From assembly GCF_000380125.1 (NCBI RefSeq), contig NZ_KB904580.1:149137-213136 (forward strand): DNA of 64,000 nt, read 5' to 3'. The stretch comes from Streptococcus ovis DSM 16829 (GTDB taxonomy: Bacteria > Bacillota > Bacilli > Lactobacillales > Streptococcaceae). The notes below the pieces were generated by a model. The model did not search any database. It was not told where the DNA came from and saw only the letters and a list, made by a program, of their open reading frames with translations. Within the stretch, counting starts at the first letter, position 1, and each line of letters begins with the position of its first letter. Positions 1 through 64,000 of the stretch are shown here, one piece after another. The position numbers and the translations under genes were made by a program.

Positions 1-1122
1 AACTGTTTTTTGAATAAAGTAGGAGTTGGGTGCAGTGATGGTGTAATCATAGGCAATACCAGATTCTATCAAATCACCCAAAGTAGTAGCGTCTACAGTC
101 GCTGACCAAAGTCCGATGGTATTGCTTTGGTGGTCTTCTGGGTGTGCGTCTGTCCCTTTTTGCATCTCAATTTGCGTTTTGACTTGAGCATCCTCTGCAG
201 TGGACTGATAGATGTTTAAAGTAACTTTTGTAGCCGTTGGCGCCCAAAGGTTAAATTGAGCATTTCCATCTTTTAGTGTTGCACCGAGTTCCCCCTTTGC
301 ACCTACGACTTGAACATTTCCTTGCCGATCAACAATTTTATCTGTGTAACCAAATTTTTTATCAAATTCTGGTGTTTGAACATTAAGGAACTGTGAATAC
401 CAGCCATCTGCTTCACCATGATAAATATCTGTATCTGTCAGCTCATTGACTGGGGCGAGAAGTCCATCATCGCTATCTCCAAAAATTTTCTTAGCACCAA
501 CTAACCTATTCCATCCTGTTTGATTTTCTTGAAAATCTGTACCAGTCGCAATGATATAATGAAGTTGTTTTCTGCCAATTTCCGCTTGTACAGTTAGAAT
601 ATACTCTAATTGACCATCTTTTGTTGTAGCACGTTGCATCTCTACCCAGCGACCATCTTTATCATGCTGAGCATTATCTCCCCATACCCACGCATAAAAT
701 CTTCGTCCATCATTATTATTTGTAGGTTTATAATGAACCCGCACAACTGTTCGATTCTCATCAATCTGAGGAGCGGATTCCGGTGTTGATATTGTTGTAG
801 TAGTCGCTTTTGTTGTAGACGGAAGTTCTGTTGTCGTTGGGAGTTCTGTTGTTGTCGGAACTTCCTGTGGAGAGGTTGTATCCTGTGTGATAGGCTCAGC
901 GGTAGTGGTATCCACTACGCCAACGTTTGCATCAGTGACCTGCGTATCTACCGTTGTTTGAGCACGGACATTTCCCGTTTCTTCTGCCAAAACAGCACTG
1001 GCAGGTGTGATGATGCTAGACGCAACAGTGACAGATACAAGACCTATGCTTAACTTCTTCAATGCGTACTTATGTGGTTTCTCCATATGTGACGACCGTT
1101 TAGAGATGGAATGTTGTTTCAT
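1..1122 (-). CDS. Cell-surface pullulanase, N-terminal part (runs off the left edge)
   Basis: This is the first 374 codons of a larger protein. The start at 1122 is followed by a YSIRK-type export signal (KPHKYALKKLSIGLVS, then a hydrophobic stretch ending ASAVLAEE). A Thr/Pro-rich linker (repeats of TTTELP type) spans about residues 60-115. Next comes a beta-rich segment resembling a pullulanase carbohydrate-binding (PUD/CBM41-like) domain, with VRVHYKP and FYAWVWGDN. It is followed by the typical type I pullulanase lead-in to the CBM48-like domain (FNLWAPTATKV, NTIGLWSATV). The family hydrolyses alpha-1,6 bonds of glycogen and pullulan at the cell surface. The catalytic GH13 domain and any LPXTG anchor lie outside the window. 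The gene next to it (PTS EIICBA with malQ) also fits alpha-glucan use. Confidence 0.85.
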   Translation of the reverse strand, partial: MKQHSISKRSSHMEKPHKYALKKLSIGLVSVTVASSIITPASAVLAEETGNVRAQTTVDTQVTDANVGVVDTTTAEPITQDTTSPQEVPTTTELPTTTELPSTTKATTTTISTPESAPQIDENRTVVRVHYKPTNNNDGRRFYAWVWGDNAQHDKDGRWVEMQRATTKDGQLEYILTVQAEIGRKQLHYIIATGTDFQENQTGWNRLVGAKKIFGDSDDGLLAPVNELTDTDIYHGEADGWYSQFLNVQTPEFDKKFGYTDKIVDRQGNVQVVGAKGELGATLKDGNAQFNLWAPTATKVTLNIYQSTAEDAQVKTQIEMQKGTDAHPEDHQSNTIGLWSATVDATTLGDLIESGIAYDYTITAPNSYFIQKTV

Positions 1123-1306
1123 CAGCTACTCCTTGATATTTATTTTAGTAACATTTTATCACACTGCGCAAACGTTTTCAATAAGTAATTGTTTTCGAAC
1201 TCTTTCAGAAATATTTTAGCTCATTTCCATATTTTTTATTTCAATATTCTCAATTATATCTTTATCTGAAAATATTACAAACGTATTACAAATGTTACGT
1301 TTTGTC

Positions 1307-1335
1307 TTGATTCTTGTAATATAATCTGCTATAAT
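1307..1335 (+). promoter_or_regulatory. Sigma-A promoter of the 1366 lipoprotein gene
   Basis: TTGATT at 1307-1312 and TATAAT at 1330-1335 are separated by 17 bp. An AAAGGAAG ribosome-binding site at 1351-1358 follows, just before the ATG at 1366. Confidence 0.7.
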
Positions 1336-1365
1336 ATAAGTGAATTGAAGAAAGGAAGTATCAAC

Positions 1366-2007
1366 ATGCATCTTATGTCAAAAAAACTCTCTACTGTCAT
1401 CTGTCTAATGGCTTCCGTAACGCTACTTGCTGCCTGTGGTCCCAAGCAGGGTAAGCAGGGTAAGGCCAAAGATTCATCTCCTGCCACGGCAACAACTGTC
1501 GCAAAAACAACGCAACAAACTAGCCAAGATACCCCTTCAACAACCGTAAGTACAAACCAAACACCTACTTCTCCTACTCAAGCAGTACCAGTGACCGTCG
1601 AACCTGTAACGACATCTGGTACATTTCCTCCAGAAGTCCTTGGTACATTTTCAGGAAACAGTTTGCAAGCAAAAGATGTTTCCATCACCTTTGCGTCAGA
1701 CGGTACCGTCACAACAACCGCAAACTTCGCTTGGGACGGTGTAGATAATATCCAAAATAGTCAAGCTACGATTAGTTCTGTGACCCTTGTTGCTCCAAAT
1801 ACCTATCGCATTGACCACTTCGATGGAGATATCGAAGCCATCCTTCCAGGAATTACAGGACTTGGAGGAGTATACAACGGCATTATTCAACAGGGCTTCA
1901 AAATCGAAAACGGCACCTTTACCCCTGTTCATTTCATGGCCCCAACACAGGAGGAAATGGATTACAACCGTGCACAAGACTTTGGAGTCACCCTTAACCG
2001 ACAATAA
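1366..2007 (+). CDS. Secreted lipoprotein of unknown function
   Basis: The protein has a short basic N-terminus, a hydrophobic run and a lipobox LLAAC-G, so it should be lipidated and surface-anchored. A low-complexity Thr/Ser/Gln linker (about residues 25-75) follows, then a globular domain of about 135 residues without recognised motifs. The open frame extends upstream to a TTG at 1345, but that codon sits next to the ribosome-binding site AAAGGAAG; the ATG at 1366 has correct spacing and is preferred. It has its own promoter and terminator, so it is monocistronic. The linker-plus-globular design resembles small streptococcal lipoproteins with an extracellular binding domain, but I do not recognise a family. 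Confidence 0.75.
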   Translation: MHLMSKKLSTVICLMASVTLLAACGPKQGKQGKAKDSSPATATTVAKTTQQTSQDTPSTTVSTNQTPTSPTQAVPVTVEPVTTSGTFPPEVLGTFSGNSLQAKDVSITFASDGTVTTTANFAWDGVDNIQNSQATISSVTLVAPNTYRIDHFDGDIEAILPGITGLGGVYNGIIQQGFKIENGTFTPVHFMAPTQEEMDYNRAQDFGVTLNRQ

Positions 2008-2019
2008 CTTTTTATAAAG

Positions 2020-2051
2020 CAAAACTGCCCTGATAATTCAGAGCAGTTTTG
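2020..2051. terminator. Bidirectional terminator between the lipoprotein and EIICBA genes
   Basis: CAAAACTGC at 2020-2028 pairs with GCAGTTTTG at 2043-2051, between convergent genes. An almost identical hairpin, including the loop, recurs at 7496-7528. Confidence 0.75.
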
Positions 2052-2062
2052 TTATGATTTGA

Positions 2063-4228
2063 TTACAATTCAACCTGTGCGACAACAGTTCCTAAAGCAA
2101 CGGTTCCCAATATTGGATGACTCACCGCTTTAATTTCAGCTGTGTTTGTAAATGCAACAACAATCGTCGTTTCACGACCAGCTGCTCGAATGGATTCCAT
2201 GTCTGCTACCAAGAGCAAGTCTCCCGCAACAACTCGTTGGCCTTCTATTACTTTTATAGAGAATGGAGCACCATTTAGAGCTACTGTATCAAGCCCAACA
2301 TGAACTAAGACTTCCAATCCTTCATCTGTTAATAAGCCTAGAGCATGCTTTGTTGGAAAAACACTGGTTACAAGACCTGAAACTGGAGCATAAACATTGC
2401 CATTGATTGGTTCAACGGCATATCCGTCTCCCATCATTTTTTGTGAAAAGACTGGATCATTAACATCTGTAATCGCCATGGCTTGACCTTCTGCAACAGT
2501 TTGTACGTCAACAGAAATTCCTTTAAATGCGACATCAACTGACTCAATTTTGCCAACAACAGATGATGTTGCAGGAATCACAACACCTGATTCTAATAAA
2601 TCTTGAATATCTGATTTCAAGATGTCTGCTTTTGGTCCATAAACCGCTTGAACACCTGAATCTTTAAGAATCAAGCCCATTGCTCCTGCCTGTTTCCAAG
2701 CCAGTTCGTCTCCGACCTGCGCCATCTCCTTGACCGTCACTCGAAGACGTGTCATACAAGCATCTACATCAACAATGTTTTCACGACCACCGAGAAGGTT
2801 GATGATTTGCACTACTTGCGAATTGGCATCTGCAGTTCCTGCTGCATTCGTAGGAGTGTCAATCGTTTCAGTATCGTAGTTGCCGTTTCGACCGGCTGTT
2901 GCAAGATTGAATTTTTTAATCATGAAATCTGCGATAAAGTACATCACTACTGCAAAGAGAGCTGACACCCAAATAAAGTTGATGACATCCATCCCTAGAC
3001 CTGCTTTCAGTGCCATCGGTGTACGTGTCAAGAATTCAATATTCCCAAATGAGTGCATCCGAAGATTTACAATATCTGCCATCGCAAAGGCTGCCCCTTG
3101 AACAAATGCATATACCACATACAATGGCAAGGCAGCAAACATGAACATGAATTCAATTGGTTCTGTTACACCTGTTAGAAATACAGCTAGAGCAGAGGAT
3201 AAAAACATCCCTTTGTATTTCTTCATCTTGTCTTTGTCTACATTGCGGTACATCGCAAAGGTCAAGCCCATCAAGATACCTGTTGAACCAATCATTTGTC
3301 CCACTTTAAAACGAGCTGGGGTAATCTGAGCAAGAAGGTCATTGTACTGTGCCATATCGCCAGCCCCCTTCAAGTTAATCAAGTCTGTCACCCATGCGAG
3401 CCACAATGGGTCTTGACCGAATACCTGACTGCCAGCTTGCGCACCTGTTAAAATATCATAAGTTCCCCCAAGTGAAGTATAGTTCATTGGGATGGTCAAC
3501 ATATGATGGAGACCAAATGGTAATAGAAGTCGTTCTAATGTACCATAAACAAATGGTGCTAAGATTGGTGCTGTATCTTGTGAAGTTGCAATCCATTTCC
3601 CAAAACCATTGATACCTGTTTGAATGACCGGCCAGAAGATAGCCAAAATTAACGCTACCAGCACGGAACGAACAATTACAACAAATGGTACAAAGCGTTT
3701 CCCATTAAAGAAGGTCAACACATCTGGTAATTTACGATAGTTGTAATATTTATTATAGGCTGTTGCTCCAACAAAACCTGCAATAATTCCGATGAATACC
3801 CCCATATTCAAGGCTGGTTGTCCTAAAATATTAATAAAATAACCATTTACTGGAATCACTGTACCGAAGACTGTACGGACAGTTGCCTCAGAATCTGCAA
3901 GCATATCTGTCGTCACACCAAAGAAATGACCTGTAATAAGATTCATCAAGATGAAAGCAAGACCTGCCGAGAAAGCGCCTCCTGCTCGTTCTTTTGCCCA
4001 GCTACCACCAATTGCAAGTGCAAATAGCAAGTGAAGATTGCCAATAATCCCCCAACCAATCTGCGCAATGATATTTCCAATTCGAATCAATAATTCTGAA
4101 TCTGGATTCATCAAGGGAATCGAATTCCCGATACTGACCATCAAACCTGCTGCAGGCATGACAGCAATAACCACCATCAAACATTTCCCGAATTTTTGCC
4201 AAAATTCAAAACTCAATAATTTTTTCAT
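2063..4228 (-). CDS. malT: PTS EIICBA transporter, glucose/maltose family (MalT/PtsG type)
   Basis: This 721-residue protein takes up and phosphorylates a sugar with phosphate from HPr. The order is EIIC (about 1-440, some ten membrane segments, with GVTEPIEFMFMF), EIIB (about 475-550, phospho-cysteine in DACMTRLRV) and EIIA of the Crr type (about 590-721, phospho-histidine in HVGLDTV). AAGGAGA precedes the ATG. It is the last gene of a leftward operon with an EEP-family protein and malQ, opposite a GntR/UTRA regulator. The malQ neighbour and the pullulanase nearby favour maltose or maltodextrin as substrate; glucose cannot be excluded from sequence. The gene looks intact. Confidence 0.85.
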   Translation of the reverse strand: MKKLLSFEFWQKFGKCLMVVIAVMPAAGLMVSIGNSIPLMNPDSELLIRIGNIIAQIGWGIIGNLHLLFALAIGGSWAKERAGGAFSAGLAFILMNLITGHFFGVTTDMLADSEATVRTVFGTVIPVNGYFINILGQPALNMGVFIGIIAGFVGATAYNKYYNYRKLPDVLTFFNGKRFVPFVVIVRSVLVALILAIFWPVIQTGINGFGKWIATSQDTAPILAPFVYGTLERLLLPFGLHHMLTIPMNYTSLGGTYDILTGAQAGSQVFGQDPLWLAWVTDLINLKGAGDMAQYNDLLAQITPARFKVGQMIGSTGILMGLTFAMYRNVDKDKMKKYKGMFLSSALAVFLTGVTEPIEFMFMFAALPLYVVYAFVQGAAFAMADIVNLRMHSFGNIEFLTRTPMALKAGLGMDVINFIWVSALFAVVMYFIADFMIKKFNLATAGRNGNYDTETIDTPTNAAGTADANSQVVQIINLLGGRENIVDVDACMTRLRVTVKEMAQVGDELAWKQAGAMGLILKDSGVQAVYGPKADILKSDIQDLLESGVVIPATSSVVGKIESVDVAFKGISVDVQTVAEGQAMAITDVNDPVFSQKMMGDGYAVEPINGNVYAPVSGLVTSVFPTKHALGLLTDEGLEVLVHVGLDTVALNGAPFSIKVIEGQRVVAGDLLLVADMESIRAAGRETTIVVAFTNTAEIKAVSHPILGTVALGTVVAQVEL

Positions 4229-4267
4229 TGGTTCTCCTTTTTACAATGTTAATTTTTTATAACTTAT

Positions 4268-5062
4268 TTATGTGAGACTTAGCTCTACTTCGACGCCAAA
4301 ATGGTCTGAAATAATTGGTTGATTTCTTCCGTTAAAAATCACTCGATTCGATAATACCCTCCTCTCTTCTGTTAAAAAGACATAATCCAACCGTTTTTCT
4401 TGGGTGTGTTGACTCCAACCGTCAATCGCTTTTTCAACTGTTATGCCACTATCTTTTGTGGCTGCCAATTCATAACTATCTCGAAGCCCTAAATCTTTGA
4501 TGGCTTCATAGGTGGATACATCGGACAAGGCATCTGTATTGAAATCTCCCATTAGGACTTTAAGATGATCCGTTGAGGTTCGATCAAGAATCGCTTGGAT
4601 ATTCTCCAATTGATTCTCTCCTTGAGAATCTGGAAGATTGATATGGCAAGAATACAACTCTACCAACTGGTCTTCATAGTAGACTGTCACGCCTAAAACC
4701 TTACGAGATAAGATGGAATCAATTGTTTTGTGCCTACTACAATAAAATTCATCTACTTCATAAACAGGTAATTTTGTTAACATTGCCAGACCTTCATCAT
4801 AAGTATCATATCCAATGTGTGAGTTGGTCCAAAAGTATGAATAGTCCTGAATTCCAAGATTTCTTAATCTTTCTAAAAGCACTAGCCCATAATTATCCTG
4901 TTTTAATTCTTTTCCAACCGAGGGAGCTTTTCGCTGTTGATTAACCTCTTGAAGTGCAATGACATCATAGGCCCGCTCTGCAATCGTCCGAGCCAGTATA
5001 TCCAATTTTTCAGACGGATTCTCTTCCATCCAAGCGTGGACATTTACCGTCAATAATTTCAT
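4268..5062 (-). CDS. Endonuclease/exonuclease/phosphatase (EEP) family hydrolase
   Basis: This 264-residue single-domain protein has the metal-dependent EEP fold signature: LTVNVHAW at the N-terminus, the metal-binding Glu in VIALQEVN, MGDFNTD near residue 170, RLDYVFL and the C-terminal ISDHFGVEVE with the catalytic Asp-His. No signal peptide is seen, so it is probably cytosolic. The family includes DNases, phosphodiesterases and sphingomyelinase-like enzymes, and the substrate cannot be read from the sequence. It is sandwiched between malQ and the EIICBA gene with short spacers, so it is co-transcribed with them and may act on a phosphorylated compound of that pathway (inference). The GGAGGAG ribosome-binding site is strong. 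Confidence 0.8.
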   Translation of the reverse strand: MKLLTVNVHAWMEENPSEKLDILARTIAERAYDVIALQEVNQQRKAPSVGKELKQDNYGLVLLERLRNLGIQDYSYFWTNSHIGYDTYDEGLAMLTKLPVYEVDEFYCSRHKTIDSILSRKVLGVTVYYEDQLVELYSCHINLPDSQGENQLENIQAILDRTSTDHLKVLMGDFNTDALSDVSTYEAIKDLGLRDSYELAATKDSGITVEKAIDGWSQHTQEKRLDYVFLTEERRVLSNRVIFNGRNQPIISDHFGVEVELSLT

Positions 5063-5082
5063 ATCTCCTCCATAAAATAGGG

Positions 5083-6594
5083 CTACTCTTCTAGGGCTTC
5101 ATTGCTTCTTTGATAAAGCTTCGTCATCTTCCGTAGAAAGTCCTTTTTGTCCTGAGTCAACTCTTCTGTTCGCATCCGCCATTCCCAGTTACCACCAATG
5201 GTAGATGGTCTGTTCATACGGCTTTCCTTCCCTAAATTCAGTATGTCTTGCATGCTGGCAATTACGGTATTGCTCACAGTAGCAAATAAGATCCGGAGCA
5301 TGGCTTGATTCACAAGCTCATGTGGGTTGCGATGGCTATAGTCATCAACATATGCTTGTTGCTCTGTTGTCAATTGATCATACCATTCATTGACCACTTC
5401 ATTATCGTGTGTACCAAGATAGGCAATCGAATGCGCAATACATCTGTGAGGGGCATCGATGCTCTTACCAGTGATATCACTCAGACCAAACTCTAAAATT
5501 TTCATCCCAGGATAGCCACAATCATTTAGCAATTGACGAGCTTTGTCATCTATATTACCCAAATCTTCTGCAATAATTGGCAAGTCCCCCAAGCTCTCCT
5601 TAACCGTTTTAAACAGCTTATATCCTGGACCTGGTTGCCATGTTCCAATGCGAGCAACTGCGGCATTCCCATCTACTTGCCAATAATCTGAGAATCCTTT
5701 AAAGTGATCAATTCGTAAAACATCATATAACTTCAAACTCTCACGAATGCGATAAATCCATCAACTAAATCCTGTTTTTTCATGCTGGTTCCAATCATAA
5801 AGGGGATTCCCCCATAATTGGCCATCTGCACTAAAATTATCAGCCGGTACTCCCGCTACATAGAGTGGTTTCCTCTGCTCATCCAACTGAAATAATTGAG
5901 GCTGAGTCCATACTTCTACACTATCAGCTGATACATAGATGGGCATATCCCCTATAATCTTAATGTGGCGGTCATTTGCATATTGTTTTAATGCCTTCCA
6001 TTGACTGAAAAAGAAATACTGACAGGCTTTGAAATAGTCAATTTGCTCTGCCAAATCTTGTCGGTAACGAGCAAGTGCTACTTCGTCTCGAGAAATGACG
6101 GCTTGGTCAGGCCAATCCTGTAATGCCTTGTTGCCAAAATATTCCTTTATCGCCATAAACTCAGCATAAGCATCTAGCCAAGAGGAATTCGCCGTTTTAA
6201 AGGCTGAAAAAATGGACTGTGCAGTTGTATCCTTCAAAAAATTTTGAACTGCTAATTCTAAAATAGGTCTACGAGCCTGAAACAACAACGCATAATCTAC
6301 TTTCTCAGGATTTGTTCCAAAATCAACACGCTCATAATCACTTTTATCTAACCAGCCCTCCCTAGCCAATAAATCAAAATCAATCAAATGCGTATTTCCA
6401 GCAATAGCAGAAAAAGATTGATAGGGAGAATCCCCATAACTTGTGGTTGTTAACGGAAGAATCTGCCAATAACTTTGTTTTGTTTCTACTAAGAAATCCA
6501 CGAAATCATAGGCAGATTGTCCAAAGGTCCCAATCCCAAATTTCCCTGCTAAAGAAGTAATGTGCATCAATACACCACTTGTTCTTTTGAACAT
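5083..6594 (-). pseudogene. malQ: 4-alpha-glucanotransferase (amylomaltase) with an in-frame TGA
   Basis: The two open segments (6594-5761 and 5736-5083) lie in the same frame and together make a normal-length MalQ of about 503 residues. They are separated by a TGA at 5763-5761, codon 278, directly before a TGG, in the context EKTGFS-stop-WIYRIRESLK. The family has two adjacent tryptophans there, so this is a single G-to-A change of TGG. The upstream half has the MalQ lead motifs (SLAGKFGIGTFG, YGDSPYQSFS, IIGDMPIYV). The downstream half carries RIDHFKG with the catalytic Asp region, IIAEDLG and YLGTHDNE. The product would normally disproportionate maltodextrins. As read, only an inactive 277-residue fragment is made. 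A base-call error is the alternative. Confidence 0.88.
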
Positions 6595-6626
6595 AAACTA
6601 GTCCCTTTCCAATTGAATGCACTTTC

Positions 6627-6655
6627 ATTTTAACGGAACCGTTTTCATTTGTCAA
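6627..6655 (-). promoter_or_regulatory. Promoter of the malQ operon with a cre-like element in the spacer
   Basis: On the minus strand TTGACA (6655-6650) and TAAAAT (6632-6627) are 17 bp apart. The spacer contains TGAAAACGGTTCCG (6647-6634), which fits the catabolite-response consensus at about 12 of 14 positions. This suggests CcpA repression when glucose is present (inference). Confidence 0.65.
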
Positions 6656-6659
6656 TAGG

Positions 6660-6690
6660 TTTTACGTAATAATTTAAAGTTTTACGTAAA
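6660..6690. promoter_or_regulatory. Two palindromic operator sites for the divergent GntR regulator
   Basis: TTTTACGTAA occurs at 6660-6669 and again at 6680-6689. Each contains the perfect palindrome TTACGTAA, and the two start 20 bp apart, about two helical turns. They lie just upstream of the malQ promoter, between it and the divergent regulator gene, which is the expected place for its operators. Confidence 0.5.
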
Positions 6691-6776
6691 TGTCGTCAAA
6701 AAATAATATACCATGCCATGTCATTTTATGGTACACTAGAAATACAGAGGATTATCACTCAGGAAGATGGGAAAAG

Positions 6777-7484
6777 ATGAGCAAATACAAAAAAGTCTAC
6801 ACAGACATCAAAAATAAAATTGAACAAAATATCTGGGATGCCAATCAAGAACTCCCTACCGAAAATGAATTAATGGAGCTCTATTCTTATTCAAAAGATA
6901 CTATTCGAAAAGCTCTCTCTATGCTTGAATTAGATGGTTATATTCAAAAAAGACAGGGGAAAAATTCAATTGTTTTGGACCACCACCTCGTGAAGAAACA
7001 ATACGTGTCCGAAATCAGAACGGTTGATGAATTAAACAAAAATGCTCAGCATGATATCCATACACAGTTGCTTGAACTCTATATTGTTCAAGGTGAAAAA
7101 GAGCTGATGGAGAACTTTGAGGTAGATGAGAAAGTGGATTTTTATCGAGTGGCGCGCGTCCGTAGTATTGACCAGAAGCGCTTAGAGTATGACATTTCCT
7201 ACTTTGATCGTCGCATCGTCCCCTATCTTAATCAAGAAATTGCTGAACATTCGATTTACCGCTATTTAGAAGAAGAATTGCAATTAAAAATCTCACACTC
7301 TAGACGCGAAATATCCTTTCGCTACGCTACTGAAAGCGAACGGCAACACATGGATTTGGAAGGATATGATATGGTCGTTGTTGTCACGAGTACAACTTAT
7401 CTATCCAACGGTCAACCCTTCCAATATGGTAGTATCAGCTACCGTCCAGATCAAGTGACATTCGTATCTATGGCCAAGCGGTAA
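6777..7484 (+). CDS. GntR-family transcriptional regulator with UTRA domain (TreR-like)
   Basis: This 235-residue regulator has an N-terminal winged helix of the GntR type (YTDIKNKIEQN, LPTENELMELY, TIRKALSMLELDGYIQKRQGKNS) and a C-terminal UTRA effector domain (SIYRYLEEEL, REISF, YDMVVVVTS, FQYGSISYRPDQ). The overall pattern is closest to trehalose-operon repressors. The open frame extends to 6690, but the ATG at 6777 after GGGAAAAG gives the family-typical start (MSKYKKVYTDIK). It is divergent from malQ-EEP-EIICBA, so it most likely senses a phosphorylated sugar and controls that operon. Effector and sign of regulation are not visible. Confidence 0.82.
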   Translation: MSKYKKVYTDIKNKIEQNIWDANQELPTENELMELYSYSKDTIRKALSMLELDGYIQKRQGKNSIVLDHHLVKKQYVSEIRTVDELNKNAQHDIHTQLLELYIVQGEKELMENFEVDEKVDFYRVARVRSIDQKRLEYDISYFDRRIVPYLNQEIAEHSIYRYLEEELQLKISHSRREISFRYATESERQHMDLEGYDMVVVVTSTTYLSNGQPFQYGSISYRPDQVTFVSMAKR

Positions 7485-7495
7485 AAGAACAGAGG

Positions 7496-7528
7496 AAAAC
7501 TGCCCTGATGATTCAGAGCAGTTTTTTT
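7496..7528. terminator. Terminator after the GntR gene
   Basis: AAAACTGC at 7496-7503 pairs with GCAGTTTT at 7518-7525 and a T-run follows. The loop differs by one base from the terminator at 2020-2051. It also serves the convergent GNAT gene. Confidence 0.75.
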
Positions 7529-7530
7529 GA

Positions 7531-7956
7531 CTATAATTCTTTCAAAAAGCGTTTTTGGTCGGGACGTTCCTGATAGCCTAGAGCCCGATAAAATTCATGA
7601 GCGCCTCTGCGGTTAATTCCTGAATTAACTCGAATACCCGCAACTCCTGCCTGTCTTGCGCTATCTTCCAAGGCCACCATAAGTTCTCTCCCAATCCCCT
7701 GCCCCTGAACACAGCTTGCTACAGCCAAGCCCAGCACATTCCAGAGTGGTTTGAAATAGAGCGTTTCGTATAATTGAGCGTGGACATAACCCGCTACCTG
7801 CCCATCGACCTCAGCCACCAGAAGACAATGCTGAGAACTCTCTAGCAAACGAGCAATGTTTCTGGTTGTCGCCTCCCTGTCTAAATCATAGTCTAATTCT
7901 TCATTATTTAACTGGCAGATAGCCTCACTATCCTTTTCCACCATCGGTCGAATCAT
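7531..7956 (-). CDS. GNAT-family N-acetyltransferase
   Basis: At 141 residues this is a complete single GNAT domain. It carries the beta4-alpha3 acetyl-CoA signature (VASCVQGQGIGRELMVALE) and the late motif NRRGAHEFYRALGYQ. It transfers an acetyl group from acetyl-CoA to an unknown amine. The ATG at 7956 has a GGAGGTGG ribosome-binding site and lies inside the last 29 bases of the upstream MmcQ-EVE gene, so the two are translationally coupled. Nothing indicates the substrate. Confidence 0.8.
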   Translation of the reverse strand: MIRPMVEKDSEAICQLNNEELDYDLDREATTRNIARLLESSQHCLLVAEVDGQVAGYVHAQLYETLYFKPLWNVLGLAVASCVQGQGIGRELMVALEDSARQAGVAGIRVNSGINRRGAHEFYRALGYQERPDQKRFLKEL

Positions 7957-9001
7957 CTGATGCCACCTCCTTTATGGCTGTAATTAATTCCTTGGTCATC
8001 CGACGAGGTCCTCGGATATTGGTCACACCGCATTCCTTGAGGCGGTCAATTGGAAATATCTCGTCTTCAAACTTCTCTACTAATTCCAACTTCATTCGCT
8101 TGGATTCAGCGGACTTTTCGAGACCGTCTTCTAGCACACGGCACAGATAACGAAGGGATCGAATAGGCGCTGTCATGTATATGGCTAGAAAATCGCCCTT
8201 ACGAATCGAAGCCTTTTGAGGCCAATCGACAATCGAATGTGCCGCAAATTCCGCATCAATATCATAATAGTTTGGATTGGCAGGTAGTATCCAATAATTC
8301 GGCCCCTCACTTCTTGCCAACGCATTGGGATTTGCTAGTTTTCGACTATTCTCCAGCAAGTTCCAGACCTCATCATCTGACAAACTATCGTTTAAAACAA
8401 GGGAAATCCACGTTTTTTTCGACATATGGTAAGACGGATAAATCCCCTCCTTACCCAGCAAAGTTTCCATATCAGTAGGCGCCACTTTAAGATTGACCAC
8501 CTCCACTGTCTGCTCTGCTATTTCTTGGGCAAAATCACCCAGCTTTTTCCACTGTAAAGGAAAGATAAGAGCATACCACTTGCCACCGATACGATAAGAG
8601 CTGTAAGTTGGATATTTTTCAAAAGGATAATCCAAAGGGTCGCCCCACTCCTGTGCGATCCGACGGGCTAAACGGTTCATCTGTTGGCTGATAAAGGGCT
8701 GGTTCTCAAAGCAAGCTTCTACAATCCGACTGAGTACAGCAAGATAGGCTGCTCGCACCTGGCCAACAAAGTTTCCCACCGCTGTCGTAACGTGTAAGGC
8801 TGTATACACTTCCCCCAAGTCCACATCGATGACACGCCCTGTCAACTGTCCCTTTTTATCCAGCAGTACTTCTACTTCAAAGTCTCCTGATAACATCAGC
8901 TCTCGGTAAACATAGCCCTGCTCTGTCTGGACAAAGCCAAATGGCAACAAATTCTCTAAAATGACACGTTTTCTCTCAAACAATCCCTCTTCGATTCCCA
9001 T
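7928..9001 (-). CDS. MmcQ/YjbR-type protein fused to an EVE-like domain
   Basis: This 357-residue protein appears to be two-domain. The first about 210 residues look like the MmcQ/YjbR (CyaY-like) fold, with YPFEKYPTYSSYRIGGKWYALIFPL and YPSYHMSKKTWISLVLND. The last about 140 residues resemble an EVE/PUA-like module (YWILPANPNYYDIDAEF, IRKGDFLAIYMTAPI). MmcQ/YjbR proteins are proposed DNA binders, and EVE domains read modified bases or RNA in known cases. The pair might therefore act in nucleic-acid sensing (inference). AAGGAGGAAGT precedes the ATG. It overlaps the GNAT gene by 29 bases. Confidence 0.7.
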   Translation of the reverse strand: MGIEEGLFERKRVILENLLPFGFVQTEQGYVYRELMLSGDFEVEVLLDKKGQLTGRVIDVDLGEVYTALHVTTAVGNFVGQVRAAYLAVLSRIVEACFENQPFISQQMNRLARRIAQEWGDPLDYPFEKYPTYSSYRIGGKWYALIFPLQWKKLGDFAQEIAEQTVEVVNLKVAPTDMETLLGKEGIYPSYHMSKKTWISLVLNDSLSDDEVWNLLENSRKLANPNALARSEGPNYWILPANPNYYDIDAEFAAHSIVDWPQKASIRKGDFLAIYMTAPIRSLRYLCRVLEDGLEKSAESKRMKLELVEKFEDEIFPIDRLKECGVTNIRGPRRMTKELITAIKEVASDDSTDGGKG

Positions 9002-9056
9002 ACTTCCTCCTTATGTTGACTGTATTATATCAAATTTCGCTGGAAATACCTCATTT

Positions 9057-9085
9057 CTGACAGTGAGCAGGCTTCATGCTACAAT
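9057..9085 (+). promoter_or_regulatory. Promoter of the phosphoesterase gene, probably giving a leaderless mRNA
   Basis: CTGACA at 9057-9062 and TACAAT at 9080-9085 are 17 bp apart. Only six bases separate the -10 from the ATG at 9092, and no Shine-Dalgarno is present, so transcription should begin at or next to the start codon. Confidence 0.6.
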
Positions 9086-9091
9086 AGTCTC

Positions 9092-9952
9092 ATGAAAATA
9101 CTAGCTATCATGAGTGATCTCCACATTGATTTGAATGCTTTTGGCGAGTGGGAGATGAGCACTCTTATCCAAACCTTACATGAAAAAAAGGTGACCCACC
9201 TCCATCTGGCTGGGGATATTTCCAATCATCACAAGAGCATCTCAGAACCCTTTTTAGAAACCCTGCGCCAGCATTTCACTGTGACCTACAATCTTGGGAA
9301 TCATGATATGCTGGATTTGACGGAAGAAGAGATTGAAACACAGGATTTCCAGCTCCATCAAATTGGCAATCGGCAACTCCTTGCCTTTCATGGTTGGTAC
9401 GATTATTCCTTTGTCAATGAAGATGAGAAAACTATTCTCAAGCGCAAGCAACTCTGGTTTGATCGACGGATTGACCGTCCACTCCCTGACCCTGAAATTT
9501 GTCAAAACACCCTCAAGCGCCTCGAAGAAGTATTACAAAAGTTGGACACAACCCCCCTCATCCTTGCCATGCATTTTGTGCCCCACCAGCACTTCACCAT
9601 GTGGCACGAGAAATTTGCCCCCTTCAACGCCTTTCTCGGCAGTCAAGCCTTCCACCAACTCTTTGTCAAATATGGCGTTCAAGATGTCGTCTTTGGCCAC
9701 GCCCACCGTTCCTTTGGGACAGTCGAGCTAGATACGGTTCGCTACCACTCACGTCCACTTGGCTACATTCGCGAATGGGATCTGACCATCAACTTCGTCC
9801 AAGACCACCCCGAACTCAACCCCACAGGCACCTGGAACCTCTCCAAACGCTACAACCTCGTCAAAACCAATCCCCACTATCAAGCATACAAAAAAGAGAA
9901 GTTCAAAACCGAACTCCTCAATTCTATGAGTCTGTTTGAATGTGACAAGTAA
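9092..9952 (+). CDS. Calcineurin-like metallophosphoesterase
   Basis: This 286-residue enzyme has the full set of binuclear metallophosphoesterase motifs: SDLHID (D-x-H), HLAGDIS (GD), LGNHD, AMHFVPH (second His) and VVFGHAHRS (GHxH). No signal peptide is seen, so it is cytosolic. Family members hydrolyse phosphomonoesters or phosphodiesters; the substrate is unknown. It is monocistronic. The ATG at 9092 has no ribosome-binding site and lies six bases after a good -10, so it is probably translated from a leaderless message. An overlapping +1-frame open reading frame in its second half is a shadow of its codon use. Confidence 0.82.
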   Translation: MKILAIMSDLHIDLNAFGEWEMSTLIQTLHEKKVTHLHLAGDISNHHKSISEPFLETLRQHFTVTYNLGNHDMLDLTEEEIETQDFQLHQIGNRQLLAFHGWYDYSFVNEDEKTILKRKQLWFDRRIDRPLPDPEICQNTLKRLEEVLQKLDTTPLILAMHFVPHQHFTMWHEKFAPFNAFLGSQAFHQLFVKYGVQDVVFGHAHRSFGTVELDTVRYHSRPLGYIREWDLTINFVQDHPELNPTGTWNLSKRYNLVKTNPHYQAYKKEKFKTELLNSMSLFECDK

Positions 9953-10017
9953 AAGAAATGTTAATTATACCTATGGTTTTGCGATTCAATTTTCCCACCT
10001 TATTCACCCAATCCTAT

Positions 10018-10049
10018 AAGTAGGTAAGAATTTATTCTTTTACCTACTT
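10018..10049 (+). terminator. Terminator after the phosphoesterase gene
   Basis: AAGTAGGTAA (10018-10027) pairs with TTACCTACTT (10040-10049), followed by TTCTGTT. Confidence 0.7.
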
Positions 10050-10061
10050 TTCTGTTGCAAA

Positions 10062-10083
10062 AAACCAGCCTTTGGGCTGGTTT
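10062..10083 (-). terminator. Terminator of yebC
   Basis: AAACCAGCC and GGCTGGTTT form a 9-bp stem with a 4-base loop. On the minus strand it is followed by TTTTTT, immediately downstream of the yebC stop. Confidence 0.8.
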
Positions 10084-10090
10084 CATCAAT

Positions 10091-10807
10091 TTAAAATCCT
10101 TCTACGTTGGTGTAGATTTTTTGAACATCTTCATCATCTTCTAGTGCATCGTAGAGTTTTTCAAAGATGGCAAGGTCATCCCCTTCCAAAACAACTTCTG
10201 ATTGGGGAATCATTTCTAATTCCGTTACTTGGAAATCAGTTGTACCAGTCTCTTGAAGGGCTAAAATAGCCTTGTGCAAGTCAGTTGGCGCAGTATAAAC
10301 AGTTACTGTGCCTTCTTCTGCTTCCACATCTTCTACATCAACATCTGCTTCTAAGAGTTGCTCAAAGACACTATCTGCATCCTCTCCAGCAAAGACAATC
10401 ACTCCCTTATTGTCAAAGAGATAGGAAACCGAACCACTAGCGCCCATGTTCCCACCATTTTTACCAAAGGCAGCACGGACATTGGCAGCAGTCCGATTCA
10501 CATTTGATGTTAAGGTATCAACGATAAGCATGGAGCCACTTGGTCCAAACCCTTCGTAACGACCTTCCACGAAAGTCTCATCTGTGTTTCCTTTGGCTTT
10601 ATCAATCGCCTTGTCAATGATGTGCTTTGGTACCTGTGCTTGCTTAGCACGGTCGATAACAAATTTCAAAGCAGAGTTTGTCTCTGGATCTGGATCACCT
10701 TTCTTCGCAGCTGCATAAATCTCTACACCGAATTTGGCATACACTTTTGAGTTGGCACCGTCTTTAGCGGTTTTCTTGGCTACAATATTGGCCCATTTAC
10801 GTCCCAT
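10091..10807 (-). CDS. YebC/PmpR-family DNA-binding regulatory protein
   Basis: This 238-residue protein has the conserved YebC N-terminus ([20 protein letters not shown]), IDKAKG and the RYEGFGPSG block, the [16 protein letters not shown] segment and an acidic C-terminal domain ([14 protein letters not shown]). Family members are either transcriptional regulators or, as shown for some, translation factors that help at proline stretches. The open frame runs up to 10879, but the ATG at 10807 directly follows AGAGGTGAT and begins with the conserved sequence. Monocistronic. Confidence 0.92.
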
Positions 10808-10920
10808 GGGGATCACCTCTTTTGTTTTCTTTTTTGAAAATAGCAGAGCTACTTTCCAGCATGGATTATTATACCACAAAGTCCGTTTTTTGAGAAGACT
10901 AGCCTAATTCCATTATACAG

Positions 10921-10975
10921 TTGACTTATATAGTCAAACGATATATAATAAAACTATACATTTAAACGATATATA
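10921..10975 (+). promoter_or_regulatory. PadR promoter with two AAACGATATATA operator copies
   Basis: TTGACT (10921-10926) and TATAAT (10944-10949) are 17 bp apart. AAACGATATATA occurs at 10936-10947, overlapping the -10, and at 10964-10975 just before the ribosome-binding site. Exact duplication at these places suggests autorepression by PadR. Confidence 0.65.
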
Positions 10976-10999
10976 TTTTAAAATATGGAGGTGATTTTT

Positions 11000-11311
11000 T
11001 TGAAACGTCATAAAGCCTTACCCCTGACCGAAACAACTTATTATATCCTGCTGACGCTTTTAACGCCCGCTCATGGCTATGCCATCATGCAACAAGTAGA
11101 AGAACTAAGCGAGGGAGAAGTGCGGATCGCAGCAGGCACTATGTATGGTGCTATTGAGAATCTTCTAAAAGCCGGTTGGATTGTGAATATCCCAAGTGAA
11201 GATCCACGACGCAAAGTTTATCACATCACGGACAGTGGGAAAGAAATCTTACAACTAGAAACCAAACGCATCCAAAAACTCAGTAAAGTAGCTGAAAAAC
11301 TAGATTTTTGA
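11000..11311 (+). CDS. PadR-family transcriptional regulator
   Basis: The product is a winged-helix PadR regulator of 103 residues (ALPLTETTYYILLTLL, HGYAIMQQVEEL, GTMYGAIENLLKAGWI, RRKVYHITDSGKEIL). An ATG at 10985 is in frame but sits inside the ribosome-binding sequence GGAGGTGAT. The TTG at 11000 is 8 bases after GGAGG and gives MKRHKALPLTE, the usual family start. The next gene encodes a DUF2812 membrane protein starting 11 bases later. Such PadR-DUF2812 pairs are common in Firmicutes, and the PadR partner is taken to sense membrane or drug stress. Confidence 0.85.
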   Translation: MKRHKALPLTETTYYILLTLLTPAHGYAIMQQVEELSEGEVRIAAGTMYGAIENLLKAGWIVNIPSEDPRRKVYHITDSGKEILQLETKRIQKLSKVAEKLDF

Positions 11312-11322
11312 GGAGATACATC

Positions 11323-11949
11323 ATGAAAAAACGGAAAAATTTTACAACGATTGTGGAGATGGAAAACTGGATTAACGCCATTCAAAGCCAAGGTTATCAG
11401 CTAATAGCCTTTAACGAGTTTTTTAGCTCCTATACGTTCAAACCACGAACAGATGAGTTTATTCCAACTGTTCGTATTGACTACCGTCCCAATCTTGCCA
11501 AAGAAGATTACGCAGATTACATCACCCTTTTTACGGATAATGGCTGGAAATTGCTCTATGTCAGTTCGGATGATTTTTACTTCTTCCAACAGACACCTGA
11601 AGCGACCGATGCTGTCATCTTCTCTGATGATGATTCCAAAGAGGCTTTAGCCAAGCGCCAATATCAGCGAACGATGAGTAGCTTTTGGACACTCCTTGCA
11701 GTTTCTCTTTTTTGGTTAACACATTTTATCAACTCTCCACAGGGTTTCTGGGGCTTTTTAGACATAAAATCTCTCTATCTCACTCCATCACTCTGGGACA
11801 TGACAGGTACCCGTTTTTGGTTCTCCTTCATCTTTGAAAGCTTATTTGTTTTGACATTTCGAACGCCTTTCCTATTTTTCCTCACGCTAGGTAGCGCCGC
11901 CTATTACCTCTATAGCGCCCAAAAACAGAAAAAACAATTTGAAAACTAG
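11323..11949 (+). CDS. DUF2812 domain-containing membrane protein
   Basis: This 208-residue protein has an N-terminal soluble DUF2812 region (VEMENWINAIQSQGYQL, YTFKP, DNGWKLLYVSSDDFYFFQQ) followed by two or three hydrophobic segments from about residue 120 (FWTLLAVSLFWLTHFI, FIFESLFVLTF, FLFFLTLGSAAYYLY). AGGAG precedes the ATG at 11323. It forms an operon with the PadR regulator upstream. Function is unknown; by genomic habit these proteins are the regulated partners of PadR repressors. Confidence 0.75.
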   Translation: MKKRKNFTTIVEMENWINAIQSQGYQLIAFNEFFSSYTFKPRTDEFIPTVRIDYRPNLAKEDYADYITLFTDNGWKLLYVSSDDFYFFQQTPEATDAVIFSDDDSKEALAKRQYQRTMSSFWTLLAVSLFWLTHFINSPQGFWGFLDIKSLYLTPSLWDMTGTRFWFSFIFESLFVLTFRTPFLFFLTLGSAAYYLYSAQKQKKQFEN

Positions 11950-12042
11950 GATAACCATAGCTAGCAGATACTAGCTAGCTTCTCCATGTTCAGTCAACTG
12001 ATTCGTTGGCAGAACAACTATCATACAAAGGAATTTCTCACA

Positions 12043-13010
12043 ATGATCACACCGAAACAACTCGGTCAAACTGACCTCTATCTCTCCCCAATCGGACTTG
12101 GTACCTGGCAATTTAGCAACAGCCATGGAACCTGGAAAACCGTGACAGACGACCTTGTCTATCAGATTATGAAAACTACACTAACACAGGGTGTGAACTG
12201 GATAGACACCGCCGAAATCTATGGCAATGGGATTTCTGAATCATTTGTCGGCCGTACCTTGAATCGTCTAGAAGATGAGAAGGTACTAGAAAAAGGAAGC
12301 ACAATGATTGCGGACAAGTGGTGGCCTGCCTTTCGCTTTGCTTCTTCTATCTCTCGTACCATCAACCAGCGTCTAGCTTACCTAGAACGACCCGTGATTG
12401 ACCTCTATCAGATTCATCGACCAAACTCCCTTTCTTCTCTTCAAAAGCAAATCGAGGAAATGGCCAAATTAGTGGAGGCAGGCCTCATCCGCCATGTCGG
12501 CGTCAGCAATTTTTCAGCTAAAGAGATGGAGCTGGCGCACAACTACCTCAAGGAGTATGGGTTGACACTGGCTTCTAACCAAGTCAAATACAATCTCCTT
12601 GACCGCAGTCCAGAAACCAATGGCGTCTTAGAAACCGCACAAAGACTTGGAATTTCCATCATTGCCTACTCTCCACTCCAACAAGGACTTCTTACTGGAC
12701 GTTTTCACAGCGATAAGACAGCCTACAAACAAGTGTCCCTCTCGCGCCGCTTATCTTCACACATCCATCCACGCTATCTAGAGAAAACACGACCACTGAT
12801 GCAGTGCATTCAAGAACTAGCAACTGCCTATGATTGCACTCCTGCGCACATCGCGCTTAATTGGCTCATTTCTCATCCAAAGGCGTCCATTTTTGCCATC
12901 CCTGGGGCAAGTAGCGTCAAGCAAGGCGAAAGCAATGTCAAGCCATGCAATTTCAGCTTTCACAAGAAGATTGGGAAACACTCAGTCAAATTTCTGCTAA
13001 TCTATCCTAA
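12043..13010 (+). pseudogene. Aldo/keto reductase with a 3' single-base frameshift
   Basis: The N-terminal 300 or so residues are a normal aldo/keto reductase: GLGTWQFSN, the catalytic Asp/Tyr in WIDTAEIYGNG, the Lys in ADKWW, the His in YQIHRPN, GVSNFS, YSPLQQGLL and IPGASSVKQ. AAAGGA precedes the ATG at 12043. Near 12950 the frame slips: after ESNVK the current frame reads an unrelated tail ending at 13044. The third frame reads AMQFQLSQEDWETLSQI and stops at 13010, which is the expected family ending. One missing base around 12948-12952 (probably an A from AAA) explains it. The family reduces aldehydes and ketones with NADPH; substrate unknown. The catalytic residues precede the lesion, so activity might survive. 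Confidence 0.8.
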
Positions 13011-13023
13011 CCTTATCAAGCAA

Positions 13024-13051
13024 AAAACGCTTAGCAAGAGCTAGGCGTTTT
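13024..13051. terminator. Terminator between the convergent reductase genes
   Basis: A 12-bp stem (AAAACGCTTAGC with GCTAGGCGTTTT, one G-U pair) with loop AAGA lies between the two convergent aldo/keto reductase genes. Confidence 0.75.
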
Positions 13052-13058
13052 CAGTTAG

Positions 13059-13763
13059 TTATGGCAAATATTTTCCAGAAGCGAGATAAAGTTCATACCA
13101 ATCATGGTGAGATAGGGTAATCTTGCTTGCTTCTGCTGCTTCTTGGATATGGGCAGGGCTCATACTGCCAATAATCACTTGCATCTTAGCAGGGTGGCGC
13201 AAAATCCACGCTAGGGCAATGGCTGCCTTTGTCACGCCCTCACGTTTGGCAAATTTATCCAATACTGCATTCAATTCTGGGAATTTTGGATTGTCCACAA
13301 AGGTTCCTTGGAAGAAACCATATTGAAGCGGTGACCAAGCCTGAATCGTAATATCATGCAAGCGACAGTAATCCAAGATGCTTCCATCACGATTGATGGA
13401 CATATCTGTTTCTTTATTGTTCATATAGAGTGCTTGGTCAATCAACTGGGATTGTTCCAATGATAGTTGCAGTTGGTTGAAGACAAGTGGTTGTTTTACA
13501 TATTTCTTCAACAATTCAATTTGTAGTGGCATCACATTGCTGACACCGAAGTAACGAACCTTTCCACTCTCTTCTAACTCATCAAAGGCTGCTGCAACCT
13601 CCTCTGGTTCAAATAAAACATCTGGACGATGAAGCAAGAGAGAATCTACATAATCTGTCTGCAAACGTTCCAAACTTTCTTCTACACTTGCCAAGATATT
13701 TTCCTTGGTCCAATCAAATTCATTCCGCTCAAAATCAGAAACCACATTGAGAAAACAGCCCAT
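13059..13763 (-). pseudogene. Aldo/keto reductase lacking its N-terminal part
   Basis: From SDFERNEFDWTKENILASVE onward this is a clear aldo/keto reductase of the YdhF type (VDSLLLHRPD, GKVRYFGVSN, VFNQLQLS, QAWSPLQYG, LAWILRHPAKMQVIIGS). It retains the catalytic His but lacks the first 75-85 residues with the nucleotide-binding start and the catalytic Asp and Tyr. The preceding codons (MGCFLNVV) read through the end of a different gene, the DUF3592-like one, in another frame. No ribosome-binding site fits a start here. A deletion therefore fused the two genes near 13735-13760, and the remnant is almost certainly inactive. Confidence 0.8.
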
Positions 13764-14217
13764 TTAGCAGATGGATCTAAGGGACGTTCGACATAGGCAT
13801 ACTTGGGAGTGCGAGGATTATAGTAGACCATGACAGTACTTCCGACTGGAAATAAGTCTAACAATGGTGACTTTGTAATGGAAATAAAGGAATTAGCCAC
13901 CGTAGAAAATGTTAAAATCTGAGGGAGATGTTCCCTCGTCATCCCATGTGCATCCACTTGAGAATTCGGATGAGAAAAGGGTGACCGAGTCGTGGTTTGT
14001 ACACTCCCTTGAAATTTCGGTCCCACCACTCGATAAATCTTACCATTAACAGGATAGACAACAATGGGTAGTACTGCACAAAGGAAAAATCAACAACTTC
14101 ACCTATGACTTTTTCTGTACAATCACTATCTTTACGAAATCGCTGAAACACCAAGAAGTAAGATAAAACAAACATAGACACTGCAAAAAAATAAGCAGTA
14201 ACAGCCCCAAAATACAT
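13741..14217 (-). pseudogene. DUF3592-like membrane protein, frameshifted and 3'-truncated
   Basis: The first segment (14217 to about 14070) has one N-terminal membrane helix (AVTAYFFAVSMFVLSYFLVF) and then GEVVDFSFVQYYP. At about 14065-14072 the frame shifts by one missing base, probably in a C-run. The other frame continues VVYPVNGKIYRVVGPKFQGS, then VGSTVMVYYNPRTPKYAYVE, the usual DUF3592 core, and enters the second membrane helix (WAVFSMWFLIL). It then runs into the truncated reductase. Function of the family is unknown. Two independent lesions (frameshift and deletion junction) argue that this locus is truly decaying. Confidence 0.65.
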
Positions 14218-14237
14218 TCCAATGCATTCAGTTTCTC

Positions 14238-14648
14238 CTAAATTAACATCCCTTCCAAATGATCCAATTCATGCTGGATAATTTGAGCGGTAAATCCAGT
14301 AAAGGTCATGGTCTGCTCCTGCCAAGCATCATTGAAAAAGTGAACTGCAATTTCTTGATAACGAGTAGTTTCACGCGTACCTGTCAATGACAAACACCCC
14401 TCCTCCGTCTGATAAGAACTAGATTTGCTGAGAAGGACAGGATTATACATCACCAAGTCCAGCACGCCCAAATTCACAATAATAATCCGTTTTCTGACCC
14501 CAATCATATTGGCTGCTAGACCAACACAACTATCTTTATGGGCCAGCAGGGTATCCTGTAAATCCTTACCGATAGGCAAGTCAGCCTGAGTAGCAGGTAA
14601 GGATTTTTGTTGCAAAAACAACATATCTTTCACAATAGGACGAATCAT
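14238..14648 (-). CDS. Peptide deformylase-like protein (short, non-canonical motif 1)
   Basis: This 136-residue protein has the three deformylase motifs. Motif 1 reads GLAANMIG, with Met where true deformylases have the catalytic Gln. Motif 2 is EEGCLSL with the metal-binding Cys. Motif 3 is QHELDH with the metal ligands and catalytic Glu. It is much shorter than the main streptococcal enzyme (about 200 residues). Such short paralogues are known in streptococci alongside an essential full-length Def. The Gln loss makes weak or absent deformylase activity likely (inference). It is followed at 20 bases by the broken DUF3592 gene. Confidence 0.75.
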   Translation of the reverse strand: MIRPIVKDMLFLQQKSLPATQADLPIGKDLQDTLLAHKDSCVGLAANMIGVRKRIIIVNLGVLDLVMYNPVLLSKSSSYQTEEGCLSLTGTRETTRYQEIAVHFFNDAWQEQTMTFTGFTAQIIQHELDHLEGMLI

Positions 14649-14661
14649 AGTGTCCTCCCTC

Positions 14662-15306
14662 TTAGTTGATCAAGGCTAGCAAATTAGCCACTATATGAAC
14701 CAGTATACTATCTGTTACAGATTTCTTACGGTAGTAAGCCAGACCAAATACCAGGCCACCACCGATGTAAATTACAGCTTCTCCCACCGTTGCAACACCA
14801 TGTAGGAAGCCAAAGATGATCGCACTGACAATAAGGCCTACAATCTGATGCTTTGGAAAAAGTATCCGAGGGATAATCCCTCGAAAAATAATCTCTTCTA
14901 CAACAGGAGAAGTAATAACTCTACTAAAGACATCATAAAAAATCGGTATCTGACGACTAATGCTGTCAATTAAGGCACTGTTATCCGTCACTATTTTCCC
15001 TTGCATCGCCATCAACCAATGACCTATGTCGCCAATTGCACGCAACATCATATAGAAAAGAAGAACATAGGCTAACCTTTTCCAAAAAAACAAGGGCTCT
15101 TCATCGGCAAAAAATCCCTGTTTCTTGGCATACCAGATAGCTAATATAAGAGCAACTCCCTCTACTAAAGAAGCCACAACTACCTCAACTATACTTGGTT
15201 TATCCAGCACAAAACTGGCCCCCATTCCAAACATCAATAGCAAACCGATTCCTGATAAAAATCCTAGTAATTTTTTCAAACTAAATCTCCTATTTTTAAA
15301 TGACAT
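14662..15306 (-). CDS. CPBP-family intramembrane protease
   Basis: This 214-residue integral membrane protein has six or so hydrophobic segments and the CPBP (Abi) motifs: SPVVEEIIFRGIIPR (EExxxR) and SAIIFGFLHGVAT (FxxxH). These supply the proposed glutamate and histidine active-site residues of the Rce1-like family. In Gram-positives such proteins are linked to bacteriocin immunity or to processing of membrane peptides; no bacteriocin gene is visible here. It lies 13 bases upstream of the deformylase-like gene and is probably co-transcribed with it. Confidence 0.82.
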   Translation of the reverse strand: MSFKNRRFSLKKLLGFLSGIGLLLMFGMGASFVLDKPSIVEVVVASLVEGVALILAIWYAKKQGFFADEEPLFFWKRLAYVLLFYMMLRAIGDIGHWLMAMQGKIVTDNSALIDSISRQIPIFYDVFSRVITSPVVEEIIFRGIIPRILFPKHQIVGLIVSAIIFGFLHGVATVGEAVIYIGGGLVFGLAYYRKKSVTDSILVHIVANLLALIN

Positions 15307-15405
15307 CTATCTATTTTAAATTGTTTTTGTACCCGATTCAATAAGAAAACAAGACTATTTTCTACATGGATGACGAATATCAATGAAACAGGGGAAAGCA
15401 CTTTA

Positions 15406-16929
15406 TTACTGGGTAGGAATCATTTCTTTATGGACCTCATTTAAGGTCATAACGAGAGTATGTAAAGCACGGATGGTTGGTTGTAGTTTATCTAACTGCC
15501 CGCTAGCATCGGTCATGATGGCAATGATATAAGGACCGCTCTTAGCATAGACAATACCTCCATCACTAGCTGATTGAAACTCCCAATCACCAATCCAGCC
15601 TGCCTTACTCCGCGTACGGTACTGCCCACCTAAAGCTGATTTTATGGGAGATAAATTCGGATTTTCATACCAGAGCCCCACTTGCTGACCTTGTCTATCA
15701 TTTGTAAAATAAGTATAGTTTCTCTGCCATAACTTGAACAATTCCCGACTGCTATAGTAAGGGTAGAGATCCTTGCCGATATCCGAACGGACACCTGCTT
15801 CTGCTAGCCATTGGCGCCATGTTCCAAAGCCATATCGATTGGCGAGATATTCGTAACCTTCATTGCTCGAATAACTCAATACTTGTCGCATAATTGTTCC
15901 CGATTGCGCAATTGAGACAGGATTTTTCGCTGCAAGGCTAGCCACATAAGGGCCTTTAACAGTGCTAGCTGCGTAAAAACGCTGATCTGCATTGTATTCT
16001 ACACCACGTTTTGTATGAACATCCATCATCACAAAGCCCATCTGATACCCTTGAGCCTTAATTTGTTTAATGGCCTTTACAACATCTTGTTTTGCATTCC
16101 CAGAAAGGTGGTAACCTCCTAGTCCCTTGACCTGCGCTGCAATGGCCTCATCTGCAGCAAACTGAGTCCGAATCGGCTGTCCTTTTCGCTCCCCATGAAA
16201 AACATTCCCTTCTTGCGTCCATCCATGACGCGGTAACACACTGTATTCATACTCATCTGTCGTCCAGTGATGTAAACCACGCAATCGATAATTGTAGACA
16301 CGATAGATTTTCACGGTACCGCCTGAATAAAAAACTGGACGACCGTTATTATCTGATTTCCAGCCATGGCGACTGGTTAGTACCTTCACTTCATTTGTGT
16401 CACTTGTATACAAGTGATTCATCAGGCCTGCATTATAGAGTCGATAGACTGGTTTTCCTTCACCCGGAGCATACCAAGCAATTCCTTCATAGCCCCAGCC
16501 ACGCTGCTGGTAAAGTACATCTTTTTCATTTCGGTCTGTCGTGTACAGATGCTCACCTGTAATAGGGTGATAAAGGCGATAAATTGGTTTTGCTTCAGGT
16601 TTTGGATCCTGAGGAGGAGCTGGTATGGTACTTTTTGTCGTCGTTGGTGTCGTAACGGTTGTCTGACTGATTGTAGTAGACGTTTGGTGATTTGTGCTCG
16701 TGTCGGTAGAAGTCATAGGCAAACTGGAAGTTCCCTCACTTGTCAAACGACTAGTCGTTGATTGACGGCTCGTCGTAGGAACTTCAGCAATAGCTGTATG
16801 GATAGTTGACTGTTGAGTGCTACTAGTCATATCCTCATGGTCCACCGCTAAAACATGCGTCGGTAAAATCAATCCTCCCAGAGCGATCGTCAGTATCATT
16901 CCCCACTTGGTAGCAATATTCTTTTTCAT
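15406..16929 (-). CDS. Secreted serine hydrolase (beta-lactamase-like) with three DUF5648-type repeats
   Basis: This 507-residue exported protein starts with a signal peptide (MKKNIATKWGMILTIALGG, ending THVLA). A Ser/Thr-rich linker (about residues 35-105) follows. Next are three tandem about 45-residue repeats of the IYRLYHPITGEHLYTTD type (about 110-245), and finally a class A beta-lactamase-like serine hydrolase domain (about 265-500). Visible active-site motifs are STVK (SxxK), SSNEGYEYL (SxN-like) and SKAG (in place of KTG). The ATG at 16929, seven bases after GGAG, is preferred over 16935 and the upstream frame. The repeats probably bind glycan or cell wall, with the hydrolase acting on peptidoglycan or esters (inference). 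Monocistronic. Confidence 0.82.
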   Translation of the reverse strand: MKKNIATKWGMILTIALGGLILPTHVLAVDHEDMTSSTQQSTIHTAIAEVPTTSRQSTTSRLTSEGTSSLPMTSTDTSTNHQTSTTISQTTVTTPTTTKSTIPAPPQDPKPEAKPIYRLYHPITGEHLYTTDRNEKDVLYQQRGWGYEGIAWYAPGEGKPVYRLYNAGLMNHLYTSDTNEVKVLTSRHGWKSDNNGRPVFYSGGTVKIYRVYNYRLRGLHHWTTDEYEYSVLPRHGWTQEGNVFHGERKGQPIRTQFAADEAIAAQVKGLGGYHLSGNAKQDVVKAIKQIKAQGYQMGFVMMDVHTKRGVEYNADQRFYAASTVKGPYVASLAAKNPVSIAQSGTIMRQVLSYSSNEGYEYLANRYGFGTWRQWLAEAGVRSDIGKDLYPYYSSRELFKLWQRNYTYFTNDRQGQQVGLWYENPNLSPIKSALGGQYRTRSKAGWIGDWEFQSASDGGIVYAKSGPYIIAIMTDASGQLDKLQPTIRALHTLVMTLNEVHKEMIPTQ

Positions 16930-17007
16930 CAGCATTCTCCTTTTTGCTTTAAACACCCCCAATTGTATCACTCTCAATTGCAAATGTAAACGCAAGGAAT
17001 CACAAAA

Positions 17008-17033
17008 AAAGCTGTGGAATCACCCACAGCCTT
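17008..17033 (-). terminator. Terminator of clpL
   Basis: GCTGTGG (17011-17017) pairs with CCACAGC (17024-17030). The minus strand then has TTTTTTT, just after the clpL stop codon. Confidence 0.8.
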
Positions 17034-17040
17034 TTCTATT

Positions 17041-19134
17041 TTAGGCGACTTCAGAAATCACCATCTCGCCATCTACGACATCTGCTTGTAGATTTTTGGC
17101 ATCCAAGTGTTCCAAGTAGAAATCGGTCACCTTGTCACGAATCTGGCTTTCAATCACACGACGGAGTGGACGAGCCCCCATCGCCTTGTCATAGCCTTTT
17201 TCCATGAGAAAATCTTTCGCTTCTTTGGTCACGTCCAAGTGAATGCCTTTCTTACCAAGGGTCACATTGACCTGTGCTAACATCAAGTCCACGATTTCCA
17301 GCAAGTCTTCCTTGGTCAAATGGTGAAATTCAATGACCGCGTTGAAGCGATTGAGGAATTCTGGACGGAAGTATGGAGCGATACGGTCCATAATGTCCAC
17401 TTTCTCATCGTCTTCATCAGCCGTTTCATAACCAAAGCCAGTATTGGAAGTAGCAATGATAACCGTATTTTTGAAGTTTACCGTGTTGCCCTGACCATCT
17501 GTCAAATGCCCATCGTCCAAGACTTGGAGCAGAAGCGTCATAACTTGCGGGTCCGCCTTTTCAATCTCATCAAAGAGGACAATTGAGTAGGGATTGCGAC
17601 GCACGCGCTCCGTCAAAGTATGCGAATTATCATCATAGCCCACATAACCAGCCGTTGTCCCAATCAACTTAGACACCGCAGTTCGGTCGCTGTATTCTGA
17701 CATATCGAGACGAATGACGGCTTCTTTATTACCAAACATATCCAACGCTAACTGCTTGGCCAACTCGGTCTTTCCGACACCCGTTGGTCCGACAAAGAGG
17801 AAGGAACCAATCGGACGATTGCCCTCATCAAAGCCTGCACGATTTCGACGAATGGCTTTAGACACAGCCTCAACGGCTTCATCTTGACCAATGACCTTCG
17901 CTTCCAAGCGCTCTTTCATGCCCTTGAGGCGTTCAATGTCAGAAGCTCCCATTTGCGATACTGGAATCCCTGTCATCCGCTCCACCGCTTCGGCCACATC
18001 ATTGACTGTCGCGACAGCCTTCTGTCCCTCGGTATAGTTGTCAATCTTCTCCTGCAACTTGTCGATGCGAACCTTCTCATTTAAAGCGGTCTCGTAATCT
18101 TCCTTGTCTGCTGCCGCCTGTTGCAATTGCTTGGCTTGCAGAATCTCAGCTTCCAAAGCCTTGATGTCTGTCACAGGATGTTGGGCTGCCAAGTGGGCTG
18201 CCGTCACATCGACCAAGTCAATAGCCTTATCTGGCAAGCTCCGTTGCGGAATGTATTGCACAGAATAATCCACTGCAGCCTTCAACATCTCATCAGGAAG
18301 ACTGATATTGTGATGGGCTTCGTACAAGGGCTTAATGCCTTTCAAAATCGCAAAGGTATCTTCAGCTGATGGAGCGTTGACCTTAACCTCATTGAAACGA
18401 CGAGCCAGCGCTGCATTTTTCAAAATGGTATTGCGGTATTCATCTTGGGTTGTTGCCCCAATCACCGTCAAATCCCCACGAGAAAGAGCAGGTTTCAAAA
18501 TATCTGCCAAGCCCTTGGAGCCAGAATCCCCACCAGTCGAGCCAGCTCCCAAAATTTGATGAATTTCATCAAAGAAGAGAATCACATTGCCCGCTTCTTG
18601 GACTTCTTTCACCAAATGTTGCACATTTTCTTCAAAGGCACCACGGTACTGCGTCCCTGCTTCAAGACCTGAAATATCAATCGAAATCAGCTCCTTGTTC
18701 TTAATCGCAGCAGGAACATCTCCGTTGACAATGGCCTGTGCCAATCCTTCGACAACAGCAGTCTTTCCGACACCCGCATCTCCCACCAGAACAGGATTGT
18801 TCTTGGTACGACGAGCCAAAATTTCAGCTGTTTCTTGAATTTCCTTGTTCCGTCCGATGACTGGATCCAACTTGCCTTGACGAGCTTCTTCTGTTAGATT
18901 TCGACCTAACTTGGCCAAAATTCCGTCCTGCTTCATTTGTCCTTCTGCCTGTGGAGGAATAGCTTGCGCTCCTTCAGTTTGTGGCAACTGACCTGTCTGA
19001 CGATAAATGGCAAATTCCTCTGGTGTCACTTCTCGACCGTTAATCATGTAGCGACGATTTTCAGAACGATAGCCACCCATATTGCCCATTAATTGATTAA
19101 ATAAATCATCCATATTGTTAAAATTGTTGTTCAT
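17041..19134 (-). CDS. clpL: ATP-dependent Clp protease ATP-binding subunit ClpL
   Basis: This 697-residue HSP100 chaperone has a short Asn-rich N-terminus ([21 protein letters not shown]) in place of a Clp-N domain. Two AAA+ modules follow: Walker A GDAGVGKT with Walker [10 protein letters not shown], and GPTGVGKT with [14 protein letters not shown]-like middle region ([22 protein letters not shown]) and a C-terminal D2-small domain ([17 protein letters not shown]) complete it. ClpL is the thermotolerance chaperone typical of streptococci and acts without necessarily pairing with ClpP. CtsR boxes and a sigma-A promoter lie about 190 bases upstream. A 30-codon open frame with a strong ribosome-binding site lies in its leader. 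Confidence 0.95.
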
Positions 19135-19177
19135 GTTTGTACTCCTATTTCTTGTTTGACCTAAACTGACCTTTTTG

Positions 19178-19270
19178 TTAAAAAAATATGGTCACTACTC
19201 TTAAAACAGGTTCAGGCTCCGATTGCAAAAGCTGACGTTCCCTGACCAATTTCTTAAAAAAATAATCCAT
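19178..19270 (-). CDS. Candidate 30-residue leader peptide upstream of clpL
   Basis: The ATG at 19270 is nine bases after a full AGGAGG (19285-19280). The frame ([18 protein letters not shown], ending VVTIFF) stops with TAA at 19180-19178, 43 bases before the clpL start. It lies inside the leader of the CtsR-controlled transcript. The strong ribosome-binding site suggests it is translated on heat induction. It could be a small stress protein or couple translation to clpL. No family is recognised. Confidence 0.5.
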
Positions 19271-19325
19271 GATTTCCAACCTCCTCTATCGCAACCTACA
19301 TGGGATTTCTTATCCCTATGACTGT

Positions 19326-19379
19326 ATTATATACCTTTGGTCAGTAAAGGTCAATAGGTTTGTTTGACTTTTTTTGACC
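19326..19379 (-). promoter_or_regulatory. clpL promoter with CtsR boxes
   Basis: On the minus strand TTGACC (19354-19349) and TATAAT (19331-19326) are 17 bp apart. GGTCAAAAAAAGTCAAA (19379-19363) matches the CtsR consensus RGTCAAANANRGTCAAA exactly. A second, weaker plus-strand copy at 19339-19355 (GGTCAGT-AAA-GGTCAAT) covers the -35. Heat-shock control by CtsR is expected. Confidence 0.88.
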
Positions 19380-19386
19380 ATCAGAA

Positions 19387-19415
19387 AAAAAACATCCGGT
19401 GAAGCGAATGTTTTT
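19387..19415 (-). terminator. Terminator of dhaQ
   Basis: An imperfect hairpin pairs AAAAACATTCG with CGGATGTTTTT and is followed by T on the minus strand, just after the dhaQ stop. Confidence 0.6.
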
Positions 19416-19430
19416 CACTACTTATTTTTC

Positions 19431-20417
19431 TTACCAACCAAATGCATCTGTCGGAGCTTGTAGATATTGGAGCCATTTTTTATCCTGCAAACGGCAGAGC
19501 GTAATGGACAAACCAGCCATGTCCAAGCTAGTAATCAAGTGCCCTGTTTTTGCAAATACAATTTTCAAGTCATCTAGCGCTAAAAAATTAAGAACATCAT
19601 TTGTAAAAATCAATTCTTCCATTTTAGACGTCGCCCCGAGATTATTGACAAGTAACACGAAAGCTTCCCCATCCTGCCATTTCAATTTAAGCTTAAGCTT
19701 ATTAATCAATTCATTGACCAAAATCTCTGACGATTCAAACGGAACCGTCCGATACCCAGGTTCTCCATGAATCCCAATTCCAAACGAAATATTCCCTGGC
19801 TCCAATTGAAACATCGGATGATCATCTCCTAAAATCGTCGCTGGCTTTGTAGCAAACCCTAAGGTCGCCATGGAGGTTGCAACTGCCAAGCCCAACGCTT
19901 CTAACTCGTCTAATGTTGCTCCCTGATAAGCAGCTTGTCCCACGATTTTATGAAGTAAGACAGTCCCTGCAACCCCGCGATGGCGCAATCTAAAGTTAGA
20001 TGTCTCTACAGAAATATCATCATGTGACACGACATATTTGACTGGAATCCCTTCCGCACGCGCCGCATAAATCGCCTGCGAAAACTCACGTAAATCCGCC
20101 TCAAAATTCTTGACAATCACAAAGACACCCTTGCCACGATTTAAAAAACGAATAACTTCTAAAATATCCGCCGCACACGGTGGCACAAAAATGGGACCAC
20201 TAATAGCAGCTGTCAGCATGCCTTGCCCTACATAGCCAAAATGTGCTGGCTCATGTCCGCTACCACCACCTGATAAGATTGGAATCTGGTGCTCAGAGAC
20301 TTGGCTGTCAAAGATAGCTGCTAACTGTCCAATCTGTTTCAAATGTGGATGAACCTGAGTAATCGCGTCAACACTTTCCAATACAAAATCCATCCCCTTA
20401 TTACATACCTGTACCAT
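19431..20417 (-). CDS. dhaQ: DhaQ, DhaK-like co-activator of DhaS
   Basis: This 328-residue DhaK paralogue contains [11 protein letters not shown], the Asp region KNFEADLREF and the substrate-binding His in GIGIHGEPG. In Lactococcus lactis, DhaQ binds dihydroxyacetone and works with the TetR-type DhaS as activator of dhaKLM. The location directly downstream of dhaS and divergent from dhaKLM-glpF matches that system, which distinguishes it from the true kinase subunit at 21131. The N-terminus (MVQVCNKGMDFVLESVDAI) differs from DhaK. Confidence 0.85.
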   Translation of the reverse strand: MVQVCNKGMDFVLESVDAITQVHPHLKQIGQLAAIFDSQVSEHQIPILSGGGSGHEPAHFGYVGQGMLTAAISGPIFVPPCAADILEVIRFLNRGKGVFVIVKNFEADLREFSQAIYAARAEGIPVKYVVSHDDISVETSNFRLRHRGVAGTVLLHKIVGQAAYQGATLDELEALGLAVATSMATLGFATKPATILGDDHPMFQLEPGNISFGIGIHGEPGYRTVPFESSEILVNELINKLKLKLKWQDGEAFVLLVNNLGATSKMEELIFTNDVLNFLALDDLKIVFAKTGHLITSLDMAGLSITLCRLQDKKWLQYLQAPTDAFGW

Positions 20418-20427
20418 AATTCTTACC

Positions 20428-20967
20428 CTAATAATTCTTTAATGATGTTGTAATTAGCTGTACGATAGCTTCTCCATCCAACTGACAAGAAGTCGTTGAA
20501 CCAGTCAACAGATGCTTGATTAGATTAGCCAAAGCCAAACTATGATAGGTTAAAAATAATTCTCGCTCTGTTGCTGATTCAAATGTCCTGATGTGATAAT
20601 CTTCAATTAACTTATCAATCAACTGCTGACAATACCCTTCAAAATACGACGAAAAATCATTTTGATCTTCAATCTCAAATAATTTTCTGTAAAATTCTCG
20701 ATTAGACTGAAAAAAGTGCAACAACTCTGTCAACAATTGTCGCCCAGAAATATAATCCAGATTGTCCGTTACTTGCTCATGTAATTCCGTCTGAAAAATC
20801 CATTCCAACAATTCATATTTATCGAGGAAATGATTATAGAAGGTCTGACGTCGTATCCCAGCCTCTTCCATTATAACACTGACGGAAATCTTATCAAAAG
20901 GCAGCGTGACAAATATTTTTTTAAAAGCCTTCGCAATCCTTTTTTTTGTAATCAATGAGGAGACCAT
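20428..20967 (-). CDS. dhaS: DhaS, TetR-family activator of the dha operon
   Basis: This 179-residue regulator has an N-terminal TetR helix-turn-helix (KKRIAKAFKKIFVTLPFDKIS, then EEAGIRRQTFYNHFLDKYELLEWIF) and a C-terminal helical domain like that of lactococcal DhaS. It overlaps no gene but is followed after 10 bases by dhaQ, with which it should form one transcript. With dihydroxyacetone-loaded DhaQ it is expected to activate dhaKLM-glpF from the operator at 21048-21069. Confidence 0.85.
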   Translation of the reverse strand: MVSSLITKKRIAKAFKKIFVTLPFDKISVSVIMEEAGIRRQTFYNHFLDKYELLEWIFQTELHEQVTDNLDYISGRQLLTELLHFFQSNREFYRKLFEIEDQNDFSSYFEGYCQQLIDKLIEDYHIRTFESATERELFLTYHSLALANLIKHLLTGSTTSCQLDGEAIVQLITTSLKNY

Positions 20968-21047
20968 CTCTTCCTCCTATGCTATACTAAGTGATTTGCT
21001 ATAGTCAGTCTATCATGTTTTCTATCAATTGAAAACTCTCTCCATGC

Positions 21048-21099
21048 GGACAAATCTTCTTTTTTGTCCCTTCCCGAAAAATTTGCAAGGTTTTATAAT
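21048..21099 (+). promoter_or_regulatory. DhaS operator and dhaK promoter
   Basis: The inverted repeat GGACAAAT-N6-TTTTGTCC at 21048-21069 matches the lactococcal DhaS site as I recall it (GGACACAT-N6-ATTTGTCC) in spacing and nearly all bases. TATAAT lies at 21094-21099. The hexamer 17 bp upstream (TTCCCG) is a poor -35, consistent with a promoter that needs an activator. Confidence 0.75.
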
Positions 21100-21130
21100 G
21101 AAAATGAAAAAACAAAAAGGAGTTTCACTC

Positions 21131-22123
21131 ATGAAAAAAATCATCAATAACCCAACAGACGTCCTTCCTGAAATGCTTGACGGACTGGCCTTTGTCCACA
21201 GTGACTTGGTCCATCGCGTAGAAGGTTTTGACATTATTGCACGTAATGCTGAAAAAACAGGGAAAGTCGGTATTATCTCTGGTGGAGGAAGCGGTCACGA
21301 ACCTTCTCACGCAGGATTTGTTGGAGACGGTATGCTCTCAGCAGCCATCTGTGGTGCTGTCTTCACCTCACCAACTCCTGACCAAGTGTTAGAAGCTATC
21401 AAAGAAGCAGACGAAGGCGCTGGGGTCTTCATGGTCATTAAAAATTATTCGGGTGATGTCATGAACTTTGAGATGGCGCAAGATTTGGCAGAGATGGAAG
21501 GAATTCAAGTAGCCAGTGTTATCGTAGATGATGACATCGCTGTAGAAGACAGTCTCTACACTCAAGGAAAACGTGGGGTAGCAGGTACTATTTTTGTTCA
21601 CAAGATTCTTGGAGAAATGGCACGTGCTGGTAAATCTCTTGAAGAAATCAAAGCCGTTGCGGATGAATTGGTACAAAACATTCATACCGTAGGGCTTGCC
21701 CTTAGCGGTGCCACTGTCCCTGAAGTTGGGAAACCTGGCTTCATTCTTGAAGAAGATGAAATCGAATTTGGTATCGGTATCCACGGCGAACCAGGTTATC
21801 GCAAAGAAAAAATGCAAAGTTCAAAAGAGTTAGCCAAGGAATTGGTGGAAAAATTGACTGATTCATTCGATGCCAAAGCAGGAGACAAATTCGGTATTCT
21901 CATCAATGGTATGGGGGCTACACCACTTATGGAACAATATGTCTTTGCCAACGATGTAGCGGAGCTTTTAGATCAAAAAGGCTTAGCCATCACTTACAAA
22001 AAATTAGGCAACTACATGACTTCTATTGACATGGCCGGTTTGTCATTGACCTTAATTAAACTGGAAAACGAGGACTGGCGTGCTGCCCTTGAAAGCCCAG
22101 TTACAACTATCGCTTGGGGATAA
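21131..22123 (+). CDS. dhaK: Dihydroxyacetone kinase, DhaK subunit
   Basis: This 330-residue PEP-dependent kinase subunit binds dihydroxyacetone covalently through the His in [11 protein letters not shown]. It also has [18 protein letters not shown], the catalytic Asp in [10 protein letters not shown] and the C-terminal [11 protein letters not shown]. The frame opens at 21029 but the ATG at 21131, after AAAGGAG, gives the family start. It is the first gene of dhaK-dhaL-dhaM-glpF, where glycerol or dihydroxyacetone entry is linked to phosphorylation by the PTS. Confidence 0.93.
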
Positions 22124-22133
22124 GGAGAAGAAA

Positions 22134-22712
22134 ATGGATGTAACAACTGCACAAGCTTGGATGACTGCCTTTCATGCAAAAATCCAAGAACACAAAGATT
22201 ATTTATCCGAACTCGATACGCCAATCGGTGACGGCGATCACGGGGGCAATATGGCGCGTGGCATGTCCGCCGTCATGGAAAATTTGGAAGCCAATGAATT
22301 TGCTAGCGCAGCAGATGTCCTTAAAATGGTCTCCATGCAACTTTTGAGCAAAGTCGGTGGTGCCTCTGGTCCTCTCTACGGCTCAGCTTTTATGGGCATG
22401 ACAAAGGCAGAGCAGGCTGGCGCCGATTTAGCAGACACCGTTGCTGCTGGCCTTGACATGATTCAAAAGCGAGGAAAAGCGGAGCGCAATGAAAAAACAA
22501 TGGTGGACGTCTGGTCGGGTGTTGTGATTGCCTTGAAGGACAGAAACCTATCTGAAGAAATCATTGATGAATTAGTTGAGGCCACAAAAGAGATGAAAGC
22601 TACAAAAGGCCGCGCTTCCTATGTCGGTGAACGGTCAATTGGGCATATTGACCCAGGTTCCTTCTCATCTGGCTTGCTCTTCAAAGCCCTGCTTGAAGTC
22701 GGAGGTGTCTAA
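22134..22712 (+). CDS. dhaL: Dihydroxyacetone kinase, DhaL (ADP-binding) subunit
   Basis: This 192-residue DhaL subunit keeps the tightly bound ADP that shuttles phosphate from DhaM to dihydroxyacetone. The Mg-binding aspartates are in TPIGDGDHGGNM. SKVGGASGPLYGS and the C-terminal GRASYVGERSIGHIDPGS (a DhaL hallmark) are present. The ATG at 22134 follows AAGGAGAAG and is ten bases after the dhaK stop. It is followed without gap by dhaM. Confidence 0.93.
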   Translation: MDVTTAQAWMTAFHAKIQEHKDYLSELDTPIGDGDHGGNMARGMSAVMENLEANEFASAADVLKMVSMQLLSKVGGASGPLYGSAFMGMTKAEQAGADLADTVAAGLDMIQKRGKAERNEKTMVDVWSGVVIALKDRNLSEEIIDELVEATKEMKATKGRASYVGERSIGHIDPGSFSSGLLFKALLEVGGV

Positions 22713-23087
22713 ATGTCAGATATTGGAATTGTGGTCGTTTCACATTCAAAACATATTGCCCAAGGCGTGATCGATTTGGTTTCCGAAGTTGCAAGAGACA
22801 TTTCTATCACCTACGTCGGTGGGACTGAAGACGGCGGTATCGGCACTTCATTTGACCAAGTACAGGCGGTAGTGGAACAAAATGACAAAGATACTTTGCT
22901 CGCATTCTTCGATCTCGGATCAGCCAAAATGAATTTAGAATTAGTCGCTGATTTCTCAGATAAGGACATCATCATTAATTCCGTACCGATTGTAGAAGGT
23001 GCTTACACCGCTGCTGCTCTCTTGCAAGCTGGCGCTGATCTAGATAGTATCCAAACACAATTATCGGAATTAACAATCAATAAATAA
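22713..23087 (+). CDS. dhaM: Dihydroxyacetone kinase phosphotransfer subunit DhaM
   Basis: This 124-residue single-domain DhaM resembles the mannose-type PTS EIIA. The phospho-accepting His is in VVVSHSKHIAQG, and GGTEDGGIGTSFDQV is typical of DhaM. The multi-domain (HPr-EI-like) extension of the E. coli protein is absent, as usual in Firmicutes. It receives phosphate from HPr and hands it to DhaL. It starts right at the dhaL stop, so the two are translationally coupled. Confidence 0.92.
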   Translation: MSDIGIVVVSHSKHIAQGVIDLVSEVARDISITYVGGTEDGGIGTSFDQVQAVVEQNDKDTLLAFFDLGSAKMNLELVADFSDKDIIINSVPIVEGAYTAAALLQAGADLDSIQTQLSELTINK

Positions 23088-23099
23088 AGGAGATTACCC

Positions 23100-23813
23100 A
23101 TGACTCAATTTTTAGGTGAATTTATTGGAACCTTCATTTTGGTTCTACTTGGAGACGGTGTTGTTGCCGGAAATATCCTCAGCAAAACCAAAGAAGAAGG
23201 AACAGGATGGACAGCCATTGTCTTTGGATGGGGGATTGCCTGTACAGTAGCCGTCTATATTTCAGGACTGTTTAGCCCTGCTCATCTGAACCCTGCTGTC
23301 ACACTAGCAATGGCAGCTATCGGAGCCCTCTCTTGGAACTTAGTTGTCCCATTCATTCTCGCTCAAATGCTAGGAGCCATGCTGGCTGCTGTTGTCCTAT
23401 GGTTACATTATTTCCCACATTGGAAAGAAACCAAAGATCAAGGCTTGATTCTTGCGAGCTTCTCAACAGGACCAGCCATCCGTCATACAGCTTCAAACTT
23501 CCTTGGTGAAGCACTTGGCACAGCTATCCTCGTGATGACCATCCTTGCCATTGGTCCAAATAAAGTTGCTGCTGGCTTAGGTCCAATTATTGTCGGATTA
23601 GTCATCTTTGCTGTCGGCTTCTCACTTGGCCCAACAACAGGCTATGCCATCAACCCATCGCGTGACCTTGGTCCACGTATCATGCACGCCCTCCTTCCAA
23701 TCGAAAATAAAGGAGATTCTGACTGGTCTTATGCCTGGATTCCAGTAGCTGGACCAATCGTCGGTGGCATCATCGGAGCCATTTGCTACAATATCGCCTT
23801 AGGATTACTATAA
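23100..23813 (+). CDS. glpF: Aquaglyceroporin (glycerol uptake facilitator)
   Basis: This 237-residue MIP-family channel has six membrane helices and the two pore motifs AHLNPAVTLAMA (NPA) and GYAINPSRDLGPR (NPS/NPA variant, with the Asp-Arg of glycerol facilitators). AAAGGAG precedes the ATG 12 bases after dhaM. Its place at the end of dhaKLM indicates that it imports dihydroxyacetone or glycerol for that kinase. Confidence 0.92.
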   Translation: MTQFLGEFIGTFILVLLGDGVVAGNILSKTKEEGTGWTAIVFGWGIACTVAVYISGLFSPAHLNPAVTLAMAAIGALSWNLVVPFILAQMLGAMLAAVVLWLHYFPHWKETKDQGLILASFSTGPAIRHTASNFLGEALGTAILVMTILAIGPNKVAAGLGPIIVGLVIFAVGFSLGPTTGYAINPSRDLGPRIMHALLPIENKGDSDWSYAWIPVAGPIVGGIIGAICYNIALGLL

Positions 23814-23829
23814 GATACGACATTATGAT

Positions 23830-23857
23830 AAAAGAGCTGTCGCATGACAGCTCTTTT
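23830..23857. terminator. Terminator after glpF
   Basis: A perfect 12-bp stem AAAAGAGCTGTC/GACAGCTCTTTT with loop GCAT lies between glpF and the convergent channel gene. Confidence 0.85.
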
Positions 23858-23872
23858 GGTATGTTTAAGAAA

Positions 23873-24571
23873 TCAATGATTTTTCATAATCTCATTCATA
23901 TAACCAGCTGTAATAATACCAGCAGGTAAAGCAACAATGGCAATTCCTAGTACGGACGAGACCATTGTAATTAATTTTCCCAATGTTGATACAGCAAAGA
24001 TATCCCCATAGCCAACTGTAGTAAGAGAAATTGTTGCCCAATATAATGCATCAAAAAAAGTATCAAATGTTGTCGGTTCAACAGTAAACATTAACAAGGC
24101 CGTGAAAAGAATGTAGCCCGTTGCTAGCACTATGACTAATAACAGAGCCTCTCTCTGTTTCTTCATCACATTGGTCAAAATCGCAATATTTTTTGAATAG
24201 CGAACAATCTTAAATAGTCGCAACAAGCGCCCCATTCTAACTACTTTTAATAACTTTAAACTATTACTCAGTACAAAGAATGTTGGTAAAATACACAGTA
24301 AGTCCACTATTGCCATAATAGTCAATGGATAGAAGAAAAACGACGCTTTTCCCCTCCCTAACTTGAGATCAGATGTTATCCATCGTAAGATGTAATCCAT
24401 ACAAAACAGAGCTGTTGTAACATATTCAAACACTGTAAACACTAATAAGTGTTCTTTAAACATCAACGGCACAATACTAAGAAATATCGTTACCAACATC
24501 AAAAGATTGTAAGATTTCGAAATCAGACTATCCGATTTATTTTCTAAAATGCTAAATACATTTTCTCTCAT
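23873..24571 (-). CDS. Voltage-gated-like potassium channel (6TM)
   Basis: This 232-residue ion channel subunit has five to six membrane segments, an arginine-rich S4-like helix ([15 protein letters not shown]) and the potassium selectivity filter TTVGYGD before the last helix. No C-terminal RCK domain is present. It should form a tetrameric membrane channel. Its ATG lies within the stop of the upstream gene (four-base overlap with tmcAL), so it is translationally coupled to it, though no functional link is evident. Confidence 0.85.
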
Positions 24572-25659
24572 TCAATCCCCCTCATCGGCACCCGCCCCCA
24601 GGTCTGCTCTGCAATTCTCATGTCTCCCAGCTGGTAGATGGCATCTGCTTGCTGCGTGAGTGCATCCCATGGTTCTGCGCCGATTCGAGCGACGATTTCC
24701 ACAGACTTTTTCACCGTTTTGAGGTGTTCGCGTCCTTTGTTGGTAAATCCGAGGACATGGACGGCTTCTGGCAGCGGTTTTTCCACAGCATTGACCAAGA
24801 TATAAGTCAATAATCGTCGCACGCGCGCCTTGGTATAGCGTTTGGTCGCAACAGCGTCCACAAGGTCTTCTACCGTCGCTACGCTCCGAATAGAGAAGCG
24901 GATACGATTAGCTAGTTCTTCATTGACTTGGAAAATCTGTGTTAAATCTGGATTTGTTAAAATTTGGTATTTCAACAATTGAAAATAATCCTCCCAAGAT
25001 ACCTGTGGAGAATTGAGGATCAAGTCACTACTTGGTACTGACTTTTCCACAAAAGCTTGGTCAGAAAGATGCTTACGGATGGCAGTTGCCGAGGCAATCT
25101 CTATTTTTTCTTCCGAGTGAAAGCCTGCTCCGATACGCTGAATGGGCTGTAATCGAATATTCTTTCCAGCGCAGGCTTTTGCGTAAGCTAAACCAAGAAT
25201 GTGATTGGGGGTATCTCCTGAAAAGTCAATCCCTGCAAAGGTTTCCCACATCTTTTGCGTTTTTTGCGGGTAGGACAAGTCATCTGGGAGCGTTTGGATA
25301 AAAGCCTCCATCTGCTCTGCCATTTCCTCATAAACACCTGAAAAACGCTGATAATCAAGAACTTCCTCCGTGCCAAATGCCAGTGTGTCGATGCCAAGAC
25401 GATGCAAAATGTCAACTGCGCCCTGGGCGAAATGGTCGGCGGACTGGACGGAGACGAGGAAGGGGAGCTCCACCACGAGGTCAGCCCCATGCGCCAGCGC
25501 CATCTGCGCCCGCGTCCACTTGTCAATGAGGGCAGGCTCCCCCCGCTGCATGAAATTCCCACTCATGGCAACAATCTTCACCCCTTCTGCCTGCGCCAAA
25601 AGGTGCTTGTGTCCATTGTGGAAAGGGTTAAATTCGGCAATGATGCCTGTTGTGGTCAT
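24568..25659 (-). CDS. tmcAL: tRNA(Met) cytidine acetate ligase TmcAL (YlbM family)
   Basis: This 363-residue nucleotidyltransferase-fold enzyme has the family start [18 protein letters not shown] (HxGH-type ATP site), [23 protein letters not shown] and [11 protein letters not shown]. TmcAL activates acetate with ATP and acetylates C34 of elongator tRNA(Met). AAAGGAA precedes the ATG at 25659. It is transcribed together with the K+ channel gene. Length is normal. Confidence 0.88.
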
Positions 25660-25676
25660 ATGTGGTTCCTTTCTAA

Positions 25677-26030
25677 TCAGTTTTGGGCAAGGAAATAGGA
25701 CTTGCCTTTCGTTGAGCCCGATACCCTCAGTAATCCCTTTTGAGCAAAACCTGAAAGGTAGCGTCTTGCTGTAGCAGGACTTACACCCAATAGCTCTTGC
25801 AAGTCTTTACTAGTCATACTTGGTGAATGAGCAAGATAATCCCCTATAACTTTAAACACTTCCTGTTCTTTTTCGCTCATTATTTCGCTCACATCTTTGA
25901 GCGAATTAGTGAGCGAATAATCTTGTAAAGTTTCTAAAATAGCGTCTAACATAAACTCGATAAAGATAGTGTCATCGTTCTGATGAATGCTGAGCGATAG
26001 GCTATCATAGTAGGCTTGCTGACGCTTCAC
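25677..26030 (-). pseudogene. Fic-family protein, C-terminal remnant
   Basis: The 117 residues from the GTG at 26030 match only the tail of Fic/DOC proteins: KRQQAYYDSLSLS, FIEFMLDAILETL, then a winged-helix segment ([24 protein letters not shown]). The catalytic HPFxxGNGRxxR loop is missing, and the frame is closed by a TAG seven codons upstream of AYYDS. No ribosome-binding site fits. It is probably the residue of a deleted Fic AMP-transferase gene. A second, related Fic-type tail fragment precedes it. Confidence 0.6.
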
Positions 26031-26130
26031 TAAACCCTTCTAGTTTTTGTAATTGACTATGTGAAATCTCATCGTTTTTTTGTAGGTAGGTTCGCACTTG
26101 CTCAAAAACTTCGATTTCCTTATCGCTCAT
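26005..26130 (-). pseudogene. Second Fic-type winged-helix tail fragment
   Basis: A 41-codon frame (MSDKEIEVFEQVRTYLQKND, then SHSQLQKLEGFSEASA) closely resembles the internal stretch MSEKEQEVFKVIGDYLAHSP of the next remnant. It breaks off after EASA where the other frame begins. The two look like the ends of two Fic paralogues joined by recombination. Confidence 0.45.
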
Positions 26131-26131
26131 T

Positions 26132-26157
26132 TTATCGCTCAAAATAGTGAGCGATAA
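26132..26157. repeat. Inverted repeat of the GAGCGATAA motif
   Basis: TTATCGCTC (26132-26140) and GAGCGATAA (26149-26157) are perfect 9-base arms. Four further TCGCTC/GAGCGA copies occur at about 25878-25917 inside the remnant. This may be an operator of the lost gene. Confidence 0.45.
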
Positions 26158-26185
26158 TTCTTAATCTAATTTCATTATACCACAA

Positions 26186-26207
26186 AAAGCCCTTGGTTTA
26201 GGGCTTT
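26186..26207. terminator. Possible terminator hairpin
   Basis: AAAGCCCT/AGGGCTTT with a 6-base loop; on the minus strand it is followed by TTTTGTGG. No gene that would use it is visible. From 26208 to 26440 I see no gene, only the leader of the toxin message. Confidence 0.35.
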
Positions 26208-26448
26208 CCACTTGGTTTACAACAGACAACTAGTTTATCAGTTATCATCTTCTGAATAAGAAAATCATGTCACATTTATATCTGATTTTGATTAAGATGG
26301 GGGTGTCTATGCCTATTAACTATCCCACAATTTTCTCAAAATTTCCGAATAAATAGATATAAGAAAGTTCCAAAAGGAGCGGGACGGAAATCCAATTTGA
26401 AGGGGCTGATGCTTATGGCTAAACCTACTAACTTAAGGAGATCCTGTC

Positions 26449-26535
26449 ATGGCTGTTGCAGAGGCGTTACAGCTGATGTTAGAGTTTGGTCTATTGATTC
26501 TAGCCATTCTGACTTTTAACGATCGAAAAAAGTAA
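26449..26535 (+). CDS. Holin-like type I toxin peptide (28 aa)
   Basis: AAGGAG lies eight bases before the ATG. The peptide begins MAVAEALQLMLEFG, has one hydrophobic helix (LLILAIL) and ends TFNDRKK. This is the pattern of the putative holin-like toxin family (short membrane peptide, acidic/polar head, charged tail) used by type I toxin-antitoxin loci. The stop codon abuts a 16-bp bidirectional terminator stem, and a promoter on the opposite strand would make an RNA across its 3' end. A 9-base 5'/3' complementarity in the message (26380-26388 with 26602-26610) could block translation, as in other type I toxins. Confidence 0.75.
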   Translation: MAVAEALQLMLEFGLLILAILTFNDRKK

Positions 26536-26593
26536 AACAGTAAAACCGCTACCTATCCAACTTTGCACGGTTTGATATAGCGGTTTTACTGTT
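26536..26593. terminator. Bidirectional 16-bp terminator stem shared by toxin and antitoxin
   Basis: AACAGTAAAACCGCTA (26536-26551) is perfectly complementary to TAGCGGTTTTACTGTT (26578-26593). Confidence 0.75.
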
Positions 26594-26631
26594 ATTATCT
26601 ATCCGTCCCGTCTTTAAAACGGTCCTATGTC

Positions 26632-26659
26632 GGAGTTGGGTAGGCGCCCAACTCCTTTT
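26632..26659 (+). terminator. Second terminator of the toxin message
   Basis: GGAGTTGGG (26632-26640) pairs with CCCAACTCC (26647-26655), followed by TTTT. Read from the other strand it is the 5' hairpin of the antisense RNA. Confidence 0.65.
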
Positions 26660-26667
26660 GTATGTTT

Positions 26668-26696
26668 AGAATAACAAAGATAGTGTCAGTTGTCAA
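26668..26696 (-). promoter_or_regulatory. Promoter of the antisense RNA
   Basis: TTGACA (26696-26691) and TATTCT (26673-26668) with a 17-bp spacer on the minus strand; no open reading frame follows. Confidence 0.7.
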
Positions 26697-26800
26697 ATGA
26701 AATTCAACTTTCTCAATCGTATCCAAATCACTCAAAAGGCATGTCACTATTTTCTAGCTACCTACCTTTCATAACTGTTGTTGATTAAATCTAGTTATTC

Positions 26801-28012
26801 CTATCTTCTTCCAAATCCACCTCCTTGGCCTGGCCCTGTTGCAACAATTTCACTTTGCTCCTCACCATTCACTATGATCGTACCTCCAGTATATGAAACC
26901 TGGCCATCAAAATCAAAAGCAGACTGTGCTGTAATATCTAATGTACCTCCCGTTACTGTAAGGTCCCCATTTGAATCAATCGCATCAGTGTCTCCCTGAC
27001 CAACTTCTACCTTAATATCTCCTCCGTTTATGATAATGAAAATTTCACTAGCGGATGCTGAAGCATTGGCCGCATTGATACCATCATCTGTTGCATAAAC
27101 ATCAATTGTTCCGTCATTAATGGTAATAGATTTTCCTCCAATAGCTTCTGTTGATTGGGATACAGTGTAATTTCCGCTATCAATCACAAGATTTCCAGAA
27201 GCATGAATCGCATCATCTCCAGCAGAGATGGTCATCGTGTTATTAGCAAGATACATATTACCAACGCTAAGATCCTCATCATTGTCTACTTTCACAGCAT
27301 CCTCAGTTGCCGTAATCGTCATCGTTGTATCTTTAATATTAAGTTCATCATTTACATTAAAGGCATCGCCAGCAGCTGTGATGTCAAATGTTCCTCCTGT
27401 AATGTGCAGGGTATCATTTGCCTTGATGCCATTATTACGCTTTCCTTCGACAGTCAATCGGCCACTGCCATTAATGGTTAAATCAACTTTTGAAAACAAG
27501 GCCGCATCCGCATCTTCATCATTATTTGAGGTTGAATCTGCCAACTGATTCTGACTACCTTCTGCTAAAGTAACCGTAACATGTTTGGCAGATGTTACTG
27601 AAATAGGAGCTCCACTAGCAGACATGGTCGCATTATCTAGGACCAGTTGCACATTGTCACTATCACCTGCCGTAACAACAACTTGGACACCTTCTGATTC
27701 TCCAGAAATGACATAAGTCCCTGCTTTTGAAATGGTGACAGTTGACCCCGCTACATCGACTCCCTCACCTGATACTGTAGCTGTTGCATTAGCCAATTGG
27801 ATCTTTGTAGCACTTGCTTCATCATAAGTTGCTACTTGATCTTGTTCTGTAAAATAAGAAGAATTTTCTGAGGTTAATTTATTTTGAGTTGGGCTACTTG
27901 TCGTTGTTGAGGTTTTCTCTGAATTTTGTGCAGATGCCGATGAACAACCAGCTAATAAGGCTAGGGTTGTTAGGCTGGTAAATACTAATTTGTGTGATTT
28001 TTTGAATAACAT
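26801..28012 (-). CDS. Carbohydrate-binding-type (DUF4353, Cthe_2159-like) surface lipoprotein
   Basis: This 403-residue lipoprotein has a lipobox LLAGC-S and a Ser/Thr-rich linker. A long right-handed beta-helix built of short repeats such as GTFDITAAGDAFNVNDEL and NTMTISAGDDAIHASGNLVI follows, with many DDAI/EDAV/DDGI turns that look like calcium sites. The end is Gly-rich (GPGQGGGFGRR). Cthe_2159-like proteins bind polysaccharide. It is divergent from the VTC-domain gene, and its promoter carries the same 11-bp-period repeats as the other two promoters of this locus, so it should act with them at the cell surface (inference). Confidence 0.82.
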   Translation of the reverse strand: MLFKKSHKLVFTSLTTLALLAGCSSASAQNSEKTSTTTSSPTQNKLTSENSSYFTEQDQVATYDEASATKIQLANATATVSGEGVDVAGSTVTISKAGTYVISGESEGVQVVVTAGDSDNVQLVLDNATMSASGAPISVTSAKHVTVTLAEGSQNQLADSTSNNDEDADAALFSKVDLTINGSGRLTVEGKRNNGIKANDTLHITGGTFDITAAGDAFNVNDELNIKDTTMTITATEDAVKVDNDEDLSVGNMYLANNTMTISAGDDAIHASGNLVIDSGNYTVSQSTEAIGGKSITINDGTIDVYATDDGINAANASASASEIFIIINGGDIKVEVGQGDTDAIDSNGDLTVTGGTLDITAQSAFDFDGQVSYTGGTIIVNGEEQSEIVATGPGQGGGFGRR

Positions 28013-28042
28013 ACTATTTCCTCGTGTTCATTTGATGCCTCT

Positions 28043-28097
28043 ACTATAACGGAGTAGTCTAAAACCATTCTGAAAATTTTCCTAAAGAATCCTTAAA
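28043..28097 (-). promoter_or_regulatory. Lipoprotein promoter with four 11-bp-spaced TTTNAG repeats
   Basis: On the minus strand TTTAAG, TTTAGG, TTTCAG and TTTTAG end at 28092, 28081, 28070 and 28059, exactly 11 bp apart. The -10 TATAGT (28048-28043) begins 10 bp after the last. No -35 hexamer is needed, as in response-regulator-activated promoters. Confidence 0.65.
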
Positions 28098-28107
28098 GCA
28101 ATTTGAG

Positions 28108-28151
28108 ACCTAGCTGATTTTTAAAAATCTTTTAGTTTTCTCCTTTAAAAT
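28108..28151 (+). promoter_or_regulatory. VTC-DUF4956 promoter with 11-bp-spaced repeats
   Basis: ACCTAG (28108), TTTTAA (28119) and TTTTAG (28130) are 11 bp apart. TAAAAT (28146-28151) starts 10 bp after the last repeat. The layout is the same as at 28043-28097 and 32201-32254. Confidence 0.6.
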
Positions 28152-28188
28152 ACCCTTCATATCTTATTTTAAAAGGAGAATTAAGTTT

Positions 28189-28956
28189 ATGTCACAGACC
28201 CTTCAAACAACATTCAAGCGCATTGAGACCAAATATATCATTGAAAAAGAGAACCTAGCTACTTTAATGGCGGATTTAAAACACTATCTCACAGAAGATG
28301 ATCATCCAACCTCTACCATCACAAATATCTACTTTGATACAGAAAACTTTGATGTCATTAAGGACGCCTTGGCTGGCAGAAATCTACGTGAAAAAATTCG
28401 GATGCGCAGCTATCTCTCTCATCCAACCTCTGATAGTCAAGCCTTTTTAGAAGTCAAACAAAAGGATGCTCAAGGAGTTGGTCATAAATTTCGCATTATT
28501 TCTACACCTGCAGCCATCACAAATTTATTGACAACTGGCACAATCTGCTCGAATCTGAAAAATAGCGACTATGTAAATGACATCTTAACCCTTAGAAAAC
28601 GCTATGACGAGCTGATTCCACGTATCTTTATTTCTTATGACCGTTTCTCACTTAAACAGAAAAAAGATATCGAAGACAAGGTTCGTATCACATTTGACCA
28701 AAACCTTTGCTATCGTGACTACCAAGTTACCAATTACCAAAGCAAAGAATCAGAACCACTAATGCCTGATAATCAACTGATTATGGAGATTAAAGCTGCT
28801 GAAGACAAGCCAGCTTGGTTACAGGAAATCTTGGACAAACATAAGCTGACCCAGATTAAATTTTCCAAATATACTGCTGCTTACCATAAATCTCAAAACA
28901 TTCCTTACTCTCCACGACCTGCCTTGGTTAAAGAAAGGGGGTTGGCGCATGCCTAA
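28189..28956 (+). CDS. VTC-domain protein (polyphosphate-polymerase-like)
   Basis: This 255-residue protein matches the VTC/CYTH-like tunnel fold: RIETKYII at the start, IYFDTEN, KIRMRSY, FLEVKQK, VRITFDQN, LIMEIK and the late KFSKYTAAY. These supply the basic and acidic residues that line the tunnel in yeast Vtc4, which makes polyphosphate from ATP. AAAAGGAG precedes the ATG. The stop overlaps the start of the DUF4956 membrane protein by eight bases. VTC-DUF4956 pairs recur in bacteria near surface-protein genes; their product is not established. Polyphosphate or another anionic polymer made at the membrane is plausible. Confidence 0.82.
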   Translation: MSQTLQTTFKRIETKYIIEKENLATLMADLKHYLTEDDHPTSTITNIYFDTENFDVIKDALAGRNLREKIRMRSYLSHPTSDSQAFLEVKQKDAQGVGHKFRIISTPAAITNLLTTGTICSNLKNSDYVNDILTLRKRYDELIPRIFISYDRFSLKQKKDIEDKVRITFDQNLCYRDYQVTNYQSKESEPLMPDNQLIMEIKAAEDKPAWLQEILDKHKLTQIKFSKYTAAYHKSQNIPYSPRPALVKERGLAHA

Positions 28957-29632
28957 TATTTTTGACAGTGTCTTTCAAACAACAACGACATCCGTAAATC
29001 CCTTGCTTCTTTTACTAGCCTTGGTGATTAGCCTTGTCCTTGGACTAGCTTTATCGTGGGTTTATCGCTACCGAACACTTTATACCAAAGAATTTGCTAC
29101 GACACTCACGTTACTACCAAGTTTAATCGCTTTTATGATTTTTCTTGTCAATGGAAGTCTCGGTACAGGTATTGCAGTAGCAGGAGTATTCTCACTCATT
29201 CGCTTTCGTTCCGCTACCAGTGGTTCAAGAGAACTGCTTGCTATCTTTATGGCAATGATAATTGGGCTTTCCGTTGGTTCAGGTTTTCTTCTCCTTGCTC
29301 TTTTAATCACTATCTTTCTACTCACTATTTGGTTTTTTCTTGATAGAAGACTAGCTAGACATACCTTACCTTCAAGTCGTTATTTACGTATGACTTATCA
29401 CTACTACACAGATACTCAGGAGATAATCAATCATATTTTTCAAGATTTTTGTCACCATTACCAGTTAGTCAGCCTAAAGAGCAATCAAGAACAACATGCT
29501 TTGACAGTGGATTATGAAATTCATCTCAACAGCCCTGTTGATGATTTTGAATTAATTCAAAGCCTTAAAACAAAACTCCATGTTTCTGATATCAGCTTAT
29601 CTACAAAAGCTAAAAAGAAAAAGAATCTTTAA
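28949..29632 (+). CDS. DUF4956 domain-containing membrane protein
   Basis: This 227-residue protein has four membrane helices in the first 130 residues. The DUF4956 signature GVFSLIRFRSATSGSREL follows the second or third helix, and a soluble about 85-residue tail ends in a Lys-rich stretch. It is translated in overlap with the VTC-domain protein and is likely its membrane partner or channel. The function is not known. Confidence 0.82.
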   Translation: MPNIFDSVFQTTTTSVNPLLLLLALVISLVLGLALSWVYRYRTLYTKEFATTLTLLPSLIAFMIFLVNGSLGTGIAVAGVFSLIRFRSATSGSRELLAIFMAMIIGLSVGSGFLLLALLITIFLLTIWFFLDRRLARHTLPSSRYLRMTYHYYTDTQEIINHIFQDFCHHYQLVSLKSNQEQHALTVDYEIHLNSPVDDFELIQSLKTKLHVSDISLSTKAKKKKNL

Positions 29633-29639
29633 AACGTCC

Positions 29640-29661
29640 CCTTCAATTTATCGGAGGGGTT
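29640..29661 (+). terminator. Terminator after the DUF4956 gene
   Basis: CCCCTTC/GGAGGGG-type hairpin followed by TTTTAT, eight bases after the stop. Between 29662 and 29780 I see nothing further. Confidence 0.55.
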
Positions 29662-29779
29662 TTATCTTGCCTTGACCGTCGTCCGAAATGATTGACAGTG
29701 ATAATTCTGAGAGACAGGTTATAGAGGTGTTTAATCGCTAAACCAGTCTGCCCTAGCTATCATGTCATATCACAGACAA

Positions 29780-29812
29780 AAAGCTTGCGATAGTCATATA
29801 TCACAAGCTTTC
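29780..29812 (-). terminator. Terminator of the GT2-GtrA operon
   Basis: AAAGCTTG pairs with CAAGCTTT, with additional GAT/ATC pairs inside, just downstream of the glycosyltransferase stop. Confidence 0.65.
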
Positions 29813-29823
29813 TATACTATTTC

Positions 29824-30834
29824 TCAAACGAACACTAAGGTGTGCTGCATGCGGTAACTGAGAATAAATAAAATGACTTCTGTAACGATTTTAGCAATGA
29901 CTAATCCTATCCCTACACTAATAAGACTTTGGATCAAAACATAATTACAAGCCAGCAAAAATAAGGCTAATAATCCATATCTCGCTAATCGTCTAAAAGA
30001 GTTACTTGTTCGATGAAATACATGATTGGCATTCAAATAAAACTGAGTTAGAGCACTTAAAATCCTCGCAACAATGATGGAAAGTAGCAGATTTTTCGTC
30101 CATAACATCATGATGAGGAGTAAAACCATATCAACAACAGCAGCCGTCAGTGCAATTCCTGAAAATTTAAGGAAAGGTGTATAAATTCTAATAGAATCCA
30201 CAATTGGACGAAAATGTGAACGACTATTTTCTTCAATGTACACTGTCTCAATAGGTACTTCTATTAGTTCCACATTGCCTCCCTTGGCTTCTAGTAACAT
30301 CTTAAATTCATACTCAAAACGATCTCCTTCTAACTGCAACAACCAAGGTAGTAGCTGACTCGGAAATGCCCTCAGACCAGTTTGAGTATCCGTGATAGCC
30401 TGACCTGTTACTAGACGAAATAAACCTGCTGTCACTGTATTTCCAAACCGGCTTCTAAAAGGTACTTGACCCACAAAAGCCCTAGCACCTAGAATAATAA
30501 CTCTTTCTTCCACATTGACCGCATTAGCTACCTTCACCATATCAGATACAAGATGTTGACCATCACTATCAATTGTCACAATCATATCATCTGCTCTGCC
30601 ATGTTCTACAAGATACGAAAAGGCTGTCTTAAGTGCGGCGCCCTTTCCCTTGTTATGTGAATGACTTAGTACGATAGCACCGAGGTCTGAAACTTGGTCA
30701 AAATAATCATCATATTCGACAGAAGAGCCATCGTTAATAACCAGTATTTCACCTTGTGGCAACTGCTCTCTTACTTCTTTGACAACCTTGACCAACCTGT
30801 CATCTGGTTCATAACTTGGAATAATGACTTTCAT
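29824..30834 (-). CDS. Family 2 glycosyltransferase fused to a GtrA-like membrane domain
   Basis: The first about 225 residues are a dolichyl-phosphate-mannose-synthase-like GT-A domain (IPSYEPDDRL, VINDGSS, NKGKGAALKTAF, TIDSDGQH, ITDTQTGLRAF). The last about 110 residues are a GtrA/DPMS-type membrane domain with four helices. Such proteins load a sugar onto a polyprenyl phosphate and help flip it. It ends the operon NAGPA-like, small membrane protein, GT2-GtrA, so it may supply the sugar that the neighbouring surface system uses or edits (inference). The start at 30834 is 40 bases after the preceding gene. Confidence 0.85.
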   Translation of the reverse strand: MKVIIPSYEPDDRLVKVVKEVREQLPQGEILVINDGSSVEYDDYFDQVSDLGAIVLSHSHNKGKGAALKTAFSYLVEHGRADDMIVTIDSDGQHLVSDMVKVANAVNVEERVIILGARAFVGQVPFRSRFGNTVTAGLFRLVTGQAITDTQTGLRAFPSQLLPWLLQLEGDRFEYEFKMLLEAKGGNVELIEVPIETVYIEENSRSHFRPIVDSIRIYTPFLKFSGIALTAAVVDMVLLLIMMLWTKNLLLSIIVARILSALTQFYLNANHVFHRTSNSFRRLARYGLLALFLLACNYVLIQSLISVGIGLVIAKIVTEVILFILSYRMQHTLVFV

Positions 30835-30873
30835 AACTACCTTCTTTCTATTTGTGATAACTGACGATTTAGA

Positions 30874-31266
30874 CTATTTGGGGGACTTGCCCATCCATCC
30901 ACTAAGGAAACTTGCCCCCAGGAACAATGCTCCAACAATCCAGTAAGGTTGCTCCAAACTAGTACTTCGACCCGAAATTTCAATAATACCCTTTATAAGA
31001 CAACCACTGACCAATATCGCGATAGCTGAATTAAAAAGTACATAGGACAAACGATAACGTAACCAAGTTTCTTGGAGCACTGCTAAAAGAAAAACAAGTG
31101 CTCCGACCAGAGGGATGAGAAACATCCCCCGCATATACCATGAGCTTTCTCCATAGCTAAATTGTTCATAAACATATGTGAACAAGATAAGGAAAAGAGA
31201 TAATCCCAAGTAACTGAAAGTCCCTTTTTTTAATGTTTTTTTAGTAACCGATGTAAACAATATCAC
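30874..31266 (-). CDS. Small four-helix membrane protein
   Basis: This 130-residue protein has four predicted membrane helices (YLGLSLFLILFTYVY, GMFLIPLVGALVFLLAVL, YVLFNSAIAILVSGCLI, WIVGALFLGASFLSGW) and short polar ends. The start overlaps the 3' end of the NAGPA-like gene by 26 bases, so translation is coupled. No family is recognised. It may anchor or scaffold the glycosyltransferase encoded next. Confidence 0.6.
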   Translation of the reverse strand: MILFTSVTKKTLKKGTFSYLGLSLFLILFTYVYEQFSYGESSWYMRGMFLIPLVGALVFLLAVLQETWLRYRLSYVLFNSAIAILVSGCLIKGIIEISGRSTSLEQPYWIVGALFLGASFLSGWMGKSPK

Positions 31267-32167
31267 TCACCGCCCTTTCTTTGATTGTATTCCCATTCGT
31301 TGTTGGGTTATTGACAACCTGACCATTAAAGTACATCGTTGAAGAACCACCGCCATCCAGATTATAAGCTGTTGTCACACCATAAGACTGCATCACCTCT
31401 GCCAACTCGTTAAGAGTTAGCCCTGAAGACTCACTTGTTCGACCATCTGATACGACGACAATATAGTGGAGACTGCCGTCACTTTCTTCAACGATACCAA
31501 TTGCTGTTCGCGGATTATCAGACATAGCCCGTCCTACCTCATCAGTCGTTGAAACGGCTATCTCACCATCTGAAACCAAAGTTGGTCCAAATGCAAAGGT
31601 CTGAACTACACCAGCCTCTACTAATTCCTGAGCACTCGTATCACTTTCGGAAATCGTACCAAAATGACCATCTTCATAAACAACCAAATCCTCATCATCT
31701 GAACTACGCTGTGAATCGCGGTATAAAGTTCCATTTTTTATCACATATCCAGTACTATTTGCTCCATAATAATCTCCATTGATAGCAAATATGGCTCCAA
31801 CTCCTTCTGCTTGTGACGACGTTGTCTCAGTAACATTGGTCCCATAGGTATTTTGAGCCAGTGCCGTTTTTAGGTACGAAGCATCACTCAATCGAATATC
31901 TGCCACATAAACTGTTGTCTCATTGACACGTTTCGTCTCAATTTCTACAGATATATGATCATCTGAATAACTTGTTTCAGTTTGAGTTACTTGACCAGTG
32001 GAATTCGATTGTGTAGCAATTGTATTTGTTATCTTAGACTGAGAGGAAACCTCAACGGAAGACATCGCTTCAGGAATCACAAATGTCTTAGCCAGTACAT
32101 AAGTATTTGCACCTAGTAAAACTGTTGTAAATAAAATAGTATAAGCATGTTTTTTTAGTATTTTCAT
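31241..32167 (-). CDS. Secreted phosphodiester glycosidase (NAGPA-like domain)
   Basis: This 308-residue protein has an N-terminal membrane/signal segment (HAYTILFTTVLLGANTYVLA), a Ser/Thr-rich stalk, and a NAGPA/DUF2233 domain recognised by INGDYYG, NPRTAIGI, VVVSDGRTSESSGLTL and YNLDGGGSSTMYF. NAGPA domains cleave GlcNAc-1-phosphodiesters in lysosomal and some bacterial systems. The ATG at 32167 is preferred to a TTG at 32185, although AGGTGG is only three bases upstream. It is first in the operon with a membrane protein and GT2-GtrA. It may trim phosphodiester-linked sugars from a surface polymer (inference). Confidence 0.82.
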   Translation of the reverse strand: MKILKKHAYTILFTTVLLGANTYVLAKTFVIPEAMSSVEVSSQSKITNTIATQSNSTGQVTQTETSYSDDHISVEIETKRVNETTVYVADIRLSDASYLKTALAQNTYGTNVTETTSSQAEGVGAIFAINGDYYGANSTGYVIKNGTLYRDSQRSSDDEDLVVYEDGHFGTISESDTSAQELVEAGVVQTFAFGPTLVSDGEIAVSTTDEVGRAMSDNPRTAIGIVEESDGSLHYIVVVSDGRTSESSGLTLNELAEVMQSYGVTTAYNLDGGGSSTMYFNGQVVNNPTTNGNTIKERAVSDIVYIGY

Positions 32168-32200
32168 ATGCCACCTGCTTTCCAATATGCTAGTAGAGGT

Positions 32201-32254
32201 ATTCTACCTTCTAAATCTAAAGTAATTCTAAAAATTTCTGAACCTTTTCTTAAA
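32201..32254 (-). promoter_or_regulatory. NAGPA operon promoter with 11-bp-period repeats
   Basis: Minus-strand TTTAAG (32254-32249), GTTCAG (32243-32238), TTTTAG (32233-32228) and CTTTAG (32222-32217) are spaced 11, 10 and 11 bp. TAGAAT (32206-32201) begins 10 bp after the last. Confidence 0.58.
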
Positions 32255-32287
32255 CAAGCCTGTTTGAAAGTACAAGAGCAGCAAAAA

Positions 32288-32309
32288 AGCCCACTCTCTT
32301 GAGTGGGCT
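32288..32309. terminator. Terminator of the methyltransferase gene
   Basis: AGCCCACTC/GAGTGGGCT with a TCTT loop; on the minus strand TTTTTTGC follows. Confidence 0.8.
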
Positions 32310-32323
32310 AAAATTGTATTTCC

Positions 32324-33067
32324 CTACTTCTGACACACAAAGAACAATCTCTTGCTGGTCTCTGTTGGTTCTTTATCTTCAAAGTCAGCGTAAACCTTGA
32401 ACGATTTAAAGCCTGCTTGTTCCAAGAGGATGTCGTAGGTCAACATATCGTAAGTCCGTTCTTCATGAACCTCATCGTAACGGGTGAATCGTCCATCTTC
32501 GTCCCGAAGGAAGAAGGTTAGCTCATGTACGACAGAGTGCGGCGCTTCGTCTTCGTAAGTATCCCAAACCATGGCAAAGTCATCCGCATTTTCATGGTAG
32601 GAGTAACCTGGGAAAACCTCATCTGTCTGATGCGTCGAGTGCACATCAAAGATAAAAGTACCGCCCTCATTGAGGTGCGCGTAAACCTCTTTAAAGGTAT
32701 CACCAACCTCCACCTCATCCTGCAAATAGCAGAGCGAGTCCGAGTAGCAAGTGACAAAATCAAAAGTTCCTAACTCAGACAGGTCCATCATATTGCCCTG
32801 CTGAAAAGCGATGTGCTTCTTAGCAGATGCTGCTCGTTTTTCTGCAATATTCAGCATCTCTTGGCTGAGGTCAAATCCTGTCACCTCAAAGCCTGCCTGC
32901 GCAAAACGAACTGACTGAATCCCAGTCCCGCAAGCCAATTCCAAGAGTTTTTTCTTGTCTTTTGCTTTTGGCAAATGGCGGAGCGAAAAGTCTGTCCACA
33001 AATCATAAAGTGAGTCGTCCATGATGGCATCGTAAACCGATGCAAATTTTTCGTAATTTTTTTCCAT
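32324..33067 (-). CDS. Class I SAM-dependent methyltransferase
   Basis: This 247-residue Rossmann methyltransferase has motif I LLELACGTGIQSVRFA, VTGFDLSQEML (ribose binding), FDFVTCYSDSLCY and the late EERTYDML region. In streptococci this gene regularly follows rsfS in the nadD-yqeK-rsfS run; its substrate is unknown. It lies 230 bases after rsfS, behind a structured element. Confidence 0.85.
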   Translation of the reverse strand: MEKNYEKFASVYDAIMDDSLYDLWTDFSLRHLPKAKDKKKLLELACGTGIQSVRFAQAGFEVTGFDLSQEMLNIAEKRAASAKKHIAFQQGNMMDLSELGTFDFVTCYSDSLCYLQDEVEVGDTFKEVYAHLNEGGTFIFDVHSTHQTDEVFPGYSYHENADDFAMVWDTYEDEAPHSVVHELTFFLRDEDGRFTRYDEVHEERTYDMLTYDILLEQAGFKSFKVYADFEDKEPTETSKRLFFVCQK

Positions 33068-33085
33068 AATCTTTTTTCTTTTTTT

Positions 33086-33220
33086 GATTGTTGCCCTTGG
33101 TAGTGGGGCAGAAGCGACCTGCTTCGCAGTTCCATTCTTAAATCGAAAATCTACGTTTTTCTATTTCCCTCGAACCTAGCTCACAAAAGCTAGGTTCTTT
33201 TCACTACAGTGGCAACAATC
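33086..33220. repeat. Intergenic structured element with 10-bp terminal inverted repeats
   Basis: GATTGTTGCC (33086-33095) and GGCAACAATC (33211-33220) are perfect complements. GTAGTG and CACTAC lie just inside them. Between the arms are a 10-bp hairpin GAACCTAGCT/AGCTAGGTTC (about 33174-33198) and a smaller CTGC-TTC-GCAG hairpin (about 33119-33129). The whole can fold as a three-way structure on either strand. It could be a MITE-like repeat or an RNA element; no gene is seen in it. Confidence 0.5.
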
Positions 33221-33271
33221 GCCCATCGGGCTCACTTTCCTCGCCCGACCTTTCCATTTTATTTCTCAAAA

Positions 33272-33290
33272 ACCTTGCCATCGGCAAGGT
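33272..33290 (-). terminator. Terminator of rsfS
   Basis: ACCTTGCC/GGCAAGGT with a 3-base loop, followed by TTTT on the minus strand, directly after the rsfS stop. Confidence 0.7.
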
Positions 33291-33298
33291 CTACTTTT

Positions 33299-33652
33299 TT
33301 ATGCAAGGTACGCTGTCACATCCACCACTGGTGCTTCGTGCCAGAGTTTTTCTAAGTTGTAATGAGCACGTTCTTCTTCTGAGAAGGCATGGACAATCAC
33401 ATCGCCCAAATCAATCAAAATCCAACCACTATTGGCATCGCCCTCAATATGAGCAGCACGATGACCTGCTTCAAGTGCCTTTTCACGGATATTTTCCGCG
33501 ATAGCATCCAACTGACGCGTATTAGTAGCATTCAAGATAACAAAGCAATCTGTCAAGCTGGTCAGCCCCTCTAAGTCAAGAGCGACAATGTCCTCTGCTC
33601 GTTTGTCATCCGCTGCACGGACAACCAGTTCTAATAATTCTTCTTTTTTCAT
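33299..33652 (-). CDS. rsfS: Ribosome silencing factor RsfS
   Basis: This 117-residue RsfS/Iojap protein has the core motifs [45 protein letters not shown] and YNLEKLW. It binds uL14 and blocks 50S-30S joining in starvation. Three in-frame ATGs compete (33670, 33658 and 33652). The last has AAAGGA with six-base spacing and gives the family start MKKEELLEL. It follows yqeK closely. Confidence 0.92.
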
Positions 33653-33666
33653 GTACATTCCTTTAT

Positions 33667-34257
33667 TCATTTTTTCAAATACTTCACATAAGCATTATAG
33701 GTTCCAATAGTCTGCGGATAGATGGGAATTCCCTTCTTGGCTAGATGAGCGACGGTCCGAGCCGTTTCAAAGGCAACGGCCCTGTCCAAATCTTGCCTAG
33801 CAATCGCACGCGCCTCATCTACTCCTGGAAAATCACGTCCCGGTTCAATATAGTCTGCTACATAAAGCACCTTGTCTAGCAAGGTCATCTCATCGGCTCC
33901 AATCGTATGGCGTTGAATGGCTTGGAAAATTTCTAAATCTTTCAGTCCAAACTCTTCCGCAATCAGATAAGCGCCAACCACACCATGCCAGATATTATTG
34001 CCCCAGTTTTTCAGGTCAGCATCCAGCCCTTCCTGCTCAATTTTCTCTAGAAAAACTGCATCGTCACGCTCTTTCGCATAATCATGTAAGAGAGCAGCCA
34101 AGCTAGCCTTCGTCTTGTCGCAACCATATCTCTCTGCTAATTCCAGCGAAGCTTGTTCCACACCTAACACATGCTTGAAGCGCTTCTCAGACATAGCAAC
34201 TGCTACCTTTTCCAGAATTTCCTCACGAGAGAAAGCTACATAATCTTTGTAGTTCAT
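33667..34257 (-). CDS. yqeK: YqeK, HD-domain symmetrical Ap4A hydrolase
   Basis: This 196-residue HD-domain hydrolase has [14 protein letters not shown] (first His), [10 protein letters not shown] (HD), the [10 protein letters not shown] and HTIGADEM histidines, and [12 protein letters not shown]. YqeK enzymes split diadenosine tetraphosphate into two ADP. The ATG overlaps the nadD stop by four bases, the conserved nadD-yqeK coupling. Confidence 0.92.
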
Positions 34258-34886
34258 AGGTAGAGCCCTTTTTCTTCGATATAATCTAGTACCTCATGTG
34301 GCAACATAAAGTTTGGTGTCCTACCTTGCTTGATAAAGTCGCGCACCATGCTAGAGGAAATGTCCATCAGTGGTACATCCACCCAGATAATCGGATAAGA
34401 AGTCCCAGCCTTGTAACGGGGACGTTGCACGCCAACAAACTGTACCATCTGTACCAATTCATCGATTCGATACCATTTTGGTAAATAATCCACCATATCT
34501 CCACCGATAATGAAATAGTAGTCTGTGTCAGGATTCTGCTCAATCAAGAGTTTCATAGTGTCGTAGGTATAGCTAATGCCTCGACGCTCCAGCTCAATGG
34601 TTTCAATATCCAAACCCTCAATCCCAGCAATGGCCATCTTGAGCATATTGAGCCTGTGAAATTCATCAATGGTCTCTTTCTTATCAACATGTGGTGGAGT
34701 AAATTCAGGCATGAGCAGAACTTCGTCTAATTGCAGTTGCTGACGTACCTGATCCGCCACGACCAAGTGAGCATTGTGAACAGGATTAAAATTCCCACCC
34801 AAAATTCCTACTTGTTTTCGGTCTGTTTTCTTTTCTTCTGTCTCTAACTCCACCTTGGTAAAAGGCGTTAAGAGTTCTAATGCCAT
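34254..34886 (-). CDS. nadD: Nicotinate-nucleotide adenylyltransferase
   Basis: This 210-residue nucleotidyltransferase has [16 protein letters not shown], with the HxGH-type site as [17 protein letters not shown] and the C-terminal [11 protein letters not shown]. It makes deamido-NAD from nicotinate mononucleotide and ATP. The frame extends to 34919, but the ATG at 34886 follows GAGGAGAGA. TATAAT lies at about 34918-34923 for this operon (nadD-yqeK-rsfS-methyltransferase). Confidence 0.93.
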
Positions 34887-35075
34887 GGTACTCTCTCCTC
34901 GTATCATTGTACTCTCCATTATAGCATATTTACAGGAAAAGAAAAAGTTGTCCCCCGTTTTCAGTACTTGACCAAATTCTTCAGTTAAAAGACAAGGAAA
35001 GCCATTGATTACAAAATACAGCTTCTTGTTTTATCCTTTTTCAATATATTATTATCGTTTTTTAATGTTTTTTTG

Positions 35076-35104
35076 TTGATTATCGATAAAAATAATGTTA
35101 TCCT
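35076..35104 (+). promoter_or_regulatory. Promoter of the DUF2975-XRE-DUF4153 operon with a TTATCGATAA palindrome
   Basis: TTGATT (35076-35081) and TATCCT (35099-35104) are 17 bp apart. The perfect palindrome TTATCGATAA (35080-35089) sits in the spacer, a probable site for the XRE regulator of the operon. Confidence 0.5.
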
Positions 35105-35139
35105 ATCCTTACTACAAAATTAAATAACTGGAGGATTCT

Positions 35140-35613
35140 ATGTCTCAAAAAACTATTTCACAGGAAGATATGAGTATTTTACTCACAAAATTATCATTAA
35201 TTGTCCTGTTTATTGCCTCGCTTCTCCTCATGTGTACAGGAAGTTGGGTTGTTAAACTGGTAATCGCTCACCCCAGCCCATTCTTTGAAGGAGATACACG
35301 TTTTTGGGTCTTGCTTTCATTCGGATATGTGCTGGGGATTTTAGCCCTGCTTTGTATTGTGCATCTCTATCAATTAGTGGCACGAATTGGACACAATCAT
35401 GTCTTTATCCCTGAGAATGTTCATAGCTTGCGACTTTTGGGATGGGAAGTAGCACTTGTTGCCGTTTTATCACTCTTTATGGGCTTGACTGCTTATCTCC
35501 CAATGTTACTGATTACCGTTGCTTGCAGCCTACTCACACTTATCATCCGCGTCATTCGTAACGCTTTTGGCAAGGCAGTAGAGCTACAAGAGCAAGTTGA
35601 CTACACAATTTAA
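35140..35613 (+). CDS. DUF2975 domain-containing membrane protein
   Basis: This 157-residue protein has four membrane helices (LTKLSLIVLFIASLLLM, FWVLLSFGYVLGILALL, GWEVALVAVLSLFMGL, MLLITVACSLLTLII) and the DUF2975 middle segment with GHNHVFIPENVHSLRLLG. GGAGG lies before the ATG. It is followed by a YozG-like XRE protein, a pairing common in Firmicutes. The function is not known. Confidence 0.82.
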   Translation: MSQKTISQEDMSILLTKLSLIVLFIASLLLMCTGSWVVKLVIAHPSPFFEGDTRFWVLLSFGYVLGILALLCIVHLYQLVARIGHNHVFIPENVHSLRLLGWEVALVAVLSLFMGLTAYLPMLLITVACSLLTLIIRVIRNAFGKAVELQEQVDYTI

Positions 35614-35623
35614 GGAGTGACCT

Positions 35624-35848
35624 ATGATCCAAATCAATCTCGACATTATCATGGCACAAAAGCGAATCAGTGCAGGACGTTTAGCCGAACTGATTGAACT
35701 CACGCCCGCCAACCTATCTATTCTTAAAAATAACAAGGCAAAAGCCATCCGTTTTTCAACATTGAACGCACTTTGTCGTGAATTAGGTTGCCAACCCGGA
35801 GATATTCTTGAATATGTCCCAGATGAAGAAAGCAAGGAGAATAGCTGA
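35624..35848 (+). CDS. XRE-family (YozG-like) transcriptional regulator
   Basis: This 74-residue Cro/CI-type helix-turn-helix protein contains INLDIIMAQKRISAGRLAELI, LTPANLSILKNNKAKAIRFSTL and CRELGCQPGDILEY, and has no effector domain. It follows the DUF2975 gene at 10 bases, and its stop overlaps a candidate ATG of the next gene. It probably controls its own operon. Confidence 0.87.
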   Translation: MIQINLDIIMAQKRISAGRLAELIELTPANLSILKNNKAKAIRFSTLNALCRELGCQPGDILEYVPDEESKENS

Positions 35849-37247
35849 TGGAATCATTCAAGCTCAACCACTTCATGTATCCAATACGAAAATTGAAGAC
35901 CACTATCGTCCCACTTTATTTGATCCATTAACAGACCATCAATTACAGTCTTTCAGACGCGCAACTATTCTGTTCTATGCAATCGCCTATCTCTACATCA
36001 CTGCCTTTTTCGATGATAGCCCTCTCTACTTTTTCCCTATTGCTATCGGATTGGTAGGGTTGGTTGAGTTCCTTAGTAACCAACTGGAAATTCCCTTCCA
36101 GAAGATGAACACCATTGGGGGAAATAAGATTGAAGCCTCCCTATTTGCAATCATCACGTTAGGACAAGCACTTGTTCTTAGTATTTGGGGCTTTCATTTT
36201 CAGTTAGAAGTCTTTCAATATCTAGCCCTCCATCTTTCTTTTATTTTTTATGTATTGGCTCGAACAGGATGGCTAGTGCAGGGGCGACTCGGAATCATGG
36301 TTTGGTTTGACAGTATCCGAGGAACCATTACCCTACCCCTTCGGCATTTCTTACTCGCACTTCAGATTCTTCGCCAAAAACCAACAACAGAGGAGGACAA
36401 GTCTGATTCACCTCTCCTCACTTCCAAATTCAGACAAGTACTATTTATCCTCATTAGTTTGAGCGCTTCCTGTCTCCTAGTCCTTTTCGTCTGGAGCCAA
36501 CTCAGTCAGGTATCACAAAACTTTGCAGCAGTGACCAATCATTGGGGAACAGTTATCGAACAATTTTTCGAGACATTCTTTCTTGATATCAGCTTATTGA
36601 CCATTATTATAAAAGGTTTCCTAAGCTTCCCAATTGCATGGTGGCTATATGGTTTAATTACTGGCGGCCTTCTACATCAAGATAAAACAAGCCTGACCTA
36701 TCAATCATTTCATCAGGCTCTCCGTCCTCTACAAATCTTTCCTCCAATCACTGCGTACATTCTAATCGGTAGTCTCTGCTTGACTTACGCCCTCTTCTTT
36801 GTCGTTGGTATCAGTGAAGTCGGTCAGATTCTTGAAACAACCAGTAAAATTTCTCCACAAGACGCCTCAACCGTTGCAGTAGCTGGTTTCTGGCAATTAG
36901 TTCGAGTGGCCCTCTTGAATTTTGGAGTGCTTGCAGCCTTTTATTTCGTCTCTAAAAGACCCTTATGGGACCAAAAAGGGACACGAATCGCCATTACAGT
37001 CCTCTTTGTCTTCACTACACTACTCGCCCTCTTAGCCAGTTGGAAGCTATTTGGACTCTATATCTTTTTCTATGGACCAACTCCCCTTCGGTTGTTATCC
37101 GGCTGGTTTATCTTAGTACTCCTTGCATGGTGCTTACTGGCCTTGGTCCGATTTTACAAACCCATCCAAGCAATCCGCTTCGGCATCTTTTATGCTCTCA
37201 TAAGCTTCACTTTGTTATGTTATCTCTATCCACTCTTCATTTTGTAA
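35848..37247 (+). CDS. DUF4153-like polytopic membrane protein with an unclear 5' end
   Basis: The body (about 450 residues) has around eleven membrane helices separated by short loops and no enzymatic motif. It looks like the DUF4153/DUF4173 type that often follows DUF2975-XRE. The start is a problem. The ATG at 35848, with AAGGAG at 35834-35839 and overlapping the XRE stop, is ideal but its frame (MESFKLNHF) ends after 27 codons. The body frame has only ATGs at 35814 and 35823, inside the XRE gene and without ribosome-binding sites. One missing base near 35878 would join the two frames. Either a frameshift is present or translation starts inside the XRE gene. Confidence 0.65.
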
Positions 37248-37397
37248 ACAAAAAATTCCGAATACTTTTTTTCAGCAAACCGGTGCACCAATTCTCTTCC
37301 CATTTTAAATAAAAAATAGTGAATCCTTATGGATTCTTTATGTAATTTTAATAATTTTATGTTAGGATAGAAAAACACTTCTTAAGAGGAGGATTCT

Positions 37398-38423
37398 ATG
37401 GAACGAGATTGGTTAAAATAGTTACCAAAAACTGAATTACACTGTCATCTTGACGGTTCCCTTTCCTTGCCTACAATTCGACGCTTAGCAAAGTTAGAGG
37501 ACATTGCTATTCCTGACAGTGACAACGAACTAAAAGCCTTAGTGACAGCAGCTCCAGATATTACAAGTCTAAATGAATACTTGCAAACATTTGATTTCAT
37601 CCGTCCCTTGTTACAAACGCAGGAAGCATTAGCACTAGCTGCCTATGATGTTGCTAGACAAGCTGCGGAAGAAAATGTAATGTATACTGAAATACGTTTC
37701 GCACCTGAACTCTCAACAGATAAAGGGCTAAGCGTGGCAGAAGTCATCGAAGCTGTCTGCCAAGGTCTAAAACAGGCAGAAGAAGAATTTGGAATTGTCG
37801 CTAAAGCTTTGATTTGTGGCTTACGCCAACAGCCGATAGAACTTAATAAACGGATGTTTACAGAAACAAAGGCTGCCAATCAGTCTCACGTGGTCGGCAT
37901 GGACTTTGCTGGAAACGAGGCTGATTTCCCAATCGAAACGGTGGCCGATGGCATCCGATGCGCCCAATCTCTAGGCTATCCGATGACCTTTCATGCTGGA
38001 GAATGTGGTTGTGTCGCCAATATTGCCCAAGCCATCGCTCTTGGTATCAAGCGTACAGGGCACACCACTGCTATCACACATCACCCAGAGGTCATCCAAA
38101 ACTTTGTCGAAGCCAATACGACTGCCGAACTCTGCCTAGTCTCCAATTTCCAAACCAAAGCTATCCAAACCATCGAGGATTTCCCTTACTTAGCTCTGAA
38201 AGAGGCAGGGGCAAACATTTCCATCAATACGGATAATCGAACGGTATCTGACACCAATTTAACAAGAGAATATGGGCTCTTCGTAGACTATTTTGCAACG
38301 ACTGCTGCTGAATTCCTACAACACAACCAGGACGCCATCCGAGGTTCTTTTGCTGCGGAAGAGGAAAAGGCTATACTGCTCACAAAATTAACAGAAGCCT
38401 ATCAACCATTTTTAGACAACTAA
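37398..38423 (+). pseudogene. add: Adenosine deaminase with an in-frame TAG at codon 8
   Basis: AAGAGGAGG precedes the ATG at 37398, and the frame reads MERDWLK, then TAG (37419-37421), then LPKTELHCHLDGS. The last part is the metal-binding HxH start of adenosine deaminases. The body is complete: MDFAGNE, TFHAGECG with the catalytic His-Glu, ITHHPEVIQ in place of the usual HG(T/V) region, and INTDNR with the metal Asp. Adenosine deaminases usually have KxLPKxELHxHLDG, so a C-to-T change of CAG to TAG is likely. The only alternative start (TTG 37467) lies after the essential histidines. The gene should be silent unless suppressed. Confidence 0.85.
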
Positions 38424-38430
38424 TTGAACC

Positions 38431-38467
38431 AAAAAAATCTTCCTACATTTTGTAAGAAGATTTTTTT
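38431..38467. terminator. Bidirectional terminator between add and yhbY
   Basis: AAAAAAATCTTC (38431-38442) pairs with GAAGATTTTTTT (38456-38467), with inner TACA/TGTA pairing. Confidence 0.8.
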
Positions 38468-38486
38468 CTATTTCTCCAAAGCAAGC

Positions 38487-38798
38487 TTAGATTTCTTTTA
38501 CTTTTGCAGATAGTTTCCGATTTTCTTTCTTGGCAGAGACCTTAAAGAGAGTCAAGACGCGACCTGTTTTGGCAACAGATTCCACACCAATTTCTTCTTC
38601 GAGGATTTCTGCCACTTCATGGATATTTTCATCCGTATTTTGTAGCAATTTAACCTTAATCAATTCACGCGCATCCAGGGCGTTTCGAATACTGGTCTTG
38701 ATTTGGTCATTGAGACCGTTCTTGCCAATCTGCACGATTGGTTTCATGGTATGCGCTTGACTGTTCAAAAACGCACGTTGTTTAGATGTTAATGTCAT
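38487..38798 (-). CDS. yhbY: YhbY, ribosome-assembly RNA-binding (CRM) protein
   Basis: This 103-residue CRM-domain protein has LTSKQRAFLNSQAHTMKPIVQIGKNGLND (GxxG loop), DARELIKVKLLQN and the C-terminal VLTLFK. It associates with pre-50S particles. It normally lies between yqeH and nadD; here the nadD side is separated from it by the plus-strand insertion at 35-38.4 kb. Confidence 0.92.
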   Translation of the reverse strand: MTLTSKQRAFLNSQAHTMKPIVQIGKNGLNDQIKTSIRNALDARELIKVKLLQNTDENIHEVAEILEEEIGVESVAKTGRVLTLFKVSAKKENRKLSAKVKEI

Positions 38799-38825
38799 AA
38801 TTTCTCCTTTTCTCTAATAGCAGAG

Positions 38826-39245
38826 CTAATAATCTAGTTTTCCAGACAACCAGTCTGACAATGAGTACTCCATCTCGTAGATGCCATCATAGGGGATTTC
38901 GAGGTAAGTTTTCTTGAAAAATCCGTCCTGATAGATATAAAACATCTTACTACTTCCATTTTTAAGAAGCAATTCTACCTGCGTTGCCATCAATTCTTTA
39001 TTGGGCTGGTCATTCACACTTTTCTGACGTGTCTTGCGAGAATCCTTGGCAAAGTAGACAAAGGAGATAATCTTCTCTTCCATGTCCAACGGAATCACCG
39101 TATCATCTGGCTGAGTGACGCGAACTTCTTGGATTTCATCTATCTTGGGTACAACTGGCTGTACTTCACTTGGCCAATACCACCATATAATTGCTCCAAC
39201 AATCCCGACAACCAGTAACAATAAAGCACTGACAACCTTCTTCAT
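38826..39245 (-). CDS. Membrane-anchored protein of unknown function
   Basis: This 139-residue protein has one N-terminal membrane helix (VVSALLLLVVGIVGAIIWWYW) and an extracytoplasmic domain with DEIQEVRVTQPDD, ISFVYFAKDSRKTRQKSVND and YLEIPYDGIYEMEYSLSDWL. No catalytic motif is visible. It may belong to the DUF5301-type group seen in streptococci, but I am not sure. It lies between yqeH and yhbY and is probably co-transcribed with them. Confidence 0.6.
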   Translation of the reverse strand: MKKVVSALLLLVVGIVGAIIWWYWPSEVQPVVPKIDEIQEVRVTQPDDTVIPLDMEEKIISFVYFAKDSRKTRQKSVNDQPNKELMATQVELLLKNGSSKMFYIYQDGFFKKTYLEIPYDGIYEMEYSLSDWLSGKLDY

Positions 39246-39297
39246 GAGTACACCTCCATTATATAGATAGATACCAATATGTCACCCAAATGATTGC

Positions 39298-40404
39298 TTA
39301 GATAATCGCCTTGCGCAGTACGACGTCCACTCCCTTTGGAGCCCAAGCCGCAATTTTCGCATTGCCATTGACCCGAATCCAGCCCAGACCAGAGAAGACG
39401 ACATCTGTCTTTTCTTTGATAGTAAATTCATGACGGATCAATTCTGGGAAATCTGGCATTTCCTTTGTAGAAGGTGGTGTCAAGAGACTTCCTGCGTGTT
39501 TTTGGTAAAATTCGCTAGCGCCTGCAAGCTTTGTCCGATGGAGCTCCAAGGTATTTTCAAAGAAAGCTGTAAAGCCCTGCTTTTCCCCAGCAATGAAATC
39601 AAAACGCCCTAAACCTGCAAGAAAAAGAGTTTGCTCGGGATTGAGCTGGTAAGTTTTTGGTTTGATTTCTTTTTTGGGGCTAATATACTTGAGGTTTTTC
39701 GCAGTCAAATAATGCGCCATCTGGTGACGATGGATAATCCCCGGTGTATCAAAAATATGAGAGCCATCATCCAAGGGAATTTCAATCTTATCCAGTGTTG
39801 TCCCAGGGAAACGTGATGTCGTAATCACATCCTTATCACCTGTAACTTCTTGGATAATAGCATTGATGAGTGTTGATTTTCCGACATTGGTCACACCAAC
39901 CACGTAGACATCTCGTCCCTTGCGGTACTGCTCAATTTTCTCAATCAACTCCTTGATAGCCTGTTTGTTTTGGGCAGAAGTCAAGACTACATCCACTGGA
40001 CGAAGCCCTACTTCATGCGCCCGTTCGGTCAACCATTGGGTGACCTTCCCCGTTTTCACTGACTTGGGCAAAATGTCCCGCTTATTTCCGACCAAAAGAA
40101 CATCATTCCCCGATACAAAGCGAGAGAGACCCGGAATGACAGAACCATTGAAATCAAAAATATCGATCACATTGACCACTAGAGCATCACTGTCCCCCAC
40201 TTCATGAAGCAGTTTTTGAAACTCATCATCAGAGATATTGACGTCTGAAATTTCATTATAGTGACGCAGACGGAAACACCGTTGGCAATAGAGTTGTCCT
40301 GTTTCTAATCCCTTTTCTAAAGCCGATTGGGGAGTGAAGCCCGCCTTCATCTTGTCTGTTGTTTGAATGATTGCTCCACAGCCGATACAAAATAATTCTT
40401 CCAT
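39298..40404 (-). CDS. yqeH: YqeH, ribosome-biogenesis GTPase (circularly permuted)
   Basis: This 368-residue GTPase has an N-terminal zinc finger (CIGCG and CQRCF) and permuted G motifs: NKRDILP (G4), TSAQN (G5), GVTNVGKSTL (G1) and DTPG (G3). A C-terminal RNA-binding region with LGWI follows. It is needed for 30S maturation. It starts one base after the yqeG stop, the standard yqeG-yqeH arrangement. Confidence 0.93.
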   Translation of the reverse strand: MEELFCIGCGAIIQTTDKMKAGFTPQSALEKGLETGQLYCQRCFRLRHYNEISDVNISDDEFQKLLHEVGDSDALVVNVIDIFDFNGSVIPGLSRFVSGNDVLLVGNKRDILPKSVKTGKVTQWLTERAHEVGLRPVDVVLTSAQNKQAIKELIEKIEQYRKGRDVYVVGVTNVGKSTLINAIIQEVTGDKDVITTSRFPGTTLDKIEIPLDDGSHIFDTPGIIHRHQMAHYLTAKNLKYISPKKEIKPKTYQLNPEQTLFLAGLGRFDFIAGEKQGFTAFFENTLELHRTKLAGASEFYQKHAGSLLTPPSTKEMPDFPELIRHEFTIKEKTDVVFSGLGWIRVNGNAKIAAWAPKGVDVVLRKAII

Positions 40405-40932
40405 CTAAATTTCCTTCTTATAAGTCATTGGACCGTACTTTTCGGTGATTTTTTTCTTCATCCGACGCTCACGCCATCGATTGAACTGGGTCTGCCAAGA
40501 ATCGGTCTCAATCAAAGGCTTCACCAAAATCGAGCGAATCCCTGCCCGATGAGCAGCACGGATATCCGTCATTAACTGATCCCCAATCATCACGACCTCA
40601 TTTTTTTCTATTCCAAACCGCTTCATGGCGCGTTTAATTCCACGCGTAAAAGGTTTCATGGCACGAGACTCAAAGTCAATCCCAAATTTATCCACTGCCC
40701 GCTTGACTCTCTCATGATTATTATTAGAAACCACTACTACACGGATACCTGCGTCCCGCAAATCGTGGAGCCATTGTCGCATCTCCGGCGTCCCATCTGG
40801 ATTGTTCCAAGCAATCAGGGTATTGTCCAAATCCACAAAGACAGCCCTAATTTTTTCGCGCTGTAAACTTTCCACCGTCACATCATAGGCCTTTTCCACC
40901 GCAAAATCCGGCATATACTGTTCAATCGTCAC
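40405..40932 (-). CDS. yqeG: YqeG-family HAD-IIIA phosphatase
   Basis: This 175-residue HAD hydrolase has motif I VFVDLDNTL, motif II VVSNN, the Lys region and motif III MIGDQLMTDI. The substrate in this family is unknown (related to GEP4-like PGP phosphatases). It heads the yqeG-yqeH-yhbY run. Confidence 0.9.
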   Translation of the reverse strand: MTIEQYMPDFAVEKAYDVTVESLQREKIRAVFVDLDNTLIAWNNPDGTPEMRQWLHDLRDAGIRVVVVSNNNHERVKRAVDKFGIDFESRAMKPFTRGIKRAMKRFGIEKNEVVMIGDQLMTDIRAAHRAGIRSILVKPLIETDSWQTQFNRWRERRMKKKITEKYGPMTYKKEI

Positions 40933-41002
40933 ATCATTCTCCCAAAGATATAATCAATTCATTGTACCATATTTCTAGGAAATTAGCAGGTTTAGTCACA
41001 AA

Positions 41003-41033
41003 AAAGAAACTGGGATCAAATCCTAGTTTCTTT
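41003..41033. terminator. Hairpin between yqeG and the DUF4230-like gene
   Basis: AAAGAAACT...AGTTTCTTT with inner GGAT/ATCC pairs. It lies on the upstream side of yqeG and downstream of the 41159-41854 gene, so it terminates that gene. The segment 41034-41158 has no gene, only an imperfect GGGAGA/TCTCCC inverted pair. Confidence 0.7.
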
Positions 41034-41158
41034 ATTTTATTATGTCTCATTAAGTAAGACGTAGTAGTTGGGAGACTGGACAGCCCGAACCCTAGACTTT
41101 TGACAGATGAGAGGAAATCGAATTCTAGCGAATGACCGATTTTTCTCCCACTCTCATA

Positions 41159-41854
41159 TTATTTTTTAGGATCAATATTCTTAAATTCTAGATCGTCCAC
41201 ACTAATTTGGACATCCAATTCCTGTTCAGAATTCAAATTTAATAGATTTTCCAAGGCTACCTCTGAGAATTTTGCCACTTTCTTCTGACGCTCTTTGTCG
41301 TTCATGACTTCATTACTTGTAGCATGAATAGCATCTTGACTTTTTTCTTCCAAAAACTCCATAGCTTTTTGACTTCCGGTCACAAGGTCTACTCCCTTAT
41401 CAAGTATTCCACTTGACGATTTTTTGACCTTTGACTCTCCGACCTTTTGTGAATCAACATATACCAATAGTGGTTTGTTAAAGGTCAATACATTATTTTT
41501 AATAGAAATATCTTCCTTTCCCAAATCTTCCAACTCTAGTTTAAATTCTGTTTTAACTGGCATTGTTACTTCAACTTTACGGCTGACAATTAAATCTGCT
41601 ATAAAGTCTGCCCATTCTGGCCAATCTTTCGTCATATCTGAATTAAATTCTTTATTAGCCTTTGTTGCAACATCTGCATCCGCCACTACTAATTGGCTCT
41701 TCTTAGGAAATCGCTTGATAACAAACTGATATTCTGCTGAAGTCGTTCCACCAAATAACTGTGATTTCCCCCAAACTCCAATACCAACTACAATTAAAAC
41801 AACTACAATGACTGCTGCTATTTTATTAGCCAATGCTTTACCTAATGTTTTCAT
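41159..41854 (-). CDS. DUF4230-like membrane-anchored protein
   Basis: This 231-residue protein has one N-terminal helix (IAAVIVVVLIVVGIGVWG) and a beta-rich extracytoplasmic region, EYQFVIKRF to DIQISVDDLEF. The pattern resembles DUF4230 proteins of unknown function. The frame opens at 41920, but the ATG at 41854 follows GGAGG with good spacing. It has its own transcript and lies just downstream of the candidate small RNA and its terminator. Confidence 0.7.
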   Translation of the reverse strand: MKTLGKALANKIAAVIVVVLIVVGIGVWGKSQLFGGTTSAEYQFVIKRFPKKSQLVVADADVATKANKEFNSDMTKDWPEWADFIADLIVSRKVEVTMPVKTEFKLELEDLGKEDISIKNNVLTFNKPLLVYVDSQKVGESKVKKSSSGILDKGVDLVTGSQKAMEFLEEKSQDAIHATSNEVMNDKERQKKVAKFSEVALENLLNLNSEQELDVQISVDDLEFKNIDPKK

Positions 41855-41960
41855 ATATACCTCCAAAATCTCTACAAATATTATATATATTGTCAACCCT
41901 ATTTGACAATAAACTTCCAAATGTACCTCCTTCTATCCTAGGAGTTGTAAATTTTGCGGA

Positions 41961-42022
41961 AAAAAGAAAACACCGCCCTCAGTCATGAGAACAGTGTTTT
42001 CAGGAGATATATGAAAAAGAAT
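41961..42022 (-). ncRNA. Candidate Cia-dependent small RNA (csRNA-like)
   Basis: From the -10 at 42034-42029 an RNA should start near 42022 and run about 62 nt. It has an unpaired 5' part with CATATATCTCCT, the complement of a Shine-Dalgarno plus start codon. It ends at the stem GAAAACAC/GTGTTTTC (41966-42001, with inner CTCA/TGAG) followed by TTTTTT. No open frame is present. Pneumococcal csRNAs have the same size, anti-SD run and terminator and are activated by CiaR. Confidence 0.7.
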
Positions 42023-42028
42023 AAATCT

Positions 42029-42061
42029 ATTGTAACGAGCCTTCCTTAAAGAAACCTTAAA
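42029..42061 (-). promoter_or_regulatory. CiaR-type box and -10 of the small RNA
   Basis: Minus-strand TTTAAG-N5-TTTAAG (42061-42045) fits the CiaR consensus NTTAAG-N5-WTTAAG exactly. TACAAT (42034-42029) begins 10 bp after it, the spacing known for CiaR-activated promoters. Confidence 0.75.
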
Positions 42062-42076
42062 ATTTTTTAAAAATTT

Positions 42077-42994
42077 TTATTTTTTCCATTGCCTCTTCTG
42101 GCTGGCTACCAAATCGCGGATAGAAATGAGAAGAACTGCTGCAATAATCAAGACCATGCCCAAAAAGTCACTAACTGAAAAAGAAGTCCCCATCAGCACA
42201 ACCGTCAACAACACACTGGCCACAGGCTCAACACTTGCCAATAAGCTCCCTTTGACTGCTCCAATCATACTAACTCCGTGCAAAAAAATGGTATAGGCAA
42301 AGACCGTCCCAATTCCCACAATTCCAAATAAGGCCAGTAGGTTCATCCCCGTCACTTCAAAAGAATATTGCCATGACTGGGTGATGACAGGAAAGAGAAA
42401 CCCACCAAATAACATACTAAGACTAATCACATGCAGACTACCATATTCCTTGATTTGTTTAACTGGAATTAACAGATAGGCTGAATAAGTAAAGGCAGAC
42501 AAAATTCCCCAAAATAAACCCAAGGGTGTAATCGCTAGCTCGCTTAGATTTCCATGAGTAGCCATGACAAAGGTGCCCCCTATGGCTAATACAATCGCTA
42601 CAACTTCCGTCCAAGAAGGAAAGATACGATCTCGCAAACAAGTGTAGAGGAGTACCAAAATAGGGGTGACATATTGTAAAACCGTTGCTGTGCCAGCATT
42701 GGTATACTGAATGGCACTGAGGTAGGCGTATTGATTGAGGAGAAGCCCAAAAAGAGCAAATAACATCAATCTGCCCACTTCTTGTTTTGAACGTAACATA
42801 CGAACCAATTTCTCTTTATCATTAACATAAGCAAGTCCTGTCAAAAAAAGACCCGCTATCAATAAGCGTAGACTTGTCAGGAGATTAACATGTAGACCAT
42901 GGCTCAGCAAATACTGACCAGACACCCCTGAAATCCCCCATGAAAGTCCCGCAATCAAGGTCAACCATGTCCCTTTTGTTGTTTTTTGCATCAT
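42077..42994 (-). CDS. EamA/DMT-family transporter
   Basis: This protein of about 305 residues has ten membrane helices in two EamA repeats (GLSWGISGVSGQYLL; GTATVLQYVTPILVLLY; GIVGIGTVFAYTIFLHG; ASVEPVASVLLTVVLMG). It is a drug/metabolite exporter of unknown substrate. Two consecutive ATGs (42994 and 42991) have only a weak GAAGTGAGA site, so the exact start is uncertain. It is preceded by the galT terminator. Confidence 0.82.
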   Translation of the reverse strand: MMQKTTKGTWLTLIAGLSWGISGVSGQYLLSHGLHVNLLTSLRLLIAGLFLTGLAYVNDKEKLVRMLRSKQEVGRLMLFALFGLLLNQYAYLSAIQYTNAGTATVLQYVTPILVLLYTCLRDRIFPSWTEVVAIVLAIGGTFVMATHGNLSELAITPLGLFWGILSAFTYSAYLLIPVKQIKEYGSLHVISLSMLFGGFLFPVITQSWQYSFEVTGMNLLALFGIVGIGTVFAYTIFLHGVSMIGAVKGSLLASVEPVASVLLTVVLMGTSFSVSDFLGMVLIIAAVLLISIRDLVASQKRQWKK

Positions 42995-43034
42995 TCTCAC
43001 TTCTATTTTTAGAATAGTACCCTATCAGTATACC

Positions 43035-43061
43035 AAAAAATCCCCCAAATGGAGGATTTTT
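43035..43061 (-). terminator. Terminator of the gal operon
   Basis: AAAAAATCC with GGATTTTTT around CCCAAATGGA; T-run on the minus strand, directly at the galT stop. Confidence 0.8.
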
Positions 43062-44536
43062 TACTGAATTCCTAATTGTTGGATGAAGCGATGAAAAGCT
43101 GCTTGTCCTTCTGCTGTCCGCTTATAAACACCTGCATCTTCTAGGACACGACTAAAGACCTTCCCCACTTCGCCTTGTACAACCTGGGTTACATTTTCAA
43201 CTGTAATTTTTCCATGATACTGAGATTTTAAGTCATCTGCCCATTTTTGATGGTAAGCGTCAACCGCCTCCACTTGATCAAGCAAGTACGCTTCAACTAC
43301 CTTTAACTCTTCTTTCAAACGTGGTGGTAAAATCGCTAAGCCCATCACCTCAATCAAGCCTATATTTTCCTTCTTGATATGTTGCACATCTGGATGTGGA
43401 TGATACAGGCCATCTGGAAAGTCCTCTGAAGTTTGATTGTCCCGCAAGACCAAATCCAATTCAAAGCGGCCCTCTTTTTTACGCGCAATCGGCGTAATCG
43501 TATGATGTGGCTGTCCGTTTGAAAAAGCACGAATCCCTACCGTTTCATCAGAATAGTCTCGCCAGACAGTGAGAACTTTAGAAGCCAATTCCACCAGACG
43601 TTGCTTATCTTCCCCACTGATCCGAATGACAGACATCGGCCATTTGACAATCCCAGCAGTCACATCTTCAAACCCTTTGACAACAAAGGAATATTCGACT
43701 GGCGCTACTTCCATCGCAAAGGTATGACGACCTCCTTGATAATGTTCATGAGTCAGGATTGAACCTCCAACAATTGGCAAATCCGCATTTGAACCTGCAA
43801 AATAACCCGGAAACTGGTCTACAATATTCAGTAAGCGCTCAAAGGTCAGCTCGCTGATTTTCATTGGCTCATGTTGCCCATAGAAGAAAATACAGTGCTC
43901 ATTGAAATAAGCATATGGCGAGTACTGGAAACCCCATGTTTCGTTGTTTATCTCATAGCGGATGACGCGGTGGTTGGCACGAGCTGGATGATTGATTCGT
44001 CCTTGATAGCCCTCATTTTCCATGCAAAGCTGGCATTGTGGATAAGTAGAGGATTTTACCAATTTCGCTTGTGCAATCGCCTTGGGATCCTTCTCAGGTT
44101 TGGATAAGTTAATCGTAATCTCCAACTCTCCATATTCTGTTGGCACCTGATAATAGATATTCTTTGCGATCGCCTTTACTTTTACATAATCATTGGCCTT
44201 GCTCAAGCGATAAAAATCAGCAATCGCCTGCTCTGGTTGAATTTCATAGGTTTGCCAGAAATCCTGATTCACCTGACTAGGAGGTGGTGTGATGAAATCC
44301 ATCAACTCAGCACCAACGATATCCTGCTCTTCCAATAATTCCCCACACATACCATTTTGCACAGCTAAAGCAACCAATTCATCTTTTAAATCAATAAGTT
44401 GTTCTGATCTCGTTTCAGTGTCAAGACCATCTTCTCCCACTAGGGCCATGACTCGGTTAGTCAGATAGATGCGGTCCAATTCTTCGTACTGGCTGTTGGC
44501 TATGACTTGGGTGATAAATGTTTCAAGTAATTTCAT
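43061..44536 (-). CDS. galT: UDP-glucose-hexose-1-phosphate uridylyltransferase (Firmicutes type)
   Basis: This 491-residue GalT is of the second class, which is longer than and unlike the E. coli enzyme. It has [39 protein letters not shown] and [15 protein letters not shown], the His-rich active site. It exchanges UMP between UDP-glucose and galactose-1-phosphate. It follows galK by 36 bases in the Leloir operon. galE is not in the window. Confidence 0.93.
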
Positions 44537-44572
44537 TCTATTTACATCTCTTTTTTAAACTGGAACACACCA

Positions 44573-45745
44573 TTATTTACGAGAGAGAACGCGGCTACCG
44601 CCCGCAATTTCTGCGATATAAAAATCTGGTGCATAGCCGATTTTCTCTGTATAAATACGACCGACATTCTCGGTGAAAGAGTCTACCTTGTCCTTTTGAA
44701 CAATGGCAATTCCACATCCTCCAAAACCAGCACCTGTCATCCGAGCTCCCAGTACTCCTGCTTGTTCCCAAGCGGTATGAGCAAGTGTATCTAATTCAAT
44801 CCCTGTTACTTCATAATCATGTTCAAGGGAAACATGAGATGCGTTTACTAAGCGACCAAATTTTTTCAGATCGCCTGCCACCAAGGCGTCTTTAGCTTTA
44901 AGAGTCCGTTGGTTTTCAGAAACCGCATGACGAGCCCGTTTGAGACGATTGGCATCTTTAATCAGATAAGCATATTCATCAAAGGTCACTTCATCAAGTT
45001 CTCCTAAAGTTTCAATAGATAGCAAGGCATTTAATTCTGTCACAGCTGTTTCACATTCAGCGCGACGCTCATTATACTTAGAGTCAGCCAATTCTCTACG
45101 CTTATTGGTGTTCATGATAACGACGACATGGTCCCCAAGGTCCAATGGTACCAATTCATATTCTAAAGTATTAGTATCCAAATAAATAGCCTGCTTGTTC
45201 GCTCCCATACCGATAGCAAATTGATCCATAATTCCAGAATTGACACCAATAAATTCATTTTCGGTTTGCTTACCTATTTTAACCAAATCAATCCGATTCA
45301 GTTTCAATTCAAACAACTCTTCAGCTATAATCCCAATCAATAACTCCAAAGAAGCAGATGAAGACAAGCCAGAGCCATTTGGAATATTGCCAAAAACATA
45401 GACATCCATCCCTGCTTCAATCGTATGGCCTGCCTCTTGCAAGAATTTCAACACGCCTTTGGGATAATTAGTCCAATTGTCCTCTTTTTTGAAAACCAAA
45501 TCTTGCAGATCCACTTCAATAATACCCAAGTGTTCAAAATTTCCTGAGTAGAATCGCAAGAGTTGGTCATCTCGTTTACGAGCTGCTCCGTAAGTTCCCA
45601 GTGTTATCGCAGCTGGAAATACATGACCACCGTTATAATCTGTATGCTCTCCAATTAGATTAATCCGTCCTGGAGAGAAGAAGGTAGCATCTGGTTCTAC
45701 TCCAAAAACCTCTGTAAAAGCCTGAATCAAGTCTTTTATATCCAT
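44573..45745 (-). CDS. galK: Galactokinase
   Basis: This 390-residue GHMP kinase has the galactokinase signature [17 protein letters not shown], the ATP loop [13 protein letters not shown], the catalytic Asp region NSGIMDQFA and [11 protein letters not shown]. It phosphorylates galactose at C1. It is first in galK-galT, divergent from galR. Confidence 0.95.
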
Positions 45746-45777
45746 AAGACAAACTCCTTTGTAACCGTTTTTCTTTT

Positions 45778-45843
45778 ATTCTAATCATTTTTTTACCTTC
45801 TGTCAATATTTTTAGTAAATTTTTAGTAAAAATGTGATATAAT
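45778..45843. promoter_or_regulatory. Divergent galK/galR promoters with a tandem 11-bp repeat
   Basis: galK on the minus strand has TTGACA (45806-45801), 17 bp, TAGAAT (45783-45778). galR on the plus strand has TATAAT at 45838-45843 with a poor -35. Between them TTTTTAGTAAA is repeated head to tail at 45809-45819 and 45820-45830, one helical turn apart, the likely GalR site. A cre-like sequence covers 45760-45773. Confidence 0.6.
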
Positions 45844-45879
45844 AAATATTATATAAACCATAAACGAAGGAGAATACCG

Positions 45880-46881
45880 ATGGCAACTATTAAAGATATT
45901 GCAGAACTGGCTTCCGTATCCTCAGCCACCGTATCTCGTGTCCTAAAAGACGATAAAACACTAGCTGTTAGCCCTGAAACACGCGAAGCAATCTTTACAG
46001 CCGCACAACAACTTGGTTATACAAAGCATTTGAAAAAAAGTCATCTATCCGAACCTCAACCCACACTGGCTATTGTCCAGTGGTATAGCGAGGCTGAGGA
46101 ATTAGATGACCTCTACTATTATTCTATCCGAATCAGTATTGAACAACGGGCCATAGAAATGGGTTACCAACTCCTGCGTTCTTTTAACGATTTGGACAAC
46201 CCTCGTTTGAAAGAAGCAGATGGTATAATTGCGATTGGAAAATTTAGCCAAAAGCAAGTCCAAACACTAGCTGACCTTCAACACAATCTCATCTTTGTGG
46301 ATAGCGATACGTTGGATGATGGTTTTTCCTGTGTTACGACCGATTTTAACCGATCTGTCATTCGTGTCATTGATCATTTCCTAGCACAAGGAATTACAGA
46401 TATCGGTCTTATCGCAGGCGAAGAGGCAACAGCTGACCACAAAGTTTCGTTGATAGACCCTCGCTTTAGGACTTTCAAGCAGTACCTAACCGATTTGAAA
46501 CTCTATCAAGCGCGCAATGTCTTTATCGGCCCCTTTACTAGCCAATCAGGCTATCAGCTGATGAAAACAGCCATTAGCGAATTAGGAGACGAATTACCTC
46601 ATGCTTTTTTTGTAGCAAGTGATGCCCTAGCTGTCGGTGCCTTACGAGCTTTACAAGAAGCTCAACTCCCAATTCCAGAGCGGGTACAAATCATCTCCTT
46701 TAATGGGACATCAATTACCACACAGGTTTATCCCACTCTTTCTAGCATCACAGTATTCACAGAGGAAATGGGCATTCAGGCCGTCGAACTGCTAGACAAC
46801 ATGATGAAAAAAGCCGAAGATTTTCACCCCCGGATGATAAAACTAAGCACACAATTAACTTTACGTGATAGTAGCAAGTAA
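45880..46881 (+). CDS. galR: LacI-family galactose operon regulator
   Basis: This 333-residue regulator has an N-terminal LacI helix-turn-helix and hinge (ATIKDIAELASVSSATVSRVLKDD) and a periplasmic-binding-protein-like effector domain (GIIAIGKFSQ, FVDSDT, VIDHFLAQGITDIGLIAGEE, FVASDALAVGALRALQ). It is divergent from galK-galT. GalR of streptococci autoregulates and controls galKT. AAGGAG precedes the ATG. Confidence 0.92.
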   Translation: MATIKDIAELASVSSATVSRVLKDDKTLAVSPETREAIFTAAQQLGYTKHLKKSHLSEPQPTLAIVQWYSEAEELDDLYYYSIRISIEQRAIEMGYQLLRSFNDLDNPRLKEADGIIAIGKFSQKQVQTLADLQHNLIFVDSDTLDDGFSCVTTDFNRSVIRVIDHFLAQGITDIGLIAGEEATADHKVSLIDPRFRTFKQYLTDLKLYQARNVFIGPFTSQSGYQLMKTAISELGDELPHAFFVASDALAVGALRALQEAQLPIPERVQIISFNGTSITTQVYPTLSSITVFTEEMGIQAVELLDNMMKKAEDFHPRMIKLSTQLTLRDSSK

Positions 46882-46905
46882 AAGCTAGGTTTCCCTAGCT
46901 TTTTA
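46880..46905. terminator. Terminator between galR and purC
   Basis: AAAAGCTAGG/CCTAGCTTTTT with loop TTTC, between convergent genes. Confidence 0.85.
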
Positions 46906-46908
46906 CGA

Positions 46909-47586
46909 TTATCCTAACAACATTTTTTCTAACTCCAATGGCAAAATATATTCTTCGCCACGATAAGCACGCATATTTCCACCCGAAATCTCATCAATAA
47001 GGGCTACTTTTCCATCAATCAAACCAAATTCAAACTTAATATCGTAGAGTTCGAGGTCTTTCTTGGTCAATTCTTCTTTGACCACATCACCGATTTTCTT
47101 AGCCAAATCAGCTAACTCTTCATAAGTCTCAGGTGACATGATTTGTAAAAGAGCGAGTGCATCCTTCGTAATAAGTGGATCACCTTTTTCATCATCTTTC
47201 AATGTCACTTCTACATACGTTGGGATGCTTGCCCCTGACTCGATGTACTCTCCATATCGGCGAATGAAAGAGCCTACCGCTCGATAACGGACAATGACTT
47301 CCACTCCCTTACCAAAAACAGTTGCTTTTTTTACCACTGCTTCATTTTTGTCCAAGTCTGCAGAAACAAAGTGAGTATTGAGCCCAAGAGTATTCAACTT
47401 CTCATAGAAGAACTTAGTCATCGCCAATGCAGCACGACCTGCCCCCTCGATTTGGAGCCCAACTTGATTTTCACCTGGATCAAAGACACCATCTTTTCCT
47501 GTCACATCATCCTTGAAATGCAACAAGACCGTCTTGTCATCTAGTTCAAATACATCTTTTGTCTTACCAGTGTAAATTTTTTGCAT
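46909..47586 (-). CDS. purC: Phosphoribosylaminoimidazole-succinocarboxamide synthase, stand-alone
   Basis: This 225-residue SAICAR synthase has IYTGKTKDVFEL, FKDDVTGKDG, VRYRAVGSFIRRYGEYIESG, ELYDIKFEFGLIDGKVALIDEISGGNMR. The start at 47586 after AAAGGAG is preferred to the extended frame at 47646. It joins aspartate to CAIR in purine synthesis. It is monocistronic and away from other pur genes. Streptococci usually carry purC at the head of a pur operon, so this may be a second copy or a relocated one. Confidence 0.9.
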   Translation of the reverse strand: MQKIYTGKTKDVFELDDKTVLLHFKDDVTGKDGVFDPGENQVGLQIEGAGRAALAMTKFFYEKLNTLGLNTHFVSADLDKNEAVVKKATVFGKGVEVIVRYRAVGSFIRRYGEYIESGASIPTYVEVTLKDDEKGDPLITKDALALLQIMSPETYEELADLAKKIGDVVKEELTKKDLELYDIKFEFGLIDGKVALIDEISGGNMRAYRGEEYILPLELEKMLLG

Positions 47587-47712
47587 CCTTCTGCTCCTTT
47601 TCGAAATATTGGAATGTTTCACCAAAAAGATACCTTTATTATACACTTTTTGCCCAGAAAATCTATCATTTTACGAAAAAATAATATCTTTACCACCAAT
47701 ACACGAACATTA

Positions 47713-47734
47713 AAACCAACCCGCAGGTTGGTTT
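47713..47734 (-). terminator. Terminator of the MetE-like gene
   Basis: AAACCAACC/GGTTGGTTT with loop CGCA, just downstream of the 47744 stop. Confidence 0.8.
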
Positions 47735-47743
47735 ATCAGACAA

Positions 47744-48859
47744 TTATCCCCAAACTTCATCAATCACTTCTTTGACAAGTTTTAGTTTATTCCATTGATC
47801 TTCATCTGTAATCAGATTTCCTTCAGCAGTTGAGGCGAAACCGCATTGAGTTGCAAGCCATAACTGGTCAAGTGGAACATACTGACTCGCTTCCTTAATG
47901 CGAGCAATCAACTGTTCTTTATCCTCTAATTGACCATTTTTGGTAGTCACCAAGCCAAGAACAGCCACCTTATCAGGATTTTTAAATTCTGCCAGTGGTT
48001 CAAAACCACCTGCACGTTCATTATCATACTCCAAGAAGTAGGATTTGGCATTTTCCTTGCCAAACAAAGTTTCAGCAACCTTTGTATAAGGCCCTTCAGT
48101 CAAGTGAGTTGATTGGTAATTCCCGCGACAAACGTGAGTATTAATCGTTAAATCTCCTGGCAGATTCTCAATCGCCTTATTATTGATATACAGGAAGTTA
48201 TCACGAATCACCTCTTGAGGCACAGCTCCCTTAGTCATCTTCTGATGGAAGTCATCATCCATGACAATCCCCCAGCTACAGTCATCCAACTGAATGGTAC
48301 GGGCACCTTCTTCGTATAGGGCAAGAATAGCCTCACGGTAAGCAACTGCCAAATCTTCCACTAACTCAGCTTGGTTTGGATAAACCTCTAAAGCCTTCTG
48401 CAGGTTGCTACCGCGTTGCAATTCAATTAAACATTGAGATGGTGAAGGAATCGTAATTTTAGCTTCCACTCCACGTTCATCAGCTAATTTTTTCAAAAAT
48501 TGGAAATGCTTGATAAAAGGGTGCTTTTCCTTAGTAAACCCAATCTTTCCTATTACAAGAGCAGAATCATCATTTGTCTCCACCCCAACGAAGTGTAACC
48601 CTTCACCATAATTCAGCTTTTCAATCCCATCAAAGCCCCAGAAGAAATCCACATGCCAGTTGGCACGACGGAACTCACCATCTGTGACCTTTTCCAGACC
48701 AACAGCCACCTGTTTATCTACTAATTCTGTAATCAAACGGTCTTCAACAGCGGTCAATTCCTCTTGCGAAATGTCACCAGCAGCAAAAGCTTCACGAGCC
48801 TCTACTAATTCTTTAGGTCGCAAAAATGATCCTACGTGTTCAAAATATTTTTTCGTCAT
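47744..48859 (-). CDS. MetE C-terminal-like (YxjG/YxjH) methionine synthase family protein
   Basis: This 371-residue protein corresponds to the catalytic C-terminal half of cobalamin-independent methionine synthase: VGSFLRP, VTDGEFRR, IQLDDCSWG, NTHVCRGNYQ with the zinc-binding His/Cys, FLEYD and ATQCGFAS with the second zinc Cys. It lacks the N-terminal folate-binding half, as in Bacillus YxjG/YxjH. It probably methylates homocysteine from a small donor. The frame opens with a GTG at 48868, but the ATG at 48859 is seven bases after AGGTGG. No T-box or SAM riboswitch is visible upstream. Confidence 0.85.
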   Translation of the reverse strand: MTKKYFEHVGSFLRPKELVEAREAFAAGDISQEELTAVEDRLITELVDKQVAVGLEKVTDGEFRRANWHVDFFWGFDGIEKLNYGEGLHFVGVETNDDSALVIGKIGFTKEKHPFIKHFQFLKKLADERGVEAKITIPSPSQCLIELQRGSNLQKALEVYPNQAELVEDLAVAYREAILALYEEGARTIQLDDCSWGIVMDDDFHQKMTKGAVPQEVIRDNFLYINNKAIENLPGDLTINTHVCRGNYQSTHLTEGPYTKVAETLFGKENAKSYFLEYDNERAGGFEPLAEFKNPDKVAVLGLVTTKNGQLEDKEQLIARIKEASQYVPLDQLWLATQCGFASTAEGNLITDEDQWNKLKLVKEVIDEVWG

Positions 48860-48955
48860 GTCATCCACCTCAATCTTTGATAGCCTTATTGTATCAAAGA
48901 CAGATATAGCTGTAAAATATGAATTTTATATATAATTGAATAGTTTCAAACTATA

Positions 48956-48983
48956 CCAAAAAACCAGTCCGAAGACTGGATTT
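48956..48983 (-). terminator. Second terminator after gatB
   Basis: CCAGTC-TTCG-GACTGG read on the minus strand, with a UUCG-type loop and TTTTTT following. Confidence 0.65.
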
Positions 48984-49046
48984 GAATTTTTCTATGCCAA
49001 ATAACTCTATTGGGCATGCTCTCTATCCTATTTCTAGGCTCGCGTT

Positions 49047-49069
49047 AAAATCATCCACTGGATGATTTT
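49047..49069 (-). terminator. Terminator of the gatCAB operon
   Basis: AAAATCATCCA and TGGATGATTTT are perfect 11-base arms, starting at the gatB stop codon. Confidence 0.7.
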
Positions 49070-50507
49070 AATCCAACAGCTTCTGCAATTCTTGCGCTAA
49101 AAGCTGTTGAGCAACTTGCGGATTTGCTTGGCCTTTGGTAGCTTTCATAAGGAAACCGGTAAAGGCTTTGTCTGCATTTCGTTTTCCTGACTTGAAGTCT
49201 GCAACAGCCGCTTCATTGTCCGCAAAGACTTGGTGAATGATTGGGATAAGAACAGCTGGATCCGATACTTGTACAAGTCCTGCTTTTTCAACGTATTCCT
49301 TAGCTGAGCCACCATTTTTCGCCAAATGCACAAAGACTTTTTTGGCAATCTTAGATGAAATCGTACTATCTTGGATGAGACCAATCATTTCAACCAAGTT
49401 TTCTGGTGTCAAAGCAATGGTTTCAATCGTTTTTTGCTCTGCATTGAGGAATTGTGCTACCTCACCTTGTAACCAGTTGGATACTTGCTTAGCATCTCCT
49501 CCAATCGCAACCGCTTGTTCAAAGAAATCAGAAAGAGCCTTGGTTGCTGTCAATTGACCAGCATCATAGGCTGAAAGACCAAGTTTTTCAACGTATTCCG
49601 CGCGACGCTCTGCTGGGAATTTTGGTAACTCGACACGCATTTCCTCAATCCACTCATCTGAAATCTCATAAAGCGGAAGGTCTGGCTCTGGGAAGTAACG
49701 GTAATCTGCCGCACCTTCCTTGACACGCATAAGGATAGTGCTCTTATTGGCTTCGTCATAACGACGCGTTTCTTGCTGAATCACGCCACCTGAACGTAAG
49801 ATTTTCGCTTGACGCTCTACCTCATATTCCAAACCTTTACGAACATTGCTAAAGGAGTTCAAGTTCTTCAACTCAGTCTTGGTACCAAATTTTTCTTGAC
49901 CAAAAGGACGAAGGGAAATATTGGCATCGACACGCATGGAACCTTCTTCCATCTTGACATCTGAAATACCCGTATATTGGATAATTTCCTTCAACGCTGT
50001 CAAGTAAGCATATGCTTCTTCTGGCGAACGCATATCCGCTTCTGATACGATTTCAATCAATGGCACCCCTTGACGGTTGAGGTCAACATATGAGTATCCG
50101 TCTGTTCCGTGAGTATTTTTACCAGCATCCTCTTCAAGATGCGCACGTTCCACACGAATCTTCTTGGTTGATCCATCTTCCAAGGTAATATCAATCCAAC
50201 CGTTATAACCAATTGGCTCATCAAATTGTGAAATCTGATAGTCCTTTGGATTATCTGGATAGAAATAATTTTTACGGTCAAAGTGCATGTGCTGGTGAAT
50301 ATCCATGTTCAAAGCTAGCGCAGCCTTGATCCCTGCATCAATAACACCCTTATTCATCACAGGAAGCACACCAGGGAAAGACCAGTCAATCACATTGGTA
50401 TTGGCATTTGGTTCTTGCCCGAAATGAGCAGATGAAGGTGAGAAAATTTTAGAATTGGTATTCAATTCCACATGGACTTCTAGTCCGATAATGGTTTCAA
50501 AGTTCAT
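49068..50507 (-). CDS. gatB: Aspartyl/glutamyl-tRNA amidotransferase subunit B
   Basis: This 479-residue GatB has [57 protein letters not shown] and the C-terminal YqeY-like tail. It phosphorylates Glu-tRNA(Gln) or Asp-tRNA(Asn) before amidation. It starts at the gatA stop (one-base overlap). Confidence 0.96.
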
Positions 50508-51973
50508 TAGTTGTCACCTCCAAAAATCACTGGTTGTTGTCTGTGATAGTCTGTTGTTGCTTCAAATGCTGCTGCTGCTTGATAAATGGTTTCTTCACTG
50601 TATTTTGGTCCAATCAATTGCAAGCCAACCGGCAAACCATCCACAAAACCTGATGGAATGGAAATCCCTGGAAGCCCTGCAAGGTTAACTGGAATTGTTA
50701 GCAAATCAGCCAAATACATGGCAACTGGGTCATGGCTTTGACCATCCAAGTCATAAGCTACTGTCGGCGTTGTTGGCCCAAGAATCAAGTCATAGTCCGC
50801 AAAAACCTTTTCAAAGTCTTGGATAATCAAGGTACGAACCTGACCAGCTTTCTTGAAGTAAGCATCGTAGTAGCCAGATGACAAGGAGAAAGTTCCCAGC
50901 ATAATCCGACGTTTTACTTCATCACCAAAGCCTTGACTGCGAGTGTTGACATAGATTTCTTCAAGACTTTTAGCATCTTCTGCACGGAAACCATAGCGAA
51001 TGCCATCAAAGCGTTGCAAGTTTGATGAAGCTTCTGATGAAGCAATGATGTAGTAAACTGCGACACCATATTTAGAATGAGGCAGACTGACTTCTTCCAC
51101 CACCGCACCTAATGATTCAAAGTGTTTGGCAGCTGCTACTATATTTTCTTTAATTTTCGGATCAATTCCCTCACCCAAATATTCTTTAGGAAGAGCAATC
51201 TTCATGCCCTTGATGTCCTGACCGATTTTTGAGGTATAGTCTGCCACACACACAGGCGCTGAGGTTGAATCCTTGCTGTCACTACTTGCAATCACATTGA
51301 GCAACTGTGCATTTTCTTTGACAGTCGGTGAAAAAGGACCAATTTGGTCAAGCGAACTACCAAAGGCAATGAGGCCAAAACGAGAAACCGTTCCATAAGT
51401 TGGTTTCAACCCAACAATACCATTAAAGGCTGCTGGCTGACGGATTGAGCCACCAGTATCCGAACCCAATGACAAACGCACTTGACCAGAGGCAACTGCT
51501 GTTGCAGAACCGCCTGATGAACCACCAGGAACCTTCGTTTGGTCCCAAGCATTTTTCGTTTTCTTGAAGTAAGATGTCTCGGTTGAACCACCCATGGCAA
51601 ATTCATCCATGTTGGTCTTACCAACCACGATCATTCCATTTTGGTAGGCATTGGCAACTGCTGTCGCATCAAAAATTGGCTCATAATTGTAAAGCATTTT
51701 AGACGCTGCGGTTGTCAATATTCCCTTAGTTGAGATATTATCTTTAACTGCCAAAGGAATCCCTGACATGATATTGTCTGCATCAATTCCTTTTTCATCA
51801 ATCACCTTAGCTTGAGCAAGCGCAGTTTCTTCTGAAATCGTAATAAAGGAACCAACCGCTTCTTCACGAGATTTGATGTCTTCAAGCGTTGCTTTTGTGA
51901 GTTCTGTGGCAGTGACTTCTTTTGCAACCAAGAGGTCATGCAATTCTTTAATCGTTTTATTATTAAATGACAT
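50507..51973 (-). CDS. gatA: Aspartyl/glutamyl-tRNA amidotransferase subunit A
   Basis: This 488-residue amidase-signature enzyme has the Ser-cisSer-Lys triad in [18 protein letters not shown] and [11 protein letters not shown]. It releases ammonia from glutamine for GatB. It starts at the gatC stop. Confidence 0.96.
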
Positions 51974-52275
51974 TAAGCATCTCCTCCGTCTTCAAAGATA
52001 GCAGGTACCTTGATAAAGTTATTCGCACTTTCTGGTACATTTTTAAATAAGAGATCGCGGTCTGTTCCCGCTTCTGCCTTGTCCTCACGGACAACTGTTC
52101 TGCGGTCTGCCATAGTCGTTGTAATCGGCACACCAGTTGTATCGACTTCGTTTAACAATTCCACCATATCGACAATTTTTGTCAATGTTGTTGCAAATTC
52201 AGCTGTCTCTTCGTTTGAAAATGACAATTTCGACAACTTGGCAACATGGCGTACTTCTTCTTCAGAAATTTTCAT
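51973..52275 (-). CDS. gatC: Aspartyl/glutamyl-tRNA amidotransferase subunit C
   Basis: This 100-residue GatC has [21 protein letters not shown] and a C-terminal belt peptide ([21 protein letters not shown]) that wraps GatA. It is the first gene of gatC-gatA-gatB. AGAGGTAA precedes the ATG and TATAAT lies at 52317-52312. Confidence 0.95.
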
Positions 52276-52425
52276 GAGTTACCTCTTCTATTAGTCTACA
52301 TAATCTTTTTCATTATACCACATTTTTAGCTATTTTTTGAGACGTAAGCCACCAGAATCCAAAAGTAAAAATTTATGGTAAAAATTGATACAAGAAAAGC
52401 CTCTCAGTATGAAAGGCTTCTCACA

Positions 52426-52725
52426 TTATCTTTCCAACTCACCCGTCCAAGCACCTGTTCCGCCATTGACATTGGTCACATCGCAGCCTTCGCTTGCCAA
52501 GAAAGCGCAGGCTTGGGCAGAACGGCCACCCATTTGACAAATGATGTGGTATGGTTTGTCAGTGTCCAACTCTGTATAGCGACTCACTAACTCACTCAAA
52601 GGCAGATTGATTGCTCCTGGAACGTGACCCGCAGCAAATTCGTCAGTTTCACGCACATCAATGAGGTTGATTGTTTCGGTATCCAATAAGGTTTTCAATT
52701 CTGTAATCGAAATAGTTTTAGTCAT
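52426..52725 (-). CDS. Single-domain rhodanese-like sulfurtransferase
   Basis: This 99-residue rhodanese has NLIDVRETDEFAAGHVPGAINLP and the active loop CQMGGRS with the persulfide cysteine. It overlaps the CoA-disulfide reductase gene by eight bases and belongs to the sulfur operon under the CstR-like repressor. It probably moves sulfane sulfur between thiols. Confidence 0.88.
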   Translation of the reverse strand: MTKTISITELKTLLDTETINLIDVRETDEFAAGHVPGAINLPLSELVSRYTELDTDKPYHIICQMGGRSAQACAFLASEGCDVTNVNGGTGAWTGELER

Positions 52726-54370
52726 GAATAATTTCCTCCGGTCTAACGGTATTATAAAGTGAATAGGCTCCGTCTAAGTTTTGAACGTTAAAGCCGTTTT
52801 GTTTGAGAATGCGCTCTGCAATGTAAGAGCGTAAGCCACTGTGGCAGCTGACGATATATTCTTGCGATTTATCCAATTCGTCCAATCGCTCACGCAAACT
52901 ATCAAGCGGAATGACCACTGCATCAGAGAAGCGACCACTCGCAACCTCAGATTCTGTACGGACATCCAACAAAATTTTGCCGTTTGCCAATTCATCCTTC
53001 AATTCGTACCATTGAACGCTATCGCTTGTCCCTTCAGCTAAATTAGTTGCTGCATAACCAATCATATTGACAGGGTCTTTAGCTGAACCAAATGGTGGCG
53101 CATAGGTAAATTCTAATTCAGGCAAATCAAAAATCGTCAAGCCACCCTTAATGGCTGTGGCTAGGATGTCAATCCGCTTATCAATACCTTTTTGCCCCAC
53201 AGCTTGCGCACCATAGATGACACCTGTCTTAGGATTAAAGACCAATTTGAGTGTGATAGAAGTTGCCCCTGGATAATAGCCAGCATGGTCATTTCCAGTT
53301 GTATGGACCACAGCGACATCTTTAAAGGTTTGGCGAGCTACACGTTCGCTAAGTCCAGTCGAGGCTGCTGCCAGACCAAAGGCACGGACAATGGCAGTAC
53401 CAATAGAGCCTTTGTTTTCACGCGCTTGCCCAGCAATAATGTCAGCCACCTGACGCCCTTGACGATTCGCTGGATTGGCTAGCGAAATCAGCGCATCTTG
53501 GCCGGTAATTTGGTTTTTGACAACAATAGCATCACCGACGGCATAGATATCAGGCAGATTCGTTTGATAGTGCTCGTCAACCAAGATGCCACCGCGTAAT
53601 CCGAGTTCAATACCTGCATCTTTTGCGAGTGTGTTCTCTGGTTGAACCCCAACTGAAAGAATGGTCACATCTGACGTTAGCTCATTACCATCTTCTAGGA
53701 CAATCACTTGTCCTTGGTTTTTGAAAAGCTGAGCAGATTGGCCTGTGATAACGCGGATACCATTCTTGATTAATTCTGCTTGAACAAATGCTGCCATTTC
53801 TTCATCGAGTGGTGGTAAGACATGAGGTGCCTTCTCAATCAAAGTGACCTCTAATCCTTTTTTAGCTAAACTTTCAGCCATTTCAAGACCGATAAAGCCA
53901 GCACCAATCACTGTTGCCTTACCAGATGTTTGATGTTCTAGTGTAGCCATAATGTGATCCAAGTCTGGAATATTACGAAGCGTGAAGACATTTGTTGCTT
54001 CATCCAAACCTGCCATCGGAGGCACAAATGGTTTAGCACCTGGTGACAGGATTAGCTTATCATAACTTTCTGTGTATTCTTTGCCCTTTGAAACGACAGT
54101 GACTACTTTTTGCTCAGGATTGATCGAAAGGACTTCTGTTTCAGGACGGACATCTAGCTCAAAACGAGCTTTCAGACGCTCAGGTGTCTGAACTAATAAG
54201 CTCGAACGCTCTGCAATTTCCCCAGAGACATGGAAGGGTAAACCACAGTTCGCAAAGGAAACATACGGTCCTTTATCAAAGACAATGATTTCCGCATCTT
54301 CCATGAGACGACGAAGACGAGTTGCAGCAGACATACCGCCAGCGACACCACCAATAATCACAATTTTCAT
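52718..54370 (-). CDS. CoA-disulfide reductase / persulfide reductase with C-terminal rhodanese domain
   Basis: This 550-residue flavoprotein has an FAD site (KIVIIGGVAGGMSAATRLRR), the redox cysteine in SFANCGLP and an NAD(P)H site (ATVIGAGFIGLEMAE). A second FAD motif (IYAVGDAI) precedes a C-terminal rhodanese domain with CHSGLRS (about residues 460-550). CDR-rhodanese fusions reduce CoA-persulfide or polysulfide. The ATG at 54370 follows GGAGGTC. It is the second gene of the operon. Confidence 0.88.
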   Translation of the reverse strand: MKIVIIGGVAGGMSAATRLRRLMEDAEIIVFDKGPYVSFANCGLPFHVSGEIAERSSLLVQTPERLKARFELDVRPETEVLSINPEQKVVTVVSKGKEYTESYDKLILSPGAKPFVPPMAGLDEATNVFTLRNIPDLDHIMATLEHQTSGKATVIGAGFIGLEMAESLAKKGLEVTLIEKAPHVLPPLDEEMAAFVQAELIKNGIRVITGQSAQLFKNQGQVIVLEDGNELTSDVTILSVGVQPENTLAKDAGIELGLRGGILVDEHYQTNLPDIYAVGDAIVVKNQITGQDALISLANPANRQGRQVADIIAGQARENKGSIGTAIVRAFGLAAASTGLSERVARQTFKDVAVVHTTGNDHAGYYPGATSITLKLVFNPKTGVIYGAQAVGQKGIDKRIDILATAIKGGLTIFDLPELEFTYAPPFGSAKDPVNMIGYAATNLAEGTSDSVQWYELKDELANGKILLDVRTESEVASGRFSDAVVIPLDSLRERLDELDKSQEYIVSCHSGLRSYIAERILKQNGFNVQNLDGAYSLYNTVRPEEIIHD

Positions 54371-54386
54371 CGGAATGACCTCCATT

Positions 54387-54710
54387 TTATATCGTTTTTC
54401 CTTTATAAGCCATCATGCTACCTTTGACATTGATCACATCATAGCCTTTTTTACTTAACACGTTAGCAGCTCGTTTGCTTCGCATGCCAGACTGGCAAAT
54501 CACATAGACCGTCTTATCTTTTGGAGCTTGGTAGGTATGGATTTGGTCTAATGGAAAGTTTCGAGCCTCCTTTATATGCCCACCATGGTATTCTTGAGGA
54601 GTACGAACATCTAAAAGGGTAATCTTTTTCTTAGATAAAACACCTTCTAGTTCAGTAGTAGTAATACTTTTTCCTGGAGCAGGAAACATTTTTTTGAAGA
54701 ATTCAAACAT
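54387..54710 (-). CDS. Rhodanese-like sulfurtransferase
   Basis: This 107-residue rhodanese has TLLDVRTPQEYHGGHIKEARNFP and the active loop CQSGMRS. The N-terminus (FEFFKKMFPAPGKS) is short and not a signal peptide. AAAAGGAGA precedes the ATG. It heads the rhodanese, CDR, rhodanese operon behind a CstR-type operator. Confidence 0.85.
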   Translation of the reverse strand: MFEFFKKMFPAPGKSITTTELEGVLSKKKITLLDVRTPQEYHGGHIKEARNFPLDQIHTYQAPKDKTVYVICQSGMRSKRAANVLSKKGYDVINVKGSMMAYKGKTI

Positions 54711-54730
54711 CAGTCTTCTCCTTTTTCTTT

Positions 54731-54783
54731 TATACCCACAGGGGTATATTTGAATAGTATCATATCTAACAAACCCTTGTCAA
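54731..54783 (-). promoter_or_regulatory. Promoter and operator of the sulfur operon
   Basis: Minus-strand TTGACA (54783-54778), 18 bp, TACTAT (54759-54754). TATACCC-ACA-GGGGTATA at about 54731-54748 is a near-perfect CsoR/CstR-type operator over the start of transcription. Confidence 0.75.
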
Positions 54784-54808
54784 CCATTTAAATCTCGTAT
54801 TTTAGAAT

Positions 54809-54837
54809 TTGACAAATATACCCCTAGTCAGTATAAT
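54809..54837 (+). promoter_or_regulatory. cstR promoter with operator in the spacer; leaderless start
   Basis: TTGACA (54809-54814), 17 bp, TATAAT (54832-54837). TATACCCC-TAG-TCAGTATA spans 54817-54835. Six bases after the -10 is the ATG at 54844, with no Shine-Dalgarno. Confidence 0.75.
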
Positions 54838-54843
54838 AAAACC

Positions 54844-55104
54844 ATGAAAAAAGAACAAAAAGATATTATCAACCGTTTAAAACGTGCAGAAGGGCAATTG
54901 CGTGGAATCCAAAAAATGATGGAAGAAGAGCAAGAATGCATTGACATCATCACCCAATTATCAGCTGTTCGCTCTAGCATTAATCGAACTATGGGACTCG
55001 TCATTGCCAACAAAATGACACAAATTATTGAACATCCTAGCGATAATCCAGCCTTACAGGAACAGCGCATTCAAGAAGCAATCAATCTCATTGTAAAAAA
55101 ATAA
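54844..55104 (+). CDS. CsoR/CstR-family persulfide-type repressor with a single cysteine
   Basis: This 86-residue all-helical CsoR-family repressor contains INRLKRAEGQLRGIQKMMEEEQECIDIITQLSAV. The conserved first cysteine (near residue 38) is present. The second thiolate or metal position of CsoR (His-x3-Cys) and of CstR (Cys60) is not: that stretch reads MGLVIANKMTQIIEH. The divergent rhodanese and CoA-disulfide reductase genes and ATACCC-type operators point to a sulfane-sulfur sensor of the CstR kind, not a copper sensor. The message appears leaderless. Confidence 0.82.
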   Translation: MKKEQKDIINRLKRAEGQLRGIQKMMEEEQECIDIITQLSAVRSSINRTMGLVIANKMTQIIEHPSDNPALQEQRIQEAINLIVKK

Positions 55105-55105
55105 A

Positions 55106-55154
55106 AGACCTGAAGATTCCCTCTAGCATTGCTAGTGTTCTTCAAGTCTTTTTT
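55106..55154. terminator. Bidirectional terminator between cstR-like gene and nicotinamidase
   Basis: AAAGAC-TGAAGA arms pair with TCTTCA-GTCTTT around an inner CTAGCA/TGCTAG hairpin; T-runs on both sides. Confidence 0.75.
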
Positions 55155-55155
55155 A

Positions 55156-55707
55156 TTATTCAATAACCGTAGCACCAAGTACATTTTTAAAATGAGCAAG
55201 AGCAAACTGATGGGCTTCTTCAGTAATCGAAGCAATCGCCGAGCTAACGATTTCAATCTCATAGCCTAAATTATAAGCATCAATAGCTGTGTGCAAGACA
55301 CAAATGTCACTCAAAACACCTGTTAATACAACTGTGTTTACGCGTCGTTCCCGCAAGCGTATATCTAAATCTGTCCCAGCAAAAGCAGAATAATGCCGTT
55401 TATCAAACCAGAAGACACGCGTATCATCCTTGATTTCTTCATAAACATCTGCTAGCGTTCCATAGAGATCGCGCCCAGACGTTCCCTTGATGTTGTGTGG
55501 TGGAAACAGTTTTGTTTCAGGATGAAAATCATCCCCCTCATCATGTCCATCAATGGCAAAAAAGATATAATCTCCACGATCGTAAGCTTCTTTTGTGATC
55601 TCAGCAATCCGGTTAGCAATCGCTTGAGCAGGTTTTCCAGCTGTTAGCTTTCCATCCTCCGCTACAAAATCATAGGTATAATCAATCGAAATCAGTGCTT
55701 TTGTCAT
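55156..55707 (-). CDS. pncA: Nicotinamidase (cysteine hydrolase, isochorismatase family)
   Basis: This 183-residue enzyme has the catalytic Asp in LISIDYTYDF, the metal-binding DGHDEGDDFHPE, the Lys in WFDKRHYSAFAGTDLD and the Cys in VLTGVLSDICVLHTA. It converts nicotinamide to nicotinate for NAD salvage. The frame starts at 55737, but the ATG at 55707, one base after the codY stop, gives the family start MTKALISIDYTYDF. It is translated behind codY. Confidence 0.88.
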   Translation of the reverse strand: MTKALISIDYTYDFVAEDGKLTAGKPAQAIANRIAEITKEAYDRGDYIFFAIDGHDEGDDFHPETKLFPPHNIKGTSGRDLYGTLADVYEEIKDDTRVFWFDKRHYSAFAGTDLDIRLRERRVNTVVLTGVLSDICVLHTAIDAYNLGYEIEIVSSAIASITEEAHQFALAHFKNVLGATVIE

Positions 55708-55708
55708 C

Positions 55709-56497
55709 TTAATAATCTCGTTTCTTAATTTCGTCAAAGATGGCTGGAATAAGGACTTTCAAGTAAGTCCCTTTCATACCGAGTGAGCGACTTTCAATAA
55801 TCCCTGCACTTTCCAATTTTCGGAGCGCATTAACGATGACAGATCGAGTAATTCCAATACGATCTGCAATCACCGAAGCTGTCAATTGACCCTCAACTCC
55901 ATTTAATTCACCCAAGATTGCAGAGACTGCTTTCATCTCTGAATAAGACAAAGTATTGACTGCCATATTGACTGCCGCACGTCGGCGAATATTTTTTTCA
56001 TCTTCTTCACGTTGGAAGTTCAACAATTGAATTCCAACTACTGTAGAGGCAATTTCGACCAAAATCAAATCTTCTTCATTAAACTGACCATCATTTCGCC
56101 AAATAATCAAAGAACCAAATCGAATCCCAGTCACATGAATCGGGGCAAGTGTTGTCACACTATCTGGATAAGCGGCACGCGATTCAACAGGAATCGCAGT
56201 TAAATCACTATCCGCAGGCAAATTAGCCAATGTTTCATACACTTGTGCCGTTGCTTTCACATACTCTGCTGGAAACTGCTTGTTGATAAAGAATTCTTCT
56301 ACCCGGTCATTATTGAGTTTATACTTCATAAAGTATCCCAATACTTCACCCTCGCTATTAAGAATACAAGCATTGCAGTCAATAATCTCTGCTAAATGTT
56401 CAGCAATGGTATTATACGGCAATTCCTCTGCCAGCTTCTCTTCTGAACGCTTCAAGATAGAAGTTATCTCTCGCGTTTTTTCTAGTAATGTTGCCAT
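55709..56497 (-). CDS. codY: GTP-sensing transcriptional pleiotropic repressor CodY
   Basis: This 262-residue CodY has an N-terminal GAF domain for branched-chain amino acids (about 1-155, [13 protein letters not shown] and [20 protein letters not shown]) and a C-terminal winged helix ([48 protein letters not shown], recognition helix about 215-225). It represses nutrient-acquisition genes when amino acids are plentiful. AGAGGA precedes the ATG. Confidence 0.96.
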
Positions 56498-56526
56498 AAT
56501 ATCCTCTTCTAACTGTAATTGGTTTC

Positions 56527-56571
56527 ATTATACCAAATCAAACAAGTAATTTCAATAATTATCAGAAAATT
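56527..56571 (-). promoter_or_regulatory. codY promoter with a CodY box
   Basis: TTGAAA (56555-56550), 17 bp, TATAAT (56532-56527) on the minus strand. AATTATCAGAAAATT (56557-56571) matches the CodY box AATTTTCWGAAAATT at 14 of 15 positions just upstream, so autoregulation is likely. From 56572 to 56848 there is no gene. Confidence 0.8.
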
Positions 56572-56711
56572 TGCTATTATTTACACTTTATTCATTCTAT
56601 GAGAATCTACCCACATTTTATAGCTTGAAAACTAAAACTTTGTTTAGACACTGCTACTAGCATCTACCAGCCTATCTCGCTAAAAAATATGGAATTTGAA
56701 AGATTTAATGA

Positions 56712-56742
56712 AAATAAACTCTCGCATTGCAAGAGTTTATTT
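56712..56742 (-). terminator. Terminator of the aminotransferase gene
   Basis: AAATAAACTCT/AGAGTTTATTT, 11-bp perfect arms with a 9-base loop. Confidence 0.65.
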
Positions 56743-56848
56743 AATTTGAAAATCTATACTTCCGTGCTATCTGCACCTGACATCTTGTAAAATTAGTAGT
56801 TTCCCCTATTCTCTCTATTTCTCGCAAGAAAGTGACAACGAGATCAGG

Positions 56849-58063
56849 TTATTTCCGATATTGACGTAAAAAGCGTGTCATTTTTTCTTCGACTTCAGCT
56901 AATTCTTCCACGCGTGGCAAGTAGACAATGCGGAAGTGATCTGGATCTTTCCAGTTAAATCCACGCCCATGCACCAGCATGATTTTTTCTTGTTTTAAAA
57001 AATTCAAGACAAAGAGCTCATCATCGTCAATCTCATACATATTCCGATCAATTTTAGGGAAGATGTAAAGTCCTGCCTGTGGTTTGACAGCGGATAAACC
57101 AGGAATATTATTAATTGCTTTGTAAATAAAATTCCGCTGCTCATAGATACGTCCGCCGGGCAAAAGCAACTTATCAATGGATTGCTTGCCTCCCATTGAT
57201 GTCTGAACAATCTGCTGGGCTAAAACATTTGAACATAGCCGCATATTAGATAGCATATTCAGCCCTTCAAGATAACCTTTCACGTGTTTTTTCGGACCAG
57301 ATAACACCATCCAACCCACACGAAAACCAGCCACTCGGTGTGACTTAGAAAGTCCATTCATAGAAACGCAGAACACATCTGGTGCCAAACTTGCAATTGC
57401 CGTATGTTTACCACCATCCATTACCAATCGATCATAAATTTCATCCGCAAAAATAATCAAATCATTCTGACGAGCAATCTCCACAATCTCTTCTAAAATT
57501 TCATCTGGGTAAAGAGCTCCCGTTGGATTATTCGGATTAATGACAACAATTGCTTTGGTATTTGAGGTGATTTTAGATTTAATATCTGCAATATCAGGAT
57601 ACCAGTTTGCCTCTTCATCACAGATATAATGAACTGCATGCCCTCCACCTAGACTGATGCAAGCTGTCCAAAGTGGATAGTCTGGCATCGGCACCAATAC
57701 TTCATCCCCATCGTTCAATAGAGCCTGCATGGACATAGAAATCAACTCTGATACCCCATTTCCCATATAAATATCATCTACATCGACATCTGGGAAATTC
57801 TTTAATTGGCAATACTGCATAACAGCTTTCCTGGCTGAGAAAATCCCCTTCGAGTCTGAATACCCTTCACTTTCACGCGCATTCATAATCAAATCACGGA
57901 TGACTTCGTCAGGCGCTGTAAAGCCAAACTCTGCCGGATTGCCTGTATTCAAGCGAAGAATTTTCTCTCCGTTCGCTCTCATTCGGTTGGCTTCTTCCAA
58001 GACTGGCCCACGAATATCATATGCTACATCATCTAATTTGATTGATTTATCAAACTGTCTCAT
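56849..58063 (-). CDS. Class I aminotransferase, alanine aminotransferase type
   Basis: This 404-residue PLP enzyme has YSDSKGIFSARKAVMQYC, VINPNNPTGALY, FADEIYD and the PLP lysine in GLSKSHRVAGFRVGW. Its overall pattern is that of AlaT/AlaA enzymes that make alanine from pyruvate and glutamate. In streptococci it lies next to codY, as here. The ATG at 58063 has a weak site (AAAGATG). Confidence 0.88.
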   Translation of the reverse strand: MRQFDKSIKLDDVAYDIRGPVLEEANRMRANGEKILRLNTGNPAEFGFTAPDEVIRDLIMNARESEGYSDSKGIFSARKAVMQYCQLKNFPDVDVDDIYMGNGVSELISMSMQALLNDGDEVLVPMPDYPLWTACISLGGGHAVHYICDEEANWYPDIADIKSKITSNTKAIVVINPNNPTGALYPDEILEEIVEIARQNDLIIFADEIYDRLVMDGGKHTAIASLAPDVFCVSMNGLSKSHRVAGFRVGWMVLSGPKKHVKGYLEGLNMLSNMRLCSNVLAQQIVQTSMGGKQSIDKLLLPGGRIYEQRNFIYKAINNIPGLSAVKPQAGLYIFPKIDRNMYEIDDDELFVLNFLKQEKIMLVHGRGFNWKDPDHFRIVYLPRVEELAEVEEKMTRFLRQYRK

Positions 58064-58184
58064 CTTTTGTCCTCAGCTTTCTAACGTTACTATTTTAGAT
58101 TAATTTTTATAAAATTACAAGAAATAGTTTACTTTTTCATTGAAAAGGCTTACAATATAAGTATAGGGAAAGGAGTGATGATTT

Positions 58185-58637
58185 ATGACCCAATCTTATA
58201 ACACAATTCTAGTGGCAGTTGATGGCTCTGTTGGAGCAGAATTAGCCCTTCATAAAGCTATTCACGTCGCAAAACGCAACAATGCCCGCCTCGTCATCGC
58301 CCATGTTATTGACACTCGAGCTCTTCATAATGTAGCAGCTTTTGACGCAACCGTGTATGAATCACTTGAAAAAGAAGCAACTAATTTATTGAGCAATTAC
58401 CAGGAAGAAGCGAGAGAGGCGGGGATTTCAGATGTTCAAGTCCTCATTGAGTTCGGTAATCCAAAAACCATTCTCGCCCATGATATTCCAAAACAGACAG
58501 GGGCAGATCTGATGCTTTTGGGGGCAACTGGTCTAAATGCTTTTGAACGTCTCCTTATCGGCTCTTCTTCAGAATACATTATGCGCCACGCAACTATTGA
58601 TCTGCTCATCGTTCGAGAAAAAGAAAAAACAATTTAA
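58185..58637 (+). CDS. Universal stress protein (UspA family)
   Basis: This 150-residue UspA protein has ILVAVDGSVGAELALHKA and the ATP-binding GATGLNAFERLLIGSSSEYIMRHA (G-2x-G-9x-G-S). AAAGGAG precedes the ATG. It is divergent from the aminotransferase gene and monocistronic. The ATP-binding form is usually a stress or survival factor; the target is unknown. Confidence 0.92.
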   Translation: MTQSYNTILVAVDGSVGAELALHKAIHVAKRNNARLVIAHVIDTRALHNVAAFDATVYESLEKEATNLLSNYQEEAREAGISDVQVLIEFGNPKTILAHDIPKQTGADLMLLGATGLNAFERLLIGSSSEYIMRHATIDLLIVREKEKTI

Positions 58638-58639
58638 TG

Positions 58640-58667
58640 CAAAAAACCTGATGAAAATCAGGTTTTT
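58640..58667. terminator. Bidirectional terminator after usp
   Basis: AAAAACCTGAT/ATCAGGTTTTT with loop GAAA, between convergent genes. Confidence 0.85.
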
Positions 58668-59183
58668 TTACTTTCTTTCATCTAACTGCCGGCTAATTTC
58701 CTTTTCAATAGCAGGTTCAGGTGCATACTTTTCTTCCCAGTCTGCTGGTTTTAAAATCTTATGGGTCACAGGATCAAAATGTGCGTGACCATCCGGAAAA
58801 ATTTTTCCCATATTCGCCTGGTGGACAATTTCAAAGATGGGTTCTGGATCAATCCCCATCAAGACAAAAGAACCATAAGTGAAATAAAGCAAATCTATTA
58901 AGGCATCCACTTGACTTACAAGAAAATCTCGCGGATAGGATTTTTCTTTGCATTTTGCAGCGGCCTTATCCAAATTCTCATGCATTTTAGAGATGACCAT
59001 TTCAAAATCTGTATCATTCGTAACTGTTGCCTGTAAAAATTCCACAATTTCTTCTACCTTAAAATCTGCACGATGAAGGGCAGATTCTACAGAATAAGCT
59101 TGAGGAACTTCTTGTGTTTCTCCATCCATCCTTGCGTGGAATTCTTTTACTTGGTTAAAATAAGTATCCTTACTCTGAAACAT
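58668..59183 (-). CDS. MazG-like (all-alpha NTP-PPase superfamily) protein
   Basis: This 171-residue protein has a helical MazG/HisE-like core (SALHRADFKVEEIVEFLQATV, SKMHENLDKAAAKC, VDALIDLLYFTYGSFVLMGIDPEPIFEIVHQANMGK) with acidic residues for metal, and a C-terminal LKPADWEEKYAPEP. Such proteins hydrolyse nucleotides or nucleotide derivatives to monophosphates. The start lies inside the Cof-hydrolase gene end (14-base overlap), so the two are coupled. Confidence 0.78.
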   Translation of the reverse strand: MFQSKDTYFNQVKEFHARMDGETQEVPQAYSVESALHRADFKVEEIVEFLQATVTNDTDFEMVISKMHENLDKAAAKCKEKSYPRDFLVSQVDALIDLLYFTYGSFVLMGIDPEPIFEIVHQANMGKIFPDGHAHFDPVTHKILKPADWEEKYAPEPAIEKEISRQLDERK

Positions 59184-60033
59184 TGCTTTCTCCTTCTAGC
59201 AAATGAAAGTGCTGAAGCGCCTTATAAATCCCATCACGATTATTCGTATCTGTTACAAAACTTGCCGCCTGTTTCACCTTTTTAGAGGCATTCCCCATTG
59301 CTACTGAAAACCGGACCCCTGCCAGCATCTCCATGTCATTATTGGAATCACCGAATGCCATCACTTCTTCTCTCGTAAATCCATACTGTTCACCGACTAA
59401 ATCAATCCCCTTTAATTTGGACATGCCTTTACTCACGACATCCACAGCATATGGGCTCGAACGGGTTAAAGTGACTTGTGGAAATAACTCAGCAAGTTTC
59501 TTTGTCTCTCTCTCGGTCACTAACAGCATCATTTGGTAAATAGGATGATTTAACAAACCTTGTAAACTAACCGGCCTTTGAGGCTTAAACCATCGGATCA
59601 GTCGATTAAATATAAAATTAATCATTCCAGCCCAAGCAGAAGGGATCAATCGAGTCAGACGGTAAGCAAAATTTCCAGTTCCAAAACTCATAATCTGACT
59701 TCCAATCACATCTGTAGCTGTTCCCAAAGCAATATCTTTCTGATGTTGGTTGGCATAAGCAATCATCTGACGAATATCTTCTTTTCCTAAGGCATGCGCA
59801 AACAACACATTCTCTCTTGAAAGAATATACTGTCCATTATAGGCAATCGCCACATCTAATCCGAGAGAAGCCATATAATGTAACAAAAAACGAGGACCAC
59901 GCCCAGTTGCCAATCCAACTAAAATTCCTTGTTTTTTCAAGGCGTTAATAGCTACAATGGTCGACTGACTCACATCACGATTATCTGTTAAAAGCGTGCC
60001 ATCTATATCAAAAAAAACAGCCTTCACTGTCAC
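59170..60033 (-). CDS. Cof-type HAD-IIB sugar-phosphatase
   Basis: This 287-residue HAD hydrolase has VFFDIDGTLLTDN (motif I), GLATGRGPRF (motif II), KGMSKLKGIDLV with the Lys, and FGDSNNDMEML (motif IV). It is a type IIB phosphatase of unknown sugar or cofactor substrate. No ATG fits. The GTG at 60033, six bases after AAGGTG, gives MTVKAVFFDIDGT. Translation of the MazG-like protein follows in overlap. Confidence 0.85.
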   Translation of the reverse strand: MTVKAVFFDIDGTLLTDNRDVSQSTIVAINALKKQGILVGLATGRGPRFLLHYMASLGLDVAIAYNGQYILSRENVLFAHALGKEDIRQMIAYANQHQKDIALGTATDVIGSQIMSFGTGNFAYRLTRLIPSAWAGMINFIFNRLIRWFKPQRPVSLQGLLNHPIYQMMLLVTERETKKLAELFPQVTLTRSSPYAVDVVSKGMSKLKGIDLVGEQYGFTREEVMAFGDSNNDMEMLAGVRFSVAMGNASKKVKQAASFVTDTNNRDGIYKALQHFHLLEGESNVSE

Positions 60034-60082
60034 TATCTTCACCTTCTTTCTCTCTTTTATGCTACAATAATTATAGCACAAT

Positions 60083-60106
60083 ATGAAAGATTCTGAAACT
60101 TTATGA
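60083..60106 (+). CDS. Seven-codon upstream open frame of the asparaginase gene
   Basis: ATG at 60083 opens MKDSETL and stops with TGA overlapping the ATG of the asparaginase gene (ATGA). The asparaginase start has no ribosome-binding site of its own, so termination-reinitiation is plausible. A TACAAT at 60063-60068 could be the -10. Confidence 0.35.
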   Translation: MKDSETL

Positions 60107-61059
60107 AAAAAATATTTGTCTTACATACCGGTGGCACAATTTCCATGCAGGCTAATCATGATGGTCAAGTAGCACCCAGTCAAGTAAACCCCATGATTCA
60201 AATTTCTAATCCCTTATCAGATATCGAAGTAACATCCATCGATTTTTTTAATCTGCCAAGTCCACATATCACCCTAAATCATATGATGCAACTCTATCAA
60301 AAAATTAAAAAAGAGGCTCCCCATTATGATGGATTTGTGATTACACACGGTACAGATACATTAGAAGAAACAGCTTATTTCTTAGACACAATGGATATTC
60401 CTGCTCTTCCTATTGTCCTTACAGGAGCCATGCGCTCTTCTAATGAACTAGGAAGCGATGGAGTCTATAATTACCTCACTGCCCTTCGTGTAGCTGCTGA
60501 TGAAAAATCAGCGGATAAAGGGGTCCTTGTCGTGATGAACGATGAGATCCATGCAGCTAAGTATGTCACTAAAACGCATACTACAAATGTTTCCACTTTC
60601 CAAACCCCAACGCACGGTCCTTTAGGCTTAGTCACTAAAAAAGAAATTCTTTATTTCAAAACAGCAGAGCCTCGCGTCCGCTTCCACCTTGATTCCATTA
60701 GTGGACGAGTTCCTATTATAAAAACTTATGCAGATATGGAATGTTTCATCCTTGATTCTCTAAATGCTAGCAACATCTCTGGACTAGTGATTGAAGCTTT
60801 AGGAGCTGGTAATCTTCCCCTCTCAATTCTACCAGCCATTCAGCGCTTAGTCAAAGAAATCCCAGTAGTGCTCGTCTCTCGTTGCTTCAACGGTATTGCG
60901 GAACCAGTCTATGCCTATCCAGGCGGCGGCATTCAGCTACAAAAAGAAGGAGTTTTATTCGTAAAAGAACTAAACGCTCCTAAGGCTAGACTTAAACTAC
61001 TCATCGCCCTTAATGCTGGCTTAAAAGGAGAAGTATTAGCTGATTATATTGAAGGCTAA
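60103..61059 (+). CDS. Type I L-asparaginase
   Basis: This 318-residue asparaginase has the first threonine in FVLHTGGTISM, the second active-site block VITHGTDTLEETAYFLD, PIVLTGAMRS and VVMNDEIHAAKYVTKTHTTNVSTF. No signal peptide is present, so it is the cytosolic housekeeping form that deamidates asparagine. It ends at a large terminator. The ATG at 60103 is preceded by a short overlapping reading frame, not a Shine-Dalgarno. Confidence 0.92.
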   Translation: MKKIFVLHTGGTISMQANHDGQVAPSQVNPMIQISNPLSDIEVTSIDFFNLPSPHITLNHMMQLYQKIKKEAPHYDGFVITHGTDTLEETAYFLDTMDIPALPIVLTGAMRSSNELGSDGVYNYLTALRVAADEKSADKGVLVVMNDEIHAAKYVTKTHTTNVSTFQTPTHGPLGLVTKKEILYFKTAEPRVRFHLDSISGRVPIIKTYADMECFILDSLNASNISGLVIEALGAGNLPLSILPAIQRLVKEIPVVLVSRCFNGIAEPVYAYPGGGIQLQKEGVLFVKELNAPKARLKLLIALNAGLKGEVLADYIEG

Positions 61060-61092
61060 AAGAGCCTGGAATGAAAGTCCAAACTACAATCA

Positions 61093-61148
61093 AAAAAACG
61101 AACAAGAATCGTTTTCTGATATTCAGAATCCTAACTTGTTCGTTTTTT
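61093..61148 (+). terminator. Terminator of the asparaginase gene, with nested hairpin
   Basis: AAAAAACGAACAAG (61093-61106) pairs with CTTGTTCGTTTTTT (61135-61148). The loop holds a further TTCTGA/TCAGAA hairpin. From 61149 to 61214 nothing further is seen. Confidence 0.8.
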
Positions 61149-61214
61149 ATTTTATCCATTCAGGAAGGGTATCCGTAGGAAACTTCAAAAACCAAAATAT
61201 TTTGACCCATTTTT

Positions 61215-63233
61215 TTAGTCTAATTGTTTAGGTCGTTCTAATTCTTGCATCAACACAGACCACTCTGGCTTTTCAATCCACTCAGGATCAGCTGTAATTT
61301 GTGCCGCTACTTTTCTAGCTTCTTCTAAAATTGGAAAATCATCAATGATATTTGCTACTTGAAATTCTGGCAGACCCGATTGTCTTGTTCCAAAGATTTC
61401 ACCAGACCCTCGCATTTGTAAATCTTTTTCCGCTAATACAAAACCATCTGTTGTTTCCGTCATGATTTGCATCCTCTCTTGACCAGATTCTGTTTTTGGA
61501 TTGGCGACTAAAATCGCGTAAGACTGCTTATCTCCTCGACCAACTCGGCCCCGGAGCTGATGCAATTGACTTAAACCAAATCGATCTGCATCCATGATAA
61601 CCATAATGGTCGCATTGGGTACATTCACACCAACCTCGATGACCGTTGTTGATACCAACAAGTCAATAGCACCAGCCTTAAATTGTTGCATAATCTCATC
61701 TTTTTCCTGTGACTTCATCTGACCATGCAACAAAGCAATTCTAACCTGATTTCCAAAATAAGCAACAAGTTCTTCCTCTAAGGCAATGGCATTTTTCAAA
61801 TCCAGCGCCTCTGATTCCTCAATCAGTGGAGACACAACGTAGACCTGAGCCCCCTTATGAATTTCTTTGCCAATCCAATCCAAAACAACTGGTAGTTGCT
61901 CGTGTTTTACCCAGCGAGTCTTAATCTCCTTACGCCCAGCTGGTAATTGATCAATAATCGACACATCCATCTCACCAAAAGCAGTGATGGCTAAAGTCCG
62001 TGGAATAGGGGTTGCCGTCATCATTAGCACATCTGGATTCTCTCCTTTTTCTCGAAACATCCGACGTTGTTGCACTCCAAACCGATGTTGCTCATCAGTT
62101 ATGACTAAGCCTAGATTGTGATAAGATACCCCTTCTTGAATGAGAGCATGTGTTCCAACAATCATATCCACCTGACCAGATTCAATAGCAGCCAGCGCTG
62201 TACGTCTTGCAGCCACCTTCATGCTACCTGTCAATAGCGCAATAGATAGCTCTGGAAAGAGTTGACTCAAGCTGATGTAATGCTGTTCAGCTAAGATTTC
62301 AGTCGGCACAAGCAAAGCAGACTGAAAGCCAGCAGTAAAAGCCGCATACATAGCCAGCCCAGCAACTACGGTTTTCCCCGAACCTACATCTCCCTGTAAC
62401 AAACGATTCATATGAGAAGACGAACTCATATCGCCTAAAATCTCATCCAAGCTCTTTCTCTGCGCAGTCGTCAACTCAAAAGGAAGTTCAGCTATTTTTT
62501 TATCGAGTTTCTCTCGATGGAAATCAACAACCAGTCCACTTCCAGCCTGTTTCCCCTGTGATTTCAACTGCTGTAAATTGAGTTGGAAATAAAACAATTC
62601 CTCAAACTTAATCCGTCTCAGTGCCTGACGATACTCTTCAAGCGTAGCAGGAAAATGCATCGCTCGCACTGCTTGCTGGCGCCCCATTAAATGGTACCTT
62701 TCTAATAAGAGCACAGGTACGTTTTCCTGTAATAGATCGATATAGCCATTCTCAACAATCGTCTGAATCAATTTAACAAAAGAAGATTGTTTCAAGCCTT
62801 GGACAAGATGATAAACTGGTTGTAGTTCATCAAACGATTGACTTAATATTTTCATACCGGTTAAAGTTGTCTTAGCCTTATCCCATTTTCCCCAAATCGC
62901 AATCTGAGCTCCTAATTCAACTTTATCCACTAAATATGGCTGATTAAAAAATGAAACTCCAATAATGACTTCTCCCTGACGAATAGAAAAACGCAAGCGA
63001 TTCCGTTTATAACCATAGTATTGAACAGATGCAGGTGTCACAACTTCGCCAAGAATTAGAGCCTTTTCACCATCAGACAATTCTAAGACCGATTTAGTTT
63101 TAAAATCTTCGTAACGATATGGATAATAGAGAAGAGCATCCTTAATGGTCTTTATACCAACTTTTAAAAATTTTTCAGCTGATTTTGTCCCAAAGCCAGG
63201 CAAAACAGCTAACTGATCTTCTAAACTTTTCAT
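61215..63233 (-). CDS. recG: ATP-dependent DNA helicase RecG
   Basis: This 672-residue helicase has an OB-type wedge domain (about 60-170) and the RecG motifs: LLQGDVGSGKTVVA (Walker A), VITDEQHRFGVQQR (DEQH), MMTATPIPRTL, STTVIEVGVNVPNA and QLHQLRGRVGRG. It remodels stalled forks. The frame opens at 63257 but the ATG at 63233 (MKSLEDQLAVLPGFG) is the family start. No ribosome-binding site is present and TATAAT (63245-63240) ends six bases before it, so a leaderless message is possible, though the -35 is poor. Confidence 0.94.
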   Translation of the reverse strand: MKSLEDQLAVLPGFGTKSAEKFLKVGIKTIKDALLYYPYRYEDFKTKSVLELSDGEKALILGEVVTPASVQYYGYKRNRLRFSIRQGEVIIGVSFFNQPYLVDKVELGAQIAIWGKWDKAKTTLTGMKILSQSFDELQPVYHLVQGLKQSSFVKLIQTIVENGYIDLLQENVPVLLLERYHLMGRQQAVRAMHFPATLEEYRQALRRIKFEELFYFQLNLQQLKSQGKQAGSGLVVDFHREKLDKKIAELPFELTTAQRKSLDEILGDMSSSSHMNRLLQGDVGSGKTVVAGLAMYAAFTAGFQSALLVPTEILAEQHYISLSQLFPELSIALLTGSMKVAARRTALAAIESGQVDMIVGTHALIQEGVSYHNLGLVITDEQHRFGVQQRRMFREKGENPDVLMMTATPIPRTLAITAFGEMDVSIIDQLPAGRKEIKTRWVKHEQLPVVLDWIGKEIHKGAQVYVVSPLIEESEALDLKNAIALEEELVAYFGNQVRIALLHGQMKSQEKDEIMQQFKAGAIDLLVSTTVIEVGVNVPNATIMVIMDADRFGLSQLHQLRGRVGRGDKQSYAILVANPKTESGQERMQIMTETTDGFVLAEKDLQMRGSGEIFGTRQSGLPEFQVANIIDDFPILEEARKVAAQITADPEWIEKPEWSVLMQELERPKQLD

Positions 63234-63402
63234 ATTCCCATTATAGCAGAATTTCACTAAAACACTCGAAATACACTAATACTTAAAAATCATAAATTCA
63301 AAAAAATTTAAACAAACCAATAGACAAGGCCTCGCTGGTTTGCTTATAAGTCACCAACAACAGTAGATTTAAACAAAAAAAGAGACAATTTAGTCTCTAA
63401 AA

Positions 63403-63430
63403 GCAAAAATAAAAAAGAGGAAAACCTCTT
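63403..63430 (-). terminator. Terminator of the tRNA cluster
   Basis: AAGAGG-TTTT-CCTCTT on the minus strand (63430-63415) followed by TTTTATTTTT, six bases after tRNA-Glu. A second hairpin AGAGAC/GTCTCT lies at 63381-63398. Confidence 0.8.
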
Positions 63431-63436
63431 CAAATA

Positions 63437-63508
63437 TAGTCCGTACGGGATTCGAACCCGTGTTACCGCCGTGAAAAGGCGGTGTCTTAACCCCTTGACC
63501 AACGGACC
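63437..63508 (-). tRNA. tRNA-Glu (anticodon TTC)
   Basis: 72 nt; acceptor GGTCCGT/ACGGACT, anticodon stem CCGCC/GGCGG with loop TTTTCAC, TTCGAAT in the T arm. CCA is not encoded. Last gene of the cluster. Confidence 0.95.
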
Positions 63509-63525
63509 ATATAATTCCAACTTAA

Positions 63526-63599
<74 letters not shown>

Positions 63600-63637
63600 A
63601 AACCAACTGGTATGGTAAGATGAACACTAACGTTCAA

Positions 63638-63708
63638 AGCGGGTGACGAGAATCGAACTCGCGACAACAGCTTGGAAGGCTGTAGTTTTACCACTAAACT
63701 ACACCCGC
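63638..63708 (-). tRNA. tRNA-Gly (anticodon TCC)
   Basis: 71 nt; acceptor GCGGGTG/CACCCGC, anticodon stem ACAGC/GCTGT with loop CTTCCAA. Confidence 0.95.
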
Positions 63709-63721
63709 TTATTAATAAAAA

Positions 63722-63794
63722 TGGGAGTTAACGGGATCGAACCGCTGACCCTCTGCTTGTAAGGCAGATGCTCTCCCAGCTGAGCTAAACTCCC
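63722..63794 (-). tRNA. tRNA-Val (anticodon TAC)
   Basis: 73 nt; acceptor GGGAGTT/AACTCCC, anticodon stem TCTGC/GCAGA with loop CTTACAA. It follows the 5S gene. Confidence 0.95.
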
Positions 63795-63819
63795 AAAGGA
63801 TATTGAATCCTCTTGATTC

Positions 63820-63935
63820 GCTAAGCGACTACCGTATCTCACAGGGGGCAACCCCCAACTACTTCAGGCGTTCTAGGGCTTAACTGCTGTGTTCGGCATG
63901 GGTACAGGTGTATCTCCTAGGCTATCGTCACTTAA
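63820..63935 (-). rRNA. rrf: 5S ribosomal RNA
   Basis: About 116 nt with the streptococcal 5S sequence: AAGTGACGATAGCCTAGGAG at the 5' end, the CCATGCCGAACACAG loop, and the GTTGGGGGTTGCCCCCTGTG arm. The remaining bases to 64000 are the spacer towards a 23S gene outside the window. Confidence 0.95.
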
Positions 63936-64000
63936 CTCTCTCGAATGTTACCATTCAAAATTGAATACCTATATTCTAACAAGTTTTAACTTCGCTGTCA

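What the first reader, a model, noticed from the sequence alone, without database searches (positions are those of the whole stretch)
26801..32254. Envelope locus of VTC, DUF4956, DUF4353, NAGPA-like and GT2-GtrA genes under one shared promoter design
Three transcription units lie together: a DUF4353 lipoprotein; VTC plus DUF4956; and a NAGPA-like protein, small membrane protein and GT2-GtrA. Each promoter has TTTNAG-like hexamers at about 11-bp period. These are at 28059/70/81/92 on the minus strand, 28108/19/30 on the plus strand, and 32217/28/38/49 on the minus strand. In each case the last repeat ends exactly 10 bp before a -10 (TATAGT, TAAAAT, TAGAAT) and no -35 is present. An OmpR-type response regulator could therefore switch all of them together. 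The enzymes suggest a membrane system that makes an anionic polymer (VTC), exports or anchors it (DUF4956), edits phosphodiester-linked sugars (NAGPA), and displays a calcium- or glycan-binding lipoprotein. The function as a set is inference and, to my knowledge, not described.
Basis: partly seen in the sequence, partly recalled or inferred. Interest (0 to 1): 0.72.

Follow-up and report, generated by a model that had tools for sequence, protein, structure and literature searches.

The report
CiaR-switched cell-envelope gene set
Genes for an unstudied cell-surface system in streptococci carry the switch of a well-known stress sensor, CiaRH, and in many distant Gram-positive bacteria a CiaRH-like sensor sits beside these genes, which suggests that running them was its original job.

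Summary
TTTNAG hexamers at 11-bp period end 10 bp before a -10, with no -35, at all three units. This is the architecture published for CiaR-activated promoters, here extended to as many as four hexamers. It is conserved before DUF4353, VTC and NAGPA genes of streptococci. A profile trained only on those arrays also finds csRNA-like genes (the hallmark CiaR targets) and, in 8 of 16 relatives, the ciaR operon. CiaR is present in 28 of 28 VTC genomes tested; three accessory regulators are absent from most. Beyond Streptococcus, 12 of 20 VTC neighbourhoods of the same phylum encode a CiaR-clade regulator and kinase nearby. In 10 of those 12, CiaR-type sites lie before both the regulator gene and VTC. 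One genome (L341) holds all six window proteins in one collinear cluster with that two-component system. I conclude that the locus is a dispersed, CiaR-controlled version of an old envelope system. The regulatory link is strong but computational: no binding or expression was tested. The chemistry (a phosphate-rich polymer plus glycan editing) is inferred.

The parts
28043..28097 (-). P1: four-hexamer CiaR-type array (TTTAAG, TTTAGG, TTTCAG, TTTTAG at 11-bp steps), N10, -10 TATAGT; promoter of the DUF4353 lipoprotein
   Evidence: rank 2 of 127,936 positions with the csRNA-promoter matrix; 14 of 17 to the published consensus
26801..28012 (-). DUF4353/Cthe_2159 carbohydrate-binding-domain lipoprotein
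   Evidence: Pfam PF14262 E 4e-67; PDB 4peu E 7.6e-24
28119..28151 (+). P2: two hexamers (TTTTAA, TTTTAG), N10, -10 TAAAAT; promoter of VTC-DUF4956; only two good hexamers, the distal one without its G
   Evidence: rank 3; 13 of 17, tied with chance positions; conserved position in relatives
28189..28956 (+). VTC-domain protein (triphosphate-tunnel fold, putative polyphosphate polymerase)
   Evidence: Pfam PF09359 E 1e-44; Vtc4 in PDB E 4.5e-5; basic columns invariant
28949..29632 (+). DUF4956 membrane protein, overlaps the VTC stop codon
   Evidence: Pfam PF16316 E 2.5e-14; found near VTC in 78 of 80 loci
32201..32254 (-). P3: four hexamers (steps 11, 10, 11), N10, -10 TAGAAT; promoter of NAGPA-membrane protein-GT2/GtrA
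   Evidence: rank 4; 13 of 17, tied with chance positions; matrix sites before NAGPA in 5 of 5 related loci; array-profile hits before unlinked NAGPA genes L262 and L272, whose proximal hexamers are degenerate
31241..32185 (-). NAGPA-domain protein (phosphodiester glycosidase family), N-terminal membrane anchor by eye; ATG at 32167
   Evidence: Pfam PF09992 E 6e-39; NAGPA structures in PDB
30874..31266 (-). 130-aa membrane protein without a Pfam family, overlaps NAGPA; a similar gene follows NAGPA in L228 and L341
29824..30834 (-). GT2 glycosyltransferase fused to GtrA membrane domain
   Evidence: Pfam PF00535, PF04138
1203..1235 (+).
   Evidence: exact pattern match; rank 5; 13 of 17, tied with chance positions
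1345..2007 (+). lipoprotein of unknown family behind P4
42029..42061 (-). promoter of a predicted csRNA: TTTAAG-N5-TTTAAG-N10-TACAAT
   Evidence: rank 1; 16 of 17
41958..42022 (-). predicted csRNA (CTTTTTCATATATCTCC motif, strong terminator hairpin); ends approximate
   Evidence: fold -22.1 kcal/mol; below Rfam's csRNA1 cut-off

Best explanation
The three units (plus probably a fourth at 1203) belong to the CiaR regulon. Phosphorylated CiaR binds the tandem hexamers in place of a -35 and recruits RNA polymerase to the -10, as at published CiaR-activated promoters; extra hexamers probably load a second dimer. The genes behind them are a dispersed form of an old envelope system that in other lineages of the phylum still sits beside its own CiaRH-type two-component system. 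Under envelope stress sensed by CiaH the cell would switch on the following. VTC-DUF4956: a cytosolic phosphate-polymer synthase with a membrane partner that takes the product across. GT2-GtrA: makes and flips a lipid-linked sugar. NAGPA and the small membrane protein: cut or transfer phosphodiester-linked sugars outside. DUF4353: a surface lipoprotein that binds the polyanionic glycan. Shown here: sequence families, promoter architecture, its conservation, and gene-regulator linkage. Inferred: CiaR binding, direction of control, all chemistry.
For: (1) A 30-array profile containing no csRNA or ciaR promoter has, outside its own gene families, csRNA-like genes and htrA among its best own-genome matches and csRNA-like genes and ciaR operons among those of 16 relatives: of 70 held hits 17 are csRNA-like and 6 ciaX-like; in 8 of 16 relatives a listed hit lies within 770 bp upstream of ciaR on its strand. 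Two hits reach Rfam's csRNA cut-off, and one of them (L253) itself has TTTTAG as proximal hexamer. (2) A matrix from 20 csRNA-like promoters ranks P1, P2, P3 and 1203 second to fifth of 127,936 window positions, scores 22.2-13.5, next 4.3; random windows give 0.05 positions above 13. Within 260 bp upstream in 80 loci it scores above 9 for 63 of 80 VTC, 59 of 66 DUF4353, 5 of 5 NAGPA and 0 of 78 DUF4956. (3) The published consensus alone, no learned weights: 13 or more of 17 matches before 61 of 64 DUF4353, 65 of 79 VTC, 5 of 5 NAGPA, 0 of 77 DUF4956. (4) CiaR in 28 of 28 VTC genomes; RR095 in 12 of 42, RR097 in 4 of 28, RR094 in 2 of 28 at 80% identity and 4 more at 41-44%. (5) In 12 of 20 non-streptococcal VTC neighbourhoods a regulator closest to CiaR plus a kinase lies within 3 kb of VTC; the 12 form a clade with CiaR, 95/90, apart from nine other regulators. 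By the matrix, a site before the regulator gene is among the four best of its locus in 10 of 12, and before VTC in 12 of 12; L354 has 17 and 16 of 17 consensus matches. (6) L341 carries all six window proteins collinear beside that system.
Against: No binding, expression or mutant data. Proximal hexamers at DUF4353 promoters are mostly TTTCAG or TTTTAG, not the TTTAAG that dominates csRNA promoters (position 4 is A in 18 of 20). P2's distal hexamer lacks the final G called extremely important (PMC3091779, passages read). By consensus alone P2, P3 and 1203 do not exceed chance inside the window, and by the matrix P3 (14.4) and 1203 (13.5) lie under the 99th percentile (16.2) of random-window maxima. 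The own genome's ciaR promoter, which has GTTTAG-N5-ATTAAG-N10-TATACT, is not among the 16 own-genome profile hits. 17 of the 20 csRNA-like promoters were found through the array profile and 3 by a TTTNAG pattern, so the matrix is not fully independent; the csRNA labels rest on a sequence motif (2 of 15 submitted pass Rfam). 17 of 80 VTC genes miss a matrix site or could not be scored, among them L162-L168 (S. suis, S. minor, an uncultured Streptococcus). Two of the twelve VTC sites outside Streptococcus score below zero (L340, L344). The tree lacks the other regulators of those genomes and has long branches. VicR, PnpR, RitR, BceR, RR093 and RR100 were not tested for absence. A supplementary list of predicted CiaR sites in S. 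sanguinis could not be read.
Confidence: 0.8

Rival explanations
1. Another OmpR-type regulator with a related site (for example a BfrA- or SaeR-like one) owns the arrays, and CiaR only resembles it.
For: Position 4 of the proximal hexamers differs from classic CiaR sites. From memory, a published BfrA motif resembles P3 and 1203; the paper is not held and a term search found nothing.
Against: In the 16 genomes whose arrays were found by the profile, RR095 (SaeR-like) is present in 2, RR097 in 1, RR094 at 80% identity in 2. csRNA-like and ciaR promoters share the arrays, including TTTCAG and TTTTAG hexamers. CiaR-clade regulators sit near VTC in 12 of 20 other neighbourhoods.
Confidence: 0.1
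2. The hexamers are chance AT-rich promoter texture with no shared regulator.
For: Within the window, P2, P3 and 1203 reach only 13 of 17 by consensus, as random sequence often does; a loose genome pattern shows no excess.
Against: Strict period 11 with gap 10 conserved over many species while internal-gene controls show none; sites persist when genes are rearranged.
Confidence: 0.03
3. CiaR control is right, but the system serves an exopolysaccharide or wall glycopolymer, and VTC-DUF4956 makes no free polyphosphate (for instance it phosphorylates a glycan or carrier, as an accessory like the CotH-VTC-DUF4956 set beside pel genes).
For: VTC (poly-phosphate polymerase), DUF4956, CotH and DUF4832 are described as accessory genes of streptococcal and clostridial pel clusters (PMC7112168, passages read). 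Here the partners are glycan-protein families.
Against: Residues forming the Vtc4 phosphate tunnel (roles recalled) fall in invariant columns, so polyphosphate synthesis is possible. No pel or CotH family came up for the nine ORFs scanned between 23873 and 33067 (ORF 24568-25659 not scanned).
Confidence: 0.45

Closest known systems
CiaR-activated promoters of Streptococcus (TTTAAG-N5-TTTAAG, N10, -10; PMC3091779, PMC8186281, PMC8317062, passages read)
   Same: Hexamer period, 10-bp gap to the -10, no -35; third T, fifth A and final G kept in most hexamers; csRNA-like genes and ciaR operons of relatives share the array
   Different: Three to four tandem hexamers in many promoters, and T or C at position 4 near the -10; the target genes are not named in the passages read
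Accessory set CotH-polyphosphate polymerase (VTC)-DUF4956-DUF4832 beside gram-positive pel clusters (PMC7112168, passages read)
   Same: VTC-type polymerase with DUF4956 in streptococci and clostridia
   Different: Here DUF4353, NAGPA and GT2-GtrA are the partners and a CiaRH-type system the likely regulator; no pel or CotH family among the nine ORFs scanned around the locus
Yeast VTC complex (Vtc4, PDB 3g3q)
   Same: VTC domain with conserved basic residues; the membrane partner of the yeast complex is recalled
   Different: Separate membrane protein of another family (DUF4956); no SPX domain in this 255-aa protein; activity untested
PDB 4peu (listed there as an uncharacterized protein, recalled as Cthe_2159)
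   Same: Sequence relative of the DUF4353 lipoprotein, 88 bits over 216 residues
   Different: Here a streptococcal lipoprotein; ligand untested

Membership tests
CiaR-activated promoter | two hexamers NTTAAG/TTTAAG in direct repeat with N5; third T, fifth A, final G kept | tested here: inconclusive
   P1, P3 and 1203 keep T3, A5, G6 in both proximal hexamers but not A4; P2's distal hexamer lacks G
CiaR-activated promoter | 10 bp between the proximal hexamer and the -10, no -35 | tested here: met
CiaR-activated promoter | CiaR encoded in the genome | tested here: met
   L099 in G000 has the published CiaR recognition helix; CiaR in 28 of 28 VTC relatives
CiaR-activated promoter | CiaR binding and CiaR-dependent transcription | not testable with these tools
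   needs protein and RNA experiments
CiaRH-type two-component system (VTC-adjacent, outside Streptococcus) | regulator groups with CiaR rather than with other OmpR regulators | tested here: met
   12 of 13 adjacent regulators in one clade with CiaR, 95/90; L355 falls near VicR. Compared only with the regulators of G000; long branches present
CiaRH-type two-component system (VTC-adjacent, outside Streptococcus) | CiaR recognition helix | tested here: inconclusive
   7-10 of 13 residues identical in the 12; other G000 regulators 3-7
VTC polyphosphate polymerase | VTC domain with conserved basic tunnel residues and glutamate | tested here: met
   residue roles recalled
VTC polyphosphate polymerase | polymerises phosphate from ATP | not testable with these tools
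   no assay
NAGPA phosphodiester glycosidase | NAGPA domain over its full profile | tested here: met
   profile 2-168 of 169; PDB relatives
pel accessory set | CotH and pel genes contiguous | tested here: not met
   no such family among the nine ORFs scanned between 23873 and 33067; 24568-25659 not scanned

The most novel reading that the evidence does not exclude
CiaRH began as the dedicated, self-regulating two-component system of a VTC-DUF4956-DUF4353 (with NAGPA, small membrane protein and GT2-GtrA) envelope system in the ancestor of Bacillota or an early lineage of it. Streptococci dispersed the cluster and widened the regulon to csRNAs, htrA and others, so the unknown CiaH signal is the state of that envelope polymer or of the glycan it decorates.
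Probability: 0.5. Interest if true: 0.8.

Novelty: new variant of a known kind. Interest (0 to 1): 0.68.

Why it matters
CiaRH is tied to beta-lactam resistance, competence, biofilm and virulence in streptococci (PMC8186281, passages read). If its oldest partners are these genes, there is a concrete place to look for what CiaH senses and why it matters to the envelope. It also gives an unstudied, widely conserved gene set (VTC, DUF4956, DUF4353, NAGPA, GT2-GtrA) a likely regulator, conditions in which to assay it, and a whole-cluster version in one genome (L341).

Tried and rejected
Rejected: (a) chance texture, by period and gap controls and internal-gene controls. (b) Accessory regulators RR094, RR095, RR097 as sole owner, because most VTC genomes lack them. 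(c) AGCTCTGCTATTTT, found before VTC in three relatives, as a co-regulatory site: it is a dispersed element, 26 copies with up to 1 mismatch in G000 against 1 in the control. (d) A regulator beside VTC in the first four non-streptococcal loci, L178-L181: none seen by eye; found only in the wider sample. (e) Loose pattern counts in the own genome: no excess at 2 mismatches. (f) The count of 57 DUF4956 is too low because overlapping hits were dropped; searches give 76 and 78.

Led nowhere: looking for a paper with a VTC, DUF4956 or NAGPA target of a streptococcal two-component system (searches, of which I saw the listed rows only; passages in 8, 26, 28, 29, 32, 33, 41, 54, 63, 64, 71, 83, 84). 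The statement that the link is not in print rests on these alone; the supplement of PMC5719415 could not be read.
Full report
What is there. The arrays are as described, with corrections: P2 has two good hexamers, not three; P3 has steps of 11, 10 and 11. The proximal hexamer ends 10 bp before TATAGT, TAAAAT and TAGAAT, and no good -35 is present.

How far the window itself goes. Alone, it is suggestive only. Against the published CiaR consensus, P1 scores 14 of 17 (random windows: 0.46 positions at 14 or more); P2, P3 and a fourth site at 1203 score 13, as do five other positions (10 at 13 or more in the window, 4.5 in random windows). A loose pattern shows no genome-wide excess.

Conservation. 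In 80 loci from named genomes (76 Streptococcus) DUF4956 is found in 78, DUF4353 in 66, NAGPA and GT2-GtrA in 5 each. In dereplicated upstream regions, 15 of 17 DUF4353, 4 of 5 NAGPA and 20 of 43 VTC carry the three-hexamer array with N10 and a -10; shuffled sequence gives 0.025-0.05, and the internal gene DUF4956 0 of 27. Period 11 with gap 10 is the clear peak for the three genes. Genes move and arrays follow: in S. henryi (L105) NAGPA, DUF4353 and GT2-GtrA lie together opposite VTC; in L121 GT2-GtrA itself faces VTC behind an array (though its matrix score, 8.3, is under the cut-off); in S. plurextorum and S. porci a NAGPA gene on another contig still has an array-profile hit (L262, L272), with a degenerate proximal hexamer.

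Which regulator. The own genome encodes ten OmpR-type regulators. A sequence profile of 30 arrays (none a csRNA or ciaR promoter) was run on the own genome and 16 relatives that have VTC. In the own genome it returns, besides P1-P3, three csRNA-like genes, htrA and others, but not the ciaR promoter, although this has a CiaR-type site. In the relatives it returns csRNA-like genes and ciaR operons. Of 70 hits that I held, 16 are DUF4353, 9 VTC, 3 NAGPA, 17 csRNA-like, 6 ciaX-like, 2 an ABC permease and 17 unassigned by the script (two of these, L220 and L256, look like DUF4353 and csRNA by position and by eye); the tool listed further, mostly weaker, hits that I did not fetch. In 8 of 16 relatives a listed hit lies within 770 bp upstream of ciaR on its strand (searches compared). 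The csRNA label rests on a sequence motif; 2 of 15 submitted reach Rfam's csRNA1 cut-off. Some csRNA-like promoters carry the same TTTCAG or TTTTAG hexamers, and some four-hexamer arrays (L224, L235, L253). CiaR is present once in each of 28 tested VTC genomes; RR095 in 12 of 42 (one only in part), RR097 in 4 of 28, RR094 in 2 of 28 at 80% identity and 4 more at 41-44%. Six other regulators of the own genome were not tested this way.

Reverse test. A matrix from 20 csRNA-like promoters puts the window's csRNA first, then P1, P2, P3 and 1203, then a gap; 300 random windows gave 15 positions above 13 in all, with a 99th percentile of maxima of 16.2, so P1 and P2 stand alone and P3 and 1203 only as part of the group. 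In the 80 loci, 149 of 2.43 million positions exceed 9: 69 before VTC, 59 before DUF4353, 5 before NAGPA, 16 elsewhere (one of the 16, in L105, is the DUF4353 promoter by eye). Per gene: 63 of 80 VTC, 59 of 66 DUF4353, 5 of 5 NAGPA, 0 of 5 GT2-GtrA, 0 of 78 DUF4956; genes that could not be scored count as misses. This matrix is not fully independent, since 17 of its 20 promoters were found by the array profile and 3 by a TTTNAG pattern. So the published consensus was used with no learned weight: 13 or more of 17 before 61 of 64 DUF4353, 65 of 79 VTC, 5 of 5 NAGPA, 0 of 77 DUF4956.

Beyond Streptococcus. In the four non-streptococcal loci (L178-L181) the best matrix site of the locus is directly before VTC (scores 11.6-18.4, next 1.8 or less). 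A VTC profile hit 56 of 398 genomes drawn from the phylum (unnamed; I take the phylum to be Bacillota). In 28 further non-streptococcal loci the best upstream site ranks first or second of about 7,300 positions in 20, three of these with a score below zero, and exceeds 9 in 11. Of these 28, 19 were enlarged, and one more VTC locus of G628 was added (9 were not enlarged). In these 20, a regulator closest to CiaR among the ten (38-43% identity) and a kinase lie within 3 kb of VTC in 12. The 12 regulators and CiaR form one clade (95/90), apart from the nine others; a thirteenth neighbour, L355, falls near VicR; the tree holds no other regulators of those genomes and has long branches. By the matrix, a site before the regulator gene is among the four best of its locus in 10 of 12 and before VTC in 12 of 12, two of the latter (L340, L344) with scores below zero; by the bare consensus L354 has 17 of 17 before the regulator and 16 of 17 before VTC. 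L341 holds, in one collinear row, GT2-GtrA, NAGPA, the small membrane protein, VTC, DUF4956 and DUF4353, with the two-component system divergent, and sites before the regulator (20.1), VTC (15.8) and the GT2 operon (7.3): the window's set, whole.

Mechanism. CiaR-activated promoters are published as TTTAAG-N5-TTTAAG, ten bases, -10 (PMC3091779, passages). By analogy, phosphorylated CiaR on the hexamers replaces the -35; further hexamers would load a second dimer. Activation, not repression, is inferred from the spacing. The protein side is inference from families: VTC (basic tunnel columns invariant; roles recalled) with DUF4956 makes a phosphate polymer or phosphorylates a carrier and moves it; GT2-GtrA supplies a lipid-linked sugar; NAGPA edits phosphodiester-linked sugars; DUF4353 binds the glycan. 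I put the regulatory part at about 0.8 and free polyphosphate at about one half. VTC-DUF4956 with CotH beside pel genes (PMC7112168, passages) shows that the pair can serve other polymers.

Novelty. The listed rows of searches show no paper linking CiaR to VTC, DUF4956 or DUF4353. The term VTC is absent from the main texts of PMC8317062, PMC5719415, PMC9241815, PMC11502775 and PMC11034029. The library is partial, and the supplementary list of predicted CiaR sites in S. sanguinis (PMC5719415) was not readable.

Noticed in passing
window 41958-42061 (-): Predicted csRNA with a near-perfect CiaR promoter, between the ORFs at 41159-41920 and 42077-43000.
   Followed up: partly
window 1203-1235 (+): CiaR-type site before an unknown lipoprotein (1345-2007); a second -10-like stretch lies nearer the gene.
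   Followed up: partly
L240 (G132), L242 (G169), L243 (G209), L251 (G038): A small Q/N/G-rich membrane protein lies between a full array and ciaR, in the place of ciaX of S. mutans; similar genes in L249 and L259 lie away from ciaR but also have arrays.
   Followed up: partly
L237, L244, L254, L255, L263: Very short ORFs (about 23 residues, IKVNYQK or ISVNYPK near the start) directly behind CiaR-type arrays.
   Followed up: no
L233 (S. henryi) and L246 (G235): Array before an ABC-permease-like gene (70% identical in the two).
   Followed up: no
G000 genome-wide; L103, L105, L106 before VTC: AGCTCTGCTATTTT is a dispersed element: 10 exact copies in G000, 26 with up to 1 mismatch, control 1.
   Followed up: no
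G000, listing: A repeated 33-mer TTTCAGGCTGATTTTATTTGGAAAGTATAGTTT (several near-identical copies) fits the loose pattern with one mismatch.
   Followed up: no
L312, L313, L314, L317, L341: VTC promoters with TTTCAGNCTAATTTCAG preceded by an inverted copy; in L341 this holds even where the upstream gene is codirectional.
   Followed up: no
window 5083-6594 (-): Two adjacent ORFs (5083-5736 and 5761-6594) look like the halves of one 4-alpha-glucanotransferase (by eye).
   Followed up: no
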